In this document: one piece after another, positions 1-64,000 of the stretch
Numbering within the stretch: position 1 is the stretch's first letter
Layout: the number at the start of each line of letters is the position of its first letter
Assembly (NCBI RefSeq): GCF_900302465.1
Contig: NZ_OMOR01000001.1
Location: 2,542,001 to 2,606,000, forward strand
DNA from: Ascidiaceihabitans donghaensis
Lineage (GTDB): Bacteria > Pseudomonadota > Alphaproteobacteria > Rhodobacterales > Rhodobacteraceae
Length of the DNA stretch: 64,000 bases
Direction: 5' to 3'
Position numbers and translations under genes: made by a program
Notes under the pieces: generated by a model
Databases searched by the model: none
The model's input: only the letters and a program-made list of their open reading frames with translations
What the model was told of the DNA's origin: nothing

Positions 1-684
1 AAAACCGCCTCCCTATGCGCTTTACCCATCCTGCTCATTGTTCTGAGCGGTGCTGTTCTTTTCGGTACGCAGCACCTCTTGCCAAAGGCAACGTTTCTTG
101 CCATTTCGCCTATCCCCAAAATCATCTCATGGGGCATTTACTTCATCGCTGTCGTGCTTTTGGCCGTGCGTTGGCACCGCTATGCTCTGCTGGGCACTGC
201 AAGCACGAAAATCAACACGACCTCTGCCTTCGCGCCTTTCAAAAAATATGCCCTCAACTCGGTCATCTTTTTCGTAATTGTGTTATTCTCAGCGCTTGCA
301 GTTATGGCGATATGGGCGATTGTCTTTACGCTGACTGGAACGACAGAAAGTATCGTCCGCTCACCAGTGCAAATGCTTCTTCCGGTTTTGATGTATTTAG
401 TCGCAATTTGGATTGGATTGCGCATCTCATTAATCCTACCCGCCGCATCACTTGAAAAAAAGATGTCCATAAAAGACAGCTGGGCCGCGACGGCCACAAT
501 AAAGTGGGCAGCCTTCGCAGCCTACTTGATAATCTTCATTGCTTTCACACTCATAGGAATACTCCTGAATGAAGCGATAGGGGAAATCGGTAAGAGCTTT
601 GTAGCCTTTGCTCAAACCCTATTTTCACTAAGCCTAATTAGAGTAATCTACGCTAAGCTCGTGCAAAACGACACAGCGGCTTAA
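1..684 (+). CDS. Integral membrane protein, 5' end outside the window
   Basis: No family recognised. The frame is open from the left edge and stops at TAA 682-684, so the true start lies outside. A TTG at 79 is the first usable start inside, but it would cut off a hydrophobic stretch encoded from about base 19 (ALPILLIVLSGAVLFG). About five hydrophobic segments are visible over 227 residues, with short polar loops, which points to an inner-membrane protein. The gene is AT-richer than its neighbours. Its stop lies in the TTAA at 681-684, which also carries the stop of the opposite-strand Mrp gene, so the two genes converge with a 4-bp overlap. Function is unknown. Confidence 0.7.
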   Translation, partial: KTASLCALPILLIVLSGAVLFGTQHLLPKATFLAISPIPKIISWGIYFIAVVLLAVRWHRYALLGTASTKINTTSAFAPFKKYALNSVIFFVIVLFSALAVMAIWAIVFTLTGTTESIVRSPVQMLLPVLMYLVAIWIGLRISLILPAASLEKKMSIKDSWAATATIKWAAFAAYLIIFIAFTLIGILLNEAIGEIGKSFVAFAQTLFSLSLIRVIYAKLVQNDTAA

Positions 685-1751
685 GCCATCCCACCGTCAA
701 TCAAGCCTTTGGCGATCTGCGCATAGGCCTGCGCCATCGGCCCGTCGCCTGCTGCAATCGGTGTGCCGCCGTCGCCCGCAAGGCGCGTGTCCAGATCAAT
801 CGGCAACGCCCCAAGCAATGGCACGCCCATCTTGTCGGCCTCGGCGGCAACTCCGCCCTGCCCGAAAATCTGATGTTCTGACCCGCAATCGGGGCAGACA
901 AACATCGACATGTTTTCGATCAGGCCCAGTACTGGCGTCTTGAGCGTCGCAAACATATCCAGTGCCTTGCGCGCATCAATCAGCGCCACGTCTTGCGGCG
1001 TGGACACCACAATCGCGCCTGTCAGCTCGGACTTGGTACATAGTGTCAGTTGCACGTCACCTGTGCCCGGGGGCAAATCGACAAGCAGAACATCCAGTTC
1101 GCCCCACTCCACCTGCCCCAGCATTTGCTGTAACGCCCCCATCAACATAGGGCCACGCCAAACCACCGCCTTGCCTTCTTCCATCATGAAACCGATAGAC
1201 ATCAGCGTCACACCATGAGCGTGCAAGGGAATGATCGTTTTGCCATCCGGCGACGCGGGGCGTTTGTTCACACCCATCATACGCGGTTGCGAGGGGCCGT
1301 AGATGTCGGCGTCCAGCAGGCCAACTTTGCGGCCCTGTTTGGCCAAGGCGACGGCAAGGTTTGAAGACACAGTAGATTTGCCGACGCCACCCTTGCCCGA
1401 TCCAATCGCCAAAATGCGCTGTACGCCGGACGGCTTGGTTGGGCCGTCTTGTGGCTTGGGGTGGCCCCCGATTTTCAAGTTGGGCGGCGGGGCTTTTGCG
1501 GCGGGGCCATGCGCTGTCAATGCGGCAGACACTTTAGACACCCCGTCCAATTCCATCACAACGGCTTCTGCGGCTTTGCGCGCCCCTTCCATCTGGGCGG
1601 CGATTTCGGGCGACGGTGCCTCAACCACAAAACTGACGCTGTCGCCGTTGATCGTGACTGCTCGGATCATGTCCCGACTGACCAGTGTATCGCCGCCAGG
1701 CAGCCCCACACGGGACAAAGCGGATAGGACGTCTTCTTTGGTCACGGACAT
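681..1751 (-). CDS. apbC: Mrp/NBP35 (ApbC) family Fe-S cluster carrier ATPase
   Basis: P-loop ATPase expected to bind and transfer Fe-S clusters to apoproteins in the cytoplasm. The 356-residue product has an N-terminal DUF59/MIP18-like domain (about residues 5-80), a Pro/Lys-rich linker, then the deviant Walker A GSGKGGVGKST at about 117-127. It also has LLDADIYGPSQPRM (switch I region), LLVDLPPGTGD (Walker B region) and the cluster-binding CPDC pair at about 286-289. The start MSVTKED (ATG at 1751) is chosen over an upstream in-frame start because AAGGAG lies about ten bases before it. Length and domain order are normal for the family. It is transcribed alone on the minus strand. Confidence 0.95.
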   Translation of the reverse strand: MSVTKEDVLSALSRVGLPGGDTLVSRDMIRAVTINGDSVSFVVEAPSPEIAAQMEGARKAAEAVVMELDGVSKVSAALTAHGPAAKAPPPNLKIGGHPKPQDGPTKPSGVQRILAIGSGKGGVGKSTVSSNLAVALAKQGRKVGLLDADIYGPSQPRMMGVNKRPASPDGKTIIPLHAHGVTLMSIGFMMEEGKAVVWRGPMLMGALQQMLGQVEWGELDVLLVDLPPGTGDVQLTLCTKSELTGAIVVSTPQDVALIDARKALDMFATLKTPVLGLIENMSMFVCPDCGSEHQIFGQGGVAAEADKMGVPLLGALPIDLDTRLAGDGGTPIAAGDGPMAQAYAQIAKGLIDGGMA

Positions 1752-1992
1752 ATGGCGCGTCTCCTTTAATGTAGTCACTGGTGTAATTGTGCTTTTTGAA
1801 CAAAAGAACAAGGCATTCCGTCAAGGCCTACTTAATTCGCAAACCGCATTAATATTAAGCATTTGAATTTCAAGGTTAATGCTATGCAATTGCTGCATGG
1901 CAGCATTGAAAAACTAATCATTGTGCAGGCGCAGCATTGGCATATGTTACCCCTAACGAACGACGCAGTAGCCAACGAAAGACGAGATAATC

Positions 1993-2217
1993 ATGGCATA
2001 CTTTACAGACACAAACGCACGCAACGACCTGACCGGTCGCGTATTGGCAACACTGGCACAATGGCTTGACGCCGCAGCGACACGTCGCGCAAAGCGCCGC
2101 GTTTATCGCGCCACGTTCAATGAGCTGGCCAGCCTGACCAACCGCGATCTGGCTGATCTGGGCATCAACCGCAGCGAAATCAAACGCTTGGCCTATGAGG
2201 CCGCGTACCTGAACTAA
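1993..2217 (+). CDS. DUF1127 small basic protein (CcaF1-like) upstream of CcsR-type sRNAs
   Basis: A 74-residue, Arg-rich protein with a C-terminal DUF1127 motif: RVYRATFNELASLTNRDLADLG followed by INRSEIKRLAYEAAY. What is seen: the ORF is followed within 11 nt by a run of CUCCUCCC-loop hairpins. What is known: in Rhodobacter sphaeroides a DUF1127 gene (CcaF1) is cotranscribed with the stress-induced CcsR small RNAs, and the protein is reported to bind RNA and affect their processing. The same arrangement here implies the mRNA is the precursor of the small RNAs. The start ATG has only a weak purine-rich Shine-Dalgarno stretch (GAAAGACGAG). A second DUF1127 gene at 43035-43262 lacks the RNAs. 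Confidence 0.9.
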   Translation: MAYFTDTNARNDLTGRVLATLAQWLDAAATRRAKRRVYRATFNELASLTNRDLADLGINRSEIKRLAYEAAYLN

Positions 2218-2228
2218 GACAACTGAAA

Positions 2229-2306
2229 CAGGCGCTTCTTTCCTCCTCCCTTGAAGCGTCTGCTTTACGCGGTGACATCTTTCTCCTCCCTTTAGGATGT
2301 CACCGC
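2229..2306 (+). ncRNA. CcsR/cuckoo-family sRNA, copy 1 (two CUCCUCCC-loop hairpins)
   Basis: Two stem-loops six bases apart. Hairpin 1 has CAGGCGCTTC 2229-2238 paired with GAAGCGTCTG 2253-2262 (one G-U pair) and CCTCCTCCC at 2242-2250 in the loop. Hairpin 2 has GCGGTGACATC 2269-2279 perfectly paired with GATGTCACCGC 2296-2306 and CTCCTCCC at 2283-2290 in the loop. Anti-Shine-Dalgarno-like loops on paired hairpins define the Rhodobacterales CcsR (cuckoo) family. RNA is inferred to arise by processing of the DUF1127 transcript. Confidence 0.85.
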
Positions 2307-2347
2307 ATTTTTACACCGGACCTAATAGTCCAAAGACACAACCGGAT

Positions 2348-2421
2348 CAGGCGCCCTCTCCTCCCTTGGTGCGTCTGTGCATAGCGGCAGCATCTTTCTC
2401 CTCCCATTGAGATGCTGCCGC
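2348..2421 (+). ncRNA. CcsR/cuckoo-family sRNA, copy 2
   Basis: Hairpin 3 pairs 2348-2356 with 2368-2377 (one bulged T) and has CTCCTCCC at 2358-2365 in its loop. Hairpin 4 pairs GCGGCAGCATC 2384-2394 perfectly with GATGCTGCCGC 2411-2421 and has CTCCTCCC at 2398-2405. The six-base spacer between the hairpins matches copies 1 and 3. The 41 bases separating this copy from copy 1 contain a small GGAC/GTCC hairpin and no ORF. Confidence 0.85.
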
Positions 2422-2435
2422 ATACTGCACCCAAT

Positions 2436-2515
2436 AACCTGCAGGGTCTCTCCTCCTCCCTGACGCTGCAGGTTGATCAAGACGGCGGTCGCTCCTCCCA
2501 GCGGCCGTCGTTTTT
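2436..2515 (+). ncRNA. CcsR/cuckoo-family sRNA, copy 3
   Basis: Hairpin 5 pairs AACCTGCAG 2436-2444 with CTGCAGGTT 2466-2474 and has CCTCCTCCC at 2452-2460. Hairpin 6 pairs GACGGC 2481-2486 with GCCGTC 2504-2509, plus an inner CGC/GCG, with CTCCTCCC at 2492-2499. It runs straight into a T5 tract, so it doubles as the terminator. The spacer between the two hairpins is again six bases. Confidence 0.85.
2481..2515 (+). terminator. Intrinsic terminator of the DUF1127-CcsR transcript
   Basis: Stem GACGGC/GCCGTC with an inner CGC/GCG, directly followed by TTTTT at 2511-2515. The same hairpin is the second stem-loop of sRNA copy 3, the usual arrangement for the last copy of a CcsR array. Confidence 0.75.
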
Positions 2516-2599
2516 CGTTTGATGTCTCAAAATTCCGTAAGGTCGCGATTGACCCGAACCCGCCCAGCGCCAAAGCTGAAACGCAAAGGGAGACCGCAC

Positions 2600-3280
2600 A
2601 TGAACCTCGACGACGCGATGAACACCCGCCGCAGCATCCGCGGCTATCAAGACAAACCCGTGCCCAAAGAGCTGATCGAAGAGATCATCGCCCTGGCCAA
2701 CCGTGCACCGTCTTCCATGAACACGCAGCCATGGCATTTGCATGTGTTGACCGGCGACCCTCTGAACAAAGTGCGCATGGGCAACCAAAGCCGCATGATG
2801 GAAGGCGTGCCGCCAAGCCGCGAAATTCAGGACCATGGCGCATATGAAGGTGTACACCGCGATCGCCAGATCGAGATAGCGGTACAGCTGTTTGAGGCTA
2901 TGGGCATTGAGCGCGACAACAAGGAAAAACGTCTGGATTGGGTCATGCGCGGGTTTCGCCAATTCGATGCCCCGGTGTCTATCGTGGTGTGCTACGACAA
3001 ATCCATGGAGCCAGGCGGCACGATCGCACATTTTGACCTTGGCGCCGTCACTTACGGGTTGGTTTTGGCTGCTTGGTCCAAAGGGCTGGGATGCGTCATC
3101 AACGGTCAGGGCATTATGCAAAGCCCTGTTGTGCGCGAAATCGCACAAATTCCGGACGACCAAATCATCATGACCTGTGTCGCAATGGGCTGGCCGGATG
3201 ACAGTTTCGATGCCAACGCGGTCGTCTCACGGCGCCGTCCTGTCGAAAACCTGACCCGCTTTGTGGGGTTCGACGACTGA
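2600..3280 (+). CDS. Nitroreductase family protein
   Basis: FMN-dependent NAD(P)H oxidoreductase of the nitroreductase fold, 226 residues. The N-terminus has the family signature TRRSIRGYQDKPVPKELIEE followed by ANRAPSSMNTQPWHLHVLTG, where Arg and Ser side chains contact the FMN phosphate. The C-terminal half holds DLGAVTYGLVLAAWSKGLG and a terminal Arg/Pro-rich tail (RRRPVENLTRFVGF) typical of this group. The start MNLDDAMNTRRS is supported by AAGGGAG eight bases upstream; an in-frame extension toward 2519 would run into the sRNA terminator and is rejected. The physiological substrate cannot be told. It appears monocistronic. Confidence 0.92.
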   Translation: MNLDDAMNTRRSIRGYQDKPVPKELIEEIIALANRAPSSMNTQPWHLHVLTGDPLNKVRMGNQSRMMEGVPPSREIQDHGAYEGVHRDRQIEIAVQLFEAMGIERDNKEKRLDWVMRGFRQFDAPVSIVVCYDKSMEPGGTIAHFDLGAVTYGLVLAAWSKGLGCVINGQGIMQSPVVREIAQIPDDQIIMTCVAMGWPDDSFDANAVVSRRRPVENLTRFVGFDD

Positions 3281-3356
3281 CATTGCGTCAGACCTTGACC
3301 TAAAGCGTACTTCAGGCGCCACCCTCGTTCAGAATCAACGTGCGGGGGGATAAGCG

Positions 3357-4256
3357 ATGACATTGGACGTCTTTTTACTGGGTGGCACCGGGTCCATTGG
3401 GACGGCTTTGGTTACTGAACTGGTGGCAAGGGGCCACCGTGTTACAGCCCTAAGCCGGTCTGCCGCGTCGGATCATCGCCTGCAAGCTATGGGTGCGCAG
3501 GTTCTGCGCGGCGATATGATGGATCCCGCCCGCTGGATGCCTGCCGCCCTTTCCCACGACGCGTTTGTTCAAGCCGCCGCGACATTTGGCGACGATATGG
3601 CCGAGGCCGACAATCGTGTTGTCTCACAATTGTTGACGGATGCAGAACGCGCCGGACCCAAACTGCGGGTTTTGTACACCGGGGGCTGCTGGCTTTATGG
3701 CGACACTGGCGGCAACATCGCCACCGAAACATCTGCCTTTGATCCCCTGCCCGCCTTTGCGTGGATGGTGCATCATGCGCAGCGCTTGTTGCGGGCCAGT
3801 CATCTGTCTGTCGCAGTCGTACATCCTGCCATGGTGTATCATTTGGATGGCGGTGGGGTCTTTGAACGGTTTCGCGACGCAGCCCGTTCCCATGATCCGG
3901 TGGAAATTTGGGGAAGCCCCAACACCAGATGGCCTTTGATAGAACGGCACGATCTGGCACGGGCCTATTGCGATCTGTTGGTACGTCCCGATCTAAGCAG
4001 ACATTTCAACGCCGTGGCACAGCAAGGCGTGCGGGTCGGCGACATCGCAAACACGATCACACGCTGGTATGCCAGCCAAAGCAGCACAATGGTCCGCAGC
4101 GTGGCCGACGTGATGCAAGCGCACGGGGAATGGGCCAAAGGCCCGACACTTGACCAATCCCTGTCCAGCGCGAAACTGCAAACCGCAACGGGATGGCGTC
4201 CCCGTTTCACCCAGTTCCAGACAGCGCTTGATCTACAAACTGTTAATGCCAGCTGA
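3357..4256 (+). CDS. NAD(P)-dependent epimerase/dehydratase (extended SDR type)
   Basis: A 299-residue Rossmann protein opening with VFLLGGTGSIGTALVTELV, the GxxGxxG dinucleotide-binding loop of extended or atypical short-chain dehydrogenases. The NAD-dependent epimerase fold continues with a GDMMD segment and a YTGGCWLYGD segment near residue 105. The canonical YxxxK catalytic pair is not obvious: WMVHHAQRLLR sits where it would be expected. It may therefore be an atypical SDR that binds nucleotide without classic dehydrogenase chemistry. A run of six G precedes the ATG by seven bases. Substrate is unknown. Confidence 0.8.
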   Translation: MTLDVFLLGGTGSIGTALVTELVARGHRVTALSRSAASDHRLQAMGAQVLRGDMMDPARWMPAALSHDAFVQAAATFGDDMAEADNRVVSQLLTDAERAGPKLRVLYTGGCWLYGDTGGNIATETSAFDPLPAFAWMVHHAQRLLRASHLSVAVVHPAMVYHLDGGGVFERFRDAARSHDPVEIWGSPNTRWPLIERHDLARAYCDLLVRPDLSRHFNAVAQQGVRVGDIANTITRWYASQSSTMVRSVADVMQAHGEWAKGPTLDQSLSSAKLQTATGWRPRFTQFQTALDLQTVNAS

Positions 4257-4351
4257 CAAACAGCACTGGTCACATTTCCCCGCCTCTTCAAAGCGCTGGT
4301 CAGTTTCACCGCCTCGTGCCAAAACTGTGCGATCAGGAAAAAGGAAGCCCT

Positions 4352-4741
4352 ATGTCCCTTGTCATTACATCACTCTACGCAGGTCTTATTGCCCTACTGT
4401 TTATCGCCCTTAGTGTTCGCGTTGTGCGTTATCGCCGTGGCAATCGCGTGTCGGTCGGGCACCAAGGCCACAAAGATCTGGAACAACGCATGCGTGCGCA
4501 GGCCAACTGCGGCGAATACGCGCCGATGGGTCTGATTCTGCTGCTTATTTCGGAAATCCAAGGTGCGCCGCCGGTGGCATTGCATGTCCTTGGCATCATG
4601 TTGGTGGCTGGTCGGATCATGCATGCGATCGGATTCTCAAAGCACCCGCAGATCATGGGGTTGCGTGTCGGCGGCATGGTTTTGACCTTTTCGATGATTG
4701 TGTTCACCGCTTTGGGTCTTTTGGCCCACGCATTGTTTTAA
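4352..4741 (+). CDS. MAPEG family membrane protein
   Basis: A 129-residue protein with four predicted membrane helices, matching the MAPEG family (membrane-associated proteins in eicosanoid and glutathione metabolism). Typical features are the first helix followed by VRYRRGNRVSVGHQGHKDLEQRMRAQANCGEYAPMGL, with the conserved R-x-x-x-N-x-x-E-Y/F motif, then helices ending LLAHALF. Bacterial members are often annotated as glutathione-dependent, but activity has rarely been shown. The start MSLVITSLY is preceded by AAGGA at about -10; the longer frame from 4316 has no ribosome-binding site. Confidence 0.88.
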   Translation: MSLVITSLYAGLIALLFIALSVRVVRYRRGNRVSVGHQGHKDLEQRMRAQANCGEYAPMGLILLLISEIQGAPPVALHVLGIMLVAGRIMHAIGFSKHPQIMGLRVGGMVLTFSMIVFTALGLLAHALF

Positions 4742-4820
4742 GCGCATACCATGAGACGGGGGGGGCGCGGCACAACACTGGCGTCGCGCACCTCCAAAGA
4801 CCCATTTTGCGGATTGCAGC

Positions 4821-4952
4821 CTATTGAGTGGCCATGATGCATACATCCCCATGCAAATCTAAGTGCAAACTTCCCGCGTCCGATTGGACAGCGCTTCCGA
4901 TGCCGATGAAAACAACCAGAAGCGCCAGCTTTAAATCACCTAAAACACTCAT
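4821..4952 (-). CDS. Candidate small membrane or exported peptide, 43 aa
   Basis: Unrecognised. An ATG at 4952 (minus strand) follows a perfect AGGAGGT with six bases between them. The frame reads MSVLGDLKLALLVVFIGIGS and then a polar tail (43 residues in all), ending in TAG at 4821-4823. The hydrophobic LALLVVFIGIG core after a Lys suggests a signal peptide or single membrane helix. No neighbour suggests a role. The gene is too short for codon statistics; the strong ribosome-binding site is the main support. Confidence 0.45.
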   Translation of the reverse strand: MSVLGDLKLALLVVFIGIGSAVQSDAGSLHLDLHGDVCIMATQ

Positions 4953-5231
4953 CTTAACCTCCTGTTATTATTTTGAAAAACGATGTGCAGGTCTCTGCGT
5001 CTGTTTGCGTCGGCACACTGCACCGGTACTTTTTCCGAAGATAGAATCCATCAAATCCTCCAAAAAACAGCAGCGCAGTTTTGCAAGGTGCATTTGCTGC
5101 ATCGTCATCTCGTCATGCCCTTGATACGCAGTGCCAAAGACCTTCCGTCGCGATAATTCATTTTTTTCGCATTTCTTGAAAATTAGCACTTGCAGGTTTT
5201 GTGCAGCGATTATATTCCGCCTCTCAAGGAA

Positions 5232-5306
5232 GCGGGCGTAGCTCAGGGGTAGAGCATAACCTTGCCAAGGTTAGGGTCGGGCGTTCGAATCGCCTCGCCC
5301 GCTCCA
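5232..5306 (+). tRNA. tRNA-Gly (GCC)
   Basis: 75-nt cloverleaf: acceptor GCGGGCG 5232-5238 pairs with CGCCCGC 5296-5302. The D arm is GCTC...GAGC, the anticodon stem AACCT/AGGTT encloses TTGCCAA (anticodon GCC), and the T arm has TTCGAAT. The terminal CCA is encoded at 5304-5306. Confidence 0.97.
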
Positions 5307-5309
5307 ATA

Positions 5310-5367
5310 TAACCACCATACCCCGGTGGTTAACGATAGGGCCACCTTCGGGTGGCCCGTCGTCGTT
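5310..5367 (+). terminator. Double hairpin downstream of tRNA-Gly
   Basis: First hairpin TAACCACC 5310-5317 / GGTGGTTA 5325-5332. Second hairpin GGGCCACC 5339-5346 / GGTGGCCC 5351-5358 with a TTCG tetraloop, followed by GTCGTCGTTTT. The second is the likely intrinsic terminator. Confidence 0.7.
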
Positions 5368-5496
5368 TTAGCGCCTTGATATCTTACTGTAATTTGGCCA
5401 GCACAATCGCCTGTATACGGCAGCTTTACAAAACAATTCACAAACAGTCAGCTCCGACAAAGCAGCAGTTCAAAACGTCTAAATGTAAGAGAATTT

Positions 5497-5582
5497 TGGT
5501 GCGGTCGAGAAGACTCGAACTTCCACGGGTGTTACCCCACAGCGACCTCAACGCTGCGCGTCTACCATTCCGCCACGACCGC
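5497..5582 (-). tRNA. tRNA-Leu (GAG)
   Basis: 86-nt class II tRNA on the minus strand: acceptor GCGGTCG pairs with CGACCGC, the anticodon loop is TTGAGGT (anticodon GAG), a long variable arm (TGTGGGGTAACACCCGT) is present, and the T loop is TTCGAGT. The encoded CCA is at 5497-5499 on the complement. It reads CUC/CUU codons. Confidence 0.96.
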
Positions 5583-5721
5583 ACGCCATGGATGGTGAGC
5601 AGGCTTTACCCCCCTTGCGCACAGATGTGAAGAGAAAATTGACGTAAAGCAAAACTCAGTGCAAACTCCCGCTATACGCGTAGTCATTTTTACAAAATCA
5701 TTCACAAAGCATGGAATTTTC

Positions 5722-6723
5722 ATGACAAATCCTTTTCCGCTTTCTCAGGCGCAGGTCCAGCTGACGCTGGCTGCTCTCGCCTATGCCGCTGACACCAAAG
5801 ACTCCAAAACAGGCGAATACCCCCCAATGAGCGTGGTCAAAGCCCGCATAACTGGCCAGTTGAACAGCAATGAATATTGCGCAAATCACACGTGGACCGT
5901 TGTCTGGGGGCCAGTGCAGACCTCCCTGACCGACAATTTGGTCTATGTCGCCCTGAATACGGTTTCAGGCGAATTGGCTGTCAATCTACGGGGCACGACG
6001 ACGCAATTTCTGTCGCGTCTTGAAGATCTTCCAAGTGGCCAAATCACGTTTCCTACTGGCAATACCACGGGCGCTGCGGTGTCTGCTGAATTCCACAATG
6101 CCTTGTCGGAGATGCTGGATGCCAAAGATCCGGACACCGGACTGACGCTGCAAGCCTATGTCGCGGGCCAGATCACGCAGGGGCAAACGGTTTATGTGAA
6201 CGGTCACAGTCAGGGCGCCGCCCTTGTCCCTATGATGCAAGCGGCCCTTCAGAACGGGTGGAACAGCATCCCCGGCATTGCAGCGACCTTCAAAGGGTTT
6301 GCATTTGCCCCCCCGACCTCTGGCAATCCTGCATTTGCCACTTGGGTCGCTGACACTGTGGACTGTTGGTTTGTGATAAATCCGTTGGACATCGTGCCTT
6401 TGGGGTATGACGCGATCATGGACATTATCACCAAGACCATCCCCGGTCCCATTCCTGACGGCTGGGAAGGTTACGCCATCAAAAAACTGGTGAACTATGC
6501 CGCATATATTGCATCCTTGGCTGGCACTTGGGCGCAACCGTCGCAGCAGGCCCTGACCCAAAGCGTTCCCCTACCCGACCTCCATTTCTTTGAGCAGATC
6601 GGCGGACAGCACAACCACAACAGCTATTTGCATCTTTTGGGGGCCAAACAAATTACCAATGATGCCAGCGGCGCGTCCCCGATGTCGGGGACGATCACAC
6701 CTCCGTATGTGACTGTGCCTTAG
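5722..6723 (+). CDS. Class 3 lipase family protein
   Basis: A 333-residue alpha/beta hydrolase of the lipase_3 group. The nucleophile elbow GHSQG places the catalytic Ser near residue 163, in TVYVNGHSQGAALVPMM. A downstream Asp in FVINPLDIVPLG and a His in the QHNHNSYLHLL segment are good triad partners. The upstream VNLRGTTTQF segment is the usual oxyanion-side strand. MTNPFPLSQAQ at 5722 is taken as the start; no signal peptide is evident, so it may be cytoplasmic or exported without a Sec signal. The Shine-Dalgarno is weak. Substrate (triacylglycerol or short-chain ester) is unknown. The tRNA-Leu upstream is on the other strand. Confidence 0.88.
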   Translation: MTNPFPLSQAQVQLTLAALAYAADTKDSKTGEYPPMSVVKARITGQLNSNEYCANHTWTVVWGPVQTSLTDNLVYVALNTVSGELAVNLRGTTTQFLSRLEDLPSGQITFPTGNTTGAAVSAEFHNALSEMLDAKDPDTGLTLQAYVAGQITQGQTVYVNGHSQGAALVPMMQAALQNGWNSIPGIAATFKGFAFAPPTSGNPAFATWVADTVDCWFVINPLDIVPLGYDAIMDIITKTIPGPIPDGWEGYAIKKLVNYAAYIASLAGTWAQPSQQALTQSVPLPDLHFFEQIGGQHNHNSYLHLLGAKQITNDASGASPMSGTITPPYVTVP

Positions 6724-6796
6724 GCAACGCGCGGCCTTGCAATTCGCATCAAGGGGCATGATCTTACCCCCAACAGATCATTCCCCGGAGAAACGC

Positions 6797-7459
6797 ATGG
6801 CAGATACAGCCCCCCAAGGTCCCGTTTTGGATGTAGACATCGTGTCGGACGTGATGTGCCCATGGTGCATTATCGGCTACAAGCAACTCGAACAGGCGTT
6901 GGCCGCCACGGGTATCGGTGCGCGTATCCGCTGGCATCCCTTCGAATTGAACCCCGACATGCCGGTCACTGGGCAAAACACATCAGAACATATTCAGCAA
7001 AAATACGGCAGCACCGCCGAACAGTCCGCAGCGGCGCGTCAACAAATGACCGACCTTGGCACGTCACTGGGGTTTCAGTTCAACTGGACGCCGGACAGCC
7101 GTATGTGGAACACGTTTCTAACGCACCAAGTTCTGGACTTTGCCCTAAGCCAAGGGGTGCAACATCCACTTAAGATGGCATTTTTTGATGCGCATTTCAC
7201 CAATCAGCGCGACCTGTCCGATCGTGCGGTGTTGATTGACGTCGCAGCATCGGTTGGCCTTGACCCGGTGGATGTCGCCCGCGTCATCGACACGGGTGAG
7301 CTGGCAGACACTGTCCGAGAAAAACAACAGTTCTGGACATCGCGCGGCGTGTCGGGGGTGCCTTCTATGATTTTTGCCGGAAAATATCTGGTGACCGGTG
7401 CCCAAGGCGCAGACAATTATGCGCAGATCTTGCAACAAACCCTGAACGAGGCCGCCTGA
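6797..7459 (+). CDS. DsbA-family oxidoreductase, FrnE-like
   Basis: A 220-residue thioredoxin-fold protein of the DsbA/FrnE (2-hydroxychromene isomerase-related) family. The active-site CPWC lies at residues 21-24 in [21 protein letters not shown], and the cis-Pro region is [20 protein letters not shown]. There is no signal peptide, as expected for cytoplasmic FrnE-type disulfide isomerases or reductases. GGAG sits six bases before the ATG. The stop is followed four bases later by lipB, so the two are probably cotranscribed, although no functional link is obvious. Confidence 0.93.
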
Positions 7460-7463
7460 ACCT

Positions 7464-8114
7464 ATGGAATGGATCACCGCCCCCGGTTTGACAGAATACC
7501 GCGCGGCAGAGGTTTGGATGGAAGACCGCGTGGCACAGATAGCAGCAGGCACATCGCCCGAATGCATCTGGCTGGTCGAACATCCGCCGCTCTACACCGC
7601 AGGGACATCGGCCAAGCGCGAAGACCTAACCGATCCGGACCGATTTGCGGTGTTCGACACAAAACGTGGCGGACAATACACCTATCACGGCCCCGGCCAG
7701 CGGGTGGCCTATACCATGCTGGATGTGGGAAAGCGGGGGCACGATGTGCGCCTTTTCGTGCAACAGCTTGAGGCTTGGGTAATTGCGGCCCTGTCAGAGT
7801 TTAACGTCGACGGCCACATTCGTGATGGCCGTGTGGGCGTATGGGTTGAACGCCCCGACAAACCGCTCATGGCGGATGGCACGCTGGCTGAAGACAAAAT
7901 TGCAGCCATCGGCATCCGGTTGCGCAAGTGGGTCAGTTTTCACGGTCTTTCCATCAATGTGGAACCCGATCTGGACCATTTTTCAGGCATCGTGCCATGC
8001 GGCATCACCCAACACGGGGTGACGTCCTTGGTCGATCTTGGCCTGCCGGTCAGCATGGACGACGTGGATGTCGCACTGCGGCGCAGCTTTGATCAGGTTT
8101 TCAAAACGGCTTAA
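7464..8114 (+). CDS. lipB: Octanoyl-[ACP]:protein N-octanoyltransferase LipB
   Basis: Transfers octanoate from acyl carrier protein to lipoyl-domain lysines, the first step of endogenous lipoate synthesis. The 216-residue product shows [16 protein letters not shown], the signature [12 protein letters not shown] (about 68-79), the catalytic Lys near 145 in [19 protein letters not shown], and the acyl-thioester Cys near 179 in FSGIVPCGI. Length is normal. It starts four bases after the FrnE-like gene ends and converges with the large Hint protein gene 18 bases downstream. Confidence 0.97.
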
Positions 8115-8131
8115 GGTCTGTGGGCCCGACC

Positions 8132-10465
8132 CTAGGGGCGCAAAGCCTGCAACGCTTGCACTTCGTACCCGCGCAATGTCACCCGCGCACTTTCGCTTGC
8201 ACAACACAACAACTCGGGAAACAGGTCCTGCAGCTCTAGGGCGACATCATCGTCGTGCAGCGCGGCATCATCCAGATGGTAGCTTTCGGTGGGCACCCCT
8301 TCCGCATAGATGATTTCATGTCGGTCCATCAAAATGTGGTAATATGTGACTTCTGCAACCGGTTTGCGGAAAATCGTGTCGCCGTTGCACAGCCCCTTTG
8401 CGCTGGCCAGCACCTCGTCTTCTCCGAACAGCATCTCCGCCCGCCAATCACTGATCAACATCCGGTGCGCCGGTGACACAATCAGCGGCGCCGCGTTGCC
8501 CAGCGCACCCTTGGCAATCACAACCGGAGCAAATCGTCCCCGACCATCCACAGTGCGCGACAAAACCGCCCGCACAGGCTGCGCCCCGTTGTCGGACGTC
8601 TGCAGTTTCATTTCTGTCGTCAGCTGTTCGACCGCGACAAGGCCTTGATCGGTTTCAATCATGGCACCGGCGGTGAAACAGGCGACATTCGTATTGTCAA
8701 ATGTCAGGTCTGCTGCAGTCACGCCCGTTAAAGTGATGGCCCCGCCAAGCGCGGTGTTGTCGGTGAAATCTCCAACAGATTGGTTCAATACCCCGTCATC
8801 ATTCAAATCTGCGCGCAGCTCGAAAATCGAGGTATAGTATTGATTGAGGTCCAGAAAATCATTGTTGGTTTGGTCGTTGTCATCCAGAACGCCGGAATTG
8901 CCCGCGTTGAAATCGGTGATCGTGTCATTGCCGTCACCGGGGTTGTAGACAAAGACGTCATCGCCTGCCCCGCCGGTCAGCACATCGTCGCCTGTGCCGC
9001 CCGTCAAAGTGTCATCGCTGGCCTCGATGGCAGTGATGGTAAGGTTATCAAGGGCAAGACTTTCGTTTGCGAGGGTGCTGTTGAGGTTTGTGCCCACACC
9101 CAACGTCACGGTTTGGGGCGGGTTGTCGATGGTGATCTGCACTTCCATCTGCGTATCAAGGGTACCCGTGCTGCCCCCCAATTCACCCGTCGCCGCGTTA
9201 TTGAAATCAAACGTATATGTTGCGCCATCCGCGCCCACAAAACTTTGACTGGCAGGGGATGCGGTATCGCCTTCCAGATGCGAAATGCGAACCTCTTCCC
9301 CGTTGATCGTGATGATGAGGTCTTCGCTGTTCCAGCTGTCCAAAAGCAACGCATCAAAGTTAATCACAACCTGATCCGCGTCGCCCCCAAGGTAGAATGT
9401 TTTCTCGGTGGCGATGGTGCCATCTGCCCCGGAAAACGGCCCGAGGATGTCACCCAAGCTGGCGTCATTGGTTGTGGTGTTGTTGCTCCACCCTGGTGCG
9501 CCGTCTGAAAAGTCTTCGTCGAAAAGCACGGTTTCTGTATCGCCGTCGTCGCCAACCAGCGTGTCCGCGCCCGCGCCACCCGTCAGAACATCCGACCCGC
9601 TGTCGCCGTTTATGGCATCGTTTCCATCGCCCCCAAGCAGGCTGTCGTTCCCGCTGCCACCATCAATGCTATCGTTGTCAGCGCCGCCATCTAGCGTGTC
9701 GTCACCTCCATTGCCATCAATCGTGTCGTCGCCTGCGCCCCCGTCAATGGAATCGTCACCTTCTACGCCCGCAGGTGTGCCCGTGACCGAATACTCAGGC
9801 CCCGGTGGCATACCAATCATGTCCGTGGTCAGCAGGTTTTCTGCGGCGTTCCCTGTATCCGGCCCCGAAATCGTGGCAGATAATGTATCCCCGCCAAGAT
9901 TCTCCCAATAGCGGATCTGGATGGTGTATGTCTCATTCGGATCAAGGACCACATCGCCAAAGCGCGTGGTTGTGCCTTGGTGAAAGTCATTGTTCAGATA
10001 GTCTAGCGTGCCGCCGGTTTGGTTTGCAAAACTGACGGGATTGCCTGCTGAATCAAATATCTGGATCGTAGACCCATCGTCCGAGGCCGTGGTCAGCCGG
10101 TACGTGCCCCCTGCCGTCGTGTTCAGCGTACTTGTATAAACAACGCCAAAATCTTCGGGATTGCCTGTGGTGCCGCGCACCGAATTGGTCAGCCCGCCTT
10201 CGTCGAAATCAGACACATAACCGGACCCGGTGCGCGTGCCGTCTTCGATGTCAAAGGCCTGTCCAGCCGCAGAGGTAAAATCCTTGTCGAAGGTTTCGAA
10301 ATGCCACGCCCCTTCGACGGGTCCATCGCCACTTAACACGTCGTTGCCCGCGCCACCGGTTAAAGTGTCGTTGCCAAACCCACCGGTCAAGGTGTCGTTG
10401 GATGTGCTTCCCGTCAGCGTTTGATCGCCTTCGGTGCCCGGATTAGTGTTGTCGTTGGTCGCCAT
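8132..10465 (-). CDS. Large RTX / PA14-like / Hint-domain protein
   Basis: A 777-residue mosaic. Residues about 8-45 are RTX nonapeptides (GGFGNDTLTGGAGNDVL). A PA14-like beta domain follows (FETFDKDF through YRLTTASDDGSTIQIFDSAG to TIQIRYWENL). A second RTX block is GDDSIDGGAGDDTIDG..., then comes a lectin-like beta segment with DNPPQTVTLGVG, and a third RTX block with DDVFVYNPGDGNDTITDF. The last ~190 residues are a Hint (hedgehog/intein) domain starting at CFTAGAMIETDQG, with SPAHRML and TYYHILMDRHEIIYAEGVPTES. RTX repeats bind calcium and usually mark surface or type I secreted proteins; no transporter genes are nearby. ATG 10465 is preferred over TTG 10477. Substrate and partner are unknown. 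Confidence 0.9.
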   Translation of the reverse strand: MATNDNTNPGTEGDQTLTGSTSNDTLTGGFGNDTLTGGAGNDVLSGDGPVEGAWHFETFDKDFTSAAGQAFDIEDGTRTGSGYVSDFDEGGLTNSVRGTTGNPEDFGVVYTSTLNTTAGGTYRLTTASDDGSTIQIFDSAGNPVSFANQTGGTLDYLNNDFHQGTTTRFGDVVLDPNETYTIQIRYWENLGGDTLSATISGPDTGNAAENLLTTDMIGMPPGPEYSVTGTPAGVEGDDSIDGGAGDDTIDGNGGDDTLDGGADNDSIDGGSGNDSLLGGDGNDAINGDSGSDVLTGGAGADTLVGDDGDTETVLFDEDFSDGAPGWSNNTTTNDASLGDILGPFSGADGTIATEKTFYLGGDADQVVINFDALLLDSWNSEDLIITINGEEVRISHLEGDTASPASQSFVGADGATYTFDFNNAATGELGGSTGTLDTQMEVQITIDNPPQTVTLGVGTNLNSTLANESLALDNLTITAIEASDDTLTGGTGDDVLTGGAGDDVFVYNPGDGNDTITDFNAGNSGVLDDNDQTNNDFLDLNQYYTSIFELRADLNDDGVLNQSVGDFTDNTALGGAITLTGVTAADLTFDNTNVACFTAGAMIETDQGLVAVEQLTTEMKLQTSDNGAQPVRAVLSRTVDGRGRFAPVVIAKGALGNAAPLIVSPAHRMLISDWRAEMLFGEDEVLASAKGLCNGDTIFRKPVAEVTYYHILMDRHEIIYAEGVPTESYHLDDAALHDDDVALELQDLFPELLCCASESARVTLRGYEVQALQALRP

Positions 10466-10477
10466 GGATTTTTCCAA

Positions 10478-10708
10478 TCTCTGTCAGGTTCATTCACCTT
10501 TGAGAGCTGGATTAGGCGCAGAGTTGGGTCTGACTGGGTCCTGAAAGGTACAAATTTAGGGCAATTTTAACAAAATTAAGGCAATTGCCACGCCCCCCCC
10601 TTTTAACTGTGCTCGTCCGCAGTTGGGTCACGCAAACTTCGCAGCTCTGCCCGATTATCGCCCCTTTTCGCCGTTAACCACGTCGCTACGGATGTAAAGG
10701 AACACGCC
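10478..10708. promoter_or_regulatory. Divergent promoter region between the two Hint genes
   Basis: 231 gene-free bases between oppositely oriented Hint-domain genes. It contains an AT-rich inverted repeat AATTTT-AAC-AAAATT (10563-10577) flanked by GGC/AAGGC, and a C8 tract near 10592. I can assign no factor. GTAAAGGAA ahead of ATG 10709 is the ribosome-binding site of the right-hand gene. Confidence 0.35.
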
Positions 10709-11728
10709 ATGCAAGATAAACTGGACGGGCTATACGTGACGGATCAACGCCACGACGCCACAAGCCATGATATGCCGCATATGAAAAGTATCACGCTGCA
10801 GAACGTGTCCCACTGTGCCGTGCCGCTTGGTCCGTTTCAAATCTGGTCACAGTACGAGGGGCTGTTGCATGAATTTTCATCCGATGATCGCCTGCGCGGG
10901 CGTGCCCGGATGAATTTGGCGGACCCAATGCCGCGCACACGCAACCGTGTGGACAACCTGATTTTGGTAAACACGGACACCCAAGAATACATCAGCACAG
11001 CAAAACTGGATGGTTTGCCTTTCGGTTTTCCCGGCACGGCACAAACCGGCGCATGGCACCATGAAACCCGGCCCCAAACAGACATGACCATTCCCTGTTT
11101 TACAGCAGGCACACGCGTCATGACCCGCAAAGGTGAAGTCCCCATCGAAGAGTTGCAGCCCGGCGATGCAGTCATCACCCGCGATGCTGGATTTATGCCC
11201 ATCAAAGCCATCAGCCAACAAAGCTATTCACCCGCTGAACAACGTCTGAACCGCAATTTTCGCCCGGTCGTGTTGCCTGCCGGCAGCTTTGGCAACACCC
11301 GCGACTTGCATCTGTCGCCAGCTCACCGTTTGCTGATCAACGACCCTGCCGCGCAATACATGTTCGACGAACCCGAGGTGCTTGTCGCGGCCAAAACGGC
11401 GCTTGGTTACGGGATGGTACACCAGCAGGCCGCTGATTTCGACGTCACCTACTACCATATCCTGCTGGAACACCATGCTTTGATGCACGTGGAAGGTGTC
11501 TGGGTTGAAAGCCTGTTTTTGGGTGACATGCCAGAGAGGGTTCTGGACAATGGTAAGGTCTGGGCCGTGGCCGATGGTTTTGACATGGCAAATGCCGCAC
11601 ATTCCACCACCAGCCGTCCGGTTTTGCGCGGCAATGAGGCCCGTACCCTTATGGAACGCTTGCCGGACCGCACCGCAGATGTTGCACAAACCTGTGCACC
11701 TAACGCAGTCTTTATGCGCTCTGCCTAA
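10709..11728 (+). CDS. Hint-domain (hedgehog/intein N-terminal) protein
   Basis: A 339-residue protein. The N-terminal ~125 residues (PFQIWSQYEGLLHEFSSDDRLRGRARMN...) are unrecognised. A Hint domain follows from CFTAGTRVMTRKGEVPIEELQPGDAVITRDAG through LSPAHRLLINDPAAQYMFDEPEVLVAAK to TYYHILLEHHALMHVEGVWVESLFLGD. The second half aligns by eye with the C-terminus of the divergent RTX/Hint protein (SPAHR, EVL-AAK, TYYHIL, H-EGV-ES), so the two are paralogous in that domain. The catalytic Cys and the TxxH-like SPAHR motif are present. Hint domains of this type (PF13403) are abundant in roseobacters; autoprocessing is inferred, not seen. No signal peptide is visible. Confidence 0.88.
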   Translation: MQDKLDGLYVTDQRHDATSHDMPHMKSITLQNVSHCAVPLGPFQIWSQYEGLLHEFSSDDRLRGRARMNLADPMPRTRNRVDNLILVNTDTQEYISTAKLDGLPFGFPGTAQTGAWHHETRPQTDMTIPCFTAGTRVMTRKGEVPIEELQPGDAVITRDAGFMPIKAISQQSYSPAEQRLNRNFRPVVLPAGSFGNTRDLHLSPAHRLLINDPAAQYMFDEPEVLVAAKTALGYGMVHQQAADFDVTYYHILLEHHALMHVEGVWVESLFLGDMPERVLDNGKVWAVADGFDMANAAHSTTSRPVLRGNEARTLMERLPDRTADVAQTCAPNAVFMRSA

Positions 11729-11743
11729 GTGCTAGACACCGAA

Positions 11744-11783
11744 CCTTAGGCAGCGACCATGCCTTAAGGCAGTGTTATTTTTG
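11744..11783 (+). terminator. Probable terminator of the Hint gene
   Basis: CCTTAGGCA 11744-11752 pairs with TGCCTTAAGG 11760-11769 (one bulged T) around a 7-nt loop, followed by a tract ending TTATTTTT. The 3' arm is part of a 12-bp palindrome TGCCTTAAGGCA (11760-11771). Confidence 0.55.
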
Positions 11784-12180
11784 ACCATCAAGGCGTTGCA
11801 TGTTCCGTCTTTTGCCACATCAGTTTTCCAACCGGCGACCAGCGCCGCATGGTGGAACACCTTATTAAACAATCGGTACGTTTCCACATCGGAACTATAT
11901 CGCACCGATTTCGCCCCAATTGTGCAGCTGAAAAGATGTCTGGATTGCGTGATTGTGCATATAAGGTTGCATCAGACCTGTCACATCGTCGCAGGTTTCA
12001 AGACGATAATCCCCACAAAGCCATAGATTACAACGCAAACCCCTGCTGACACGGATATTTTTCCGCTTTCAGGCAAGTTTCAGACATTGCCCAGTAACCA
12101 TTCGTCCATTAGAACCGAGCGGAATCCCCACGTGACGCGGGAACCGTCGCGTGGATCACATCATTATCAGGAGGCACCGC
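11784..12180. other. Gene-free region upstream of ctaD
   Basis: About 400 bases, AT-richer than average. No ORF has a ribosome-binding site or a plausible protein. It presumably holds the ctaD promoter and leader. AGGAGG at 12169-12174 is the ctaD ribosome-binding site. No convincing FNR or RegA site was seen. Confidence 0.6.
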
Positions 12181-13854
12181 ATGGCAGACGCAGCCATTCA
12201 CGGGCACGACCATGAAGACGATCGCGGGTTTTTCACGCGCTGGTTCATGTCCACAAACCACAAAGACATCGGTATTCTATACCTGTTTGTCTCAGCCTTC
12301 GTAGGCTTCATTTCTGTCGCATTCACCGTTTACATGCGCCTCGAGCTCATGGACCCCGGTGTCCAGTACATGTGCATGGAAGGTGCGCGTTTCATCGCAG
12401 ATTCCGCCGCGACATGTACGCCAAACGGCCACCTCTGGAACGTTTTGATCACAGGCCACGGCATCTTGATGATGTTCTTTGTGGTTATTCCGGCGCTGTT
12501 CGGCGGCTTCGGCAACTACTTCATGCCGTTGCAAATCGGTGCGCCTGACATGGCATTTCCGCGCATGAACAACCTGTCGTTCTGGCTTTATGTCGCCGGT
12601 ACAACATTGGCGGTCTGCTCTGTTCTGTCACCGGGTGGCAACGACCAGCTTGGGTCGGGTGTCGGTTGGGTTCTGTACCCACCGCTGTCGGTGAACGAAG
12701 GCGGCATGTCCATGGACCTCGCGATCTTCGCGGTGCACGTCTCTGGTGCCTCGTCCATCTTGGGCGCGATCAACATGATCACGACATTCCTGAACATGCG
12801 TGCCCCCGGCATGACATTGTTCAAAGTGCCGTTGTTTTCATGGTCGATCTTCGTCACAAGCTGGCTGATCCTGTTGTCTTTGCCGGTTCTGGCGGGCGCG
12901 ATCACGATGCTTTTGATGGACCGTAACTTTGGGTTCACTTTCTTTGATCCAGCAGGCGGTGGTGATCCGGTCTTGTACCAGCACATCCTGTGGTTCTTTG
13001 GACACCCAGAGGTTTACATCATCATCCTGCCCGGCTTTGGCATCATTTCCCACGTCATCGCGACCTTCGCGCGCAAGCCGATCTTTGGCTACCTGCCGAT
13101 GGTTTGGGCTATCATCGCCATCGGCGTGTTGGGCTTTGTTGTGTGGGCGCACCACATGTACACAGTCGGCATGTCGCTGAACCAGCAAGCCTACTTCATG
13201 CTGGCAACGATGGTCATCGCGGTGCCCACAGGGGTCAAGGTCTTTAGCTGGATCGCGACCATGTGGGGCGGCTCGATCGAGTTCAAAACACCAATGCTTT
13301 GGGCCTTCGGTTTCTTGTTCCTCTTCACTCTTGGTGGGGTCACAGGGATCGTTCTGTCTCAGGCCGCCGTGGACCGTTACTACCACGACACCTACTATGT
13401 TGTGGCACACTTCCACTACGTGATGAGCTTGGGCGCGGTCTTCGCCATCTTCGCGGGCATCTACTTCTACCTGCCGAAAATGTCGGGGCGTATGTATCCT
13501 GAATGGGCTGGCAAGCTGCACTTTTGGGCGATGTTCATCGGGGCCAACCTGACGTTCTTCCCACAGCACTTCCTGGGCCGTCAGGGCATGCCACGTCGTT
13601 ACATCGACTACCCTGAGCAATTTGCTTACTGGAACGTATGGTCGTCTTACGGCGCATTCCTAAGCTTTGCGTCCTTCTTGTTCTTCTTTGGCATCATTGC
13701 CTACACGCTGCTGAAAGGTGCGCGTGTGACAGAAGCCAACCCATGGAATGAATACGCGGACACGCTGGAGTGGACATTGCCGTCTCCTCCCCCAGAGCAC
13801 ACGTTCGAAATTCTTCCAAAGCAGGAAGACTGGGACAAACAGCCAGGTCACTAG
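12181..13854 (+). CDS. ctaD: Cytochrome c oxidase subunit I (aa3 type)
   Basis: Catalytic subunit of the terminal oxidase that reduces O2 to water and pumps protons across the inner membrane. 557 residues, 12 helices expected. Ligands visible: low-spin heme His 93 (TGHGILMMF) and His 411, heme a3 His 409 (both in AHFHYVMS), and CuB His 275 with crosslink Tyr 279 (HPEVYI) plus His 323/324 (AHHMYT). Glu 277 of the D-channel is in the same HPEVYI motif. The start [13 protein letters not shown] follows AGGAGG by six bases. Subunits II and III are not in the window, so the gene is detached from ctaC/ctaE, as is common in Rhodobacterales. Confidence 0.98.
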
Positions 13855-13877
13855 ACTGACGCGGTCCACAAACAACA

Positions 13878-13912
13878 AAAGGCTCCAACGGCGGTTGGGG
13901 CCTTTATTTTTG
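13878..13912 (+). terminator. ctaD terminator
   Basis: Twelve-bp stem AAAGGCTCCAAC 13878-13889 / GTTGGGGCCTTT 13894-13905 (one T-G pair) with loop GGCG, followed by ATTTTTG. It starts 23 bases after the ctaD stop. Confidence 0.9.
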
Positions 13913-14038
13913 ACACCAACGTGTAGATCCACGTGTTCCATTTGCAGGTAAGCCCATGTTGCTGGCGTCCCCCCCCCACCCGATGCACTATATTTCGGCA
14001 CCATAGGCGTCGTTTTTGGACTAGGTCTGGTTCTCGGT

Positions 14039-14515
14039 ATGATGCGGTTGCGTCCGGCCTGGCATGCTTTGGGGATAGGTATCCTGTTTGCCAGCGTCGG
14101 CCATTTGGCCTTGTATTTGCACCTGCACGACACGGTATACCAAACGGATGCTGGAGTCCGGTTCATACCGCTTCCACCAGCCTCCCGACTTGCAACGCCT
14201 GGGCTTTGGTTCTTGGGATTTGCGCTATGGCTCTACCTCACACGCATGTGGATGGGTCAGCGGACACAACGACTTGTTCTTGCAGCCCTTTGGACGACGG
14301 TGACGTGTCAGATCGCCGCGTATTATGCCGAAAGTGGAACATACGATCCTCTCCCCCACACCAACCAAGAGGCCTTTCTTGAAGCTCTCAGACACAATGT
14401 AATATTGGGACATATCCATATCAGCGCCCAAGTGGCTATCGTGATAGGTCTGATGGTAATAGCATTGGCACCAGTTGTCTGGCGTATGCGGTTCGTCCCT
14501 CAAACCAAATCGTAA
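14039..14515 (+). CDS. Membrane protein; frame probably interrupted at an upstream C9 tract
   Basis: Family not recognised. From ATG 14039 the frame encodes 158 residues with about four hydrophobic segments (for example LGIGILFASVGHLALYL and VAIVIGLMVIALAPVVW) and several His residues. The same frame is open back to 13952 and would add a helix, ALYFGTIGVVFGLGLVLG, but contains no start codon there. A good start does exist at ATG 13956, preceded by CAGGTAAG, in another frame that enters a run of nine C (13969-13977). One extra C would join it to this frame as MLLASPPPPDALYFG. The gene may therefore be frameshifted, slippage-regulated or affected by a sequence error. Its TAA stop lies inside a 22-nt dispersed repeat. 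Confidence 0.6.
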   Translation: MMRLRPAWHALGIGILFASVGHLALYLHLHDTVYQTDAGVRFIPLPPASRLATPGLWFLGFALWLYLTRMWMGQRTQRLVLAALWTTVTCQIAAYYAESGTYDPLPHTNQEAFLEALRHNVILGHIHISAQVAIVIGLMVIALAPVVWRMRFVPQTKS

Positions 14516-14533
14516 GGTGCATCTTGATGCACC
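14512..14533 (+). repeat. 22-nt palindromic intergenic repeat, copy 1
   Basis: GTAAGGTGCAT joined to CTTGATGCACC. It overlaps the TAA stop of the preceding membrane gene. Same family as copies at 15145, 39779, 54661, 59979 and 60046. Confidence 0.65.
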
Positions 14534-14615
14534 TCTGCCCCAGAACGAAACGTCGCATGTTGCCAAATGAGGTCCAAAGCTATTGTTTGTAGGCAGCAAT
14601 CACAGACATGCAGAC

Positions 14616-15098
14616 ATGCCATACCACTGGACCAACCCACCACATAGCAGCCCTGAAGTCATGCAGCTTTGGCCACATGAAAGCTTGCCGCCAAAAGGCA
14701 TGGCTGCTTTCGTGCTGTCTACATTCACCTTGATCCTGATCCCGACATTGCCGCTGCTCGGATCGCCGATCCTTTGGGGCCTTTTGCCATTTTTACTGCT
14801 GGCGGTCTGGGGTATCTATTTTGCACTGCAACGAAACCACAAAGCGCGCCAGATCGTCGAAGTATTGACCCTGAGTGAGGATGCCGCGGTGTTGGTGCGG
14901 ACAAATCCCAAGGGCGACCAACAGATTTGGGAATGCAACCGCTATTGGACACAAGCCGTGAAATACGAATCCGATGGCCCGGTGCCTCACTATATTACGC
15001 TGCGCGGCAACGGACGCGAGGTCGAAATCGGAGCATTCCTGAGCGAGGAAGAACGGATCGATCTATACGACGATCTTTTACGGGCGTTGAAACGCTGA
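14616..15098 (+). CDS. DUF2244 domain membrane protein
   Basis: A 160-residue protein. Residues 1-20 are polar (MPYHWTNPPHSSPEVMQLWP). Two hydrophobic helices follow (AAFVLSTFTLILIPTLPLLG and ILWGLLPFLLLAVWGIYFALQ), then a soluble C-terminal domain with LTLSEDAAVLVRTNPKG and VEIGAFLSEEERIDLYDDLLRALKR. This helix-pair plus beta domain layout is DUF2244, an uncharacterised family of alphaproteobacterial inner-membrane proteins. The start at 14616 is chosen because homologues of this type begin close to the PHxSLPPxG segment; the ribosome-binding site is weak. Function is unknown. Confidence 0.82.
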   Translation: MPYHWTNPPHSSPEVMQLWPHESLPPKGMAAFVLSTFTLILIPTLPLLGSPILWGLLPFLLLAVWGIYFALQRNHKARQIVEVLTLSEDAAVLVRTNPKGDQQIWECNRYWTQAVKYESDGPVPHYITLRGNGREVEIGAFLSEEERIDLYDDLLRALKR

Positions 15099-15144
15099 AC
15101 TCTGAAAAAAGGCGGGCTAAACCCCACCTTACCGTTTCAATCGC

Positions 15145-15166
15145 GTAAGGTGCACCTTGGTGCACC
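15145..15166 (+). repeat. 22-nt palindromic intergenic repeat, copy 2
   Basis: GTAAGGTGCAC joined to CTTGGTGCACC, between the convergent DUF2244 and yqeY genes. It is an exact reverse complement of the copy at 39779-39800. Confidence 0.7.
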
Positions 15167-15172
15167 CGCAGC

Positions 15173-15634
15173 TTACGAACACAGACGGTCCTTAACCATT
15201 GGCCCCACTGCGCCGAAATCCATCTGGCCGGTGTATTTGGCTTTCAAAGCGCCCATTACCTTGCCCATATCGCGGATGCTGTCGGCGCCCACTTCCACAA
15301 CGGCGGCCTCAACGGCGGCGGCGGCTTCTTCATCACTCAGTTGTTTGGGTAAAAACTCTTCAATAACCGCAATTTCCGCCTGTTCCCGTTCCGCCAAATC
15401 CAAACGGCCGCCTTCTTCATAAACACGTGCACTGTCGGCACGCTGCTTGGCCATTTTACCCAAAATCGCAAGAATATCAGATTCGGCGACACCTTCGTCT
15501 GCACCGCTAGCACGGGCATCGATGTCCTTGTCTTTGATGGCGGCGTTGATCAAGCGCAGCGTCGACAAGCGATCAGCCGCTTTGTCTTTCATCGCCTGTT
15601 TCAAATCCGTCGATATCTTGGTTCTCAAGTCCAT
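15173..15634 (-). CDS. GatB/YqeY domain-containing protein
   Basis: A 153-residue protein homologous to the tRNA-binding C-terminal domain of GatB (YqeY family). Signatures: MDLRTKISTDLKQAMKDKAADRLSTLRLINAAIKDKDIDAR, a middle segment KMAKQRADSARVYEEGGRLDLAEREQAEIAVIEEFLPKQLS, and the terminal MGKVMGALKAKYTGQMDFGAVGPMVKDRL. Its role is not firmly known; it may bind tRNA or act in amidotransferase-linked processes. The start MDLRTK (ATG 15634) is preceded by GGGGATGGGA. It is divergent from carA, an arrangement found in many alphaproteobacteria. Upstream in-frame residues are not homologous and are excluded. Confidence 0.93.
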   Translation of the reverse strand: MDLRTKISTDLKQAMKDKAADRLSTLRLINAAIKDKDIDARASGADEGVAESDILAILGKMAKQRADSARVYEEGGRLDLAEREQAEIAVIEEFLPKQLSDEEAAAAVEAAVVEVGADSIRDMGKVMGALKAKYTGQMDFGAVGPMVKDRLCS

Positions 15635-15826
15635 TTTATGTCCCATCCCCACGGGTTGCCTCACAGCCTTGTACTCTACCGTTTGCCGCAGTGCAGCGCA
15701 ACCTTCTGTAATTTTGCTAACCAATTGATTTAAAAGAATTTACAAAACACATATCCACTTGACCCGAACAGGCCACGGCATTAAGTTCCGACAAATTTGC
15801 TCAGATTCTGCAAGAGAGGCTCGCCC

Positions 15827-16984
15827 ATGATCGCTTCCGCCCCCAACCGCCCCACCGCCTGTTTGGCTCTTGCGGATGGGACGTTGTTTTACGGCATCGG
15901 CTTTGGCGCAACCGGCGAAACCACAGCAGAGCTGTGTTTCAACACCGCCATGACCGGCTATCAGGAAATCATGACCGACCCGTCGTATGCAGGTCAGGTT
16001 GTGACGTTCACCTTCCCCCACATCGGCAACACTGGCGTCACTCCGGAAGATGACGAAACCGCAGATCCTGTGGCCGCTGGTATGGTTGTGAAATGGATGC
16101 CAACCACCCCGTCCAACTGGCGCAGCGCGGGACCTTTGGGTGACTGGCTGGCCACGCGCGGGCGTATCGCGATCGGTGGCGTGGACACACGCCGGCTGAC
16201 CCGTGCGATCCGCCAGGCAGGCGCCCCTCACGTGGCGTTGGCCCACAATCCTGACGGAGAATTTGACGTTGAGGCGCTGGTCGCAAAAGCCCGTGCTTTT
16301 GCAGGCCTGGAAGGTATGGATCTGGCGCGTGAAGTCACCTGTGCCCAGTCTTATCGCTGGGATGAAATGCGGTGGGCTTGGCCCGACGGCTACACCCGTC
16401 AGGAAGCCCCCAAGCACAAAGTCGTCGCCATCGACTATGGCGCCAAACGCAATATCCTGCGCTGCCTTGCCTCTGCGGGTTGCGATGTGACTGTTCTGCC
16501 TGCCACCGCAACCACTGCAGACGTTCTGTCCCATAATCCCGACGGCGTGTTTCTGTCCAACGGTCCCGGCGACCCGGCTGCCACTGGCGCATATGCTGTG
16601 CCAATGATTCAGGGCGTTCTGAACCAAACCACCTTGCCCGTCTTTGGGATCTGTCTGGGGCACCAGATGCTGGCACTGGCACTTGGTGCGCAGACCGTCA
16701 AAATGAACCACGGCCACCACGGCGCAAACCACCCTGTGAAAGACCACGACACAAACAAGGTCGAAATCACATCCATGAATCACGGGTTTGCTGTAGATGC
16801 GCAAAGCCTGCCCGACGGCATCATCGAAACGCACACCTCGCTGTTCGACGGGTCGAACTGTGGCATCCGTATGAAAGATCGTCCGGTGTTTTCAGTGCAG
16901 CACCACCCCGAAGCCAGCCCGGGGCCGCAAGACAGCTTCTATCTTTTTGAACGTTTTGCAGAGGCCATGGCCGCACGCGCTTAA
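15827..16984 (+). CDS. carA: Carbamoyl-phosphate synthase small subunit
   Basis: Glutaminase subunit that releases ammonia from glutamine for carbamoyl phosphate, feeding arginine and pyrimidine synthesis. 385 residues. The N-terminal domain shows FYGIGFGATGETTAELCFNTAMTGYQEIMTDPSYAGQ. The C-terminal class I amidotransferase domain has the catalytic Cys in FGICLGHQMLALALG and the His/Glu pair in SVQHHPEASPGP. The start MIASAPNRP follows AGAGAGGC. Divergent from yqeY; the 192-bp gap holds both promoters. carB is not in the window. Confidence 0.97.
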   Translation: MIASAPNRPTACLALADGTLFYGIGFGATGETTAELCFNTAMTGYQEIMTDPSYAGQVVTFTFPHIGNTGVTPEDDETADPVAAGMVVKWMPTTPSNWRSAGPLGDWLATRGRIAIGGVDTRRLTRAIRQAGAPHVALAHNPDGEFDVEALVAKARAFAGLEGMDLAREVTCAQSYRWDEMRWAWPDGYTRQEAPKHKVVAIDYGAKRNILRCLASAGCDVTVLPATATTADVLSHNPDGVFLSNGPGDPAATGAYAVPMIQGVLNQTTLPVFGICLGHQMLALALGAQTVKMNHGHHGANHPVKDHDTNKVEITSMNHGFAVDAQSLPDGIIETHTSLFDGSNCGIRMKDRPVFSVQHHPEASPGPQDSFYLFERFAEAMAARA

Positions 16985-16991
16985 GCTTTTT

Positions 16992-17023
16992 AGCATTTTC
17001 AACACTCTATGGTTGAAAATGCT
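16992..17023 (+). other. Inverted repeat after carA
   Basis: A perfect 12-bp stem, AGCATTTTCAAC 16992-17003 / GTTGAAAATGCT 17012-17023, with an 8-nt loop. It starts eight bases after the carA stop. There is no T tract downstream, so it may be a processing barrier or a weak terminator. Confidence 0.5.
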
Positions 17024-17117
17024 GCGCTTCATTAACAGAGCTTCCAAATTTTAACGGGCCATTAACCCTGCTCAGGCAGGAGCATTGGGTGACGCAGTTC
17101 ATCCAAAGGCTTTCGAC

Positions 17118-19016
17118 GTGAGTGATCCAAGGCTCAGATTTGCAGACCCGGCCAGCGTGGTGCCCGATGTGGCACCCGCCCCCTTCGGGCGGCATCTGGT
17201 GAATACGGGTGCAATCAGTCAAACTGATCTGGTCAATGCCATGGGACTTCAGGCGCGGATTGATGCGCGGTTGGGTGATATTTTGAAAGCTGACGGACTG
17301 ATCAGTGATGACGTCATCCTTGATACATTGTCCAAACAATATAACGCCCAACGCATTGACCTAAACCAAGACCAGCCACGCCTTGGCATGGCAGATGCCT
17401 TGCCTGCCACCCTATGCCTGAAACACCGTGTTGTGCCATGGCTGTGGATCGGCAACACCCTTCTTGTGGCCACCAACGACCCTGGAAAATTTGACCATTT
17501 CCGCGCTTGTGTTGGCAGTTTACGTACCACAATGTTGCCCGTCATCGCGGACCCGATGCACATTCAAACCCAATTGGGTCGTCTTTATGGATTTGAACTG
17601 GCGCAAAAGGCTGTGGCCCGCGTGCCCAGCATCGAAAGCTGCCGCAATTGGGGCCGCAAAATTCCGAACCGCAACGGTCTTGCCATCGCAGTGTTCGGGG
17701 CGCTTTTGTTAAGTTTGCTGGTGGCACCCAAATTGATGATCGGGTTCGCAGTGGTCTGGGCTGTTTTCACCCTGATCATAACAACAGTGTTGAAAAGTGC
17801 CGCTTTTCTTGCGCAGATCGTGCAATCAGTTGCCCACAGTCCAGAGATATCGACCCTCGATCAAAACCAGTTTCGACTGCCGCGTGTGTCCATCATGGTT
17901 CCACTGTTGCGTGAAAAGGAAATCGCAGGTGCGCTGGTCAAACGCTTGTCGCGGCTGACGTATCCCAAATCCTTGCTTAACGTCGTTTTGGTGCTAGAGG
18001 CCAAAGACACCATCACACGCCACACCCTTGCAAATACCGAATTGCCCCCTTGGATCAGCGTGATCGAAGTCCCAGAAGCTGCGGGCCCAACCACCAAACC
18101 CCGCGCGTTGAATTACGCGCTGGATTTTTGTCATGGCAGTATCATCGGGGTGTGGGACGCCGAAGACGCCCCTGAGCCGGATCAGATCGAAAAAGTCGTT
18201 ATGCGTTTCTACCAAGCCCCTGAAAGCACCGCATGTTTGCAGGGTGTTCTGGACTATTACAACCCGCGTACAAACTGGATTTCACGATGCTTCACCATCG
18301 AGTACGCAACATGGTGGCGGCTGGTGATGCCTGGCATGGCACGTCTTGGGCTTGTGATCCCTTTGGGTGGGACAACTCTTTTCTTCAAACGCGATATTTT
18401 GGAGAAACTGGGGGGGTGGGATGCACATAACGTCACCGAAGATGCGGATTTGGGGGTCCGGTTGGCGCGGCACGGATATGTCACCGAACTGTTGCCCACC
18501 GTCACCCATGAAGAGGCAAACTGCCGCGCGTGGCCGTGGGTCAGGCAAAGGTCGCGGTGGTTGAAAGGGTTTTTAATCACCTATTGCGTGCACATGCGGG
18601 CACCGGGACAGCTGATGAAAGACCTCGGGTTTGTGCGGTTTATGGGGCTTCAAGCGATTTTTCTGGCCTCGTTTTCGCAATTCGCCTTGGCCCCGCTTTT
18701 GTGGTCCTTCTGGCTTGTGCCTTTGGGCCTGCCCCATCCCGCGCAAGGGATGTTCGGGGCGGACCTTTTGGTGGCGATGATGTTCTTGTTTATTGGCGCT
18801 GAATTGCTGTCTCTGGCCATGGGGTTGGTGGCTGTGTCGGGGCGTCCTCACCGCCATTTGATGGCTTGGGTTCCAACCATGCCAGTCTATTTTACCCTTG
18901 GCGCTTTAGCCAGCTACAAGGCCCTCTACGAGATGATCACAGACCCGTTCTATTGGGACAAAACCGAACACGGTGTGGCACACCGCACCGATACGCCATC
19001 TGCCGACGCAGGCTGA
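17118..19016 (+). CDS. Processive glycosyltransferase (GT2) with N-terminal MshEN-type domain
   Basis: About 630 residues. Residues ~20-140 resemble the MshEN/type II secretion E N-terminal domain (FGRHLVNTGAISQTDLVNAM, ARLGDILKADGLISDDVILDTLSKQY). Two hydrophobic segments follow (AIAVFGALLLSLLVAPKLMIGFAVVWAVF). The GT2 catalytic core has VSIMVPLLREKEIAGALVKRL, the DxD-like WDAEDAPEPDQIE, TEDADLGVRLARHG and QRSRWLKG, the last being the QxxRW signature of processive synthases such as BcsA and HasA. More helices follow. It probably makes or exports a beta-linked polysaccharide; MshEN domains in synthases often bind c-di-GMP. GTG 17118 is preferred (AAAGG nine bases upstream); TTG 17085 is the alternative but sits two bases from AGGAG. 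Confidence 0.88.
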   Translation: MSDPRLRFADPASVVPDVAPAPFGRHLVNTGAISQTDLVNAMGLQARIDARLGDILKADGLISDDVILDTLSKQYNAQRIDLNQDQPRLGMADALPATLCLKHRVVPWLWIGNTLLVATNDPGKFDHFRACVGSLRTTMLPVIADPMHIQTQLGRLYGFELAQKAVARVPSIESCRNWGRKIPNRNGLAIAVFGALLLSLLVAPKLMIGFAVVWAVFTLIITTVLKSAAFLAQIVQSVAHSPEISTLDQNQFRLPRVSIMVPLLREKEIAGALVKRLSRLTYPKSLLNVVLVLEAKDTITRHTLANTELPPWISVIEVPEAAGPTTKPRALNYALDFCHGSIIGVWDAEDAPEPDQIEKVVMRFYQAPESTACLQGVLDYYNPRTNWISRCFTIEYATWWRLVMPGMARLGLVIPLGGTTLFFKRDILEKLGGWDAHNVTEDADLGVRLARHGYVTELLPTVTHEEANCRAWPWVRQRSRWLKGFLITYCVHMRAPGQLMKDLGFVRFMGLQAIFLASFSQFALAPLLWSFWLVPLGLPHPAQGMFGADLLVAMMFLFIGAELLSLAMGLVAVSGRPHRHLMAWVPTMPVYFTLGALASYKALYEMITDPFYWDKTEHGVAHRTDTPSADAG

Positions 19017-19042
19017 CCGCCAAGCCTTTAAGCTTTTAGCGC

Positions 19043-19687
19043 CTAGGCTTCTTCTTCGCGTCGCGCCGCATCCTGTTTTAAGCGGGTCATGAAAGCCACA
19101 GAAATATGTTCACGCAGCGCCGCACCTGCGGCCGCTTCGTCTTTGGCTTCAATCGCAGTGACAATGGCATCGTGTTCACGCTGTGCGATCGCCCCGCGCC
19201 CCTGAGCCGCCAGCGACGTGGTCGCCATCAGCGCCATCGTCCGATGCACCAAATCCAGCTGCTGCACCAGATAGCGGTTGTGTGACGCAAGGTGGATTTG
19301 TTTGTGAAAACGGCGATTTGCACGGGCCAGAGCAGCCGCGTCGTCCACAAGTGCATTATCTTGTTCGACCATGTGACGCAAAATACTGACTTCTTCCTCA
19401 TTTGCGTGCCGCGCAGCCAAGGACGCCGCCAACCCTTCCAGTTCACGACGCACCACATAAAGCTCTGCCATTTGATTGTGATCCAGGGACGCCACAATCA
19501 GGCTCCGTCCGTCCCGCGCCAAAAGCGATTGGGTTTCCAGACGCTGCAAAGCTTCTCGGATGGGTGTGCGCGACACACCAAAGCGTTCCGCCAGTTCACT
19601 TTCCACCAAGCGGTCACCGGGCTTGTAGACCCCCACATCAATCGCTTCGAGGATCATGGAATAGGCGTCAGTGGGGTTCGATTTCAT
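19043..19687 (-). CDS. GntR family transcriptional regulator, FCD subgroup
   Basis: 214 residues. The N-terminal winged helix-turn-helix carries GDRLVESELAERFGVSRTPIREALQRLETQSLL, the classic GntR signature. The C-terminal all-helical FCD ligand domain has LYVVRRELEGLAASLAARH, ANRRFHKQIHLASHNRYL and REHDAIVTAIEAKDEAAAGAALREHI, including the Asp/His residues expected to bind a metal and a carboxylate effector. It is divergent from the HAD nucleotidase gene with an 81-bp spacer containing the palindrome TTGCATGCAA, so self-control and control of that gene are plausible. The effector is unknown. Confidence 0.93.
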   Translation of the reverse strand: MKSNPTDAYSMILEAIDVGVYKPGDRLVESELAERFGVSRTPIREALQRLETQSLLARDGRSLIVASLDHNQMAELYVVRRELEGLAASLAARHANEEEVSILRHMVEQDNALVDDAAALARANRRFHKQIHLASHNRYLVQQLDLVHRTMALMATTSLAAQGRGAIAQREHDAIVTAIEAKDEAAAGAALREHISVAFMTRLKQDAARREEEA

Positions 19688-19754
19688 TGCAAGGATCCGA
19701 TCACAAAAGTTCCATCACCTTAACGCACGTCAAGCGATGCGCAAGGCTTTGATC

Positions 19755-19764
19755 TTGCATGCAA
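19755..19764. promoter_or_regulatory. Candidate GntR operator (palindrome TTGCATGCAA)
   Basis: A 10-bp perfect palindrome in the divergent spacer between the GntR gene and the HAD gene, five bases before ATG 19769. FCD-type regulators often bind short palindromes of this TTG...CAA form. Assignment is by position only. Confidence 0.35.
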
Positions 19765-19768
19765 TACC

Positions 19769-20437
19769 ATGCCTGCTATGCAAGGCCCCATGTTGCAAAG
19801 CGCCTTTTCCCATGTCCGTGCTTGGGTCTTCGACCTTGATAACACGCTTTATCCACCGACCGATCGTTTGTTCGATCAGATCGAAGTCAAAATGCGCGAT
19901 TTTGTGATGGATGCGGTGGGTGTTGATGCCGTTGAGGCCGACAGGCTGCGGAAACATTATTGGCAGACCTATGGCACGTCATTGGCAGGTTTAATGCATG
20001 AACACGGTGTGCCGCCTTGGCCCTTTTTGCACGACGTGCATCAAATCGACTTAAGCCACATGACCAAAGACATGGCGTTGGCTGCAATGATAAAAGACCT
20101 GCCCGGACGCAAAATCGTCTACACAAACGGAACAGAGCCTTACGCGCAAAACGTGTTAAAAGCCCGTGGTTTAGGCGGCTTGTTTGATGCGGTTTATGGC
20201 GTTGAACATGCAAATTACGTGCCCAAACCCCGTGCCGAAGCCTTTCAACAGGTCTTTGCAACAGACGGCATAGACACACAAAACGCCGCGATGTTCGAAG
20301 ACGAATTGCGCAATCTGGAAGTGCCCCATGCCATGGGAATGCGAACGATCCATGTCGCCGAAACCCGTCAAGATGCACCTTACCTGCATCATCACACCCA
20401 TGATCTAACGGCGTTTTTGCAAGAGTTGACGGGGTAG
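19769..20437 (+). CDS. HAD-type pyrimidine 5'-nucleotidase
   Basis: A 222-residue haloacid dehalogenase-fold hydrolase, probably dephosphorylating pyrimidine nucleotides. Motif I is VFDLDNTLYPP with the nucleophile Asp and acid/base Asp; motif II is IVYTNGTEPYA; motif III Lys is in VPKPRAEAFQQV; motif IV is AAMFEDELRNLEVPHAMGM. The LYPP sequence after motif I is characteristic of the pyrimidine 5'-nucleotidase (SDT1-like) subfamily. Three ATGs compete (19769, 19778, 19790). The third has AAGG four bases upstream and would give MLQSAFSHVRAWVFDLDN; homologues usually start close to it. Confidence 0.9.
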   Translation: MPAMQGPMLQSAFSHVRAWVFDLDNTLYPPTDRLFDQIEVKMRDFVMDAVGVDAVEADRLRKHYWQTYGTSLAGLMHEHGVPPWPFLHDVHQIDLSHMTKDMALAAMIKDLPGRKIVYTNGTEPYAQNVLKARGLGGLFDAVYGVEHANYVPKPRAEAFQQVFATDGIDTQNAAMFEDELRNLEVPHAMGMRTIHVAETRQDAPYLHHHTHDLTAFLQELTG

Positions 20438-20522
20438 GACAGGATGCCGCTTGGTCAAAAGGCCATACGCGCCCTAACTATAGCTTAATCGCTTCATGAA
20501 TACGACAAACATAGGTGCGCAC

Positions 20523-21725
20523 ATGACCAACCAAACCTGCGATATCGTGATATCCGGTGGCGGCATTGCCGGGCTAACGGCCGCGGCAGCCTTCGGTGCT
20601 GCGGGATTTCATGTGATTTGCGTAGATCCAACGCCCCCGGTCACGCAACGTGACGCGGTCGGGGCGGATATGCGCACAACAGCGATGTTGCAACCTGCTC
20701 GCCGTGTTTTGCAAGACGCAGGTATTTGGGACCACATTGCGCCCTACTCTGCGGCGCTGCAAATCATGCGCATTGTCGACGCCGGCGGTCCAACGCCAAC
20801 CGCGCGCATCACGAAAGAATTTAACGCCGCTGATATTTCTGATGCGCCCTTTGGGTGGAATTTTCCCAACTATATACTGCGCCGCGAAATCTTGAACCGG
20901 CTGGACCACCTCGACACGGTGGATTTCCGCCCCGGTACCGCCACAACCACCCTGTTCACCCGCACAAAAACAGCCCGGGTCGGGTTATCGGACGGCAGCA
21001 AAATCAACACAAAAATGGTGATCGCAGCCGACGGGCGCGCATCACCCATGCGGCAAGCGGCAGGCATTGACGTGACCACAAAACGCTATGGTCAAAAGGC
21101 GCTTGCCTTCGCGGTCACCCACACTGTGCCACATGAAAATGTGTCTACGGAAATTCACCGCACAGGCGGCCCTTTCACCTCGGTGCCACTGCCCGATTAC
21201 GAAGGGAAACCTTGTTCTGCGGTGGTATGGATGGACGACGGCCCCAAATCACAAGCCCGCTACAATATGGATGTCGCCGCTTTCGAGGCCGAAATGACGA
21301 CACGCAGCTGCGGCTTGTTTGGCCCTTTGACACTGGCATCAAACCGCACCATTTGGCCCATCATCAGCCAGACCGCGACCGAAATGCGGGGGCAACGGGT
21401 GGCGCTGATCGCAGAGGCGGCCCATGTTATGCCCCCTATCGGCGCCCAAGGTCTTAACATGAGCTTGCAGGACACCGCGACGCTTCTGGAATTGGCAAAA
21501 GCGAACCCCGATGGCCTTGGGGGTGCGGACATGCTGGATGCGTACCAAAAAGCGCGCCTGTCCGACGTGCGCCTGCGTGTGACTGGCATTGATCTGCTGA
21601 ACAGAGCCAGCCAAGTTGCACACCCTGCCCTACGTGACGCGCGGGCCATGGGATTGAACGCCATCTACGGGTTGGGGCCCGTGCGCAAAACGCTGATGCA
21701 AATGGGATTGGGGACGGGAAAATAG
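20523..21725 (+). CDS. UbiH/UbiF/COQ6-family FAD-dependent hydroxylase
   Basis: 400 residues. The FAD-binding fingerprint is CDIVISGGGIAGLTAAAAFGAAGFHVICVD. The mid-motif carries MVIAADGRASPMRQAAGI (the DG motif), and the third motif is VALIAEAAHVMPPIGAQGLNMSLQDTATL, equivalent to GDAAH...P..GQGxN. Two substitutions are notable: E for the usual G in G-D-A-A-H (IAEAAH) and A for G in GAQGLN. The family hydroxylates the ubiquinone ring at the membrane; the exact position (C5, C6 or C1) is not assignable. The start MTNQTCDIV follows AGGTG at about -9. A hairpin overlaps the stop. Confidence 0.9.
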   Translation: MTNQTCDIVISGGGIAGLTAAAAFGAAGFHVICVDPTPPVTQRDAVGADMRTTAMLQPARRVLQDAGIWDHIAPYSAALQIMRIVDAGGPTPTARITKEFNAADISDAPFGWNFPNYILRREILNRLDHLDTVDFRPGTATTTLFTRTKTARVGLSDGSKINTKMVIAADGRASPMRQAAGIDVTTKRYGQKALAFAVTHTVPHENVSTEIHRTGGPFTSVPLPDYEGKPCSAVVWMDDGPKSQARYNMDVAAFEAEMTTRSCGLFGPLTLASNRTIWPIISQTATEMRGQRVALIAEAAHVMPPIGAQGLNMSLQDTATLLELAKANPDGLGGADMLDAYQKARLSDVRLRVTGIDLLNRASQVAHPALRDARAMGLNAIYGLGPVRKTLMQMGLGTGK

Positions 21726-21758
21726 CTGCAAACTCTGTGCAGCCCTTTCCCGTGCTTT
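21714..21758 (+). terminator. Compound hairpin at the end of the UbiH-family gene
   Basis: Outer arms ACGGGAAA 21714-21721 / TTTCCCGT 21746-21753 and inner arms GCTGCA 21725-21730 / TGCAGC 21738-21743. The TAG stop (21723-21725) is inside. Only GCTTT follows, so termination may be weak; it sits between convergent genes. Confidence 0.5.
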
Positions 21759-21783
21759 AAGTGTGCCGAAAAACGGGAACCGT

Positions 21784-22908
21784 TTACAGCACCTGATCCA
21801 CAACACGTCCCAAACGGTCCACCGTTGCTTCAACGTCATACAACTTATCCAACCCGAACAATCCGATACGGAAAGTTTTGAAGTCTTCGGGTTCATCACA
21901 TTGCAACGGTACACCGGCTGCAATCTGCATGCCTTTTGCCGCAAAGCGTTTGCCGTTCTGAATGTCTGCATCCGACGTGTAGCTCACCACGACGCCCGGC
22001 GCACCAAATCCTTGCGCTGCCACAGACACCACGCCTTTGGCCGCCAGCATGTCGCGGACAGCGGTGCCAAGCGCCCATTGCGCGTCTTTCAAACGCCCAA
22101 ACCCGTAGCTTTTGGTTTCCAGCATTGTATCGCGGAAGTCGCGCAAAGCATCCGTTGGCAAAGTTGCGTGATAGGCATGGCCGCCCCCGACATACGCTTG
22201 CATGATCGCGTACCATTTGCCCAAATCTATCGCAAAGCTGTCGGACTGCCTTTCGGCCATCCGCGCAATGGCACGATCCGACAACATCACCAAACCGGCA
22301 CAGGGTGAGGCGCTCCAACCTTTTTGTGGCGCCGAAATCAACACATCGACACCGGTGGCCTTCATATCGACCCATGCGCAGCCCGAGGCGATGCAATCCA
22401 GAACCATCAAGGCACCGACATCATGTGCAGCAGCCGCCATGGCGGCTATATAATCATCGGGCAAAATCACACCCGCGGATGTTTCCACGTGCGGCGCAAA
22501 CACAACATCGGGTTTTTGAGTGCGGATTGCCTCAACGACCTCTGCGATCGGGGCCGGTGCGAAGGGTGACACAGTTGCGTTGCCTGTCTGGCTGGCTTTT
22601 AAAACCGTGGTAGAGGCCGCCAAGCCCCCCATGTCGAAAATCTGGCTCCAACGGTAACTGAACCAACCATTGCGCACGACCAATACATCGGCATCCTTGC
22701 CGAACTGGCGTGCGACAGCCTCCATGCCGAACGTCCCGCCACCCGGCACCACAACCACTGCATCGGCGGCGTACACCTCTTTCAGCATGCTTGAGATATC
22801 GTTCATAACTTGCTGAAACGCCACGCTCATGTGATTCAGGCTGCGGTCGGTGAACACCACGCTAAACTCTTCAAGTCCGTTTGGATCTACCGTTTCAAGC
22901 AACGCCAT
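21784..22908 (-). CDS. Class V aminotransferase, alanine-glyoxylate aminotransferase type
   Basis: 374-residue PLP enzyme of fold type I. Key segments: VVVVPGGGTFGMEAVARQF near the N-terminus, FAPHVETSAGVILPDDYI, VLDCIASGCAWVDMKATGVDVLISAPQKGWSASPCAGLVML with the PLP Lys in APQKGWS, and the C-terminal FRIGLFGLDKLYDV that corresponds to the FRIGxxG substrate-binding Arg. The family moves amino groups from alanine, serine or aspartate to glyoxylate or pyruvate; the donor cannot be set here. The start MALLETVDP has GGGAGAAC upstream. Two Lrp-type regulators lie directly upstream on the same strand and may control it. Confidence 0.9.
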   Translation of the reverse strand: MALLETVDPNGLEEFSVVFTDRSLNHMSVAFQQVMNDISSMLKEVYAADAVVVVPGGGTFGMEAVARQFGKDADVLVVRNGWFSYRWSQIFDMGGLAASTTVLKASQTGNATVSPFAPAPIAEVVEAIRTQKPDVVFAPHVETSAGVILPDDYIAAMAAAAHDVGALMVLDCIASGCAWVDMKATGVDVLISAPQKGWSASPCAGLVMLSDRAIARMAERQSDSFAIDLGKWYAIMQAYVGGGHAYHATLPTDALRDFRDTMLETKSYGFGRLKDAQWALGTAVRDMLAAKGVVSVAAQGFGAPGVVVSYTSDADIQNGKRFAAKGMQIAAGVPLQCDEPEDFKTFRIGLFGLDKLYDVEATVDRLGRVVDQVL

Positions 22909-23065
22909 TTGTCTGTTCTCCCTACATTTAAGGAAGGAATATGACGGTGAGCCCGCAAAAGGCAAAGTATACTTGGGTGCACAAAGAGACTTGTTTCAGG
23001 GCCGGCGATCCGATGTGCGGCAAAGCGTTCCGATGGGGCAAATTGCGCACCCTATCGTGGTTGGA

Positions 23066-23521
23066 TCAAAGAGGCCCCGGCAGCCGTTCTTCGCTCAGCA
23101 ACACATTGGCTTCGACTTCACCTGCGCCGGGCAATGTCATGATACGGCGGCGTAACACGCGTTCGAAGTCGGGCAAGTCTCGCGCAACGACGCGCAGACG
23201 GTAATCATATAGCCCCAAAACATGTTCGACGCGTTGCACTTCGGGGATCGCGCTGACCGCGCGTTCAAAATCCTCAAGGCTAACGCGCCCCTTTGTGGCC
23301 AGCTTCACCCCCAAAAAAACCGTGACACCGAACCCGACGGCTTCCGCGTCCAGATGCAAACGGCGTTTTTTCACCACCCCGGCAGATTGCAAACGCTTGA
23401 CACGACGCCATGTGGCGGGCTGTGACAGACCTACGATACGGCCCAATGCGCCAGCGCTTTGCGTGGCATCAACCTGTAATGCCCGCAAAAGTGCGAAATC
23501 TATGTCATCATATTCAGTCAT
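23066..23521 (-). CDS. Lrp/AsnC family transcriptional regulator (first)
   Basis: 151 residues. The N-terminal AsnC-type helix-turn-helix is DFALLRALQVDATQSAGALGRIVGLSQPATWRRVKRLQSAGVV. The C-terminal RAM effector-binding domain has VTVFLGVKL...AVSAIPEVQRVEHVLGLYDYRLRVVARD and LPGAGEVEANVLLSE. It begins nine bases after the second Lrp gene ends, so the two form an operon. These regulators usually sense amino acids; ilvC on the other side of the divergent promoter and the aminotransferase downstream are plausible targets. Confidence 0.92.
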   Translation of the reverse strand: MTEYDDIDFALLRALQVDATQSAGALGRIVGLSQPATWRRVKRLQSAGVVKKRRLHLDAEAVGFGVTVFLGVKLATKGRVSLEDFERAVSAIPEVQRVEHVLGLYDYRLRVVARDLPDFERVLRRRIMTLPGAGEVEANVLLSEERLPGPL

Positions 23522-23530
23522 ATGCGCCCC

Positions 23531-23986
23531 TTATAGTGGAAGGCTTTCATTGGATTTGATCAAAGCCACCTGCATCAAGGCTTCGATGTCGGTGATCCCG
23601 GGCAAGGTCAAAATTCGATCGCGATAGATATGCTGGTAGTGGCCCATATCGCGGGCGATCACAGACAAACGCACATCCACACGCCCCAAGAATGTCTGCA
23701 TTTCTATGACTTCAGGCACCAAACGCGCCGCATCAAAAAAGTCCTCAAATGCACGCCCGACCGTCTTATCCAATGTGACACGCAACGACACTTCGACAGA
23801 ATAGCCCAACGCCGTCCAGTCAATTTCGGCCTGAACCCCTTTGACGATACCTGCGTCTTGCAACCGCCCCTGACGACGCGCCAGTTTGGCCATGCTTACC
23901 CCACACTTCTGTGCAAGTTCGGACGGCGAAAGGGACGGGTCAGCCTGCCATTGTCGCAAAATGCGCCGATCCAGATCATCAAGCAT
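23531..23986 (-). CDS. Lrp/AsnC family transcriptional regulator (second)
   Basis: 151 residues from ATG 23986. MLDDLDRRILRQWQADPSLSPSELAQKCGVSMAKLARRQGRLQDAGIV is the helix-turn-helix half. The RAM domain shows YSVEVSLRVTLDK, FFDAARLVPEVIEMQTFLGRVDVRLSVIARD and LPGITDIEALMQVALIKS. It is a clear paralogue of the gene that follows. It is divergent from ilvC with a 131-bp AT-rich spacer likely holding both promoters and Lrp sites. The Shine-Dalgarno is weak; an in-frame upstream extension (to 24064) lacks homology. Confidence 0.92.
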   Translation of the reverse strand: MLDDLDRRILRQWQADPSLSPSELAQKCGVSMAKLARRQGRLQDAGIVKGVQAEIDWTALGYSVEVSLRVTLDKTVGRAFEDFFDAARLVPEVIEMQTFLGRVDVRLSVIARDMGHYQHIYRDRILTLPGITDIEALMQVALIKSNESLPL

Positions 23987-24039
23987 GAAAATTTCGCAAT
24001 CTATAGTTTCGGCGAATTGTTTTTCACGTTTGTAGTTAA

Positions 24040-25140
<1,101 letters not shown>

Positions 25141-25164
25141 GACAAGGTCGATTTGACCCAGAGG

Positions 25165-25197
25165 GGCCCGGTCGGAAACGTCCGGGCCTTTCGTTTT
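25165..25197 (+). terminator. ilvC terminator
   Basis: GGCCCGG 25165-25171 / CCGGGCC 25182-25188 with an inner CG/CG and a GAAA loop, followed by TTTCGTTTT. Confidence 0.88.
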
Positions 25198-25228
25198 AGC
25201 ACTTATGTTGCTTTTGGCCTCGTCGCCG

Positions 25229-25399
25229 TCAAACGTCGGCAGGGCTGCCTGAGCTGGATTTGTCAGCGGCGAGCGTCGATTTCTTACTGTTGGGATCGTC
25301 CATGCGGCGCTCAAGTTTGGCTTTGCTGGCAAGGGCGAAGACAATCAAAGCCAGCATAGTAACCAGCGCTAAAATAACGATAATATAAGAAGCATCCAT
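25229..25399 (-). CDS. Small single-helix membrane protein, 56 aa
   Basis: No family recognised. MDASYIIVILALVTMLALIVFALASKAKLERRMDD starts with one strong membrane helix and ends in a polar Ser/Lys/Asp tail of about 25 residues (N-out or N-in not decided). ATG 25399 has AAAGGA eight bases upstream. The longer frame to 25441 would add a hydrophilic segment that breaks this pattern. It lies alone between the ilvC terminator and a divergent permease gene. Confidence 0.65.
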   Translation of the reverse strand: MDASYIIVILALVTMLALIVFALASKAKLERRMDDPNSKKSTLAADKSSSGSPADV

Positions 25400-25525
25400 A
25401 GTATTAGTCCTTTGCATCTGCGATTGTAAGGCGAACTGCACAGCGCTTTGGTGCGCTGCAGGAATTACGGATCAACCCACAGTCCCCTAACGCGGTTCCC
25501 AGACCGCGACAAAAAGGCCCGAACC

Positions 25526-26440
25526 ATGCAAACACCAGACATCACAGGCCGCAGTTGGCTGTTCGTCGCGATTTTGGGTTTGACTTGGGGGGGTACGTTT
25601 CTTGTGACCGAAGTGGCACTTAAGGGCATTACCCCTTTCTGGTTGGCCGCAGGTCGCATCGGCTTTGGTGCAGTACTGATGACCGCAATCTGGACGTTTA
25701 CCGGGGCAAAACTATTCTCCGCCCCCCCCACAACCGGCACCCTGACCACGCTGGGCGTGATTGGCGCCCTCAGCTCGGCTGTGCCCTTCATGCTGTTGGC
25801 TTGGGGGCAACAATACGTCACGGGCGGTTTTGCCGGTGTGTCCATGGCTGCTGTTGCGCTGATGGTACTGCCTTTGGCGCATTTTCTGGTGCCAGGTGAA
25901 CGCCTGACGAGGCGCAAATCGCTTGGGTTTCTGATCGGCTTTGCTGGCGTCGTCATTCTGATCGGCGCACAAGCCTTTGAAAGCACAGGGGCGTCGCTGG
26001 AAACACCGGGGCGCATTGCCTGTCTGTCGGCGGCGATGTGCTACGGGTTCAGTTCCATCCTGATGCGCCGGTTGCCCGCCGTGGACACCATTGGGCTGGC
26101 CACAGTTCTGCTGCTGATTGCCGCCTGCATCACGATCCCTGTGGCGCTGATGGTGGAAGGGCCACCACCCCTGCCCGAAACCGACACGCTGCTGGTCATC
26201 GCCTTCCTCGGCCTGATCCCCACCGCCGCCGCCAACTTCCTGCGCACCTATGTCGTGCGCACAGCGGGGCCGGTGTTCATGTCACTCACCAACTATCAAG
26301 TGCCTTTGTGGTCCGTCCTGCTGGGCGCATGGCTGCTGAACGAGCCGCTGCCCGCGTCGCTGCTGTGGGCAATGGTGTTGATCTTGGCGGGGGTTGGGTT
26401 GAGCCAGTATGGGGCGTTTAGGAGATTGTTTGAGCGGTGA
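25526..26440 (+). CDS. DMT-superfamily EamA permease
   Basis: 304 residues with ten predicted helices in two EamA repeats. The first repeat opens SWLFVAILGLTWGGTFLVTEVALKGI, with the conserved W-G-x-x-F. The second begins around GRIACLSAAMCYGFSSILMRRL, and the protein ends with YQVPLWSVLLGAWLLNEPLPASLLWAMVLILAGVGLSQYG. Members export metabolites or amino acids; the substrate cannot be inferred. MQTPDITGRSW follows AAAAAGG. The last ~40 bases and the following spacer mark a drop in G+C toward the PIN-like gene. Confidence 0.92.
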   Translation: MQTPDITGRSWLFVAILGLTWGGTFLVTEVALKGITPFWLAAGRIGFGAVLMTAIWTFTGAKLFSAPPTTGTLTTLGVIGALSSAVPFMLLAWGQQYVTGGFAGVSMAAVALMVLPLAHFLVPGERLTRRKSLGFLIGFAGVVILIGAQAFESTGASLETPGRIACLSAAMCYGFSSILMRRLPAVDTIGLATVLLLIAACITIPVALMVEGPPPLPETDTLLVIAFLGLIPTAAANFLRTYVVRTAGPVFMSLTNYQVPLWSVLLGAWLLNEPLPASLLWAMVLILAGVGLSQYGAFRRLFER

Positions 26441-26498
26441 TTGGGTTGGTTCAGCGTTTCGAATGTCCGATGTGCGGGCATTCAGACCTTGGTTGTCT

Positions 26499-27098
26499 CT
26501 AGCCGGAAAAACTTGCCAAGCCCGCAAGTGTTTCTGCAGGTGTATAAATGTGCTTCATCCCAAGTTTCGAAAGTGCTTCAGAATTCTTTTGGAAATCTTT
26601 TGTGTTATTGGTCACAAAAACGTCCCGACCATTGTAGATGTGCGAGTATGCGGAGATTACATCACACCAAGTATTTCTCCACTTTGACAGTGATGCGGAC
26701 TGAATAACATCGTCAGTTATTGGGACCCCAGAAGGAACATGTTCGGATGGCTTTCTTGGAACATTGGGAGCGATTACATTCCAGAGCGCTTCCCTATCAC
26801 GTTCGAACTTCTCACCGTCATCGACAGAATAGCAAAAGTCCTGATAACTTAGCCCGAATATCCCCGGCATTTGCACTATGGGTAAGTCTTGCCAGCCGAG
26901 CGCTGAGACTCTGTTCTTAAAAAGAATGGCGCTTCCCGGAAACAATTTCGACCTCGAATTTTCAGACGCTGAAGCGGCCAAAAGCGCGACTTCAAATTGC
27001 CCCTGCCTATGGCAGTCGATCAACTCGACCACACAAGCGGCTTGAGGGCGATCATCTTCAACTTCGATTACGCAATTCCAATCAAGTGTTAGCTTCAC
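26499..27098 (-). CDS. PIN-like domain protein without visible antitoxin
   Basis: 199 residues from a GTG with AGGAGG ten bases upstream. N-terminal LTLDWNCVIEVEDD supplies the first acidic residue of a PIN-like fold. The C-terminal CDVISAYSHIYNGRDVFVTNNTKDF matches the D...A...FVTxxxxDF pattern of PIN metal sites. Proteins of this kind are Mg2+-dependent ribonucleases, often toxins. No antitoxin-sized ORF with a ribosome-binding site is adjacent. Hand counts of 60-base lines give 37-45% G+C, lower than the flanks, suggesting acquisition by transfer. It could also be a solitary PIN protein with another role. Confidence 0.75.
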   Translation of the reverse strand: MKLTLDWNCVIEVEDDRPQAACVVELIDCHRQGQFEVALLAASASENSRSKLFPGSAILFKNRVSALGWQDLPIVQMPGIFGLSYQDFCYSVDDGEKFERDREALWNVIAPNVPRKPSEHVPSGVPITDDVIQSASLSKWRNTWCDVISAYSHIYNGRDVFVTNNTKDFQKNSEALSKLGMKHIYTPAETLAGLASFSG

Positions 27099-27217
27099 CA
27101 GCTGCGGCCTCCTCTTGGCAGACTTCTAAAACGCTATTGATAGGTCATCTATTGGCCCTGCTGCAGGTACTGTTCCAAGGGCTCTAAGTAGACCTTCACC
27201 AATTGCAACCCAACGCC

Positions 27218-28573
27218 CTACCCCCCAACCGCTTCCTCAACAGCCCTAACAATCCCATCCACAGAGGCATTCAAAATACCTTCGTCTTCGCTTTCCGCCA
27301 TCACGCGGATCAGCGGTTCGGTGCCGGATTTGCGGATTAGCAGGCGGCCGTTGCCGACGAGGTCCGCTTCGGCTTGGGTGATTGCGGCTTGGACATGGGC
27401 GTCTTCAAGAGGCTTTTGATCTACGGAATATCGCACATTCTTAAGAAGTTGCGGGACGGGGTTAAAGTTATGCATCAATTCGGACGCCCGCTTTTCGCTA
27501 CGCACCATTTCGGCCAAAAACTGCAAACCGGCCATTAGCCCGTCACCTGTTGTGGCATAATCCGTCATCACAATATGACCCGATTGCTCACCGCCCAGAT
27601 TGAACCCGCCTTGCCGCATCCGCTCGACCACGTAGCGGTCGCCGACTGATGTGCGTTCCAGCCGTAGCCCTTTGTCTTCCAAGAACCGCTCAAGCCCCAG
27701 ATTAGACATGACCGTCGCCACCAAAGCCCCGCCTTTGAGCCGCTCATCAGCCGCCCACCGCGACGCCATCAGCGCCATGAATTGATCGCCGTCCCCGACT
27801 TTGCCGTTCTCATCCAGCAGGATCACACGGTCCGCATCGCCATCCAGACAAATCCCCACATCAGCGCCATGGGCGACAACGGCCTCGGCGGCTGTCTGGG
27901 GGTGGGTTGAACCGCATTGTTCGTTGATGTTGTGCCCGTTAGGCGCGGTGCCCACAGGGATCACCGTCGCGCCCAATTCCCAAAGCGTCATGGGGGCGAC
28001 GTGGTGCGCGGCCCCATTGGCACAATCGATCACGATCTTCATACCATCCAGCCGCATCTGCCGTGGAAAGGACGATTTCACCCGCTCAATATAGCGAAAC
28101 CGGCTGTCGTCGATCCGTTTGGCACGCCCAATGTTGGGGGCCTCGGTGGGTTCGACCCCTGCCGCGACCAGCGCTTCGATTTCGGCCTCAACCGCGTCAG
28201 AAAGCTTGAAGCCATCTGGCCCAAAAAACTTGATACCGTTGTCTTGTGCCGGATTGTGGCTGGCCGAGATCATCACCCCGAGGTCCGCACGCATGGACCG
28301 CGTCAGCAGCCCCACGGCGGGCGTCGGCACAGGCCCCAACAACAGCACGTTCATCCCTGTCGATGTCAGCCCTGCCGTCAGCGCATTTTCGAACATATAG
28401 CCGGACAGCCGTGTGTCTTTGCCGATCACAACGCGGTGGGCACTATTTCCGTCGCGGCGGAAATACCGCCCTACCGCCGCGCCGATGCGCAACGCCATTT
28501 CGGCTGTCATAGGGTGAATATTGGCCGTGCCACGCACGCCGTCGGTACCAAAAAGCTTTGTCATGTTACTCAT
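27218..28573 (-). CDS. glmM: Phosphoglucosamine mutase
   Basis: Interconverts glucosamine-6-P and glucosamine-1-P for UDP-GlcNAc, peptidoglycan and LPS synthesis. 451 residues. Motifs: [11 protein letters not shown] (substrate loop), the phosphoserine loop [18 protein letters not shown] with the active Ser near 105, the Mg loop [16 protein letters not shown], the specificity loop GGEQSGHIV, and the phosphate-binding [23 protein letters not shown] (ATG 28573) is chosen because AGG lies eight bases upstream and it overlaps the folP stop, favouring translational coupling; MTKLFG (28564) is the alternative. It is last in the folB-folP-glmM operon, a common alphaproteobacterial layout. Confidence 0.97.
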
Positions 28574-29570
28574 GTGCCATGCCTGCCCGCCATAGCGCAA
28601 TGGCTTGTGCATGTCCGGCCACATCATGGGCCCGTACAATTTGCACCCCTTGCCCCAGTGCTGCCAAAGCAACGCCAATTGACCCTGCGTCGCGACCTTG
28701 TGGTTCTGATGCGCCACCAAGGGTACCGATAAAGCGTTTGCGCGATGCGCCCAGCAAGATGGGGGCGCCAAGAGAATGAAACAGGCTGATTTTTTCGAGT
28801 AACGCCAGATTATGCGTCATGTTTTTCCCGAACCCGATCCCCGGATCGACAATAATCTGGCCACGCGGCAAACCTTGACGGGTCAGGGTTTCAATCCGTT
28901 CTGCCAAAAAATCATACACATCCAAAAGAACATTTTCGTAGTGCGGGTCTTTTTGCATTGTCGCAGGATCGCCTTGCGCATGCATAACACACACTGGCAC
29001 GTCACGTTTTGCGCACAAAGGGGCCAGTGCTGCATCAAACGTAAACCCTGCGACGTCATTCACCAAACTGGCACCTGCATCCAAAGCAGCTTTTGCCACT
29101 GGCGCTTTGCGGGTGTCGATCGAAATAGGATGCGTGGTTTTGGCCCGAATGGCCGAAATCGCTGGTGCTACGCGTGCAATTTCATCATCTACCGCAACCG
29201 TTCGGGCCCCTGGTCGTGTAGATTCACCCCCGATGTCCAATATATCCGCACCCTGCCCGATCATCTGCAATGCCGTTTGGCAGGCCATCTCAGGGGCCGC
29301 GTTTTCACCCCCATCCGAAAAACTGTCAGGCGTAACATTCACAATGCCCATCAATCGGGGGACATCAAACGTCATGCCAGAAATCAGGCCGCGTGGCGCT
29401 GTCAGGGCCGCGCTTTCTGCGCTTGTCAATTCGGATACAGATGCCACGCGGGACGTATGGCGCCGCGACAAAATCTCGATATGGGTGAACCAACCCCAAC
29501 CGCTTGCAAGGGGCAAGGCGTCATCAGGGCGGGTGTTGCCAACTTGGACCAAAGGACGAACATAGCGCAT
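28566..29570 (-). CDS. folP: Dihydropteroate synthase
   Basis: Condenses 7,8-dihydropterin pyrophosphate with p-aminobenzoate in folate synthesis. 334 residues, longer than the usual ~280 because of an N-terminal extension (about 60 residues, [20 protein letters not shown]...) before the TIM barrel starts at [18 protein letters not shown]. Other signatures: [58 protein letters not shown]-type [12 protein letters not shown], and [11 protein letters not shown]. It starts five bases after folB ends and its stop overlaps the glmM start. Confidence 0.97.
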
Positions 29571-29575
29571 GACGC

Positions 29576-30502
29576 TTAAATCCGGTCGCTGTCCGCAGAC
29601 ATGGTGCGCACGGTCACAGCACTGTCCTCAGGCGCGTCTGCACCGATCACCAGCAGCTCTTGAGCATCACAGGTTTGGGCGAACCACGCAGCCAGTGCCA
29701 CAGCGTCTTTTGGGCCAGCAGAGGGCCCATCAACCGCATCCAACACAATCTTGGAAGGCGCCCAGACACAAATCTGGCCATTGCGCATCCCCCAGTCCAG
29801 TTCAGTACGTGTTTCCACGACAACACAGCGTTCGTCCGTTGCAGCCAATACCCATGCGTTTTGCTCGATTGCCAGCAGATCAACGCGGCGTTGGGTCATT
29901 TTGTGGCCTGTTTGCGGGGCTGGCACATCAGACGCTTCGACGCATACGATCAAAGGCCGCCCGCCCGCCTGCAACTGATCGATCCAGCCTCCCAAATGGG
30001 GCGATCCCAGCGCTGCGTTCGACAAAAACACCAGTTCTGGGTGCAATGGGGTTTCTTCTTCGACGCCTGCCACATCACTGGCTGCGCGTGCGCGAACGAT
30101 TTCAACACCCAATGCGCCCGGTCCGCGATCCAGCTTTTCGATGCGCACAAAGACGCGCTTTGCTTGTGGTTCAAGCAAAATGCGATCCGCAACACGTTCT
30201 GCGAGTGTTTCCAACAAGTTAAGCCGCTCATCGGCCAGCTCAAACGCGATCGCTTCGGTGACTTTGTCGTAGCTTAGAATACGGTCCACATCATCTTCGA
30301 TGGGGCCGGTCAGCGGCTGTACTTCCACAACGATGTTAAAGCTGATGCGTTGCGTCACCCCGCGCTCTGCCTGAAACGCGCCGATTTCGACATCTACCGT
30401 ATGATTGCGCACAGAAATGCGATCAAGCGGTTGGTCGCCATGGGGTGTCGCATCAGCACGCTCAGAGGGATGCGCAAAAGCGAGACGGACTTCAGTGGTC
30501 AT
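29576..30502 (-). CDS. folB: Dihydroneopterin aldolase with a long C-terminal extension
   Basis: Cleaves dihydroneopterin to the hydroxymethyl pterin in folate synthesis. Residues ~25-140 are the FolB domain (LDRISVRNHTVDVEIGAFQAERGVTQRISFNIVVEV, ILSYDKVTEAIAFELADERLNLLETLAERVADRIL, VFVRIEKLDRGPGALGVEIVRAR). The catalytic Glu and Lys are in IGAFQAERG and RIEKLDR. The remaining ~165 residues (LHPELVFLSNAALGSPHLGGWIDQLQAGGRPLIVCVEA...) are not part of standard FolB (about 120 residues) and I do not recognise their fold. First gene of the folB-folP-glmM operon; the stop is five bases from folP. Confidence 0.93.
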   Translation of the reverse strand: MTTEVRLAFAHPSERADATPHGDQPLDRISVRNHTVDVEIGAFQAERGVTQRISFNIVVEVQPLTGPIEDDVDRILSYDKVTEAIAFELADERLNLLETLAERVADRILLEPQAKRVFVRIEKLDRGPGALGVEIVRARAASDVAGVEEETPLHPELVFLSNAALGSPHLGGWIDQLQAGGRPLIVCVEASDVPAPQTGHKMTQRRVDLLAIEQNAWVLAATDERCVVVETRTELDWGMRNGQICVWAPSKIVLDAVDGPSAGPKDAVALAAWFAQTCDAQELLVIGADAPEDSAVTVRTMSADSDRI

Positions 30503-30637
30503 GAGACAGGTCTTTCAACAGGGCAAGCAGCGCCTGCATAGACGGTTTTGCAGTTTGGGAACAGCGTCGTTTACGCCAGAGCAGCACCCATATGCGGCAT
30601 CCCATTGCGCAGGGTGCCTACTGGCGGATGGGCGCTT

Positions 30638-31267
30638 TTAGTTGGATGCAGTACGGTACGTGTGGCGGTAAAAGATATGGACGCCAATCCGCGCGGTTTT
30701 GGTATACACCTTGGACCAACGCGGGCGAACTGCTGTTGTATGATAGTGCGTGGCACCATTGGTCAAATCGGGGGCGCGACCATCAATTACCGCACGGGCC
30801 ACTTTTGCAACACGCTCATAGGATTTTGGTTCGTTGATGCGTTCCGGTCTGCCGTCGCAGGTATAGGTGAATTGGCACCCGTATTTCTTGCCGGTGCCCT
30901 GGTTGATCACCCCACACAAAGACCCCGGAAACCGTGTGCTTTTGACCCGATTCAAGATAACCTCAGCAACAGCGAATTGACCTTTCACGGTCTCGCCACG
31001 TGCTTCAAAATATAACGCTTCAGACAGACATTTCCACTGGGTGCTGCCTTTTGCTTTGGGTTGCGCGTCAAGCCAGGATTTCGAAAATACAACATCGCTG
31101 CCGCTTTGGTCTACGACCTGAACCAGCCCATTCAACCTGTCTTTGGAGACTTTGTTCAAGCCGCGCGTCTCGTTGCGCAACAGCTTTTTCGCCTGTTCAT
31201 CCCCCGCCAAAAGCGAAACGGGAATGGACATGGCCAGAGCCATCAAAAAGGAAAAAAGTACACGCAT
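30638..31267 (-). CDS. SleB/CwlJ-type cell wall hydrolase
   Basis: 209 residues with a Sec signal peptide (MRVLFSFLMALAMSIPVSLLAG). The catalytic hydrolase_2 domain begins at WKCLSEALYFEARGETVKGQFAVAEVILNRVKSTRFPGSLCGVINQG and continues through GCQFTYTCDG to GATHYHTTAVRPRWSKVYTKTARIGVHIFYR. The Glu in YFEARGE is the expected lytic transglycosylase acid. SleB-like enzymes cleave peptidoglycan glycan strands; outside sporeformers they serve in wall remodelling. The start at 31267 places the signal peptide at the N-terminus. It lies between folB and ppdK, all on the minus strand. Confidence 0.9.
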   Translation of the reverse strand: MRVLFSFLMALAMSIPVSLLAGDEQAKKLLRNETRGLNKVSKDRLNGLVQVVDQSGSDVVFSKSWLDAQPKAKGSTQWKCLSEALYFEARGETVKGQFAVAEVILNRVKSTRFPGSLCGVINQGTGKKYGCQFTYTCDGRPERINEPKSYERVAKVARAVIDGRAPDLTNGATHYHTTAVRPRWSKVYTKTARIGVHIFYRHTYRTASN

Positions 31268-31418
31268 GCGGCAGCCTAGTGTCGTTTCAGATGGGGCCAC
31301 ATACGCAGAAAATTGGTTAAGGTCCAGTTTATCACGTTTTCAGCACACCGACGTCATGCGCCACAGCCTTGGTTCACCAGCTAAAAAACCCCTTATTTCG
31401 CGGGTGTTGCACTGTGTA

Positions 31419-33956
31419 TCACAACGTCTTGTGGGCGATGGCCAGTTGGGCTGCGGCAAGACGCGCACCTGGCACCCGGAAAGGTGAGCATGAAACATAG
31501 TCAAAACCACGGGCGCGACAGAAGGCGATTGATTCGGGGTTGCCACCATGCTCACCACAGATCGACAACGTCACATCGGGCTGCGTTTTGCGGCCCCGTG
31601 TAGCACCCAGTTCCAGCAACTCTCCCACTCCGTCCAGATCCAGCGTGTGGAACGGGTCTTCGGGGAAGACCTCCTGACGCACATAGTCGGACATGAAACG
31701 CCCTGCATCATCGCGGCTTAAACCATATGTCATTTGCGTCAGATCGTTGGTTCCGAAACTTAAGAAGGCGCAATGCTGTGCAATGTCACCGGCGCGCAAT
31801 GCGGCGCGTGGCGTTTCAACCATAACGCCCAATCTGTAATCAAAGCTTTCACCGCGTTCGTTGTGGACAGCCGCCGCAACGCTATCAATGTTGGTTTTGA
31901 CCAATTCAACTTCGCGTTTGGCGCTGACCAACGGGATCATGATTTCAGGAACAACGGGGTCGCCGTCGCGGCTGGCCTCCAAGGTGGCTTCAAAAATCGC
32001 CCGGGCCTGCATTTCGTAAATTTCCGGCACTGTCACGCCTAGGCGCACACCGCGCAAACCAAGCATCGGGTTGTATTCCATCATGGCTTCAATGCGCCGC
32101 GTCACATCGGACAAGGGCAAATCCAAAGCCTCGGCAAGCTCGCGCTGTCCACTGCGATTTGTTGGCAAAAATTCATGTAGGGGTGGATCAAACAGTCGAA
32201 TGCAGACTGGCTGGCCTTCCATGATCCGGAACAATTGCGTAAAATCGTCCCGCTGCATCGGCAACAAGCGCTCTAGAACAGCGCGTCTGTCCTCGCCTGT
32301 CTCAGCAAAGATCATCTCGCGCATCACCGTCAGACGGTTGATGTCGAAAAACATATGTTCCGTGCGGCACAAACCGATACCTTGCGCGTTGAAATTGCGT
32401 GCGGTCTGAGCATCGGCTGGGGTATCTGCATTGGCGCGAATGCCGATGTCGCGTTCGGCGTCTGCCCAGTCCATCAGGTTTTGAAATGCGTCGTCTAGTG
32501 CAGCTTCCTGCATCGCAGGCGCCCCCAACAACACATCCCCGCTGGTGCCATCAATGGTGATCACGTCGCCTTGTTTGATGATACGGCCGTCTTTTAGCAT
32601 CAACTGCTTGTCATTGGTCTGAAACCGGATGTCGGACACGCCCACAACGCACGGCAGGCCAATGCCGCGCCCGATCACGGCCGCGTGGCTGGTGATCCCG
32701 CCCCGTTCTGTCAAAACGGCTTTGGCCGCGTGCATGCCACGAATATCTTCGGGCGACGTTTCACGGCGGACCAAAACGCAGTCTTCGTTGCGTGACGCGC
32801 TTGCCTGTGCTTCTGCAGCCGTAAACACGATCCGACCTGTGGCCGCACCGGGACTGGCCGCGATTCCATGCCCGATGACGTCACGCGCCGCATCTTTGTC
32901 CACTTGGCGGTGAAGTAATTCATTCAGCATGCTCGGCTCGACACGCATCACGGCCTCTTGTTGCGGGATAATCTTATCCTTTGCGAGCTGCACAGCGATA
33001 CGCACAGCAGCACGCGGGCTGCGGGCCACACGCACTCCGTCCAGAATGTGCAAAACACCATCATCTACAGTGAATTCCACCTGCATTTCTTCGCGCAATT
33101 TCACCCGCATCAATGCGGCATGGTCCTGAAGCTGTTTGAACAGCACAGGTTCTTCTTCTTCCAAAGACGGCCCACGAGGGTCTTTTGTCAGGTACAATGC
33201 TTCTGCTTCGGCGTGCAGCGCATCGCGCCCCTGACTTTGACGCAAATAGCGTCCGGTGATTTGCGGCAGCCCTGTGTTGCTGTCGACAAGCTGCAAAACG
33301 CCTGCACCGCTTTTCTTGATGCCAACGCCAAAGGCCATTTGCTGAACCACCAACCCCAAACCGGCTTCGGCAGGTGCACCTTTGGCTTGGCGCAGCAAAC
33401 GGGCGGTTGTGCCATCCCATGCACGTGCCATTGATCGCAACACCGCTCCAAGCTGCGTCGCACGGTTGCCGGGGAAGCTTTCTTCGGTCTCGTCCTCGTA
33501 GGCACGCAGGGTTTCTTTCAACCCTTCCGGCCCGTTCCCCGTTACATTATCGAACATATCGGGGTCTAACCTGGCCACATGAACCGCATAATATTGCACA
33601 AATCGCATATATAGCGCTGTAGCGGCATCTGATCCCAAATCACGGCACAGTGTCGCGTGGCTGGAATCATTCATCCCGATATTCAACACGGCCCCCGGAC
33701 CACCCCAATCAGGATCTTCAGAGGACGGACGCACACAAAGCAGTGCATCATCAGGAAACTGCTTCAATACGGCTTCAATGTCCGGCAGCTCCCCTTGGGC
33801 GATTTTGTGCACCGCCTCAAAGCTAAGGGCGACAGTTGTCGGCACCGGCAGATCAAGCCGCACCAGCCGTTGCAGGCATTTCGCCCGCCCGCCATGTGTC
33901 GCTGTAGCGATCGGCGCTGTTTGCGTAACCAGTGTTGTGTTCGGATTATTCTGCAC
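31419..33956 (-). CDS. ppdK: Pyruvate, phosphate dikinase
   Basis: Interconverts pyruvate, ATP and Pi with PEP, AMP and PPi. 845 residues (usual 870-880). The N-terminal nucleotide-binding half is divergent: DWGGPGAVLNIGMND replaces the usual PGMMDTVLNLG. The phosphohistidine domain has AVLTERGGITSHAAVIGRGIGLPCVVG with His near 424. The C-terminal PEP/pyruvate barrel shows GIGLCRTEHMFF, MLGLRGVRLG, PEIMIPLVSAKREVEL, MVETPRAALRAGDIAQHCAFLSFGTNDLTQMTYG and SICGEHGGNPES with the active Cys. The start is a GTG with GAGG eight bases upstream. Transcribed alone; repeat element E1 lies in front of it. Confidence 0.95.
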   Translation of the reverse strand: MQNNPNTTLVTQTAPIATATHGGRAKCLQRLVRLDLPVPTTVALSFEAVHKIAQGELPDIEAVLKQFPDDALLCVRPSSEDPDWGGPGAVLNIGMNDSSHATLCRDLGSDAATALYMRFVQYYAVHVARLDPDMFDNVTGNGPEGLKETLRAYEDETEESFPGNRATQLGAVLRSMARAWDGTTARLLRQAKGAPAEAGLGLVVQQMAFGVGIKKSGAGVLQLVDSNTGLPQITGRYLRQSQGRDALHAEAEALYLTKDPRGPSLEEEEPVLFKQLQDHAALMRVKLREEMQVEFTVDDGVLHILDGVRVARSPRAAVRIAVQLAKDKIIPQQEAVMRVEPSMLNELLHRQVDKDAARDVIGHGIAASPGAATGRIVFTAAEAQASASRNEDCVLVRRETSPEDIRGMHAAKAVLTERGGITSHAAVIGRGIGLPCVVGVSDIRFQTNDKQLMLKDGRIIKQGDVITIDGTSGDVLLGAPAMQEAALDDAFQNLMDWADAERDIGIRANADTPADAQTARNFNAQGIGLCRTEHMFFDINRLTVMREMIFAETGEDRRAVLERLLPMQRDDFTQLFRIMEGQPVCIRLFDPPLHEFLPTNRSGQRELAEALDLPLSDVTRRIEAMMEYNPMLGLRGVRLGVTVPEIYEMQARAIFEATLEASRDGDPVVPEIMIPLVSAKREVELVKTNIDSVAAAVHNERGESFDYRLGVMVETPRAALRAGDIAQHCAFLSFGTNDLTQMTYGLSRDDAGRFMSDYVRQEVFPEDPFHTLDLDGVGELLELGATRGRKTQPDVTLSICGEHGGNPESIAFCRARGFDYVSCSPFRVPGARLAAAQLAIAHKTL

Positions 33957-34038
33957 CGCAGCACCTCATGTGTTGGGTGCAGCATAGAATGTAAACTTGG
34001 TGTTACAAGAGTTAAGAAAGGTTAACGGGCCAGCCAAA

Positions 34039-34096
34039 GGGGGGCCAGCCCCCGGCCTGCGGCCTCCCCCGAGGTATTTTTTACCAAGATGAAGGG
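34039..34096. repeat. Rhodobacteral intergenic element E1 (G-rich hairpin plus CCCCCGAGGTATTTTTT)
   Basis: GGGGGC 34040-34045 / GCCCCC 34048-34053, then a GGCC/GGCC hairpin, then CCCCCGAGGTATTTTTTACC and AAGATGAAG. Between ppdK and glyS. Three related copies lie at 39841, 48956 and 57763. Confidence 0.7.
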
Positions 34097-34097
34097 A

Positions 34098-36389
34098 TTA
34101 GCCGTCGATTTTGGTCAGGTCTGCCACGCTTGAGCAGATTGTGCGGATGCGGCTGAGCAGATTGAGCCTGTTGCGTCGCACTGTTGGGTTGTCTGCGTTG
34201 ATTTGCACCGCTTCAAAGAACGCGTCGATGGGCTGGCGCAGGGTTGCCATGGCAGCCATTGCGATTTGGAAGTCTTGTTGTTCCATGGCCGGAGTGATTT
34301 TGGCCTCGGCCCCGTCGAGGGCTGCGAAAAGTGCGCGTTCTTCGTCGGTTTCGGCGAATTTCACGTCCGCGCCGTAGGAATATTCGACCCCGTCCGCCTC
34401 TTCTGCTTGGGAGAGGATGTTGTTGGCGCGTTTGAACCCCTGGATGAGGTTTTCACCATCGTCTGTTTTGAGCGTTTCCGACAGGGCGCGGGCCCGTTTG
34501 ACGAGCAGGTTGATGTCGTCGTTGCCATCCATCGCAATGCAGGCGTCGATGATGTCGTGGCGGATGCCTTGGTCACGCAAGTAGGTTTTGAGGCGGTCGT
34601 GGATGAAGGCGAGGAGTTCTGGCGGGATCCTTTTTACATCAGGCTCTCCACCAACAGATTTTTCGAAAACAAACTCCTGAATTTGGGAACCTTCATTCTT
34701 CACCATGCTTTCAATGACTGAACCCATTGCCAATCCAGCTGTTGCTCCATCGATCACTTCTTCGTACTCTGGTAAAGATAGCACCCAAGCCTGAAATACC
34801 TTCTGTTCATCTGATTTTTCCTGACCTGCCTTTAAGAACCAAGTATTGAATATTGACGCTTTAACCGAATCCAGATGGACCGAAATTATTGGCAGCAGAT
34901 TTGCCGAGACATCTTGTTCCACAGCAATCCGGATAATCCCTAAAGCTGCGCGGCGCAGCGCAAACGGGTCTTTTGACCCCGTTGGCTTCTCATCAATCGC
35001 CCAGAACCCAACTAGCTTATCGATTTTCTCAGCCAAAGATGTCGCCACAGACACAGGCGCTGTTGGCACATCATCTGACGGGCCTAATGGGGCGTAGTGT
35101 TCCTCTGAAGCTGCCGCAATCGCTGCATCTTCACCTGAAGCTTCGATGTAATAGCGCCCCATAAGCCCTTGAAGTTCGGGGAATTCATAGACCATTTCGG
35201 ACCCAAGGTCAGCCTTCGCCAAACGCGCCGCTTTCTCAGCCATATCGGGATCGGCCCCGACAGAAGGCGCAATTTCGCGGGCCAGCGCGGCCATGCGATC
35301 CACAAGGTCCGCTTGCGTGCCAAGCTTGTTGTGGAAGGTCACGTTTTTCAGCGCGTCCAGCCAGTCGGTCATGCCCGCCTTGGCCACACGCAGATCGTTT
35401 TCCCAGAAGAATTTCGCATCCGCCAGACGCGCCGACAGCACCTTTTGGTTGCCCGCAAGGATGGTGGCCCCGGTGTCGGATGTTTCGCGGTTGGCGACGG
35501 TGATGAAACGCTCAATCCGGCCGGTTTTGGGGTTCTTCACGGAAAAGAACTTTTGATGCTCTTTCATCGAGAGTTTCAGCACCTCTGGCGGCAGGCCAAG
35601 GAAATCGTCATCAATGGTGCCCATCAGGACGACGGGCCATTCAACAAGCCCTGCGACCTCGGCCAAAAGGCCCGCGTCTTCAATGACTTCCAGCCCGTTT
35701 GCGAAGGCTTGGTTCGTGGCGTCGTGCCAGATGGTGTCGGCGCGCTCGGACGCGTCGAGTACCACATGGGCGCGTTTCAGCTTGGTTGTGTAGTCGTCAA
35801 AAGACGTGACCGAAAAACGGCCCGGGGCCATAAAACGGTGGCCTTCGGTGGTGTCGGAGGATGTGATGCCGTCGACGTCCATTGGGATGACCTGAGCGCC
35901 GTCCTCGGCAACGGTGATCGCCAGAATGGAGTGCAGCGGGCGCACCCATTTGAGCGACCCACTGCCCCAACGCATGGATTTCGGCCATGGGAAGTTGCGG
36001 ATTGCATGTTCCAGAACTTCGGCCACGATGTCAGCCGCCGGGCGGCCCGGCTTGGTGATCTTGGCGAACAGGATATTGCCTTTGGGTGTTTCGCGTTCTT
36101 CCAGATCGTCGCGGGTCAGGCCAGCGCCGCGCAGGAACCCTTCGATGGCTTTTTCGGGCGCATCGGCTTTGGGGCCTTTGCGTTCTTCCACGGTCGTGGG
36201 GGACGCGTCCAGCATCCCCTCAACAGTCAAAGTCAGGCGGCGCGGTGTGGAAAAGGCAGCGGCAGAGGCGTAGGTCAACCCGGCCTCAACCATGCCGTTT
36301 GTCACGAGCTTTTTCAGGTCCTCAGCGGCGCGGGTTTGCATGCGCGCGGGGATTTCCTCGGAAAACAGTTCAATCAGAAGATCAGGCAT
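34098..36389 (-). CDS. glyS: Glycine-tRNA ligase beta subunit
   Basis: tRNA-binding subunit of the bacterial alpha2-beta2 glycyl-tRNA synthetase. 763 residues, longer than the ~690 typical of many bacteria. N-terminus MPDLLIELFSEEIPARMQTRAAEDL, mid segments NFPWPKSMRWGSGSLKWVRPLHSILAI and LSMKEHQKFFSVKNPKTGRIERFITVANRE, then DFFDAV-type HDRLKTYLRDQGIRHDIIDA in the HD-like part. An inserted, AT-rich stretch (about 43% G+C for 34621-34920 by hand count) encodes VKASIFNTWFLKAGQEKSDEQKVFQAW and the following ~70 residues. The start overlaps the stop of the DUF6446 gene as TAATG, implying coupling. Confidence 0.96.
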   Translation of the reverse strand: MPDLLIELFSEEIPARMQTRAAEDLKKLVTNGMVEAGLTYASAAAFSTPRRLTLTVEGMLDASPTTVEERKGPKADAPEKAIEGFLRGAGLTRDDLEERETPKGNILFAKITKPGRPAADIVAEVLEHAIRNFPWPKSMRWGSGSLKWVRPLHSILAITVAEDGAQVIPMDVDGITSSDTTEGHRFMAPGRFSVTSFDDYTTKLKRAHVVLDASERADTIWHDATNQAFANGLEVIEDAGLLAEVAGLVEWPVVLMGTIDDDFLGLPPEVLKLSMKEHQKFFSVKNPKTGRIERFITVANRETSDTGATILAGNQKVLSARLADAKFFWENDLRVAKAGMTDWLDALKNVTFHNKLGTQADLVDRMAALAREIAPSVGADPDMAEKAARLAKADLGSEMVYEFPELQGLMGRYYIEASGEDAAIAAASEEHYAPLGPSDDVPTAPVSVATSLAEKIDKLVGFWAIDEKPTGSKDPFALRRAALGIIRIAVEQDVSANLLPIISVHLDSVKASIFNTWFLKAGQEKSDEQKVFQAWVLSLPEYEEVIDGATAGLAMGSVIESMVKNEGSQIQEFVFEKSVGGEPDVKRIPPELLAFIHDRLKTYLRDQGIRHDIIDACIAMDGNDDINLLVKRARALSETLKTDDGENLIQGFKRANNILSQAEEADGVEYSYGADVKFAETDEERALFAALDGAEAKITPAMEQQDFQIAMAAMATLRQPIDAFFEAVQINADNPTVRRNRLNLLSRIRTICSSVADLTKIDG

Positions 36390-36901
36390 TATTCGGTTTC
36401 CCTTCTGGGGCATTCTTCGCCGACGATGGTGCCGTCATAGGCCTTGTCGCCGCAGTCATTCAGGTCGTGCCAGACGTAGCCGCGCCCGTCTTCGGTGATT
36501 GCCACGATACGATCGACGCCGAATTCGACGTTTTTCCCACCAAGGAATGGAATGGCTGTACCAGCTTCGAGTTCGGCGGCGATGGTGGCGGCGTCAAAGC
36601 AGTCGAACCATTCAGGCGCGTTGCGCGGGGTTGCTGTTTCCAAGCCTACGTATGTTTCGGACAGCAATGAAAGGCTAAGGTCTGTGGTAAAACACGCGCG
36701 GTACCGCAGGGGCGAGCTGTCGGCGTCGATGGCTTGCAGATTGTCAAAGCTGATCGTCTCGGGCAGGTCGTCAACCACCGACACAAGCTGCACGTCACCG
36801 CCTACGACCTCGTCGTAGAACCCGTAGACTTGCAGGTAATACATGAAAATTCCCGCCCCAAAGGCACTGCCAACTAACAACACAGCTAAAAATTTCCCCA
36901 T
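36389..36901 (-). CDS. DUF6446 family protein between glyQ and glyS
   Basis: 170 residues with one N-terminal helix or signal anchor ([32 protein letters not shown]) and a soluble domain with several Cys (YRACFTTDLSLSL, EWFDCFDAATIAAELE, HDLNDCGDKAYDG, VGEECPRR). It matches the DUF6446 group seen in roseobacters at this position. The start and stop overlap glyQ and glyS by one base each (TAATG at both joints), so the three are translated together. A function in envelope or periplasm is suggested by the anchor, not shown. Confidence 0.8.
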   Translation of the reverse strand: MGKFLAVLLVGSAFGAGIFMYYLQVYGFYDEVVGGDVQLVSVVDDLPETISFDNLQAIDADSSPLRYRACFTTDLSLSLLSETYVGLETATPRNAPEWFDCFDAATIAAELEAGTAIPFLGGKNVEFGVDRIVAITEDGRGYVWHDLNDCGDKAYDGTIVGEECPRRETE

Positions 36902-37833
36902 TATTCAGCGGCCTCGACAAACCCGCCGGCCCGCGTTTGCACAAAAGCGTCTGCGCAGGCTTTGGACAGTGTACGCACGCGTCCGATGTAGGCTTGGCGT
37001 TCAGTGACCGAGATCACGCCACGTGCGTCGAGCAGGTTGAAGATGTGCGACGCTTTGATCGCCTGGTCATAGGCGGGGTGCGCCATGACGATGCGTTTGC
37101 CGGTTTTCGGGTCGTCATGCGCTTGTGACAGAATGCTTTTGCATTCCGCTTCCGCCTCTTCAAAGTGGCGCAGAAGCACATCGGTGTTGGCCACATCAAA
37201 GTTCCAGCGCGCATATTCTTCTTCGGTTTGTTTGAAGATGTCGCCGTAAGACAGTGCGATTGGCGTTTGAGGGTCGTTGAATGGCATGTCCATGACGTGA
37301 TCGACGCCAAGGATGTACATCGCCAAACGCTCTAACCCGTAGGTCAGCTCACCTGAGACCGGATGACAATCATGCCCCCCAACCTGTTGGAAATACGTGA
37401 ATTGTGAGACTTCCATGCCATCACACCAGACTTCCCAACCAAGGCCCCAAGCCCCGAGTGTTGGGCTTTCCCAGTCGTCTTCAACAAAGCGGATGTCGTG
37501 CAGGTCCATGTCCACGCCAATGGCTTCAAGTGACCCCAGATACAGCTCTTGCAGATCGGGGGGGCTGGGTTTGATGAGCACTTGGTACTGGTAATAGTGC
37601 TGCAGACGGTTCGGGTTTTCGCCATATCGCCCGTCTGTGGGGCGGCGCGACGGCTGAACATAAGCGGCAGCCCAGGGGTTCGTGCCCAAAGACCGCAGCG
37701 TTGTGGCAGGATGGAACGTCCCTGCCCCGACTTCCATGTCGTAGGGCTGCAAAATCGCACAGCCTTTTGAAGCCCAATAAGACTGAAGCCGCAGAATGAT
37801 TTCCTGAAACGAACGCGGTGCGATTGTGCTCAT
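36901..37833 (-). CDS. glyQ: Glycine-tRNA ligase alpha subunit
   Basis: Catalytic class II subunit that activates glycine. 310 residues. Signatures: [109 protein letters not shown] and [22 protein letters not shown]. The C-terminal half holds [28 protein letters not shown]. Length is normal. It is the first of three overlapping genes, with DUF6446 in the middle. The start ATG 37833 lies in a 179-bp divergent gap with the following plus-strand gene. Confidence 0.98.
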
Positions 37834-38012
37834 GTCTGCATGTCCCGATTGACGTTTGGCAAATGCCGTGAATTGCGGCCTTTCCTATGGTGTGTGGCCA
37901 AAAGGGTCAATTGCGCGTGTGGCTTTCTTTTACCGGTATTCCCCCATGGTGTTTATGGCAATTTCCTGCTTATTTGCGCGCAACAGGTACAGGGACATAG
38001 GGTTAAGGCGAA

Positions 38013-39770
38013 ATGATGCACAGGGTTGCTGCTGCGGTAATGGTTTTGTTTGCATGGGTGGTGCCGATGGCGGCCCAAACCGCAAATGATGTGGTTTGGG
38101 TCCAAGTGGAAGCGCAGCCAAGTTTACGTCAAGCCACGGAAAGTGCGCGGTCTTATGCCGCAAATCTGGAAGATGTGAACGGATTTGCCCTGCCCGGCGG
38201 CTGGTACGGCATCGCCCTTGGCCCATACACACGCCGCGACGCGGAAATCGTCTTGCGCACGTATCGTCGTGATCGATTGATCCCGCGTGACGCCTATATC
38301 GCGTTTTCCAGCGGCTTTCGGCAGCAATTCTGGCCCGTGGGCGCCAATGTTTTGGCAAATGGCGCGATTGCGGCCCCCGAAAACACCCAAACAACCGCAT
38401 CCAACGAAGTCGATCCTGAACCCGTTGTTGTCGCAGAACCCGAACCCGCGGATGAAACGCCAAATCAGGCACGTCGCAGCGAACAATTGCTAACAGCAGA
38501 TGAGCGTAAAGAGCTTCAGGTGGCGTTGAAATGGGCTGGTGTCTATGATGGCGCGATTGACGGTGCATACGGTCGCGGCACCCGCAATTCCATGGCAGGG
38601 TGGCAAGCGGCTCAGGGCCTGGAGATCACAGGCATCCTGACAACCATGCAACGCGCGGAATTGTTGCGACAGTATAACGCTGTTCTGGAAGGTCTTGGCC
38701 TGCAGATGGTTCAAGACACGCAAGCTGGTATCGAAATGCTGATGCCCACAGCCGTTGTGGCCTTCGACAAATACGAATCCCCCTTTGCCCACTACACGTC
38801 CACCGGTGATATCGCCGCCCAAGTGTACCTGATAAGCCAGGCGGGTGATCAATCCACGCTGTTTGGTTTGTATGACATCATGCAGACCCTCGAGATTGTA
38901 CCACTGGACGGACCGCGTGAGCGTCGCAAAAACAGCTTTGTGCTGGTTGGTGAAAATGATCAGATCGTGTCCGAGACACGGGTGTCTCTGCAGAACGGCG
39001 AAGTCAAAGGATTTACCTTGATTTGGCCTGCCGGGGATGAGGCCCGTCGCACGCGATTGTTGGCCCAAATGGACAAAAGCTTTGCCCGACTGAACGGTGC
39101 GTTGGACCCGACAGCGGGATCAGCCGATGAACAAGCCGTGGATCTGGTCGCAGGCCTTGAGGTGCGCAAGCCCAAGCTGTCGCGGTCCGGTTTTTATGTC
39201 GATGCACGCGGCGCTGTGGTGACAAGTTCAGACGCAGTGGCATCATGCACCCGCATCACCTTGGATCAGGAATACGAAGCCGAAGTTCTGGTGTCCGACA
39301 CAGATCGAGGCATCGCCCTGCTCTCACCCAAAGACGCGCTGGCCCCTTTGACAGTTGCCGCATTCAGCGCAAACACCCCGAGGCTTCAAAGCGAAGTTGC
39401 AGTTGCTGGATACAGCTATGAGGGTGTTCTGGGTGCAGCTTCGATCACATTTGGAACACTGGCGGACGTACGTGGTCTGCGTGGTGAAGCCGGATTGAAC
39501 CGTTTGGCCTTGTCCGCATTGCCCGGCGATGTGGGCGGCCCTGTTCTGGATGCGTCCGGCGCTGTTCTGGGTATGCTGCTGCCTGCGCCCGAAACAGGGC
39601 AGCAACTGCCTGCGAATGTCAGCTTTTCGCTGGACCGCACCGTCATTCAGGATCTATTGTCTCAGGCTGGCCGATCCGCGGATCGCGCGACCGGCGCTGC
39701 CGCCTTGCCCCCCGAGGACATCGCAGCATCTGCTGTGAATATGACCGTTCTAGTCAGCTGCTGGAACTGA
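38013..39770 (+). CDS. Peptidoglycan-binding protein with degenerate trypsin-like domain
   Basis: 585 residues. A Sec signal (MMHRVAAAVMVLFAWVVPMAAQ) is followed by a SPOR-like region (VWVQVEAQPSLRQATESARSYAANL). A Pro/Glu linker and a PG_binding_1 domain come next (TADERKELQVALKWAGVYDGAIDGAYGRGTRNSMAGWQAAQGL, about 160-220). The C-terminal ~200 residues have a trypsin/DegP-like fold, but all three catalytic positions look lost: TSSDA (404-408) where TNNHV is expected, DRGIALL (431-437) where DxDLAL is expected, and GDVGGP (505-510) in place of GDSGGP. It is probably a non-enzymatic periplasmic binding protein. Copy 3 of the 22-nt repeat lies just after the stop. Confidence 0.85.
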   Translation: MMHRVAAAVMVLFAWVVPMAAQTANDVVWVQVEAQPSLRQATESARSYAANLEDVNGFALPGGWYGIALGPYTRRDAEIVLRTYRRDRLIPRDAYIAFSSGFRQQFWPVGANVLANGAIAAPENTQTTASNEVDPEPVVVAEPEPADETPNQARRSEQLLTADERKELQVALKWAGVYDGAIDGAYGRGTRNSMAGWQAAQGLEITGILTTMQRAELLRQYNAVLEGLGLQMVQDTQAGIEMLMPTAVVAFDKYESPFAHYTSTGDIAAQVYLISQAGDQSTLFGLYDIMQTLEIVPLDGPRERRKNSFVLVGENDQIVSETRVSLQNGEVKGFTLIWPAGDEARRTRLLAQMDKSFARLNGALDPTAGSADEQAVDLVAGLEVRKPKLSRSGFYVDARGAVVTSSDAVASCTRITLDQEYEAEVLVSDTDRGIALLSPKDALAPLTVAAFSANTPRLQSEVAVAGYSYEGVLGAASITFGTLADVRGLRGEAGLNRLALSALPGDVGGPVLDASGAVLGMLLPAPETGQQLPANVSFSLDRTVIQDLLSQAGRSADRATGAAALPPEDIAASAVNMTVLVSCWN

Positions 39771-39778
39771 TATTTGTT

Positions 39779-39800
39779 GGTGCACCAAGGTGCACCTTAC
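39779..39800 (-). repeat. 22-nt palindromic intergenic repeat, copy 3
   Basis: Exact reverse complement of copy 2 (15145-15166). It starts eight bases after the stop of the peptidoglycan-binding protein gene. Confidence 0.7.
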
Positions 39801-39840
39801 CGCCCAAGTTTTTAGGTTGCGCGTGGTGTCACAGTTGAAC

Positions 39841-39883
39841 CGGGGCATTGCCCCGGACCCCAAAGTATTTTCGCGAAAGGAAG
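39841..39883. repeat. Intergenic element E2
   Basis: CGGGGC 39841-39846 / GCCCCG 39850-39855 hairpin, then ACCCCAAAGTATTTTCGCGAAAGGAAG. A degenerate relative of E1, E3 and E4. It sits at the convergent ends of the peptidoglycan-binding and ThDP enzyme genes. Confidence 0.55.
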
Positions 39884-39888
39884 CTGGT

Positions 39889-41493
39889 TCAGCCGGTGAT
39901 TTCCGGTGTCACGTAAATCAGCGTTGGTCCGTCTGCCTGAAATGCTTTGACCACTTCGTCTTGCATCTGTGAAAGCGACGTTGGAGCAGATGAATATGCG
40001 CCGAACGCTTCCGCCAATTTGCAAAAGTCGGGATTTTTAGCAACAACCGCGTTGGGGGCGATCTGGGCACGCACCATGCTGTCTTCGATTTCTTTGAGTT
40101 TGCCGTTGTCCCAAAGGATGATTGGCAATGGTAATTTTAGTTCGACTGCAACCCCGAGTTCGGCCATCGTATAGTGGAAGCCATAGTCCCCAATGATCGC
40201 CATTGTGGGTTTGTCGGGTCGCGCGACGGCCCCGCCGATTGCGGCAGGGGTGGCGTAGCCAAGGGTGCCGAAGCCTGTGGGGTGGTGCCAGTGGTTGGGG
40301 CGGTCCATGTCCCAGATTTCCTTGGCTGCATAGGCGAATTGCGTCATGTCGGAGTAGATCATTGTGTCGTCTTGCAAACAGGCTTTGAGGGCGTCGGCCA
40401 CAGCCGGGATACCGGGGCGTTCGGCTTCGATCTCGGTGCGCCAGCGTTTACGGGTGGCAGTGATTTCCGCAGGGGTCCACTCTGTTTGCGAGGTGTGATC
40501 TGTTAGAGCATCATAGACTGCTTCCATCAGCTCATAGGCGTCTGCCACGATTTGCATATCACCCTCTTGACGCTCACCGTGCATCTGTGAGGCATCAATA
40601 TCGACTCGGATCATTGGACAATTGTGCCCCAACTCATCCCGCCACAAGTCAACGGGGGCCAATTCCGAACCAACCACCAAAAGCAGATCGGCTTGAGCCA
40701 AAACATCTACTGAATCGGGGCGGCCAAGCGTGGATCCCAAATACAGCGGATGATGACCGTCGATAATGCCACGTCCCGCATATGTACAAAACACGGCCGC
40801 ACCCGATCGTGTCGCAATTTTACCGTACATGCTGCAGCCGGTCGTGGCCCCTCCACCTAAAATCATGATCGGGCGCTTCGCTGTTTTTAAAGCATCGGCG
40901 ATTTTATTGACGGCATAAACATCTCGGCCGTCCTTTCCCAGGAATTCGCTGGCCACTCGCTTTGGCGGCATGGGCGCACGCGCCTCCAGTTGCGCAATTG
41001 GCACCTGAATGTGTTTTGTACGGGGGCGATTTGTTTCAAACTCCGTCAACGCGCGGTCAATTAGTGTGTAAGCTGCGTCCGCTGAACGCGCCTCTTCTGA
41101 CCAATTACAGACCGTTGCCGCAGCGCCGCGTTGGTCTTTCATCTGGTGCAACTGCCCTTTGGTGGCCGCTGTTTCGTCCAGACAGGATGAGATCACCAGC
41201 ATTGGCACGGAGTCGCTATACGCCTGCCCCATGGGCGTCATGATGTTGCACAGCCCCGGCCCCGTGATCACGTAAGCCACCCCCGGCTTGCCTGTGGCCC
41301 GTGCATAGCCATCGGCCATAAACCCCGCACCTTGTTCGTGACGCGCCAGAACATGGGTGATCCCTGCCTCTTCGATGCCACGGTACATTTCCTGATTGTG
41401 CACGCCCGGAATCCCGAAGATCACATCGACACCGCGGTCTTTCAACATATGCGAGATTTGAGCGCCCAAAGGCTTTTGTTCGGTGTTGGGCAT
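39889..41493 (-). CDS. Thiamine diphosphate-dependent decarboxylase, AruI-like
   Basis: 534 residues of the acetolactate synthase/pyruvate decarboxylase superfamily. N-terminal Pyr domain: VDVIFGIPGVHNQEMYRGIEEAGITHVLARHEQGAGFMADGYAR, with the catalytic Glu in RHEQGAG. The C-terminal ThDP motif is IGDYGFHYTMAELGVAVELKLPLPIILWDN, the GD...N pattern. The wording FGIPGVH...YRG and HEQGAGFMADGYA is close to Pseudomonas AruI, which decarboxylates 5-guanidino-2-oxopentanoate in the arginine transaminase pathway; that substrate is a guess here. Its ATG follows the trkH TAA with no gap, so the two are cotranscribed. Confidence 0.88.
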   Translation of the reverse strand: MPNTEQKPLGAQISHMLKDRGVDVIFGIPGVHNQEMYRGIEEAGITHVLARHEQGAGFMADGYARATGKPGVAYVITGPGLCNIMTPMGQAYSDSVPMLVISSCLDETAATKGQLHQMKDQRGAAATVCNWSEEARSADAAYTLIDRALTEFETNRPRTKHIQVPIAQLEARAPMPPKRVASEFLGKDGRDVYAVNKIADALKTAKRPIMILGGGATTGCSMYGKIATRSGAAVFCTYAGRGIIDGHHPLYLGSTLGRPDSVDVLAQADLLLVVGSELAPVDLWRDELGHNCPMIRVDIDASQMHGERQEGDMQIVADAYELMEAVYDALTDHTSQTEWTPAEITATRKRWRTEIEAERPGIPAVADALKACLQDDTMIYSDMTQFAYAAKEIWDMDRPNHWHHPTGFGTLGYATPAAIGGAVARPDKPTMAIIGDYGFHYTMAELGVAVELKLPLPIILWDNGKLKEIEDSMVRAQIAPNAVVAKNPDFCKLAEAFGAYSSAPTSLSQMQDEVVKAFQADGPTLIYVTPEITG

Positions 41494-42942
41494 TTAAGCT
41501 CTCCAGAATTGAATGGTGAGGATGGCATAGACCGCCAGAAGTTCGAGGCGCCCCAGCAGCATGGCTGTGGCCAGCAGCCATTTGGCTGTGTCATTCAGGT
41601 TGGCAAAATTGCCAGCAGGACCAATCTCAGCGCCCAGCCCAGGACCAATGTTGGCAAGGGCTGCCGCAGCACCTGAAACGGATGTGGTGAAGTCGAGCCC
41701 CGTCATGCCCAAAGCCACCGCAAGCACCCCCAAAGTCACTGTGAAGAACATAAAGAACGACATCACCGAACTTAGGACGTCATCCCCCACAGTCCGCCCT
41801 GCGTAACGGGGGGTGAAGATGCCATGGGGCGAGCGGGTCTTTTGCAATTGAGCACGGATCGACGCAAACAACAGTTGGTAGCGGAACACTTTGATCGAAC
41901 ATGCCGTGGACCCCGCACAGCCGCCGATAAGCCCTGTGAAGAATAGAACCGCCACGGCAAAACTGCCCCATTGCATGTAGTCCGCGCTGGCGTACCCGGT
42001 GCCTGTCAACAACGATACAGTGTTAAACAAGGCCTTGCGCAGCGTCAGTTCAGTGCCGGCGTCAGACTGCCATAAGGTCCAACCGGCAATCAGAAACACA
42101 ATCACCACAGCGGTGCCAAAAAACGCATGGATTTGGGTGTCTTGCAGCAACGGCCGCGCCGTACCTGCGGTCAGCTGCACAAAACGCACGAAAGGCAAAG
42201 CAGCCAGCAGCATAAAGACAGTCGCGACATATTCTGCCGAAGGATCAAATGCCCCGAAAGACGCGTCGTAGTTCGCAAAACCGCCTGTGGCGATTGTGGT
42301 CATGGCATGCACCGTTGCATCAAAGGCATTCATGCCCGCGGCGATGTAGGACAAGGCACAGGTCAAAGTCAGCCCAAGGTAAATGACGGAAATGCGTGAT
42401 GCGATTTCGGTCGCCCGCGGCAGGATTTTCCCGAACGTGTCAAAACCTTCGGAGCGGAAGATTTGCATTCCGCCGACGCGCAATTCGGGCAAAAATACCA
42501 TGGCGACGACGATAATGCCGACGCCGCCCAACCATTGCAAAATACCGCGCCACAACAACAGGCCTTTTGGCAACGTGTCCAAATTGGAAAAGACGGTCGA
42601 TCCGGTTGTCGTCAGGCCTGACATCGCCTCAAAGAACGCATCGGTGAAATTGGCACCCGTTGCGCCCAGAACAAATGGCAACGCCCCGAAGACAGGCAGT
42701 GCCAGCCAAACGCCTGTGGTCAGCAAGAACGTCTGCTGGATGGTCAGGCCTTCTTTTACGCCGTTCGAACAGCTCAGTGCGATAAGCCCGCCTGCGATGA
42801 TCGTGATGACGGCGCTTTGGGCGAAGGTGGTCCAATACCCATCCCCTTCGGCAATAGCCACCAGAAAAGGCAGTAGCATCGCTACGCCCAAAACAGTGAC
42901 CAATAGGCCAATCACATATCCGACAGGACGCAGATCCAACAT
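41494..42942 (-). CDS. trkH: Potassium uptake protein TrkH
   Basis: K+-translocating subunit of the Trk system in the inner membrane. 482 residues with about ten helices and two re-entrant pore loops. Sequence landmarks: MLDLRPVGYVIGLLVTVLGVAMLLPFLVA, a pore loop EAMSGLTTTGSTVFSNLDTLPKGLLLWRGILQWLGGVGIIVVAMVFLPEL, TMTTIATGGFANYDASFG, LLTGTGYASADYMQWG, and GGCAGSTACSIKVFRYQLL. TrkA, the regulatory NAD-binding partner, is not nearby. TAA is followed directly by the ATG of the ThDP enzyme gene. The start MLDLRP lacks a strong Shine-Dalgarno but matches family N-termini. Confidence 0.96.
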   Translation of the reverse strand: MLDLRPVGYVIGLLVTVLGVAMLLPFLVAIAEGDGYWTTFAQSAVITIIAGGLIALSCSNGVKEGLTIQQTFLLTTGVWLALPVFGALPFVLGATGANFTDAFFEAMSGLTTTGSTVFSNLDTLPKGLLLWRGILQWLGGVGIIVVAMVFLPELRVGGMQIFRSEGFDTFGKILPRATEIASRISVIYLGLTLTCALSYIAAGMNAFDATVHAMTTIATGGFANYDASFGAFDPSAEYVATVFMLLAALPFVRFVQLTAGTARPLLQDTQIHAFFGTAVVIVFLIAGWTLWQSDAGTELTLRKALFNTVSLLTGTGYASADYMQWGSFAVAVLFFTGLIGGCAGSTACSIKVFRYQLLFASIRAQLQKTRSPHGIFTPRYAGRTVGDDVLSSVMSFFMFFTVTLGVLAVALGMTGLDFTTSVSGAAAALANIGPGLGAEIGPAGNFANLNDTAKWLLATAMLLGRLELLAVYAILTIQFWRA

Positions 42943-43034
42943 AAGGCCAAGCGTTGGCGCGACAGAGCGGTTATGTCAAGCAGATGCAAGCCATAGCGGG
43001 CGCACTGCCCTGTACCAAGCCGCGTCGCGCGTCG

Positions 43035-43262
43035 TTACGAATACATCAGATCGCGGAACACATATGCCGGAATGTCATCCCGTCTCAGGTGCATTTCAGC
43101 CAGCTCTGCATCGGATTTTGAGTTCAAAATTTCGATTTTCTGTGCGCGCGCTTCCGCAGAAATCCGCAGCATCCGCGCATCAATCAAAGCATTAAAGATG
43201 CTTGTGAAAAAAGAACCGATTGCATGGATTGCAGAGGGGCGGTGCATATCTGAAAGGGCCAT
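43035..43262 (-). CDS. DUF1127-type small protein (second copy)
   Basis: 75 residues from ATG 43262, preceded by AGGAGACCC. MALSDMHRPSAIHAIGSFFTSIFNALIDARMLRISAEARAQKIEILNSKSDAELAEMHLRRDDIPAYVFRDLMYS: the C-terminal half fits DUF1127 (N-S-K-S-D-A-E-L-A, then L-R-R-D-D-I-P-A-Y-V-F-R-D). No CUCCUCCC hairpins follow, unlike the copy at 1993. Orientation is against trkH's downstream gene order but the same strand; the 3' flank leads toward trkH with a 92-bp gap. Role unknown. Confidence 0.8.
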   Translation of the reverse strand: MALSDMHRPSAIHAIGSFFTSIFNALIDARMLRISAEARAQKIEILNSKSDAELAEMHLRRDDIPAYVFRDLMYS

Positions 43263-43393
43263 TTTCGGGTCTCCTGAAGGGGGGTGTTTGAAGTTCCTCA
43301 AACTTATGCTGCAACGCAGAAAGTCACCACCTACAGTTTTGCATAGCCGAACCGCTTCTGACGCATGTCCGTACCAAGGGGCTCAAAAACCGC

Positions 43394-43430
43394 AAAACGC
43401 CCGCCACTGCAGGCGCAGGGCGGGCGTTTT
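43394..43430 (-). terminator. folE2 terminator (bidirectional stem)
   Basis: AAAACGCCCGCC 43394-43405 / GGCGGGCGTTTT 43419-43430 around a 13-nt loop. On the minus strand the stem ends in TTTT and is followed by GCGGTTTTTG, so it terminates folE2 transcription. Confidence 0.85.
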
Positions 43431-43449
43431 GACACAAACCAATCGCTTT

Positions 43450-44553
43450 TCAGCCAGTGTGAAACAGGGTCTCGAACAGGCGCGGGTCGAAACTGTCTTG
43501 CGCAAATGTTTGGCCCTCGGTCAGTACGGACACGGCATCATGGCTGTGCAAGCTTTCCTGATGGCTGGCAATGACACGGAAATCGCCGATGCGGACGTCC
43601 GCCAAAAGCTGTTCACTGAACAAACGTGCGGCGTCTTCCACAAAGATCGGATTGGCCGCGTTCAATTCCGCAAAGGCCTGTTCGTCTTCGCGTTTCACCA
43701 TCACTTGTGTTTCGGTTGGCACAGCGCGGCGGCAAGCCTCGATCAGGTCCTCGAACCAAAGGGGGCCTGCGTCATTGTCCAACACCACCGACACACGCGC
43801 CACAGAGCGTTGCGAGTGTGGCGTCGCCAATTGCCCACGTGTCGCGCGGGCGTGTTCGGACAATTCAAGCGAACAGGGGCATGTGGACGAATAGACATAG
43901 TCCAGATGCACCATTTTCTGGCGCAGGCCGTCTTTTTCAACCAGCTCCAACGCGATGTCGTAGTATTGGTACCCCGACAGCCCCGAGCGCAGGCTTTGCA
44001 CCTTCATGGGAAAGCTAAACCGCATTTGAATGCGCGCATCAAAACTTTCCAGATCGGCAATGTAGTCGTTCAGTGCCGCATCGATCACATCAAAGCTGAA
44101 TGCCTTTTCTGCGTGTTTGTAGAAGGACCGCATGATGCGGGACATGTTGATGCCCTTTTTATCCGCTTCAAGGCTGACAGACCCCGTCACAGAGGTCTCA
44201 AGCATCAGCTCGCCCGCATCGCGGGTTTTAAAGCGCAACGGCAAGCGGAAATTTGAGATACCCACATGCTGGATTTGCTGCTTTGCGCCTTTGATCAGGC
44301 TGGACGGACCATTTTGCAAGTCAGGCAGTGTCGATTTGTAGGCGTCGTCCACTACAAATCCGTCGGGAAATTTTCGCGACAGCGCGGGATAGTCGACAGA
44401 CGTCTTTCCCGGGACCAACTTGGCCACTGACGGGTCAAGTTCCAAAATCTCTGTCGTCGTTGCGGTTTCAGCCCAGCGGCGCAGCACATCAAGTGCGGCT
44501 TCGGCTTCGTCGCGTTCGGGTATTGCTGTGATATCGGGCGAATGAATATTCAT
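43450..44553 (-). CDS. folE2: GTP cyclohydrolase I type IB (FolE2)
   Basis: Makes dihydroneopterin triphosphate from GTP, the first step of folate synthesis, with FolB and FolP encoded elsewhere in the window. 367 residues. Landmarks: SVAKLVPGKTSVDYPALSRKFPDGFVVDDAYKSTLPDLQNGPSS, QQIQHVGISNFRLPLRF, GINMSRIMRSFYKHAEKAF, and the metal-site Cys segment DYVYSSTCPCSLELSEHARATRGQLATPHSQRSVA. Type IB enzymes use Mn or other metals and are often induced when zinc is scarce; no clear Zur box was seen upstream. ATG 44553 is preceded by GGGGGGCCACT. No folE1 is seen in this window. Confidence 0.97.
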   Translation of the reverse strand: MNIHSPDITAIPERDEAEAALDVLRRWAETATTTEILELDPSVAKLVPGKTSVDYPALSRKFPDGFVVDDAYKSTLPDLQNGPSSLIKGAKQQIQHVGISNFRLPLRFKTRDAGELMLETSVTGSVSLEADKKGINMSRIMRSFYKHAEKAFSFDVIDAALNDYIADLESFDARIQMRFSFPMKVQSLRSGLSGYQYYDIALELVEKDGLRQKMVHLDYVYSSTCPCSLELSEHARATRGQLATPHSQRSVARVSVVLDNDAGPLWFEDLIEACRRAVPTETQVMVKREDEQAFAELNAANPIFVEDAARLFSEQLLADVRIGDFRVIASHQESLHSHDAVSVLTEGQTFAQDSFDPRLFETLFHTG

Positions 44554-44706
44554 TAAGTGGCCCCCCTGTTTGATCGTTTCGACACCTTACATAGTGTGTG
44601 TGTGATCTAATTGCCAATTACGACTAGAAGTACGGGCAAAACCGACGCTTGGATCACGCAAGGCGCAGGTTTTGCTTCATTTCTTTTCCATTCGGCAGTC
44701 GCAGTC

Positions 44707-45894
44707 TTATAACCGTGCCGCATTCACCGCCTGTTGCAGGTCTGCAATCAGATCATCCGTGTCTTCGATCCCTACCGAAATACGCACCAAACCGTCAGTG
44801 ATGCCCAACGTGTCTTTTTGCGTGTCACTTAGGCGTTGATGAGTCGTTGTTGATGGATGCGTCATGATGGTTTTGGCATCGCCCAGATTGTTTGAGATAA
44901 TGCCAATCTTGACGGCATTTAGAAACCTGAACGCCGCCTCGCGCCCGCCTGCCAGATCAAGAGCCAACATCGTGCCGCCCTTGCCCATTTGGTGCGCAAC
45001 CAGATCGTGTTGCGGATGATCCTTCAGGCCAGGGTAAACAACGCGTTTCAACCCGCTTTGCCCCTGCAGTGCCTCTGCAATTGCCTGTGCGCTTGTGGTT
45101 TGGGCACGCACACGCAGGTCCATGGTTTCCAAGCCCTTCAGGTGCGTCCAAGCCGTAAACGGAGACATAGAGCCCCCTGTGTGCTTCATGTACGGTTCAA
45201 GCGTTTTTCGAATAAACTGCTTCGACCCCAGCACGATACCGCCCAGCGCACGGCCCTGCCCGTCTACGTGTTTGGTTGTGGAATACACAACGATATCAGC
45301 GCCTTGCGCGAATGCCTTGGAATAGACCGGCGTTGCAAAGACGTTATCAATCACCACCAGCGCACCCACGGCATGGGCAATTTCGGAAACGGCGGTGATG
45401 TCGATCACTTCGAGCGTCGGGTTCGACATGCTTTCAAAGAACACGGCTTTGGTGTCGGACCGAACTGCATCGCGCCATTGATCCAGATCGGTCCCATCTA
45501 CAAATGTCACCTCGACGCCATAGCGTGTTAGAATGTCCTCCAACACATACAGACACGACCCGAAAAGCGCACGTGATGACACCACATGGTCACCAGCCTT
45601 CAGCATGGACATGAGCGCACCAGACACAGCCGCCATCCCAGAGGCCGTGGCGAAGGCATCCTCTGCCCCTTCCAAAGCGGCCATCCGATCTTCGAACATT
45701 TTGACTGTTGGGTTGCCGTAACGCGCATAGATGAATTCATCCGGTCCGCATTCTTCAAAACGGGCGGCTGCGTCTTCGGCGCTGGCGTACACAAAGCCTT
45801 GTGTCAGAAAAATCGCCTCAGAAACTTCGCCGTATTGGCTGCGTCGTGTGCCGGAATGCACCGCTTTGGTGCGTGGATTCCAAGTGTCGGTCAT
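44707..45894 (-). CDS. metZ: O-succinylhomoserine sulfhydrylase
   Basis: PLP enzyme that converts O-succinylhomoserine and sulfide to homocysteine for methionine synthesis. 395 residues of the Cys/Met metabolism family. Motifs: TKAVHSGTRRSQYGEVSEAIFLTQGFVYASAEDA, IYARYGNPTVKMFEDRMAALEGAE, VIDNVFATPVYSKAFAQGADIVVYSTTKHVDGQGRALGG with the PLP Lys in STTKH, and MTHPSTTTHQRLS with GLVRISVGIEDTDDLI. The start MTDTWNPRTK has GGAGAGAAG upstream. A SAM-II riboswitch and a terminator lie between promoter and gene, so high SAM should stop its expression. Confidence 0.97.
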   Translation of the reverse strand: MTDTWNPRTKAVHSGTRRSQYGEVSEAIFLTQGFVYASAEDAAARFEECGPDEFIYARYGNPTVKMFEDRMAALEGAEDAFATASGMAAVSGALMSMLKAGDHVVSSRALFGSCLYVLEDILTRYGVEVTFVDGTDLDQWRDAVRSDTKAVFFESMSNPTLEVIDITAVSEIAHAVGALVVIDNVFATPVYSKAFAQGADIVVYSTTKHVDGQGRALGGIVLGSKQFIRKTLEPYMKHTGGSMSPFTAWTHLKGLETMDLRVRAQTTSAQAIAEALQGQSGLKRVVYPGLKDHPQHDLVAHQMGKGGTMLALDLAGGREAAFRFLNAVKIGIISNNLGDAKTIMTHPSTTTHQRLSDTQKDTLGITDGLVRISVGIEDTDDLIADLQQAVNAARL

Positions 45895-45931
45895 ATCTTC
45901 TCTCCACGGGTTGCAAAAAGGGCCAACCACG

Positions 45932-45970
45932 AAAAAAACCCCCGAACGCAAAGTCAAGCGAAGGGGGGCT
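45932..45970 (-). terminator. Intrinsic terminator in the metZ leader
   Basis: On the minus strand: CCCCC and GGGGG arms with an inner CGC/GCG pair, followed by TTTTTTT. It lies six bases after the aptamer and about 37 bases before metZ, so it is the expression platform of the SAM-II switch. Confidence 0.85.
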
Positions 45971-45975
45971 TCATC

Positions 45976-46062
45976 CTGACCTTTTAGCAGTTTTTGCGTG
46001 GTCTTTGGGGTCGCCCCCAAGCCGCACGTGGCCCGCAATCCGGTAACAAATCGCCACGAACA
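45976..46062 (-). promoter_or_regulatory. SAM-II riboswitch upstream of metZ
   Basis: The minus-strand RNA carries the SAM-II core in order: GUGGC, GAUUUG, CCGG-A-UUGC, GCCAC and GCUAAAAGG. GUGGC/GCCAC form P1. In place of the short L3 linker there is a longer insert with a UUGGGG/CCCCAA stem (GCGA loop) inside a CGUG/CACG pair. SAM-II controls methionine and SAM genes in alphaproteobacteria. The terminator right after it implies transcriptional OFF control. Confidence 0.85.
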
Positions 46063-46187
46063 TCACCTACGCCGTTGCGTGAAGCCCGTCAACACCGTGA
46101 CGCACCCGTAACCGGAGTTTCACGCCCAAGCCTTAGGCCTTCATCGCAGTGGCACCCCGTTTTGGTGCCCCCAAAGGAAAGCACCAG

Positions 46188-47108
46188 ATGCCATTGCTGC
46201 GTATAAATGCCACATCCGAAGGCCCGCAATTGCATGGCAGCCCTGTTCCGGCCCGCCGGGTCATCCAGACTGCGGCGCGGTCCAAGGGTCCGGTGATTAT
46301 TATGGTCCACGGCTTCAAATACGATCCTGAAACCCCGCGTTTTTGCCCGCATATCTCAATTTTTGATGCGCCTTCGGGGCGGAAACGCGACAGTTGGCCC
46401 GCAGCGCTGGGGTTTGCGGGTCGTGACCCGAACGAAGGTCTTGCCATCGCTTTTGCATGGCGTGCGCGTGGCACCTTGTGGCACGCATTGCGCACAGCGG
46501 CGCAGGCAGGGCAAAATCTGGCGCAAGTGATCGCAATCGTGAAACGCACAGCACCGGCGCGAGCTGTGCATGTCATCTGCCATTCTATGGGGTCAGAGGT
46601 GTTGTTTGAGGCATTGCACCATCTTCCCGCGCACAGCATTCAACGCGCTATAATCCTGACCGCCGCCAGTTATCAAAGCCGTGCATCAGCGGCCCTACAC
46701 ACAGATGCGGGGCAGACATTGGAGTTGTTCAACATCACAAGCCGCGAAAATGATCTGTTCGACGCGGGCTTTGAAACTCTGATCAAAGCCGCAACCCCAA
46801 GTGACCGAGCCGTCGGGGCTGGCCTCTGTGCACCCAACGCGGTCACCATCGAAATTGATTGCGATCTTACCCTGCAACGGCTGCGACTGACGGGTGCTGA
46901 CATAGCACCTGCAGCGCGACGGATCAGCCATTGGTCCGCCTATATGCGCCCAGGCCTCATGCCGTTTTACAATTCCCTTCTGCGGCGCCCCAGCGAAACG
47001 CCTTTGGCCGCATTGCGACACGCCTTGCCCCTTGTCGGCTCGCAGCGTTTCGCACGGCTTTTGCCCTTCATGCACAAACCCCAAGCAGGGCTACCTGCCC
47101 CGCTTTAG
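46188..47108 (+). CDS. Alpha/beta hydrolase family protein
   Basis: 306 residues. The oxyanion strand is KGPVIIMVHGFKYDPETPRFCPH, the nucleophile elbow VHVICHSMGSEVLFEALHHL has Ser in CHSMGS, and an acidic residue lies downstream in FNITSRENDLFDAGFETLI. The final His partner is less clear. Substrate unknown; it resembles small cytoplasmic hydrolases annotated as DUF900-like. MPLLRINATS is chosen as the start because AAAGGA lies about ten bases before it. It is divergent from metZ, so the shared gap (46063-46187) holds both promoters. Confidence 0.82.
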   Translation: MPLLRINATSEGPQLHGSPVPARRVIQTAARSKGPVIIMVHGFKYDPETPRFCPHISIFDAPSGRKRDSWPAALGFAGRDPNEGLAIAFAWRARGTLWHALRTAAQAGQNLAQVIAIVKRTAPARAVHVICHSMGSEVLFEALHHLPAHSIQRAIILTAASYQSRASAALHTDAGQTLELFNITSRENDLFDAGFETLIKAATPSDRAVGAGLCAPNAVTIEIDCDLTLQRLRLTGADIAPAARRISHWSAYMRPGLMPFYNSLLRRPSETPLAALRHALPLVGSQRFARLLPFMHKPQAGLPAPL

Positions 47109-47240
47109 GTACGCCCAGCCAGAGAACAATTTGCAAACGAGACGGATTGCGGCAGAGCTTGGCGAAATTTCGCCATTCAAGGTCTGCTTTGCTGGAGCTG
47201 CATTTAACATTTACCGCGTTTTTCTGTGTCATCCATTTCT

Positions 47241-47345
47241 ATGGACGCCGCACTTCTGGTGCAGATTGCGATGTTCACCCGCGATCTTACCGCCAAGGTC
47301 GCGTTCGCCGTCGCCCCGCGCAGCGACCGCTTTTCGGACAGCTGA
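47241..47345 (+). CDS. Possible 34-aa small ORF
   Basis: ATG 47241 to TGA 47343-47345 encodes MDAALLVQIAMFTRDLTAKV and a further 14 residues. Codons are GC3-rich like real genes here, but no Shine-Dalgarno is visible and no family is recognised. It lies in the 246-bp convergent gap between the alpha/beta hydrolase and yciB genes. It could be a gene remnant. Confidence 0.2.
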   Translation: MDAALLVQIAMFTRDLTAKVAFAVAPRSDRFSDS

Positions 47346-47354
47346 CCCGTTGCG

Positions 47355-47996
47355 TCAGGCCTCTTCTTCGGGCTCGGAGCTGTAGGTTTGAAACAAGCGC
47401 CCTTGCGTCATGAAGAACGCAAAAAGTGCAGCACTTAGGCCAAAGGTTTTGAAATAAACCCATGTTTCGGTGCTCATGGAGCGCCACACAATTTCATTGG
47501 CCACAGCAAGTGCCAGAAAGAACAGTGCCACGCGTTTGGTCAAAATCATCCAGCCTTCGTCCTTCAGCGGCATCATTTCTTCCATCACGTACTTCAGATA
47601 GGATTGGCCCCGCAGCAGTCCAAACCCCAAAACGCCGCCAAAAAGCACATAAATCATCGTTGGTTTCATTTTAAAAAAGCGGTCATCGTTCAACCACACA
47701 GACAGGCCACCAAAGACAACAACCAAAACCAGCGTGGCCACCTGCATCTTGGACAGTTTGCCAGTCAACCACCAAAGCGCACCGGTGCTTGCAATCAAAA
47801 GTGGGATAAAGGCTGCTGTAACAACGATAAATCCATCATAGTCCGTGCCCCCTATGGTAAAAACATCATTCTTCATGCGCAGGTACGCGATGAAAAACAA
47901 AATGACCGGGCCAAGTTCCAGCGCCGTTTTCAAAAACGGATTGATGTCTTTTCTGTCCGAGGGTTTGTTCGAAGTATCGCCTGTCACGTTTGTCAT
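47355..47996 (-). CDS. yciB: Inner membrane-spanning protein YciB (septation protein A)
   Basis: 213 residues with five predicted helices. The conserved first block is INPFLKTALELGPVILFFIAYLRMKNDVF. Later blocks are LVVVFGGLSVWLNDDRFFKMKPTMIYVLFGGVLGFGLLRGQSYLKYVME, TKRVALFFLALAVANEIVWRSMSTETWVYFKTFG and FFMTQGRLFQTY. YciB/IspZ interacts with the cell elongation and division machinery in E. coli and is linked to membrane homeostasis. MTNVTGDTSNK (ATG 47996) follows GGATAGG. It lies 14 bases after the DMT permease stop; ftsY-permease-yciB is conserved in many Rhodobacterales. Confidence 0.94.
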   Translation of the reverse strand: MTNVTGDTSNKPSDRKDINPFLKTALELGPVILFFIAYLRMKNDVFTIGGTDYDGFIVVTAAFIPLLIASTGALWWLTGKLSKMQVATLVLVVVFGGLSVWLNDDRFFKMKPTMIYVLFGGVLGFGLLRGQSYLKYVMEEMMPLKDEGWMILTKRVALFFLALAVANEIVWRSMSTETWVYFKTFGLSAALFAFFMTQGRLFQTYSSEPEEEA

Positions 47997-48010
47997 CCTA
48001 TCCGGGCGGC

Positions 48011-48931
48011 CTAGCCGCCCATTTCCACAATCACTGCGCCAAGCGCTATCAACGCCATCAAAGCGATGCGCCGCGGGCCCACTGTTTCTTTCAACACCAA
48101 CCAACCGATCAAAGCTGCAAACACCGTTGAGGTTTCGCGCAACACTGCCGCCTCGCCCACCTTATCAAGCCGCGTGGCCATCATAATAGCGCCAAAGCTT
48201 AGGAAAGCGACAATACCCCCGATGACACCCCGCACCATCAAAGGTCCCAACGCAGGCCGGTTTTCCATTTTTAGCCACCGCCGCAATGCAACCGGCGGCA
48301 TCGCTGTACCATCGATCATGAAAAACCACGCAAGAAACGTAAACGGGTTCGCCGTGGCCCGTATCCCATATGCGTCATATGTGGTGTAAAGTGCCACGAA
48401 CAACCCCGTCAGCACAGCAAGTGCCAATGCCACATTCAGCGTGTCGCGTTCAGCTTCCAAATAAAGCAGGTTGTAAATCGCCAGCCCAAAAATCCCCGAC
48501 AGCAACACCGCTACGCCGAACCATTGCACCCCCGAAAACGTCTCGTCGAAGATCAGGTAGGCGCCGATCACCGCAAAGAGCGGCCCTGTGCCGCGTACCA
48601 CAGGGTAAACGACAGTGTAGGCGCCCCGTGTGTATGCCATGGCCTGAAGAACCTTGTAGATGACATGGATGACCCAGACAGCCGCAAAGATCGGCCACAT
48701 GTGGGGTTCAGGCCACGGCACGACAAACAGCGCAAACGGCGCGGCCATCAGCCCATAGCTTGCATCAATCGCGCCGCGCGTCAGCCAAGGGTCGTGCCGT
48801 CCTTTTTGCAGCGCACCAAAGACCGCATGTAAAAAAGCCGCCATAATCGCCAACATCAGAGCCACCTGATGCCCCGTGGCCGTGCCTTCGATCGAGATCA
48901 ACCAGTCGGTCACCGCAAGATCGTCCAACAA
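48011..48931 (-). CDS. DMT-superfamily EamA permease
   Basis: 306 residues with ten predicted helices. Landmarks: LMLAIMAAFLHAVFGALQKGRHDPW, VIHVIYKVLQAMAYTRGAYTVVYPVVRGTGPLFAVIGAYLIFDE (first EamA repeat) and the second repeat ending GEAAVLRETSTVFAALIGWLVLKETVG. Substrate unknown. The start is uncertain: TTG 48931 has AAGGA ten bases upstream, but an ATG at about 48856 (MLAIMAAFLHA) would also start cleanly before the first helix. It precedes yciB on the same strand and follows ftsY. Confidence 0.88.
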   Translation of the reverse strand: MLDDLAVTDWLISIEGTATGHQVALMLAIMAAFLHAVFGALQKGRHDPWLTRGAIDASYGLMAAPFALFVVPWPEPHMWPIFAAVWVIHVIYKVLQAMAYTRGAYTVVYPVVRGTGPLFAVIGAYLIFDETFSGVQWFGVAVLLSGIFGLAIYNLLYLEAERDTLNVALALAVLTGLFVALYTTYDAYGIRATANPFTFLAWFFMIDGTAMPPVALRRWLKMENRPALGPLMVRGVIGGIVAFLSFGAIMMATRLDKVGEAAVLRETSTVFAALIGWLVLKETVGPRRIALMALIALGAVIVEMGG

Positions 48932-48955
48932 GGTGGTGATGTCCTTGGCATTGCA

Positions 48956-49020
48956 GGGGGCCGTCTGCCCCCATCAGCGCTGCGCACCTCCCCCCCGAGG
49001 ATTTTTTTCGAAAAAAGACG
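48956..49020. repeat. Intergenic element E3
   Basis: GGGGGC 48956-48961 / GCCCCC 48967-48972 hairpin, then CCTCCCCCCCGAGGATTTTTTTCG and AAAAAAGACG. Same family as E1. It lies between ftsY (ending 49026) and the permease gene. Confidence 0.7.
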
Positions 49021-49025
49021 CGGCA

Positions 49026-50207
<1,182 letters not shown>

Positions 50208-50254
50208 GATGCCCCGATAATTGTATGACCATCACCTAATACGCGGGCGCAGAC

Positions 50255-51157
50255 ATGAAAAGACAAGACATGATTTTCGCCCTTTTGACGGGGTTTGTTT
50301 TATGGGGTTCACCATTGCACGCCCAAGAACATGGTACTATGTGTTCGTTGCGTGCAGCGGGACCGCAAGATTGTATCCGGCCCGCGTTTTTTGCCTTTGA
50401 TACCTGCCAGCAGATTGAAAACACGGCACGCCGTTACGGGTTGGATGCGGGCTTTTTTGCACGGCTGCTTTGGCAGGAAAGCCGCTTTGATCCCAATGCG
50501 CTAAGTCCTGCGGGGGCACAAGGTATCGCGCAATTTATGCCCGGAACGGCCAAACAGCGCAATCTGCCAGACAGCTACAACCCAGCACAAGCCATTGAAA
50601 GGTCAGCGCAATATTTGGGTGTTCTGCAACGCACCTACGGCAACGCAGGTTTGGCGGCGGTGGCATACAATGGCGGAGAACGCCGCGCAGACGGGTTTAC
50701 GCAAGACGGCAAAGGGCTGGCACGCGAGACCGTGAATTATGTGCAAATCATCACCGGACTTACCGCTGAGACATGGCGCGACACGCCGCCAAAAACGCAT
50801 GACTTTCGGCTGAACGGGGCGCAACCGTTTCTGGCCGCATGTGTGAATATGGCCAAAAACCGGACATACACAAAATACAAGCAACCTGAGCCCGCTTTGA
50901 AGAAATGGGGTGCGCAGCTGGCTTTTGGCGCGACAAAAAGCGAAGCAAAACAGAACCTGCGCAGACTTACATCGCGGTGCAAAAGCTTGGTTGCACAAGA
51001 GAAAATCGATTACCTCACTATAAAATCACGCGCCGCACGCACAGGCAGCTACGTCATGGCCCGCGTCGGGCGCAGCAGTCAAAAAGCGGCAGCGCAGCTG
51101 TGCAAATCCGTCCGGGACAAAGGATGTATCTGCCGCGTGTACAGCAACAAAGGCTGA
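50255..51157 (+). CDS. Lytic transglycosylase (SLT domain)
   Basis: 300 residues with a Sec signal (MIFALLTGFVLWGSPLHAQ). The SLT fold shows GLDAGFFARLLWQESRFDPNALSPAGAQGIAQFMPGTAKQRNLPDSYNPAQAIERSAQYLGVLQ, with the catalytic Glu in LLWQESRF, and AYNGGERR. The C-terminal ~100 residues with paired Cys (SRCKSL, QLCKSVRDKGCICRVY) are SPOR-like. It probably cleaves septal or lateral peptidoglycan. Divergent from ftsY. A hairpin overlaps the stop. Confidence 0.93.
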   Translation: MKRQDMIFALLTGFVLWGSPLHAQEHGTMCSLRAAGPQDCIRPAFFAFDTCQQIENTARRYGLDAGFFARLLWQESRFDPNALSPAGAQGIAQFMPGTAKQRNLPDSYNPAQAIERSAQYLGVLQRTYGNAGLAAVAYNGGERRADGFTQDGKGLARETVNYVQIITGLTAETWRDTPPKTHDFRLNGAQPFLAACVNMAKNRTYTKYKQPEPALKKWGAQLAFGATKSEAKQNLRRLTSRCKSLVAQEKIDYLTIKSRAARTGSYVMARVGRSSQKAAAQLCKSVRDKGCICRVYSNKG

Positions 51158-51170
51158 AACCAGCCTTTGT
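51147..51170 (+). terminator. Hairpin at the end of the lytic transglycosylase gene
   Basis: ACAAAGGCTG 51147-51156 / CAGCCTTTGT 51161-51170 with an AAAC loop, a perfect 10-bp stem containing the TGA stop (51155-51157). No T tract follows. Confidence 0.45.
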
Positions 51171-51205
51171 CTGCACCAACGACCCCGCTTAGCGACAGCC
51201 GCGCC

Positions 51206-52897
51206 TTAGATTTCGTCGCCGAAGTGTTGCATCGTCAATTTGATCGGATTGGGTGCCGCTTGGCCCAACCCGCAGATCGATGCGTCGCTCATGGCGGTGC
51301 ACAGCTCAGTCAGCAACCCTTGGTCCCATGTATCGGCTTGCATCAATTTGACAGCCTTTTCACACCCAACACGGCAGGGCGTACATTGGCCACAGCTTTC
51401 GTCTTCGAAGAACCGCAGCATGTTAAGGGCTGCATCGCGGGCTTTGTCTGCATCTGACAGAACGACAACCGCAGCAGAGCCGATGAAAGTGCCGTGGGGC
51501 TGCAACGTATCAAAATCCAGTGGAATGTCATTCATAGACGCAGGCAACAGCCCTGAAGACGGGCCGCCCGGTTGGTAGGCTTTGAAACTATGCCCCTCTG
51601 CCATCCCGCCTGCCGCGTCAATGATGTCAGTGATGGTGGAACCGGCTGGCAACAAGAACACCCCGGGATTGGCCACGCGGCCGGACACAGAATAGCTGCG
51701 CAAACCTTTGCGGCCATTGTGTTCGGTTGCGTTTAGGCATTCGGGGCCTTCACGACAGATCCGAGCGATCCAATGCAGGGTCTCGACGTTGTGCACGAGG
51801 GTCGGTTGGCCGAACACACCAACCTGCGCCACAAACGGCGGGCGGTGACGGGGCATGCCGCGTTTGCCTTCGATGCTTTCGATCATCGCGGATTCTTCGC
51901 CACAGATGTAGGCTCCTGCGCCACGTCGCAGGTCGATATATCCCGGTTCTACAACACCTGCGTCTTCCAAGGCTTTGATTTCACGCGCAAGAATTTCCAG
52001 AACTGCCGGGTATTCGTCACGCATATAGATGAATGCCGTGTCTGCTTCGACAGCCCACGCTGCGATCAGCATACCTTCGAGAAACAGATGCGGGGTGCGT
52101 TCAAGATAGTACCGGTCTTTGAAGGTGCCTGGTTCGCCTTCGTCCCCGTTCACGGCCAGATACCTTGGCCCTGCGTTCGCACGCACAAAGCCCCATTTCG
52201 TGCCAGAGGGAAAACCTGCCCCCCCAAGGCCGCGCAAACCGCTTTCTTTGATTTTGGCCTGAACGTCTTCCCAATCGCCGGAATTGCGCAGTTCGGTCAA
52301 GGCGCTGTACCCGCCATCAGCCACGTAATCGGCATATGTTTGGTAATCTGGCACATGGGCATGTGTATCGCCTGCTGCGATGGCTGCTTCGACCTTTTCC
52401 ACAGTCGCATGATCGACGTGATTGTGTCCCAGTTCCAACACAGGTGCAGTGTCACACCGTCCCATGCAAGGGGCGCGCAACACGCGCACTTCTTCGGGGT
52501 TCAAACCGTCTTCAAGGGCGGCTTTCAACGCCTGTGCCCCTGCCAGTTCGCAAGACAGGGAATCGCACACGCGAATGGTCAGTGCAGGGGGCGGTGTGTC
52601 GTCTTCTTTGACAACATCAAAATGGGCATAGAATGTCGCGACTTCGTAGACCTCGGCCATGGACATGCGCATTTCTTCGGCCAACGCACGCAGGTGCGCC
52701 GCGCTGAGATGACCAAAGGCGTCCTGAATTTTATGCAGGTGTTCAATCAGAAGGTCGCGCCGACGCGGCGCATCCCCCAAAAGATCTTGCACCTGTGACC
52801 ACGCCAGATCATCCAGCTGACGGCCTTTTGTGTGGCGACGGCCCTTGCCTTTGCCTGATTTCCAAACACCGGATTTGTCGTTGTTGTCTAGGGCCAT
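51206..52897 (-). CDS. NuoE-NuoF fusion, NAD-linked formate dehydrogenase beta-type subunit
   Basis: 563 residues. Residues ~20-170 are a NuoE-like 2Fe-2S thioredoxin-fold domain (MAEVYEVATFYAHFDV, VCDSLSCELAGAQAL, LRAPCMGRCDTAP). The rest is NuoF-like: FMN/NAD site SGLRGLGGAGFPSGTKWGFVR and VNGDEGEPGTFKDR, a SLBB-like middle, and the 4Fe-4S motif ESCGQCTPCRVGC. Such fusions are the FdsG/FdsB diaphorase part of soluble NAD-dependent formate dehydrogenases. The molybdenum-containing alpha subunit normally encoded downstream is absent here; the lytic transglycosylase gene follows on the other strand. MALDNNDKSG follows AAGGA. Confidence 0.92.
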   Translation of the reverse strand: MALDNNDKSGVWKSGKGKGRRHTKGRQLDDLAWSQVQDLLGDAPRRRDLLIEHLHKIQDAFGHLSAAHLRALAEEMRMSMAEVYEVATFYAHFDVVKEDDTPPPALTIRVCDSLSCELAGAQALKAALEDGLNPEEVRVLRAPCMGRCDTAPVLELGHNHVDHATVEKVEAAIAAGDTHAHVPDYQTYADYVADGGYSALTELRNSGDWEDVQAKIKESGLRGLGGAGFPSGTKWGFVRANAGPRYLAVNGDEGEPGTFKDRYYLERTPHLFLEGMLIAAWAVEADTAFIYMRDEYPAVLEILAREIKALEDAGVVEPGYIDLRRGAGAYICGEESAMIESIEGKRGMPRHRPPFVAQVGVFGQPTLVHNVETLHWIARICREGPECLNATEHNGRKGLRSYSVSGRVANPGVFLLPAGSTITDIIDAAGGMAEGHSFKAYQPGGPSSGLLPASMNDIPLDFDTLQPHGTFIGSAAVVVLSDADKARDAALNMLRFFEDESCGQCTPCRVGCEKAVKLMQADTWDQGLLTELCTAMSDASICGLGQAAPNPIKLTMQHFGDEI

Positions 52898-53114
52898 GGG
52901 TGCCGTCCTTCGCATCACTGTTTGGCACAATCTATCAGTGCCACGCAGACTGCATGACCCCAAAAACGACAGATCAAAGTGGATTTCAGAACATCACAGG
53001 GCACAAGCGCCGCAAGGATTTCCCATAGGCGTCACCAAATCGGCGAAATTCCCATTTACGCTGCGTTGAGACGGACATGTGATAATCTCAATCACCAAAG
53101 GAGCGATTCTACCG

Positions 53115-54317
53115 ATGTCACGCTTTGCCATAGCCAGCACAACGCCTGTGTTGTGTATTCTGTTGGCCTGCTTTTACGGCGGCCTGTGGACAGGTGTGGC
53201 AGTTGCATCAATCACTCTGGTCGTGTTTTTTCTGGACAAATTGACCCCAGAGGACTGGCAAGCACCACTTGAAAGCGATGGCCATGCGTTGTCCGTGACA
53301 CTGGGGCTGGTTCATTTTGTGTTGATGGGCTGTGTCATTTGGGCCGTAAGCCGCGGCAACCACCTGACAGCGCTGGAAAAAAACCTGATTGTGGCGGCCG
53401 CCAGCCTGTGGTTCGGGCAAGTGTCCAATTCCAATGCACATGAATTGATCCATCGCACATCGCGTTGGCCCCGCAGGTTGGGTGTGGCGCTTTACAGCTC
53501 ATTGTTGTTTGGACATCACGCCAGTGCGCATCCACGTGTGCATCACGTTCATGCCTCAACAGACAAAGACCCCAATTCATCGCGGCTGAACGAATGGTTT
53601 TATGCCTTTGCCTGGCGCGCATGGACACAAAGCTATGCCGCGGGGCTTAAGGCAGAAAACATGGCACGGGCGCGGGCCAGCCGGGATACGCCCATGTGGC
53701 GGCATCCTTATGTGTTATATTGCATGTTATCTTTGGGCACGATGGCTGCGGCCTTTGCGATTGGCGGTGTTATCGGCGTCGTCACTTTGATCGGGCTTGC
53801 CCTGTATTCGGTGGGACAATTGCTGCTGTCTGATTACGTGCAACACTACGGATTGCGGCGCAAAACCCTTGCAGACGGCAAATACGAACCCATCGGGCCT
53901 GCGCATGCTTGGAATGCACCACATTGGTATTCAAGCGCTATGATGTTGAACGCGCCGCGCCATTCGGAACACCATTTGCACCCCGGCCGTGCGTTTCCGC
54001 AGTTGGATCTGGACAGTGACACGATGCCAATGCTGCCCCATGCGTTGCCTGTCATGGCGGTTATCGCATTGTTTCCACCGATTTGGATGCGGGTTATGAA
54101 CGCAAGGGTCGCGGAATGGGACCGTAAAACGGCCCCCCGTCCTGCGCGACAAATCGCGCCCCAAGGGGCTGCCTTGTCGCGCAAGGGTGGTCTTATCGCA
54201 GCTCGCGTGCCAAGCTTGTATGATGATACAGACCAGCAGCCTGATGGCCCTCGCCCTGAGCCTCACGACGATCACCTCGACGGTTCCCGCGCAAGCCGAA
54301 CCGATGAGCGGGGCTGA
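53115..54317 (+). CDS. alkB: Alkane 1-monooxygenase (AlkB) family
   Basis: Membrane di-iron hydroxylase for medium-chain alkanes. 400 residues with about six helices. The His boxes are NSNAHELIHRTSR, GHHASAHPRVHHVHASTDKDPNSSR and NAPRHSEHHLHPGRAF, plus HAWNAPHWYSS. The start MSRFAIASTT follows AAAGGAG by 11 bases. The last ~33 residues (SLYDDTDQQPDGPRPEPHDD...) run in a different frame through the signal-peptide region of the next gene and look non-homologous to AlkB; homologues usually end near VAEWD. Rubredoxin is not nearby. Confidence 0.9.
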   Translation: MSRFAIASTTPVLCILLACFYGGLWTGVAVASITLVVFFLDKLTPEDWQAPLESDGHALSVTLGLVHFVLMGCVIWAVSRGNHLTALEKNLIVAAASLWFGQVSNSNAHELIHRTSRWPRRLGVALYSSLLFGHHASAHPRVHHVHASTDKDPNSSRLNEWFYAFAWRAWTQSYAAGLKAENMARARASRDTPMWRHPYVLYCMLSLGTMAAAFAIGGVIGVVTLIGLALYSVGQLLLSDYVQHYGLRRKTLADGKYEPIGPAHAWNAPHWYSSAMMLNAPRHSEHHLHPGRAFPQLDLDSDTMPMLPHALPVMAVIALFPPIWMRVMNARVAEWDRKTAPRPARQIAPQGAALSRKGGLIAARVPSLYDDTDQQPDGPRPEPHDDHLDGSRASRTDERG

Positions 54318-54639
54318 ATTCGACGCTTACACAAAAGGCAAAACCTTGTATTTTGGCCGTGGCGGCGAAGCCTATGGGGCCGAAGTGTATCTGGACAACA
54401 AGCGCGTGCGATGGTCATTTCTGGATGGCGACTGCAAAGACGGGCGCTGGTACGAGGATGGCCCCGGCAATATTTGTTTTGTCTACGAGGACCGCCCAGA
54501 CCCACAATGCTGGAGCTTTGAAATCGGCGGGTCCGGTTTGATCGCGAAATTCAAGACCAACCCCGAATCCCTTGATCTATACGAGGCGCAGGACGTCAAC
54601 GAAGACATGATCTGCCTTGGGCCAAAAGTTGGCGTTTAA
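54220..54639 (+). CDS. Periplasmic hypothetical protein
   Basis: 139 residues from ATG 54220. A Sec signal (MMIQTSSLMALALSLTTITSTVPAQAEP) precedes a domain with AEFDAYTKGKTLYFGRGGEAYGAEVYLDNKRVRWSFLDGDCKDGRWYEDGPGNICFVYEDRPDPQCWSFEI and two Cys pairs that could form disulfides. No family recognised; similar small exported proteins are widespread in roseobacters. It overlaps the end of alkB by about 98 bases in another frame. Copy 4 of the 22-nt repeat follows its stop. Confidence 0.75.
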   Translation: MMIQTSSLMALALSLTTITSTVPAQAEPMSGAEFDAYTKGKTLYFGRGGEAYGAEVYLDNKRVRWSFLDGDCKDGRWYEDGPGNICFVYEDRPDPQCWSFEIGGSGLIAKFKTNPESLDLYEAQDVNEDMICLGPKVGV

Positions 54640-54660
54640 ACGGAAGCTGGCAGATGCCTC

Positions 54661-54682
54661 GGTGCGGCAAGCCGCACCTTAC
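54661..54682 (-). repeat. 22-nt palindromic intergenic repeat, copy 4
   Basis: On the minus strand GTAAGGTGCGG joined to CTTGCCGCACC. 21 bases after the stop of the exported-protein gene, between it and xseA (convergent). Confidence 0.65.
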
Positions 54683-54759
54683 AAGCCGGTTTGTTTAATC
54701 TTCGGTATCTCGTGCCAAATTTCCGCCTAGTCGGCGGACGCGAATGTTCAACAACAGTG

Positions 54760-56304
54760 TCAAAACAGCGACCCTTGCTCTGGCGGCTTGGCTGCCGCCT
54801 TACGTGGCTTGGTCGTGCCAGCCCCCACAGAGATAACCCCATCGGCAAATTCGATCTCCAGCGACTGCGCGGCTTTCGCGTCCTTTTTGGTGGTCACAAC
54901 ACCCCCATCGCTGCGCACAATCGCAAACCCCCGCGCCAGTGTGGCTTTATATCCCAAAGTCATACGCAACCGGTCCATCGCCTCAACTTTGCGGGACAGG
55001 TCTGTGTGACGTCGCGATCCTGCGTCAGTAATACGCGCCACAACCTGTTTCAGGTCTTGCTGGCGTTGCTGCAGGTCATGCCCCAAACGCGCCACATCAA
55101 AACGCGCCGTGCGGGACACGTAACGTTCTGTTGTTACATGAATATTTCGCTGCAAAGCCGGGGCCAAACGCGCCGCCAACCCATCCAAACGCCGTTGCCC
55201 GTCCACGATCATGCGCCGCAACGTCGAGGGTCGCAAACCGCCGCTGGTTTGAGACAAAGCAACCGCACGCCTTTGAACCCCCGCCATCAAAGCGGGCCCC
55301 AACCGGTCCCCGATCAAGTCCAGACGCTGACGCGGCGTTTCCACCAAGGCGGTCGGGCGCGGCAAGGCCCGCGCGACATCGCGCAATCGTTGTGCGCGAC
55401 GCGTCAGCCCACCCGACAGGGCCGTTGTCATCCGCGCCTCTGCCTGATCCACCCAAGCGGCCAGTTCATGGCGGACCGGCACGGCCAATTCTGCCGCTGC
55501 CGTTGGCGTTGGCGCACGCCTGTCCGATACGAAGTCAATTAAAGTCGTGTCCGTTTCATGGCCCACCGCGGAAATCAGCGGAATGTCCGATGCGGCGGCG
55601 GCCCGTGCCACGATCTCTTCGTTGAACCCCCACAGGTCTTCGACAGACCCGCCCCCGCGCGCCACAATCAGCAAATCGGGGCGCGGCATAGACCCACCGG
55701 GGCGCAAAGCGTTGAACCCTGCGATTGCGCGCGCCACTTCGGGCGCGCAGGCCGCGCCCTGCACAGCCACAGGCCAGATCAGAACTTTGCGTGGAAAGCG
55801 ATCCCGCAAACGGTGCAAAATATCACGAATGACCGCCCCTTGCAGAGACGTCACGACCCCGATCACGTCCGGCAGATAAGGCAAAGGTTGTTTTAGGGTG
55901 TCATCGAACAACCCTTCGCTGGCCAGCTGTTTCTTGCGCTTTTCCAAAAGCGCCATCAACGCCCCCTCACCCGCGACTGCGATGCGTTGTGCGTTCAAAG
56001 CAAATTTAGACTGAAACCCGGACGCGGTCATTTTGCCTTCGGCAACAACTTCCATCCCTTCTTCGGGCACCATGCCAAGGGCCGAAACTTGCCCCTTCCA
56101 GGTCATACACGACAGCACCGACCGGTCGTCTTTGAGATCGAAATACATATGTCCCGACCGTGCGATCACAACCCGCCCCACTTCGCCTTTGATGCGCACC
56201 CAGCCCAGTTCAGTTTCGATCAGCTTCTTGACCGACCCTGCCACTTCCGAGACGGTAAATTCAGGCGTGTTGCTGCCCGGTTCGGGGCTGTCGATCAGGT
56301 CCAT
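54760..56304 (-). CDS. xseA: Exodeoxyribonuclease VII large subunit
   Basis: Degrades single-stranded DNA with XseB. 514 residues. N-terminal OB-fold: EFTVSEVAGSVKKLIETELGWVRIKGEVGRVVIARSGHMYFDLKDDRSVLSCMTWKG. The catalytic core has LPYLPDVIGVVTSLQGAVIRDILHRLRDRFPRKVLIWPVAVQGAACAPEVARAIAGFNAL, ARGGGSVEDLWGFNEEIVARAAAASDIPLISAVGHETDTTLIDFVSDRRAPTPTAAAELA (the GxVGHExDxTxxDxxxxxRAxTPTxAAE motif), and a long helical tail ending near LEIEFADGVI. The start MDLIDSPEPG is preceded by AAAGGCGAGACAT. It is divergent from purD. Confidence 0.97.
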   Translation of the reverse strand: MDLIDSPEPGSNTPEFTVSEVAGSVKKLIETELGWVRIKGEVGRVVIARSGHMYFDLKDDRSVLSCMTWKGQVSALGMVPEEGMEVVAEGKMTASGFQSKFALNAQRIAVAGEGALMALLEKRKKQLASEGLFDDTLKQPLPYLPDVIGVVTSLQGAVIRDILHRLRDRFPRKVLIWPVAVQGAACAPEVARAIAGFNALRPGGSMPRPDLLIVARGGGSVEDLWGFNEEIVARAAAASDIPLISAVGHETDTTLIDFVSDRRAPTPTAAAELAVPVRHELAAWVDQAEARMTTALSGGLTRRAQRLRDVARALPRPTALVETPRQRLDLIGDRLGPALMAGVQRRAVALSQTSGGLRPSTLRRMIVDGQRRLDGLAARLAPALQRNIHVTTERYVSRTARFDVARLGHDLQQRQQDLKQVVARITDAGSRRHTDLSRKVEAMDRLRMTLGYKATLARGFAIVRSDGGVVTTKKDAKAAQSLEIEFADGVISVGAGTTKPRKAAAKPPEQGSLF

Positions 56305-56410
56305 ATGTCTCGCCTTTACCTCACTGTCCGCGCAGCTTAAAACGGCCCGCAACAAAGGCCAAGCCACAATGCTTTGCCACCACCATCAACGCATCCGCAG
56401 GAGCGCCATT

Positions 56411-57676
56411 ATGAACATTCTTATCCTTGGCAGCGGCGGACGCGAACACAGTCTGGCCTGGGCTGTGATGCAGAACCCGAAATGCGACAAGCTGATCGTA
56501 GCCCCCGGCAATGCCGGCATAGAAGCCATCGCGGAATGTGCGTCATTTGACATTGAGGACGCGGGTGTCGTCAGCCGGTTTTGCGAAGCTCAAGCTATTG
56601 ATTTTGTAATCATTGGCCCGGAGGCGCCATTGGCGGCTGGTGTTGCCGATCGCTTGCGGGCAGATGGATATCTGGTTTTCGGACCAAGCCAAGCGGCCGC
56701 AGAACTGGAAGCGTCCAAAGCCTTCACCAAGGCAATTTGCGATGCGGCAGGTGCCCCGACCGCCGCCTATGGTCATTTTACGGATGCCACAGCTGCGAAA
56801 GCCTATGTGCAAGCGCAAGGCGCCCCGATTGTCGTGAAAGCCGACGGTTTGGCTGCCGGCAAAGGCGTGATCATCGCAGAAACCGTAGCGCAGGCGGAAG
56901 CCGCCATCGATGACATGTTTGACGGATCCTTTGGTGCGGCAGGCGCAGAAGTCGTGATCGAGGAGTTTATGGACGGCGAAGAAGCGTCCTATTTCATCTT
57001 ATGTGACGGCGAAACTGTCTTGCCGATTGGCACTGCACAGGATCACAAGCGTGTGGGCGACGGCGACACCGGCCCCAACACAGGTGGCATGGGCGCTTAT
57101 TCCCCTGCCCCGGTTCTAACAGATGCCATTGCTGAAAAAGCTTTGGCTGAAATTATACGCCCCACCATGGCGGAAATGGCCAAGCGCGGCACGCCCTATC
57201 AGGGCGTGCTTTATGCAGGCCTTATGATCAAAGACGGCCACCCCCGTTTGGTTGAATACAATGTGCGTTTCGGCGATCCGGAATGTCAGGTTTTGATGAT
57301 GCGTCTTGGCGCACAGGTGTTTGATCTGATGCACGCCGCCGCTGAATCCCGTTTGTCAGAGGCGCACGTCAATTGGGCGGACGATCACGCAGTTACAGTG
57401 GTTTTGGCTGCCTCGGGTTATCCCGGCGCTTACGAAAAAGGCTCTGTCATTGGCGGATTGGATGCCTTGCCCGAAGACAGCATGAACATGGTCTTTCACG
57501 CGGGCACAGCCAAGAAAGATGGAATGATTGTTGCCGCAGGCGGCCGCGTTCTGAACGTCACGGCACGCGGCGCGTCCTTGGCCGAAGCGCAGGCACGCGC
57601 CTACGCTATGGTTGACCAGATAGATTGGTCCGAGGGCTTCTGTCGCCGTGATATTGGTTGGCGTGCTTTGGGCTAG
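56411..57676 (+). CDS. purD: Phosphoribosylamine-glycine ligase
   Basis: Second step of purine synthesis: ligates glycine to phosphoribosylamine with ATP. 421 residues. N-terminal MNILILGSGGREHSLAWAVMQNP; the ATP-grasp core shows AFTKAICDAAGAPTAAYGHF, PIVVKADGLAAGKGVIIAETVAQAEAAIDDMF, EVVIEEFMDGEEASYFILCDGETVLP, AQDHKRVGDGDTGPNTGGMGAYSPAPVLT, and YAGLMIKDGHPRLVEYNVRFGDPECQVLMMRL. AGGAG lies eight bases before the ATG. Divergent from xseA. Confidence 0.98.
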   Translation: MNILILGSGGREHSLAWAVMQNPKCDKLIVAPGNAGIEAIAECASFDIEDAGVVSRFCEAQAIDFVIIGPEAPLAAGVADRLRADGYLVFGPSQAAAELEASKAFTKAICDAAGAPTAAYGHFTDATAAKAYVQAQGAPIVVKADGLAAGKGVIIAETVAQAEAAIDDMFDGSFGAAGAEVVIEEFMDGEEASYFILCDGETVLPIGTAQDHKRVGDGDTGPNTGGMGAYSPAPVLTDAIAEKALAEIIRPTMAEMAKRGTPYQGVLYAGLMIKDGHPRLVEYNVRFGDPECQVLMMRLGAQVFDLMHAAAESRLSEAHVNWADDHAVTVVLAASGYPGAYEKGSVIGGLDALPEDSMNMVFHAGTAKKDGMIVAAGGRVLNVTARGASLAEAQARAYAMVDQIDWSEGFCRRDIGWRALG

Positions 57677-57708
57677 CAGCGCTTGGATGGTCTTCGGTTA
57701 ACCGCATC

Positions 57709-57780
57709 GTTTTGAGGGCTTCGCCCATCAGAACCATTTTGAGGGCCTCGCCCATCAGGACCGTTTTGAGGGCTTCGCCC
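57709..57780 (+). repeat. 27-bp tandem repeat downstream of purD, 2.7 copies
   Basis: Unit 1 57709-57735, unit 2 57736-57762 and partial unit 3 57763-57780. Each begins R-TTTTGAGGGC and contains a GGGC/GCCC hairpin (GAGGGCTTCGCCC). The array runs into element E4 and starts 33 bases after the purD stop. Confidence 0.85.
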
Positions 57781-57832
57781 TCGGGCCCTTGGCCCTCACC
57801 CAGGATATTTTTGGCGAAAAGAAAACAAGGCG
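57763..57832. repeat. Intergenic element E4
   Basis: GAGGGCTTCGCCCTC hairpin, GGGCCCTTGGCCCTCACC, then CAGGATATTTTTGGCGAAAAG and AAAACAAGG. Related to E1-E3 by the C-rich plus GAGGATATTTTTGGC part. Between purD and the convergent FG-GAP gene. Confidence 0.65.
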
Positions 57833-57836
57833 AAGG

Positions 57837-58579
57837 CTACAACTGACAAGCCATAGCTTTGGCAAAACTGTCGCGGGATGTATCGCGGCCTAACGTTTTG
57901 ACCTCGAACCTTTCTTGCTGAAACGTAATCGCAACAAGCTGTGTCCAATTGGCATTCGCCAACACCATCTCGGGCGCACCGTTGCAATGCCTTATTCCCC
58001 CCGCGATGTCACGTTCACCGATCTTGTGGTTGGTGTAACCGGGCAGCTCTGCAATTTGCGTCAGCGTTGCATTCTCAAAACGCCAGATGCGCAGGGTTTT
58101 GGCAAGATGCGGACGATCTACAAAGGCCACGTCTTGTGTGCCATCGCCATCAAGGTCTGCCGCCCCAAGTGGCGCCAACCAGCGATTGCGCGTGCCGATG
58201 TTGGGTGTTGCTGCAACCTCACCCTCAGCGTCATAGATGGCCAGCTTGGCCCCTAGCCGGGCGTTGCTTTGCACGGTGATCACTTCGACAGCCCCGTCAC
58301 CGTCCAGATCGGCAAGACGCGGCCGGGTGTCTTCAAACACATCGCTTTGCGGCAGGGTTATGGTGACCTTGCGCCCGTCCTGGAGCGTTAGACGCAAGCT
58401 GCCATGTTCAATTGCATCCCCCAACACACCATGCGTGTAGCGCGTGGTGGGGTCTGTGTATTCAGCGGACTGAATTGTGTCGGACGCTGCCAAGGCTGGC
58501 CAAAGGCACAGGGTCAGCACCGCGTGGCGGGCGCAGGTTTGCTTTAGACGAAACAGCAGACGCCGCGCCCCCTTTAGCA

Positions 58580-58580
<1 letters not shown>
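57837..58580 (-). CDS. FG-GAP/VCBS repeat-like exported protein
   Basis: 247 residues with a hydrophobic N-terminal segment (TCARHAVLTLCLWPALAASDT) after a basic stretch, likely a signal peptide. Two DLDGDG motifs (PRLADLDGDGAVEV and GAADLDGDGTQDV) are calcium-binding FG-GAP-type loops. The rest has beta-rich repeats (YDAEGEVAATPNIG, LAKTLRIWRFENATLTQIAELPG). MLKGARRLLF is the start: its ATG overlaps the TGA of the ferredoxin gene (TGATG). Family unassigned beyond the repeats. The gene ends at 57837 next to element E4. Confidence 0.8.
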
Positions 58581-58936
<356 letters not shown>

Positions 58937-59009
58937 CTAACGGTGGGTTTTAAGACACGCCACCCCTTTTGCGACACATCAATATTGGTTCTTGCCGCTC
59001 AGGGCATTT

Positions 59010-59024
59010 GTTCTATATTTGTTC
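59010..59024 (+). promoter_or_regulatory. LexA box (GTTC-N7-GTTC)
   Basis: GTTC 59010-59013, seven bases, GTTC 59021-59024: the alphaproteobacterial SOS operator. About two such matches are expected by chance in 64 kb on both strands, but this one precedes a dnaE2 fragment and dnaE2 cassettes are LexA-regulated in alphaproteobacteria. Confidence 0.75.
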
Positions 59025-59025
59025 C

Positions 59026-59427
59026 ATGCGAGTCGTTTCCCCTCAGTTCCGCCAATTCCCGCATTTCTGGCCCCGCCCGCCGTCTTGCTTGACCACTCAG
59101 CAATTACACTTACCCCCTGAAGGTGCGCGTGTGGCCGTCGCCGGTCTCGTCATTTTACGTCAGCGCCCCGGCACAGCAAAAGGCGTGATCTTTGTCACGT
59201 TGGAAGACGAAACCGGCGTGGTCAATGTCATCGTTTGGCGCAATAAATACGAACAGTTTCGCCGTGCTGTTATTGCAGGGCGCATGTTGCGGGTGACGGG
59301 CCGTTTGCAACGTGCCCACAGCGTGACCCACATTCTGGCAGAGCACATTGAAGATATCTCATTTATGCTGGACCAGCTGGTGCATGTTTCGCCCTCTATG
59401 CAGCGGCCTGAAAACGACCTAGTCTAA
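59026..59427 (+). pseudogene. Remnant of dnaE2 (C-terminal OB-fold only)
   Basis: From ATG 59026 the frame gives 133 residues. LPPEGARVAVAGLVILRQRPGTAKGVIFVTLEDETGVVNVIVWRNKYEQFRRAVIAGRMLRVTGRLQRAHSVTHILAEHIEDIS closely follows the C-terminal OB-fold of DnaE2 (error-prone polymerase, normally over 1000 residues), including the LEDETGxxNVIVW motif. The polymerase core, imuA and imuB are absent. The first ~30 residues (MRVVSPQFRQFPHFWPRPPS) are unrecognised. The ATG starts one base after the LexA box, leaving no room for a leader, so translation is doubtful. Most likely a deletion removed the cassette body and joined its promoter to its end. Confidence 0.65.
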
Positions 59428-59455
59428 ATGAAACAAAAGCAAACAGGCCAATCCG

Positions 59456-59977
59456 ATGTTCCCTGCCCCCCGTTTCCTGATAGGCATGTGTCTTGTTCTT
59501 GGTGCATGCACCCCTCCAGGGGCTTCAACAGGTGGCAAGTTAAGCAAGTTCCAGATCGTCCAAACAGCCCCAGTAGATGCCGCAGCAGGCACATGCTGGG
59601 GCAACCGTGTCAGTCCCGCAGTCATCGAAACAGTAGACCGCGAGATTCTGGTGCAGCCCGCGCAAGTGTCCTCTGACGGGCGCATCCAACAGCCCGCCAT
59701 CTACCGCAAAGAGAGCCGCCAGGAGATCGTGCAAGAACGCCGCGAAGTGTGGACGCAAATCGTCTGCGTGACAGCCTTCACCGATGATTTTGTTGCCAGC
59801 TTGCAGCGGGCGTTGGCAGCCCGCGGGTTTTACAAAGGCCCTGCAAGCGGTCTAATGGACAACCGCACACGCACAGCCATCCGCAAGTTACAATCCGAAG
59901 ACGGCTTTGAAGAAGCCGTTTTGACGCTGGCCACAGCGCGAAAACTGGGCCTTATTGCTGTGGAACGCACACAATAG
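59456..59977 (+). CDS. Lipoprotein with peptidoglycan-binding domain
   Basis: 173 residues with a lipobox in MFPAPRFLIGMCLVLGACTPPG (LGAC), so probably an outer- or inner-membrane lipoprotein. The C-terminal PG_binding_1 domain shows FVASLQRALAARGFYKGPASGLMDNRTRTAIRKLQSEDGFEEAVLTLATARKLGL. The middle (about 40-105) has charged repeats EIVQERREVWTQ and one Cys pair. The ribosome-binding site is weak. Role in cell-wall attachment is inferred. Copies 5 and 6 of the 22-nt repeat follow. Confidence 0.85.
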   Translation: MFPAPRFLIGMCLVLGACTPPGASTGGKLSKFQIVQTAPVDAAAGTCWGNRVSPAVIETVDREILVQPAQVSSDGRIQQPAIYRKESRQEIVQERREVWTQIVCVTAFTDDFVASLQRALAARGFYKGPASGLMDNRTRTAIRKLQSEDGFEEAVLTLATARKLGLIAVERTQ

Positions 59978-59978
59978 C

Positions 59979-60000
59979 GGTGCGGCAAGCCACACCTCAC
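59979..60000 (-). repeat. 22-nt palindromic intergenic repeat, copy 5 (imperfect)
   Basis: Minus-strand GTGAGGTGTGG joined to CTTGCCGCACC. It starts one base after the lipoprotein stop (59975-59977). Confidence 0.55.
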
Positions 60001-60045
60001 ACACTTGAAAATGAAGAGGCAGCCACTGCAAAGCCGTATGAAAAA

Positions 60046-60067
60046 GGCGCCCCAAGGGGCGCCTTAC
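60046..60067 (-). repeat. 22-nt palindromic intergenic repeat, copy 6
   Basis: Minus-strand GTAAGGCGCCC joined to CTTGGGGCGCC, a strong hairpin. Between the convergent lipoprotein and degP-type genes, 24 bases past the degP stop. Confidence 0.6.
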
Positions 60068-60091
60068 ACTTTAAGAACTGGCGGCTTGGCC

Positions 60092-61567
60092 TTATTCCCC
60101 CAAGCCCAATGCCACAAATCGGGGATCACCGGCACGGCGTACCAGAAGCAGCAGTGATTTACGCCCTGCTTCTTTTACTTCCGCCAACCGCGTTTCCAAA
60201 TCTGCAATAGAGCTGACCTTTTGTTGCCCTGCCTCGGTGATAATGTCGCCAGCGCGCAGACCCTTTTCATAAGCCTCTGCCGCTTCATCTACCTCTGTCA
60301 CAGCCAGCCCTTGCATATCGCCATCAACACCAAGTTGCTCACGCAGTTCGTCCGTCAACGGGCTTAGGGTCAGGCCAAGCATGGATTTTGTCGCCGGTTC
60401 CTTGTCTTCACTCTCTGGCGCATCTGCCGCCACAGGTGTGGCCCGTTCCGCTTCTTCACGACGGCCCAAAGTAACTTTCAACGTTACTGTTTTGCCATCA
60501 CGGAAAACCAAGACACGCACCGTTTCACCCACCGGGCTGTTGGCCACCTGACGCACAAGACTGCGCGTGTCTTTGACATCCACACCGGCGAAGTTCAGGA
60601 TAACATCACCGTCTTCCATGCCTGCATCTTTGGACGGGCCATCCTGAACAGATGTCACCATTGCCCCCGTTGCGGTTTCCATGCCGATTGATTCAGCAAT
60701 GTCTGGCGTGACATCCTGAATGCGCACCCCCAACCAACCGCGGCGGGTTTCACCAAATTCCTGCAATTGATCGACAACCCGCGTGACCACGTTCGATGCC
60801 ATGGAAAAACCGATACCGATGGAGCCGCCATTCGGGGACAGGATCGCCGTATTCACGCCGATGACTTCACCGTTCATGTTGAACAACGGACCACCCGAAT
60901 TCCCGCGGTTGATCGCGGCATCGGTTTGAATGTAGTCGTCGAAGCTGCCTGACAGCGCACGATTGCGTGCGGATACGATGCCCGCAGACACGGAAAAGCC
61001 TTGTCCCAGCGGGTTACCCATCGCGATGACCCAATCGCCCACCCGGGACAGGTCGCTGTCTCCAAATGGCACGAAAGGCAACGGCGCGTCGGCTTCGACT
61101 TTCAACAATGCGATGTCTGTGTTGGGGTCTGTCCCCACCAGTTTCGCAGGCAGTTCTTCACCCGAAAAAAATTCAATCAGGATCTCGTCAGCGCCCTCGA
61201 TGACGTGGTTGTTGGTGACGATGTAACCATCTTCGGAAATGACAAAGCCGGACCCAAGTGCCGACGACCGGCGGGGACGGTCGCCCTGACCATTGCGATC
61301 GTTGAAATCTCGGAAAAAATCCTCGAAGGGTGACCCTTCAGGCACAATGCCCTGTGGGCCTGTTCGCCCCGCCACAACGGTAGACGTTGTGATATTGACC
61401 ACCGATGGGCTGATTTTCTCGGCCAGAGGTGCAAGGCTTTCTGGGCGCGCTTGCGCAACAACGGCTTGCACAATGACAAAGGCCAATGCCAAAACGCCAA
61501 GCCACAAGGCCCGCATGTAATGAATGGATGGAAGTTTCTTCGACTGGGCTACCGCTTTGGGCTGCAT
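60092..61567 (-). CDS. DegP/Do-family periplasmic serine protease
   Basis: 491 residues. A signal anchor (MRALWLGVLALAFVIVQAVVAQA) leads into a trypsin-like domain with all three catalytic residues: His 121 (TNNHVIEGADE), Asp 151 (PNTDIALLKVE) and Ser 224 (INRGNSGGPLFN). Two PDZ domains follow: RRGWLGVRIQDVTPDIAESIGME...GDVILNFAGVDV and a C-terminal one ending near GRKSLLLLVRRAGD. It degrades and refolds misfolded envelope proteins. AGGAGACGACGA precedes ATG 61567. The spacer upstream (61568-61841) has a possible TTGAAA -35 at 61690-61695 (complement). Confidence 0.96.
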   Translation of the reverse strand: MQPKAVAQSKKLPSIHYMRALWLGVLALAFVIVQAVVAQARPESLAPLAEKISPSVVNITTSTVVAGRTGPQGIVPEGSPFEDFFRDFNDRNGQGDRPRRSSALGSGFVISEDGYIVTNNHVIEGADEILIEFFSGEELPAKLVGTDPNTDIALLKVEADAPLPFVPFGDSDLSRVGDWVIAMGNPLGQGFSVSAGIVSARNRALSGSFDDYIQTDAAINRGNSGGPLFNMNGEVIGVNTAILSPNGGSIGIGFSMASNVVTRVVDQLQEFGETRRGWLGVRIQDVTPDIAESIGMETATGAMVTSVQDGPSKDAGMEDGDVILNFAGVDVKDTRSLVRQVANSPVGETVRVLVFRDGKTVTLKVTLGRREEAERATPVAADAPESEDKEPATKSMLGLTLSPLTDELREQLGVDGDMQGLAVTEVDEAAEAYEKGLRAGDIITEAGQQKVSSIADLETRLAEVKEAGRKSLLLLVRRAGDPRFVALGLGE

Positions 61568-61841
61568 TCGTCGTCTCCTGTAGATAATCTGGGCCATTTT
61601 GGCCGTTTCGCACGATGATGCGTTTGCACGCTTATCCTGAATGTAGGGTGGCGCAACTGCAACATCAAAGATGAAACGCAATTAATCCTTTTCAAGAACA
61701 CGTTACCAAAGTGTGAACGCACCGTGCGTGAGGCCAGCCCGCGCAACTGCGAGGTCTTTCGGAAAGATAGATGGTGCCCCCTCCGGCGCCCCCCTTTTTC
61801 CAGTCACACAACCATAGTGCCCAAGCCCGTGGCAGGTTTTT
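61568..61841. other. Spacer between DUF2065 and degP-type genes
   Basis: About 270 gene-free bases. On the minus strand TTGAAA (complement of 61690-61695) with TCATCT about 15 bases downstream is a weak promoter candidate for the protease gene. Otherwise nothing recognised. Confidence 0.4.
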
Positions 61842-62045
61842 TTAACACGATATGCCCATCTGAAACGCCGCCCATACAAGTATCACACCAGACACCATGG
61901 CAAGGCCGCCCATTTGACGCCGCGCCGACATGGGCAGGCTTCGCAGCATTTCAAGCACACGCTCAATAAGCGAAGGGGCCAGCGCGTACGCCAGCCCCTC
62001 AACAATCAGCACCAGCCCGAGGGCCAGAAGAACCACCCCGATCAT
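61842..62045 (-). CDS. DUF2065 family small membrane protein
   Basis: 67 residues: MIGVVLLALGLVLIVEGLAYALAPSLIERVLEMLRSLPMSARRQMGGLAMVSGVILVWAAFQMGISC. Two helices flank a short amphipathic loop, matching DUF2065. The family is often encoded right after hflC, as here, with an ATGA overlap. This suggests a part in the HflKC/FtsH quality-control complex, but its role is unproven. Confidence 0.9.
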   Translation of the reverse strand: MIGVVLLALGLVLIVEGLAYALAPSLIERVLEMLRSLPMSARRQMGGLAMVSGVILVWAAFQMGISC

Positions 62046-62926
62046 TCGGAGGCGCGGCCCGTGTCGCTTTGCAAGTAGTTGAAAAACTCGCTGTCAGGGG
62101 ACATGACCATAGTGGAATTGGCCCCTTTCAGAGAATTTTCATAAGCCGTCAAAGACCGGTAGAATTCAAAGAACTCAGCGTCTTGGCCATAGGCTTCTGC
62201 AAAAATTCTGTTCCGTTCGGCATCGGCCTCACCTTCGATGATGCGGGCATCACGACGGGCTTCGGACAGAATTTCTTCGTAGGTCCGGTCCGCTTGGGCC
62301 GTCACACGCTGCGCCGCTTCACGTCCACGGGCACGTTCGTCCGTGGCTTCGCGATCCCGTTCCGCGATCATCCGCTGCAACGTCGCGTCGAAGTTCTGCA
62401 AAGGAAGGTTTGTTTGACGCAAGCGCACATCCACAATGCTCAGACCCAAAGCGGATGCACGGCTGTTGGCCTGATCTCGGATCAAGTTCATCAAGGCAGA
62501 GCGCTCAGGAGACAGGATTGTATTGGATGTCACGCCACGCGAACCCAATACGGTCCGGATCTGCGAATTCAAAATACCCTGCAACTGAACGGCGGCTTCG
62601 CGTTCACCACCCGCACCCAAAGCTTGGCGGAACTGGCGAATGTTGGCGATGCGGTACAAAACAAACGCGTCAACTTCCAAACGGCGTTCATCGGCAGGCG
62701 TGACTTCGATTAAATCCGTTTCTACGGACAAAATTCGGTCTTCGTAGCGTACAACTTCGTCCAGAAGCGGTACTTTAAAGCCCAAACCGGGTTCGGTGAT
62801 TTCCTGTTTGATTTGACCAAAACGCAAAACCAGAACTTTTTCGCGTTCATCCACGATGAACAGGGAAGACAAGACACCGACAGCAATCAGCACGACAATC
62901 GGTAGCAAAAATGTAGTGTTGCGCAT
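62042..62926 (-). CDS. hflC: Protease modulator HflC
   Basis: SPFH/stomatin-like protein that with HflK encircles FtsH and modulates membrane protein degradation. 294 residues. An N-terminal anchor (FLLPIVVLIAVGVLSSLFIV) precedes DEREKVLVLRFGQIKQEITEPGLGFKVPLLDEVVRYEDRILSVETDLIEVTPADERRLEVDAFVLYRI, and the helical rear has VDVRLRQTNLPLQNFDATLQRMIAERDREATDERARGREAAQRVTAQADRTYEEILSEARRDA. Its ATG overlaps the hflK stop (TGATG) and its TGA overlaps the DUF2065 start, so the trio is coupled. Confidence 0.97.
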   Translation of the reverse strand: MRNTTFLLPIVVLIAVGVLSSLFIVDEREKVLVLRFGQIKQEITEPGLGFKVPLLDEVVRYEDRILSVETDLIEVTPADERRLEVDAFVLYRIANIRQFRQALGAGGEREAAVQLQGILNSQIRTVLGSRGVTSNTILSPERSALMNLIRDQANSRASALGLSIVDVRLRQTNLPLQNFDATLQRMIAERDREATDERARGREAAQRVTAQADRTYEEILSEARRDARIIEGEADAERNRIFAEAYGQDAEFFEFYRSLTAYENSLKGANSTMVMSPDSEFFNYLQSDTGRASE

Positions 62927-64000
62927 CAGTTCGACCCTCCACGACGTAGTTCATTCAATGGCAGGTATGGCACAACCCCGCTGCCACCGCCGCCACCTGT
63001 GTCTTCAAGAATAATCTTGTCCACATCGCCAAGGACTTTTTCCATGGTTTCAAGGTACAAGCGTTTGCGTGTGACCTCGGGGGCGGCTTTGTATTCCTGC
63101 AATACAGCGACAAAACGGCTTGCTTCACCCACAGCGTCGTTGACGACACGGGCGCGGTAGCCTTCAGCGGCTTCCAAAAGCTGCGCGGATTCACCACGCG
63201 CTTCGGCGGTGCGCCGGTTTGCATAAGCATCCGCCTGACGTTCCAGACGGTCGCGTTCCTGTTCCGCGGCCTGAACATCCCGGAACGCGTCCACAACGGA
63301 CACCACGGATGTGTTGCCTGCCACGTCCTGAACCTGAACCGATTGCTCTGGCGGGTCGACTTTTTTGACGTTCACACGCAGCACGTTGATGCCTGTCTTG
63401 CGGTTATCAAGGGTCGTTTGGATCAAAACCTGAACGTTTTGTTCCACCTGACCACGATCACGCGACAGGATTGGCGCCAGTTCGGATTGGGCAATCACTT
63501 CGCGCATTGCGGCCTCGGCAATCGCGACGACCGACGATTCCGGATCGCGCAACGAGAATTTGAAATCTTTAGCGTTCTTGACGTTCCAAACAACTTCAAA
63601 GTCGATGTCGACGATGTTTTCATCCGTTGTCAGCATCAAGCCCTGATTGCCGCCCACGCCGATGGTTTCGGTGCGGTTGGTGGTCACATTGAACACTTCC
63701 GCTTTGACCAGTGGCCAAGGCGCAAAGTTCAGACCCTCTGTGCCGATGGCGGAAAATTCACCCAGAAACAGTTCGATCGACTGCTGTTCTGGACGCACAG
63801 TATAGAAGCTGGACAGCCCCCAAAGAACGACGGCTGCCACAGCGCCAAGGCCAATCGTGCCGCGTGTCAGAGCAGGACCACCGCCGCCACCTGCACCGCG
63901 ACCGCCACCTGAATTGCCACCGCCACGGCCGCCCATCAGGACGCGCAACTGTTCTTGGCCTTTTTTCATCAGCTCATCAATTTCAGGGATTTGCGGCCCC
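62926..64000 (-). CDS. hflK: Protease modulator HflK, 5' end outside the window
   Basis: Partner of HflC at the inner membrane, facing the periplasm around FtsH. At least 357 residues are visible. The frame is open past ATG 63969 to the window edge; the residues before it (GPQIPEIDEL) continue into MKKGQEQLRVLMGG, a known HflK N-terminal pattern, so the real start lies outside. A Gly-rich stretch (GGRGGGNSGGGRGAGGGGG) precedes the helix TIGLGAVAAVVLWGLSSFYTV and the SPFH domain (PEQQSIELFLGEF, ENIVDIDFEVVWNVKNAKDF, VEQNVQVLIQTTLDNRKTGINVLRVNVKKVDPP). The stop overlaps hflC. Confidence 0.96.
   Translation of the reverse strand, partial: GPQIPEIDELMKKGQEQLRVLMGGRGGGNSGGGRGAGGGGGPALTRGTIGLGAVAAVVLWGLSSFYTVRPEQQSIELFLGEFSAIGTEGLNFAPWPLVKAEVFNVTTNRTETIGVGGNQGLMLTTDENIVDIDFEVVWNVKNAKDFKFSLRDPESSVVAIAEAAMREVIAQSELAPILSRDRGQVEQNVQVLIQTTLDNRKTGINVLRVNVKKVDPPEQSVQVQDVAGNTSVVSVVDAFRDVQAAEQERDRLERQADAYANRRTAEARGESAQLLEAAEGYRARVVNDAVGEASRFVAVLQEYKAAPEVTRKRLYLETMEKVLGDVDKIILEDTGGGGGSGVVPYLPLNELRRGGSN

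Follow-up and report, generated by a model that had tools for sequence, protein, structure and literature searches.

The window, by which we mean the whole 64 kb stretch of DNA analysed here, carries directly behind a short DUF1127 gene a three-copy array of CcsR/cuckoo small RNAs, a known kind of locus and an ordinary one for its group. The gene neighbour, the two-hairpin modules, their loops, the terminator, the sub-gathering Rfam matches and a covariance model built from relatives all agree with this reading. The array itself being an expected CcsR relative, the part worth following is a conserved activator-like site upstream of the gene.

Six hairpins with CUCCUCCC loops lie within positions 2229-2512, and CTCCTCCC occurs in all six loops (at 2243, 2283, 2358, 2398, 2453 and 2492), with the 9-base form CCTCCTCCC in two of them, those of the first and fifth hairpins. 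Both the motif count and the folding place this arrangement beyond chance: CTCCTCCC is present seven times in the 64 kb against 1.03 expected, a number reached in none of 100 shuffles, and six of these seven copies fall in the array, inside 257 bases and on one strand; the folding energy of 2218-2516 is -132.6 kcal/mol against -78.3 +/- 5.1 for 200 shuffles, none of which was as low (z -10.6). The hairpins form three CcsR-like modules on the forward strand, recognised by their fold and by the covariance model described below. Module 1 (2229-2306) comprises hairpins 2229-2262 and 2269-2306, module 2 (2344-2421) hairpins 2348-2377 and 2384-2421, and module 3 (2436-2515) hairpins 2436-2474 and 2481-2512, the second of which runs into TTTTT at 2511-2515 and is the terminator of the array. 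With the outer weak pairs left out, the spacers within the modules are all of six bases (CTTTAC 2263-2268, TGCATA 2378-2383, GATCAA 2475-2480); the automatic stem caller extends the stems further and so returns spacers of 1, 6 and 3, and the core stems were used instead. Folded singly, the hairpins of the three modules have energies (kcal/mol) of -14.6/-20.5, -12.4/-23.3 and -20.0/-21.7, so that the second of each pair is the stronger one.

The strong stems of copies 1 and 2 read GCGG-TGA-CATC/GATG-TCA-CCGC and GCGG-CAG-CATC/GATG-CTG-CCGC, respectively, three adjacent pairs having changed on both sides in compensation. The first and middle pairs of hairpins resemble each other, both containing CAGGCGC...GCGTCTG and GCGG...CCGC, and may have come about by local duplication. 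An earlier note, made from the letters of this DNA, had described six hairpins sharing a loop motif, constant six-base spacers, a terminator as the last hairpin, and stems that vary between copies under constant loops, all of it behind a DUF1127 gene, and this description holds.

The gene in question (1993-2217, forward strand) encodes a CcaF1-like DUF1127 protein of 74 aa, which matches PF06568 at 48.1 bits (cut-off 23.3). Upstream of it lies an mrp/NUBPL-like ATPase gene (684-1811, reverse strand), and a nitroreductase-family gene is found downstream of the array. Loci for comparison were gathered through the DUF1127 protein, 12 from named records (relatives in Litoreibacter, a Roseobacter MAG, Paracoccus, Kandeliimicrobium and Methylobacterium), 30 fetched from 61 whole genomes (31 of them matching) and three own paralogues, to a total of 45 with the own locus included. 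Within the 1.5-3 kb to which these loci reach out, an mrp-like gene stands upstream in 27 of the 45, all of them among the 30 in which hairpin pairs were found, and a nitroreductase gene is present in two (L022 and L023). The own genome has four DUF1127 genes above the cut-off, and one of the other three, L001, showed a single TCCTCCC hairpin in a relaxed scan. At L045 (G018:C6:19595-22759) we observed three consecutive DUF1127 matches and 12 TCCTCCC hairpins in the locus.

Family membership was examined by covariance search, as the earlier note had proposed. At gathering scores the Rfam models report only two tRNAs in the window; below gathering, the best matches in the region are ar14 (RF02344; 52.7 bits against a gathering score of 58.8, E 5.6e-9 over 381 bases, at 2377-2516) and CcsR1 (RF02791; 31.7 bits against 65.3, E 4.5e-6 over 381 bases). 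We read the missed gathering score as low sensitivity of Rfam rather than as exclusion from the family, because among 20 arrays tested at gathering, own locus included, ar14 recovers three and CcsR1 none; for the same reason, annotation by the curated Rfam models will often miss such loci. A model free of the window, R1, was built from 38 modules of relatives chosen for alignment among 91 distinct hairpin pairs outside the window. Its eight base pairs all come from the strong stem, since the weak stems of the modules would not align. R1 finds all three modules, at 50.5, 42.9 and 43.0 bits (the last match spanning 2439-2512), the next match in the window scoring 13.3. Over the whole genome of 4.08 Mb, where 150 of the 683 first-look candidates were scored, the three modules have E values of 5.1e-8 to 2.4e-6 and the runner-up reaches 20.0 bits (E 0.27). 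Likewise, the pattern CTCCTCCC-N24..54-CTCC has five matches in the own genome, four in the array and one elsewhere, against one for the reversed control. As the R1 runner-up is weak and the pattern search stays mostly within the array, the window's array looks like the only one of its kind in this genome.

The alignment behind R1 shows covariation of the strong stem among relatives. All eight pairs are changed on both sides, against 5.1 +/- 1.1 in shuffled alignments (5 of 500 reach eight) and 3-7 in slid controls, and the cells with double-sided change number 43, against 9.8 +/- 2.5 shuffled and 3-10 slid. The covariation score is 0.541 against 0.263 +/- 0.018; the proportion of paired cells, 95.4%, is biased upwards, because the rows were picked for having stems.

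Copy number among relatives, a comparison that the earlier note had also called for, varies widely. A relaxed scan for hairpins with the TCCTCCC core found at least one pair in 30 of the 45 loci, own locus included, and these 30 hold 1-7 pairs and 2-14 hairpins each. Ten loci of the window's genus, in which the scan script undercounts terminal pairs, were also read by eye: three pairs are present in the window and in L031, and each of the other eight has one proximal pair and one terminal pair bearing the terminator. The note had stressed three copies rather than the four of Rhodobacter sphaeroides; the three are borne out, but the number is unremarkable in relatives that range from one to seven. 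L006 carries, in addition to the pair that follows its DUF1127 gene, another one (2642-2719) situated before both the gene and the upstream element described below.

Among known systems, the CcaF1-CcsR1-4 locus of R. sphaeroides (RF02791, CIN1) likewise has a small DUF1127 gene and, behind it, sRNAs in tandem, each of two hairpins whose loops are anti-Shine-Dalgarno, and a closing terminator; by the published description it carries four CcsR copies, against the three in the window. The cuckoo family (SmelA075/SmelA099), with ar14, has CCUCCUCCC loops, variable stems and a varying number of hairpins, as does the window; the sRNA NfeR1 of Sinorhizobium meliloti we take to be a member of ar14. 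The cuckoo idea, as set out in section 2.7 of PMC3927594, is one of anti-Shine-Dalgarno loops on variable stems in a variable number of modules. NfeR1, according to PMC10746234, is a trans-acting sRNA with three anti-Shine-Dalgarno motifs and a sigma-70 promoter, whereas the window has a DUF1127 gene followed by three two-hairpin modules. The two-hairpin modules, CCUCCUCCC-type loops and variable stems of the window are those of CcsR/cuckoo RNAs, and the array directly behind a short DUF1127 gene, with a terminator at its end, is the CIN1 arrangement; together with the R1 matches, this supports the CcsR/cuckoo reading that the note had given.

Upstream of the gene, the element ATGCAATTGCTGCATGGCAGCATTG (1884-1908, forward strand) forms a footprint conserved in the genus and has the LysR-type T-N11-A form, with TGCA-N6-GCAT at 1885-1898. 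A 25-base motif, derived from the genus alignment and other loci, was scored at 20 informative positions over 450 bases upstream. At least 15 of the 20 positions agree in all 30 loci with pairs, a match that no shuffle equals (200 shuffles of single bases for each locus), and in two of the 15 loci without pairs (L027, with two scanned hairpins and no pair, and the paralogue L001), the remaining ones scoring 11-14; this contrast is partly circular, because the motif was derived from such loci, and is inflated by relatedness, because six of the 15 pairless loci are from Methylobacterium. The strict form TGCA-N6-GCAT is found in 19 of 32 loci. At L001 (C1 about 1224500-1225200) the match, of 16 positions in 20, lies 351 bases before the Pfam match, and by eye a terminator-like hairpin stands between element and gene, the single TCCTCCC hairpin following behind the gene.

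The element was also sought independently of the gene. The pattern TGCA-N6-GCAT-N20..24-TTGTGCA matches in 70 of 149 genomes of the family (63 once, seven twice), the other 79 having no exact match, and the reversed pattern matches in one. Of the 77 sites, 30 were retrieved; a DUF1127 match follows in 26, and 24 of these also show two or more TCCTCCC hairpins. Three of the 24 (L175, L179 and L201) had already been used, and among the 27 previously unused ones 21 lead such a gene with hairpins; the four sites without a DUF1127 match also lack, by eye, the AGCAGCATTG part. The reversed pattern may understate chance, because near matches to the element are common in the genome: ATGCAANTGCTGCAT, its first half, has 79 own-genome matches with up to two mismatches against 12 reversed, and TGCATGGCNGCATTG, its second half, has 130 near matches against 11 reversed, with one more exact occurrence outside the element. 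Exact ATGCAANTGCTGCAT occurs once in the own genome, at the 1884-1908 element, and its four one-mismatch sites all fall within reading frames at least 90 codons long. None of the literature titles listed concerns a LysR site at CcsR genes, though primary papers may mention the upstream element.

Behind the element a putative RpoHI/RpoHII-like core promoter (1921-1948, forward strand) has TTG at 1921-1923 and TAT at 1943-1945, from which transcription would start near 1955. The same layout, with TTG 12-13 bases after the element and TAT or CAT 20-24 bases after TTG, recurs in 28 of 32 loci. PMC10673084 gives the RpoHI/RpoHII consensus as -35 TTG and -12 TAT for another DUF1127 gene, rsp_0557, and PMC10253847 reports an RpoHI/RpoHII promoter for ccaF1-CcsR of R. 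sphaeroides. The TTG/TAT layout fits this consensus, and dependence on RpoH may be expected here by analogy with R. sphaeroides.

The form of the element is one that it has in common with the promoters of LsrB/VtlR-controlled sRNA and DUF1127 genes of Rhizobiales. According to PMC10746234, LsrB activates NfeR1 from a TGCA-N6-GCAT site at -72 to -57; given the inferred start at 1955, the window's TGCA-N6-GCAT (T-N11-A) would lie at about -70 to -57, that is, within the same 57-72 bases upstream. The reverse complement of 1894-1908 moreover agrees in 14 of 15 bases with the VtlR site quoted in PMC12595884, a resemblance modest by itself, because the runner-up in the 64 kb has 13 of 15. VtlR is reported, in PMC12595884 among others, to activate DUF1127 genes and AbcR-type sRNAs. 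PMC11975290 reports LsrB solely from Rhizobiales; because of that reported restriction, the protein reading the window's putative LysR-type site may be either an LsrB-like protein or another LysR protein using the same site. A search with RF00519 (suhB) matched 63 of 115 genomes of the class, and 20 loci were fetched as possible AbcR-LsrB neighbourhoods; in those inspected among the 20, a LysR-like protein motif revealed no LysR gene beside the matches.

Taken together, by far the most convincing explanation is a CcaF1-CcsR (CIN1/cuckoo) locus that holds three copies of the sRNA and would act in stress repression by loop pairing. A single transcript would be made from the RpoH-type promoter, probably with the assistance of a LysR-type activator at 1884-1908, and would be translated into the small DUF1127 protein. 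Cleavage between the modules, which in R. sphaeroides is the work of RNase E and involves the DUF1127 protein, would then yield sRNAs of about 75 nt, each consisting of two hairpins, one weaker than the other. Their CUCCUCCC loops may bind GGGAGGAG-type Shine-Dalgarno sequences by base pairing and so keep metabolic mRNAs from being translated under stress. PMC10253847, PMC8625941 and PMC8307010 describe the locus of R. sphaeroides, how RNase E processes it, the DUF1127 protein and the CIN1 name, and processing by RNase E at the window's array is transferred from there. The part of the DUF1127 protein in processing is uncertain, because the DUF1127 proteins of A. tumefaciens and of Salmonella (YjiS) are reported to make protein-protein contacts, with no evidence of RNA binding reported for YjiS.

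The same hairpins could instead serve mainly as stabilisers or terminators in the 3'-UTR of the DUF1127 mRNA rather than as trans-acting sRNAs. They begin right after the stop codon, ATTTTT stands directly after hairpin 2 and the array closes with a terminator, as such a role would lead one to expect; yet it needs neither constant anti-Shine-Dalgarno loops nor strong stems that covary in relatives, the 2-14 hairpins per locus with pairs would be unnecessary for stabilisation, and the R. sphaeroides homologues are, according to the papers just cited, processed trans-acting sRNAs, so that we give this account very little weight. Just as improbable, in our estimate, is that the CUCCUCCC loops are mainly decoys for protein or ribosomes rather than partners of particular mRNAs, even though many identical loops on one transcript suit a sponge and the R. 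sphaeroides DUF1127 protein is stated in PMC10253847 to bind RNA. Against decoys stand the mRNA targets published for CcsR (PMC8307010) and for NfeR1 (PMC10746234), and the dependence of NfeR1 silencing on the loop seed that the latter source describes.

If the loops of the CcsR-like sRNAs do pair with mRNAs, the own genome offers some leads. GGGAGGAG-N3..9-ATG occurs at ten sites (two in the reversed control), and at two of the ten it is antisense to the array; of the other eight, three precede frames of 21-46 aa and five precede frames of 127 aa or more, namely those for acetyl-CoA synthetase (acs), a DctP-type binding protein, a flavocytochrome c sulfide dehydrogenase flavoprotein, a response regulator receiver and a branched-chain amino acid/urea-type permease. 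GGGAGG or longer stands before a start in 11 of 16 acs loci of the same family (L092-L107, own included) and the full eight bases in four of those 11, two of the four (L102 and L106) being visual readings at an upstream ATG overlooked by the script's anchor; before the response regulator the eight bases are found in two of 18 loci. The GGGAGG figure being a raw count, and the response regulator having the eight bases in just two of 18, acs, the response regulator and the other GGGAGGAG genes remain candidate targets, that is, leads. The GGGAGGAG Shine-Dalgarno sequences lie at C1:1440856-1440873 (acs) and at C1:2664113-2664131 (the response regulator, receiver-only), the latter gene adjoining a reading frame that by eye looks XRE-like; 7-8 kb separate the relatives of acs and the response regulator in G012 and G014.

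Concerning the upstream region, we lean slightly towards a dedicated, family-wide DUF1127-CcsR promoter that combines an RpoH-type core with the site of an LsrB-type activator or of a LysR protein substituting for it. If this is true, anti-Shine-Dalgarno sRNAs would be under redox or metabolic control through a site common to the Rhizobiales and the window's family. The activator-like site provides a handle on the signals that switch these sRNAs on, besides the RpoH-type sigma factors.
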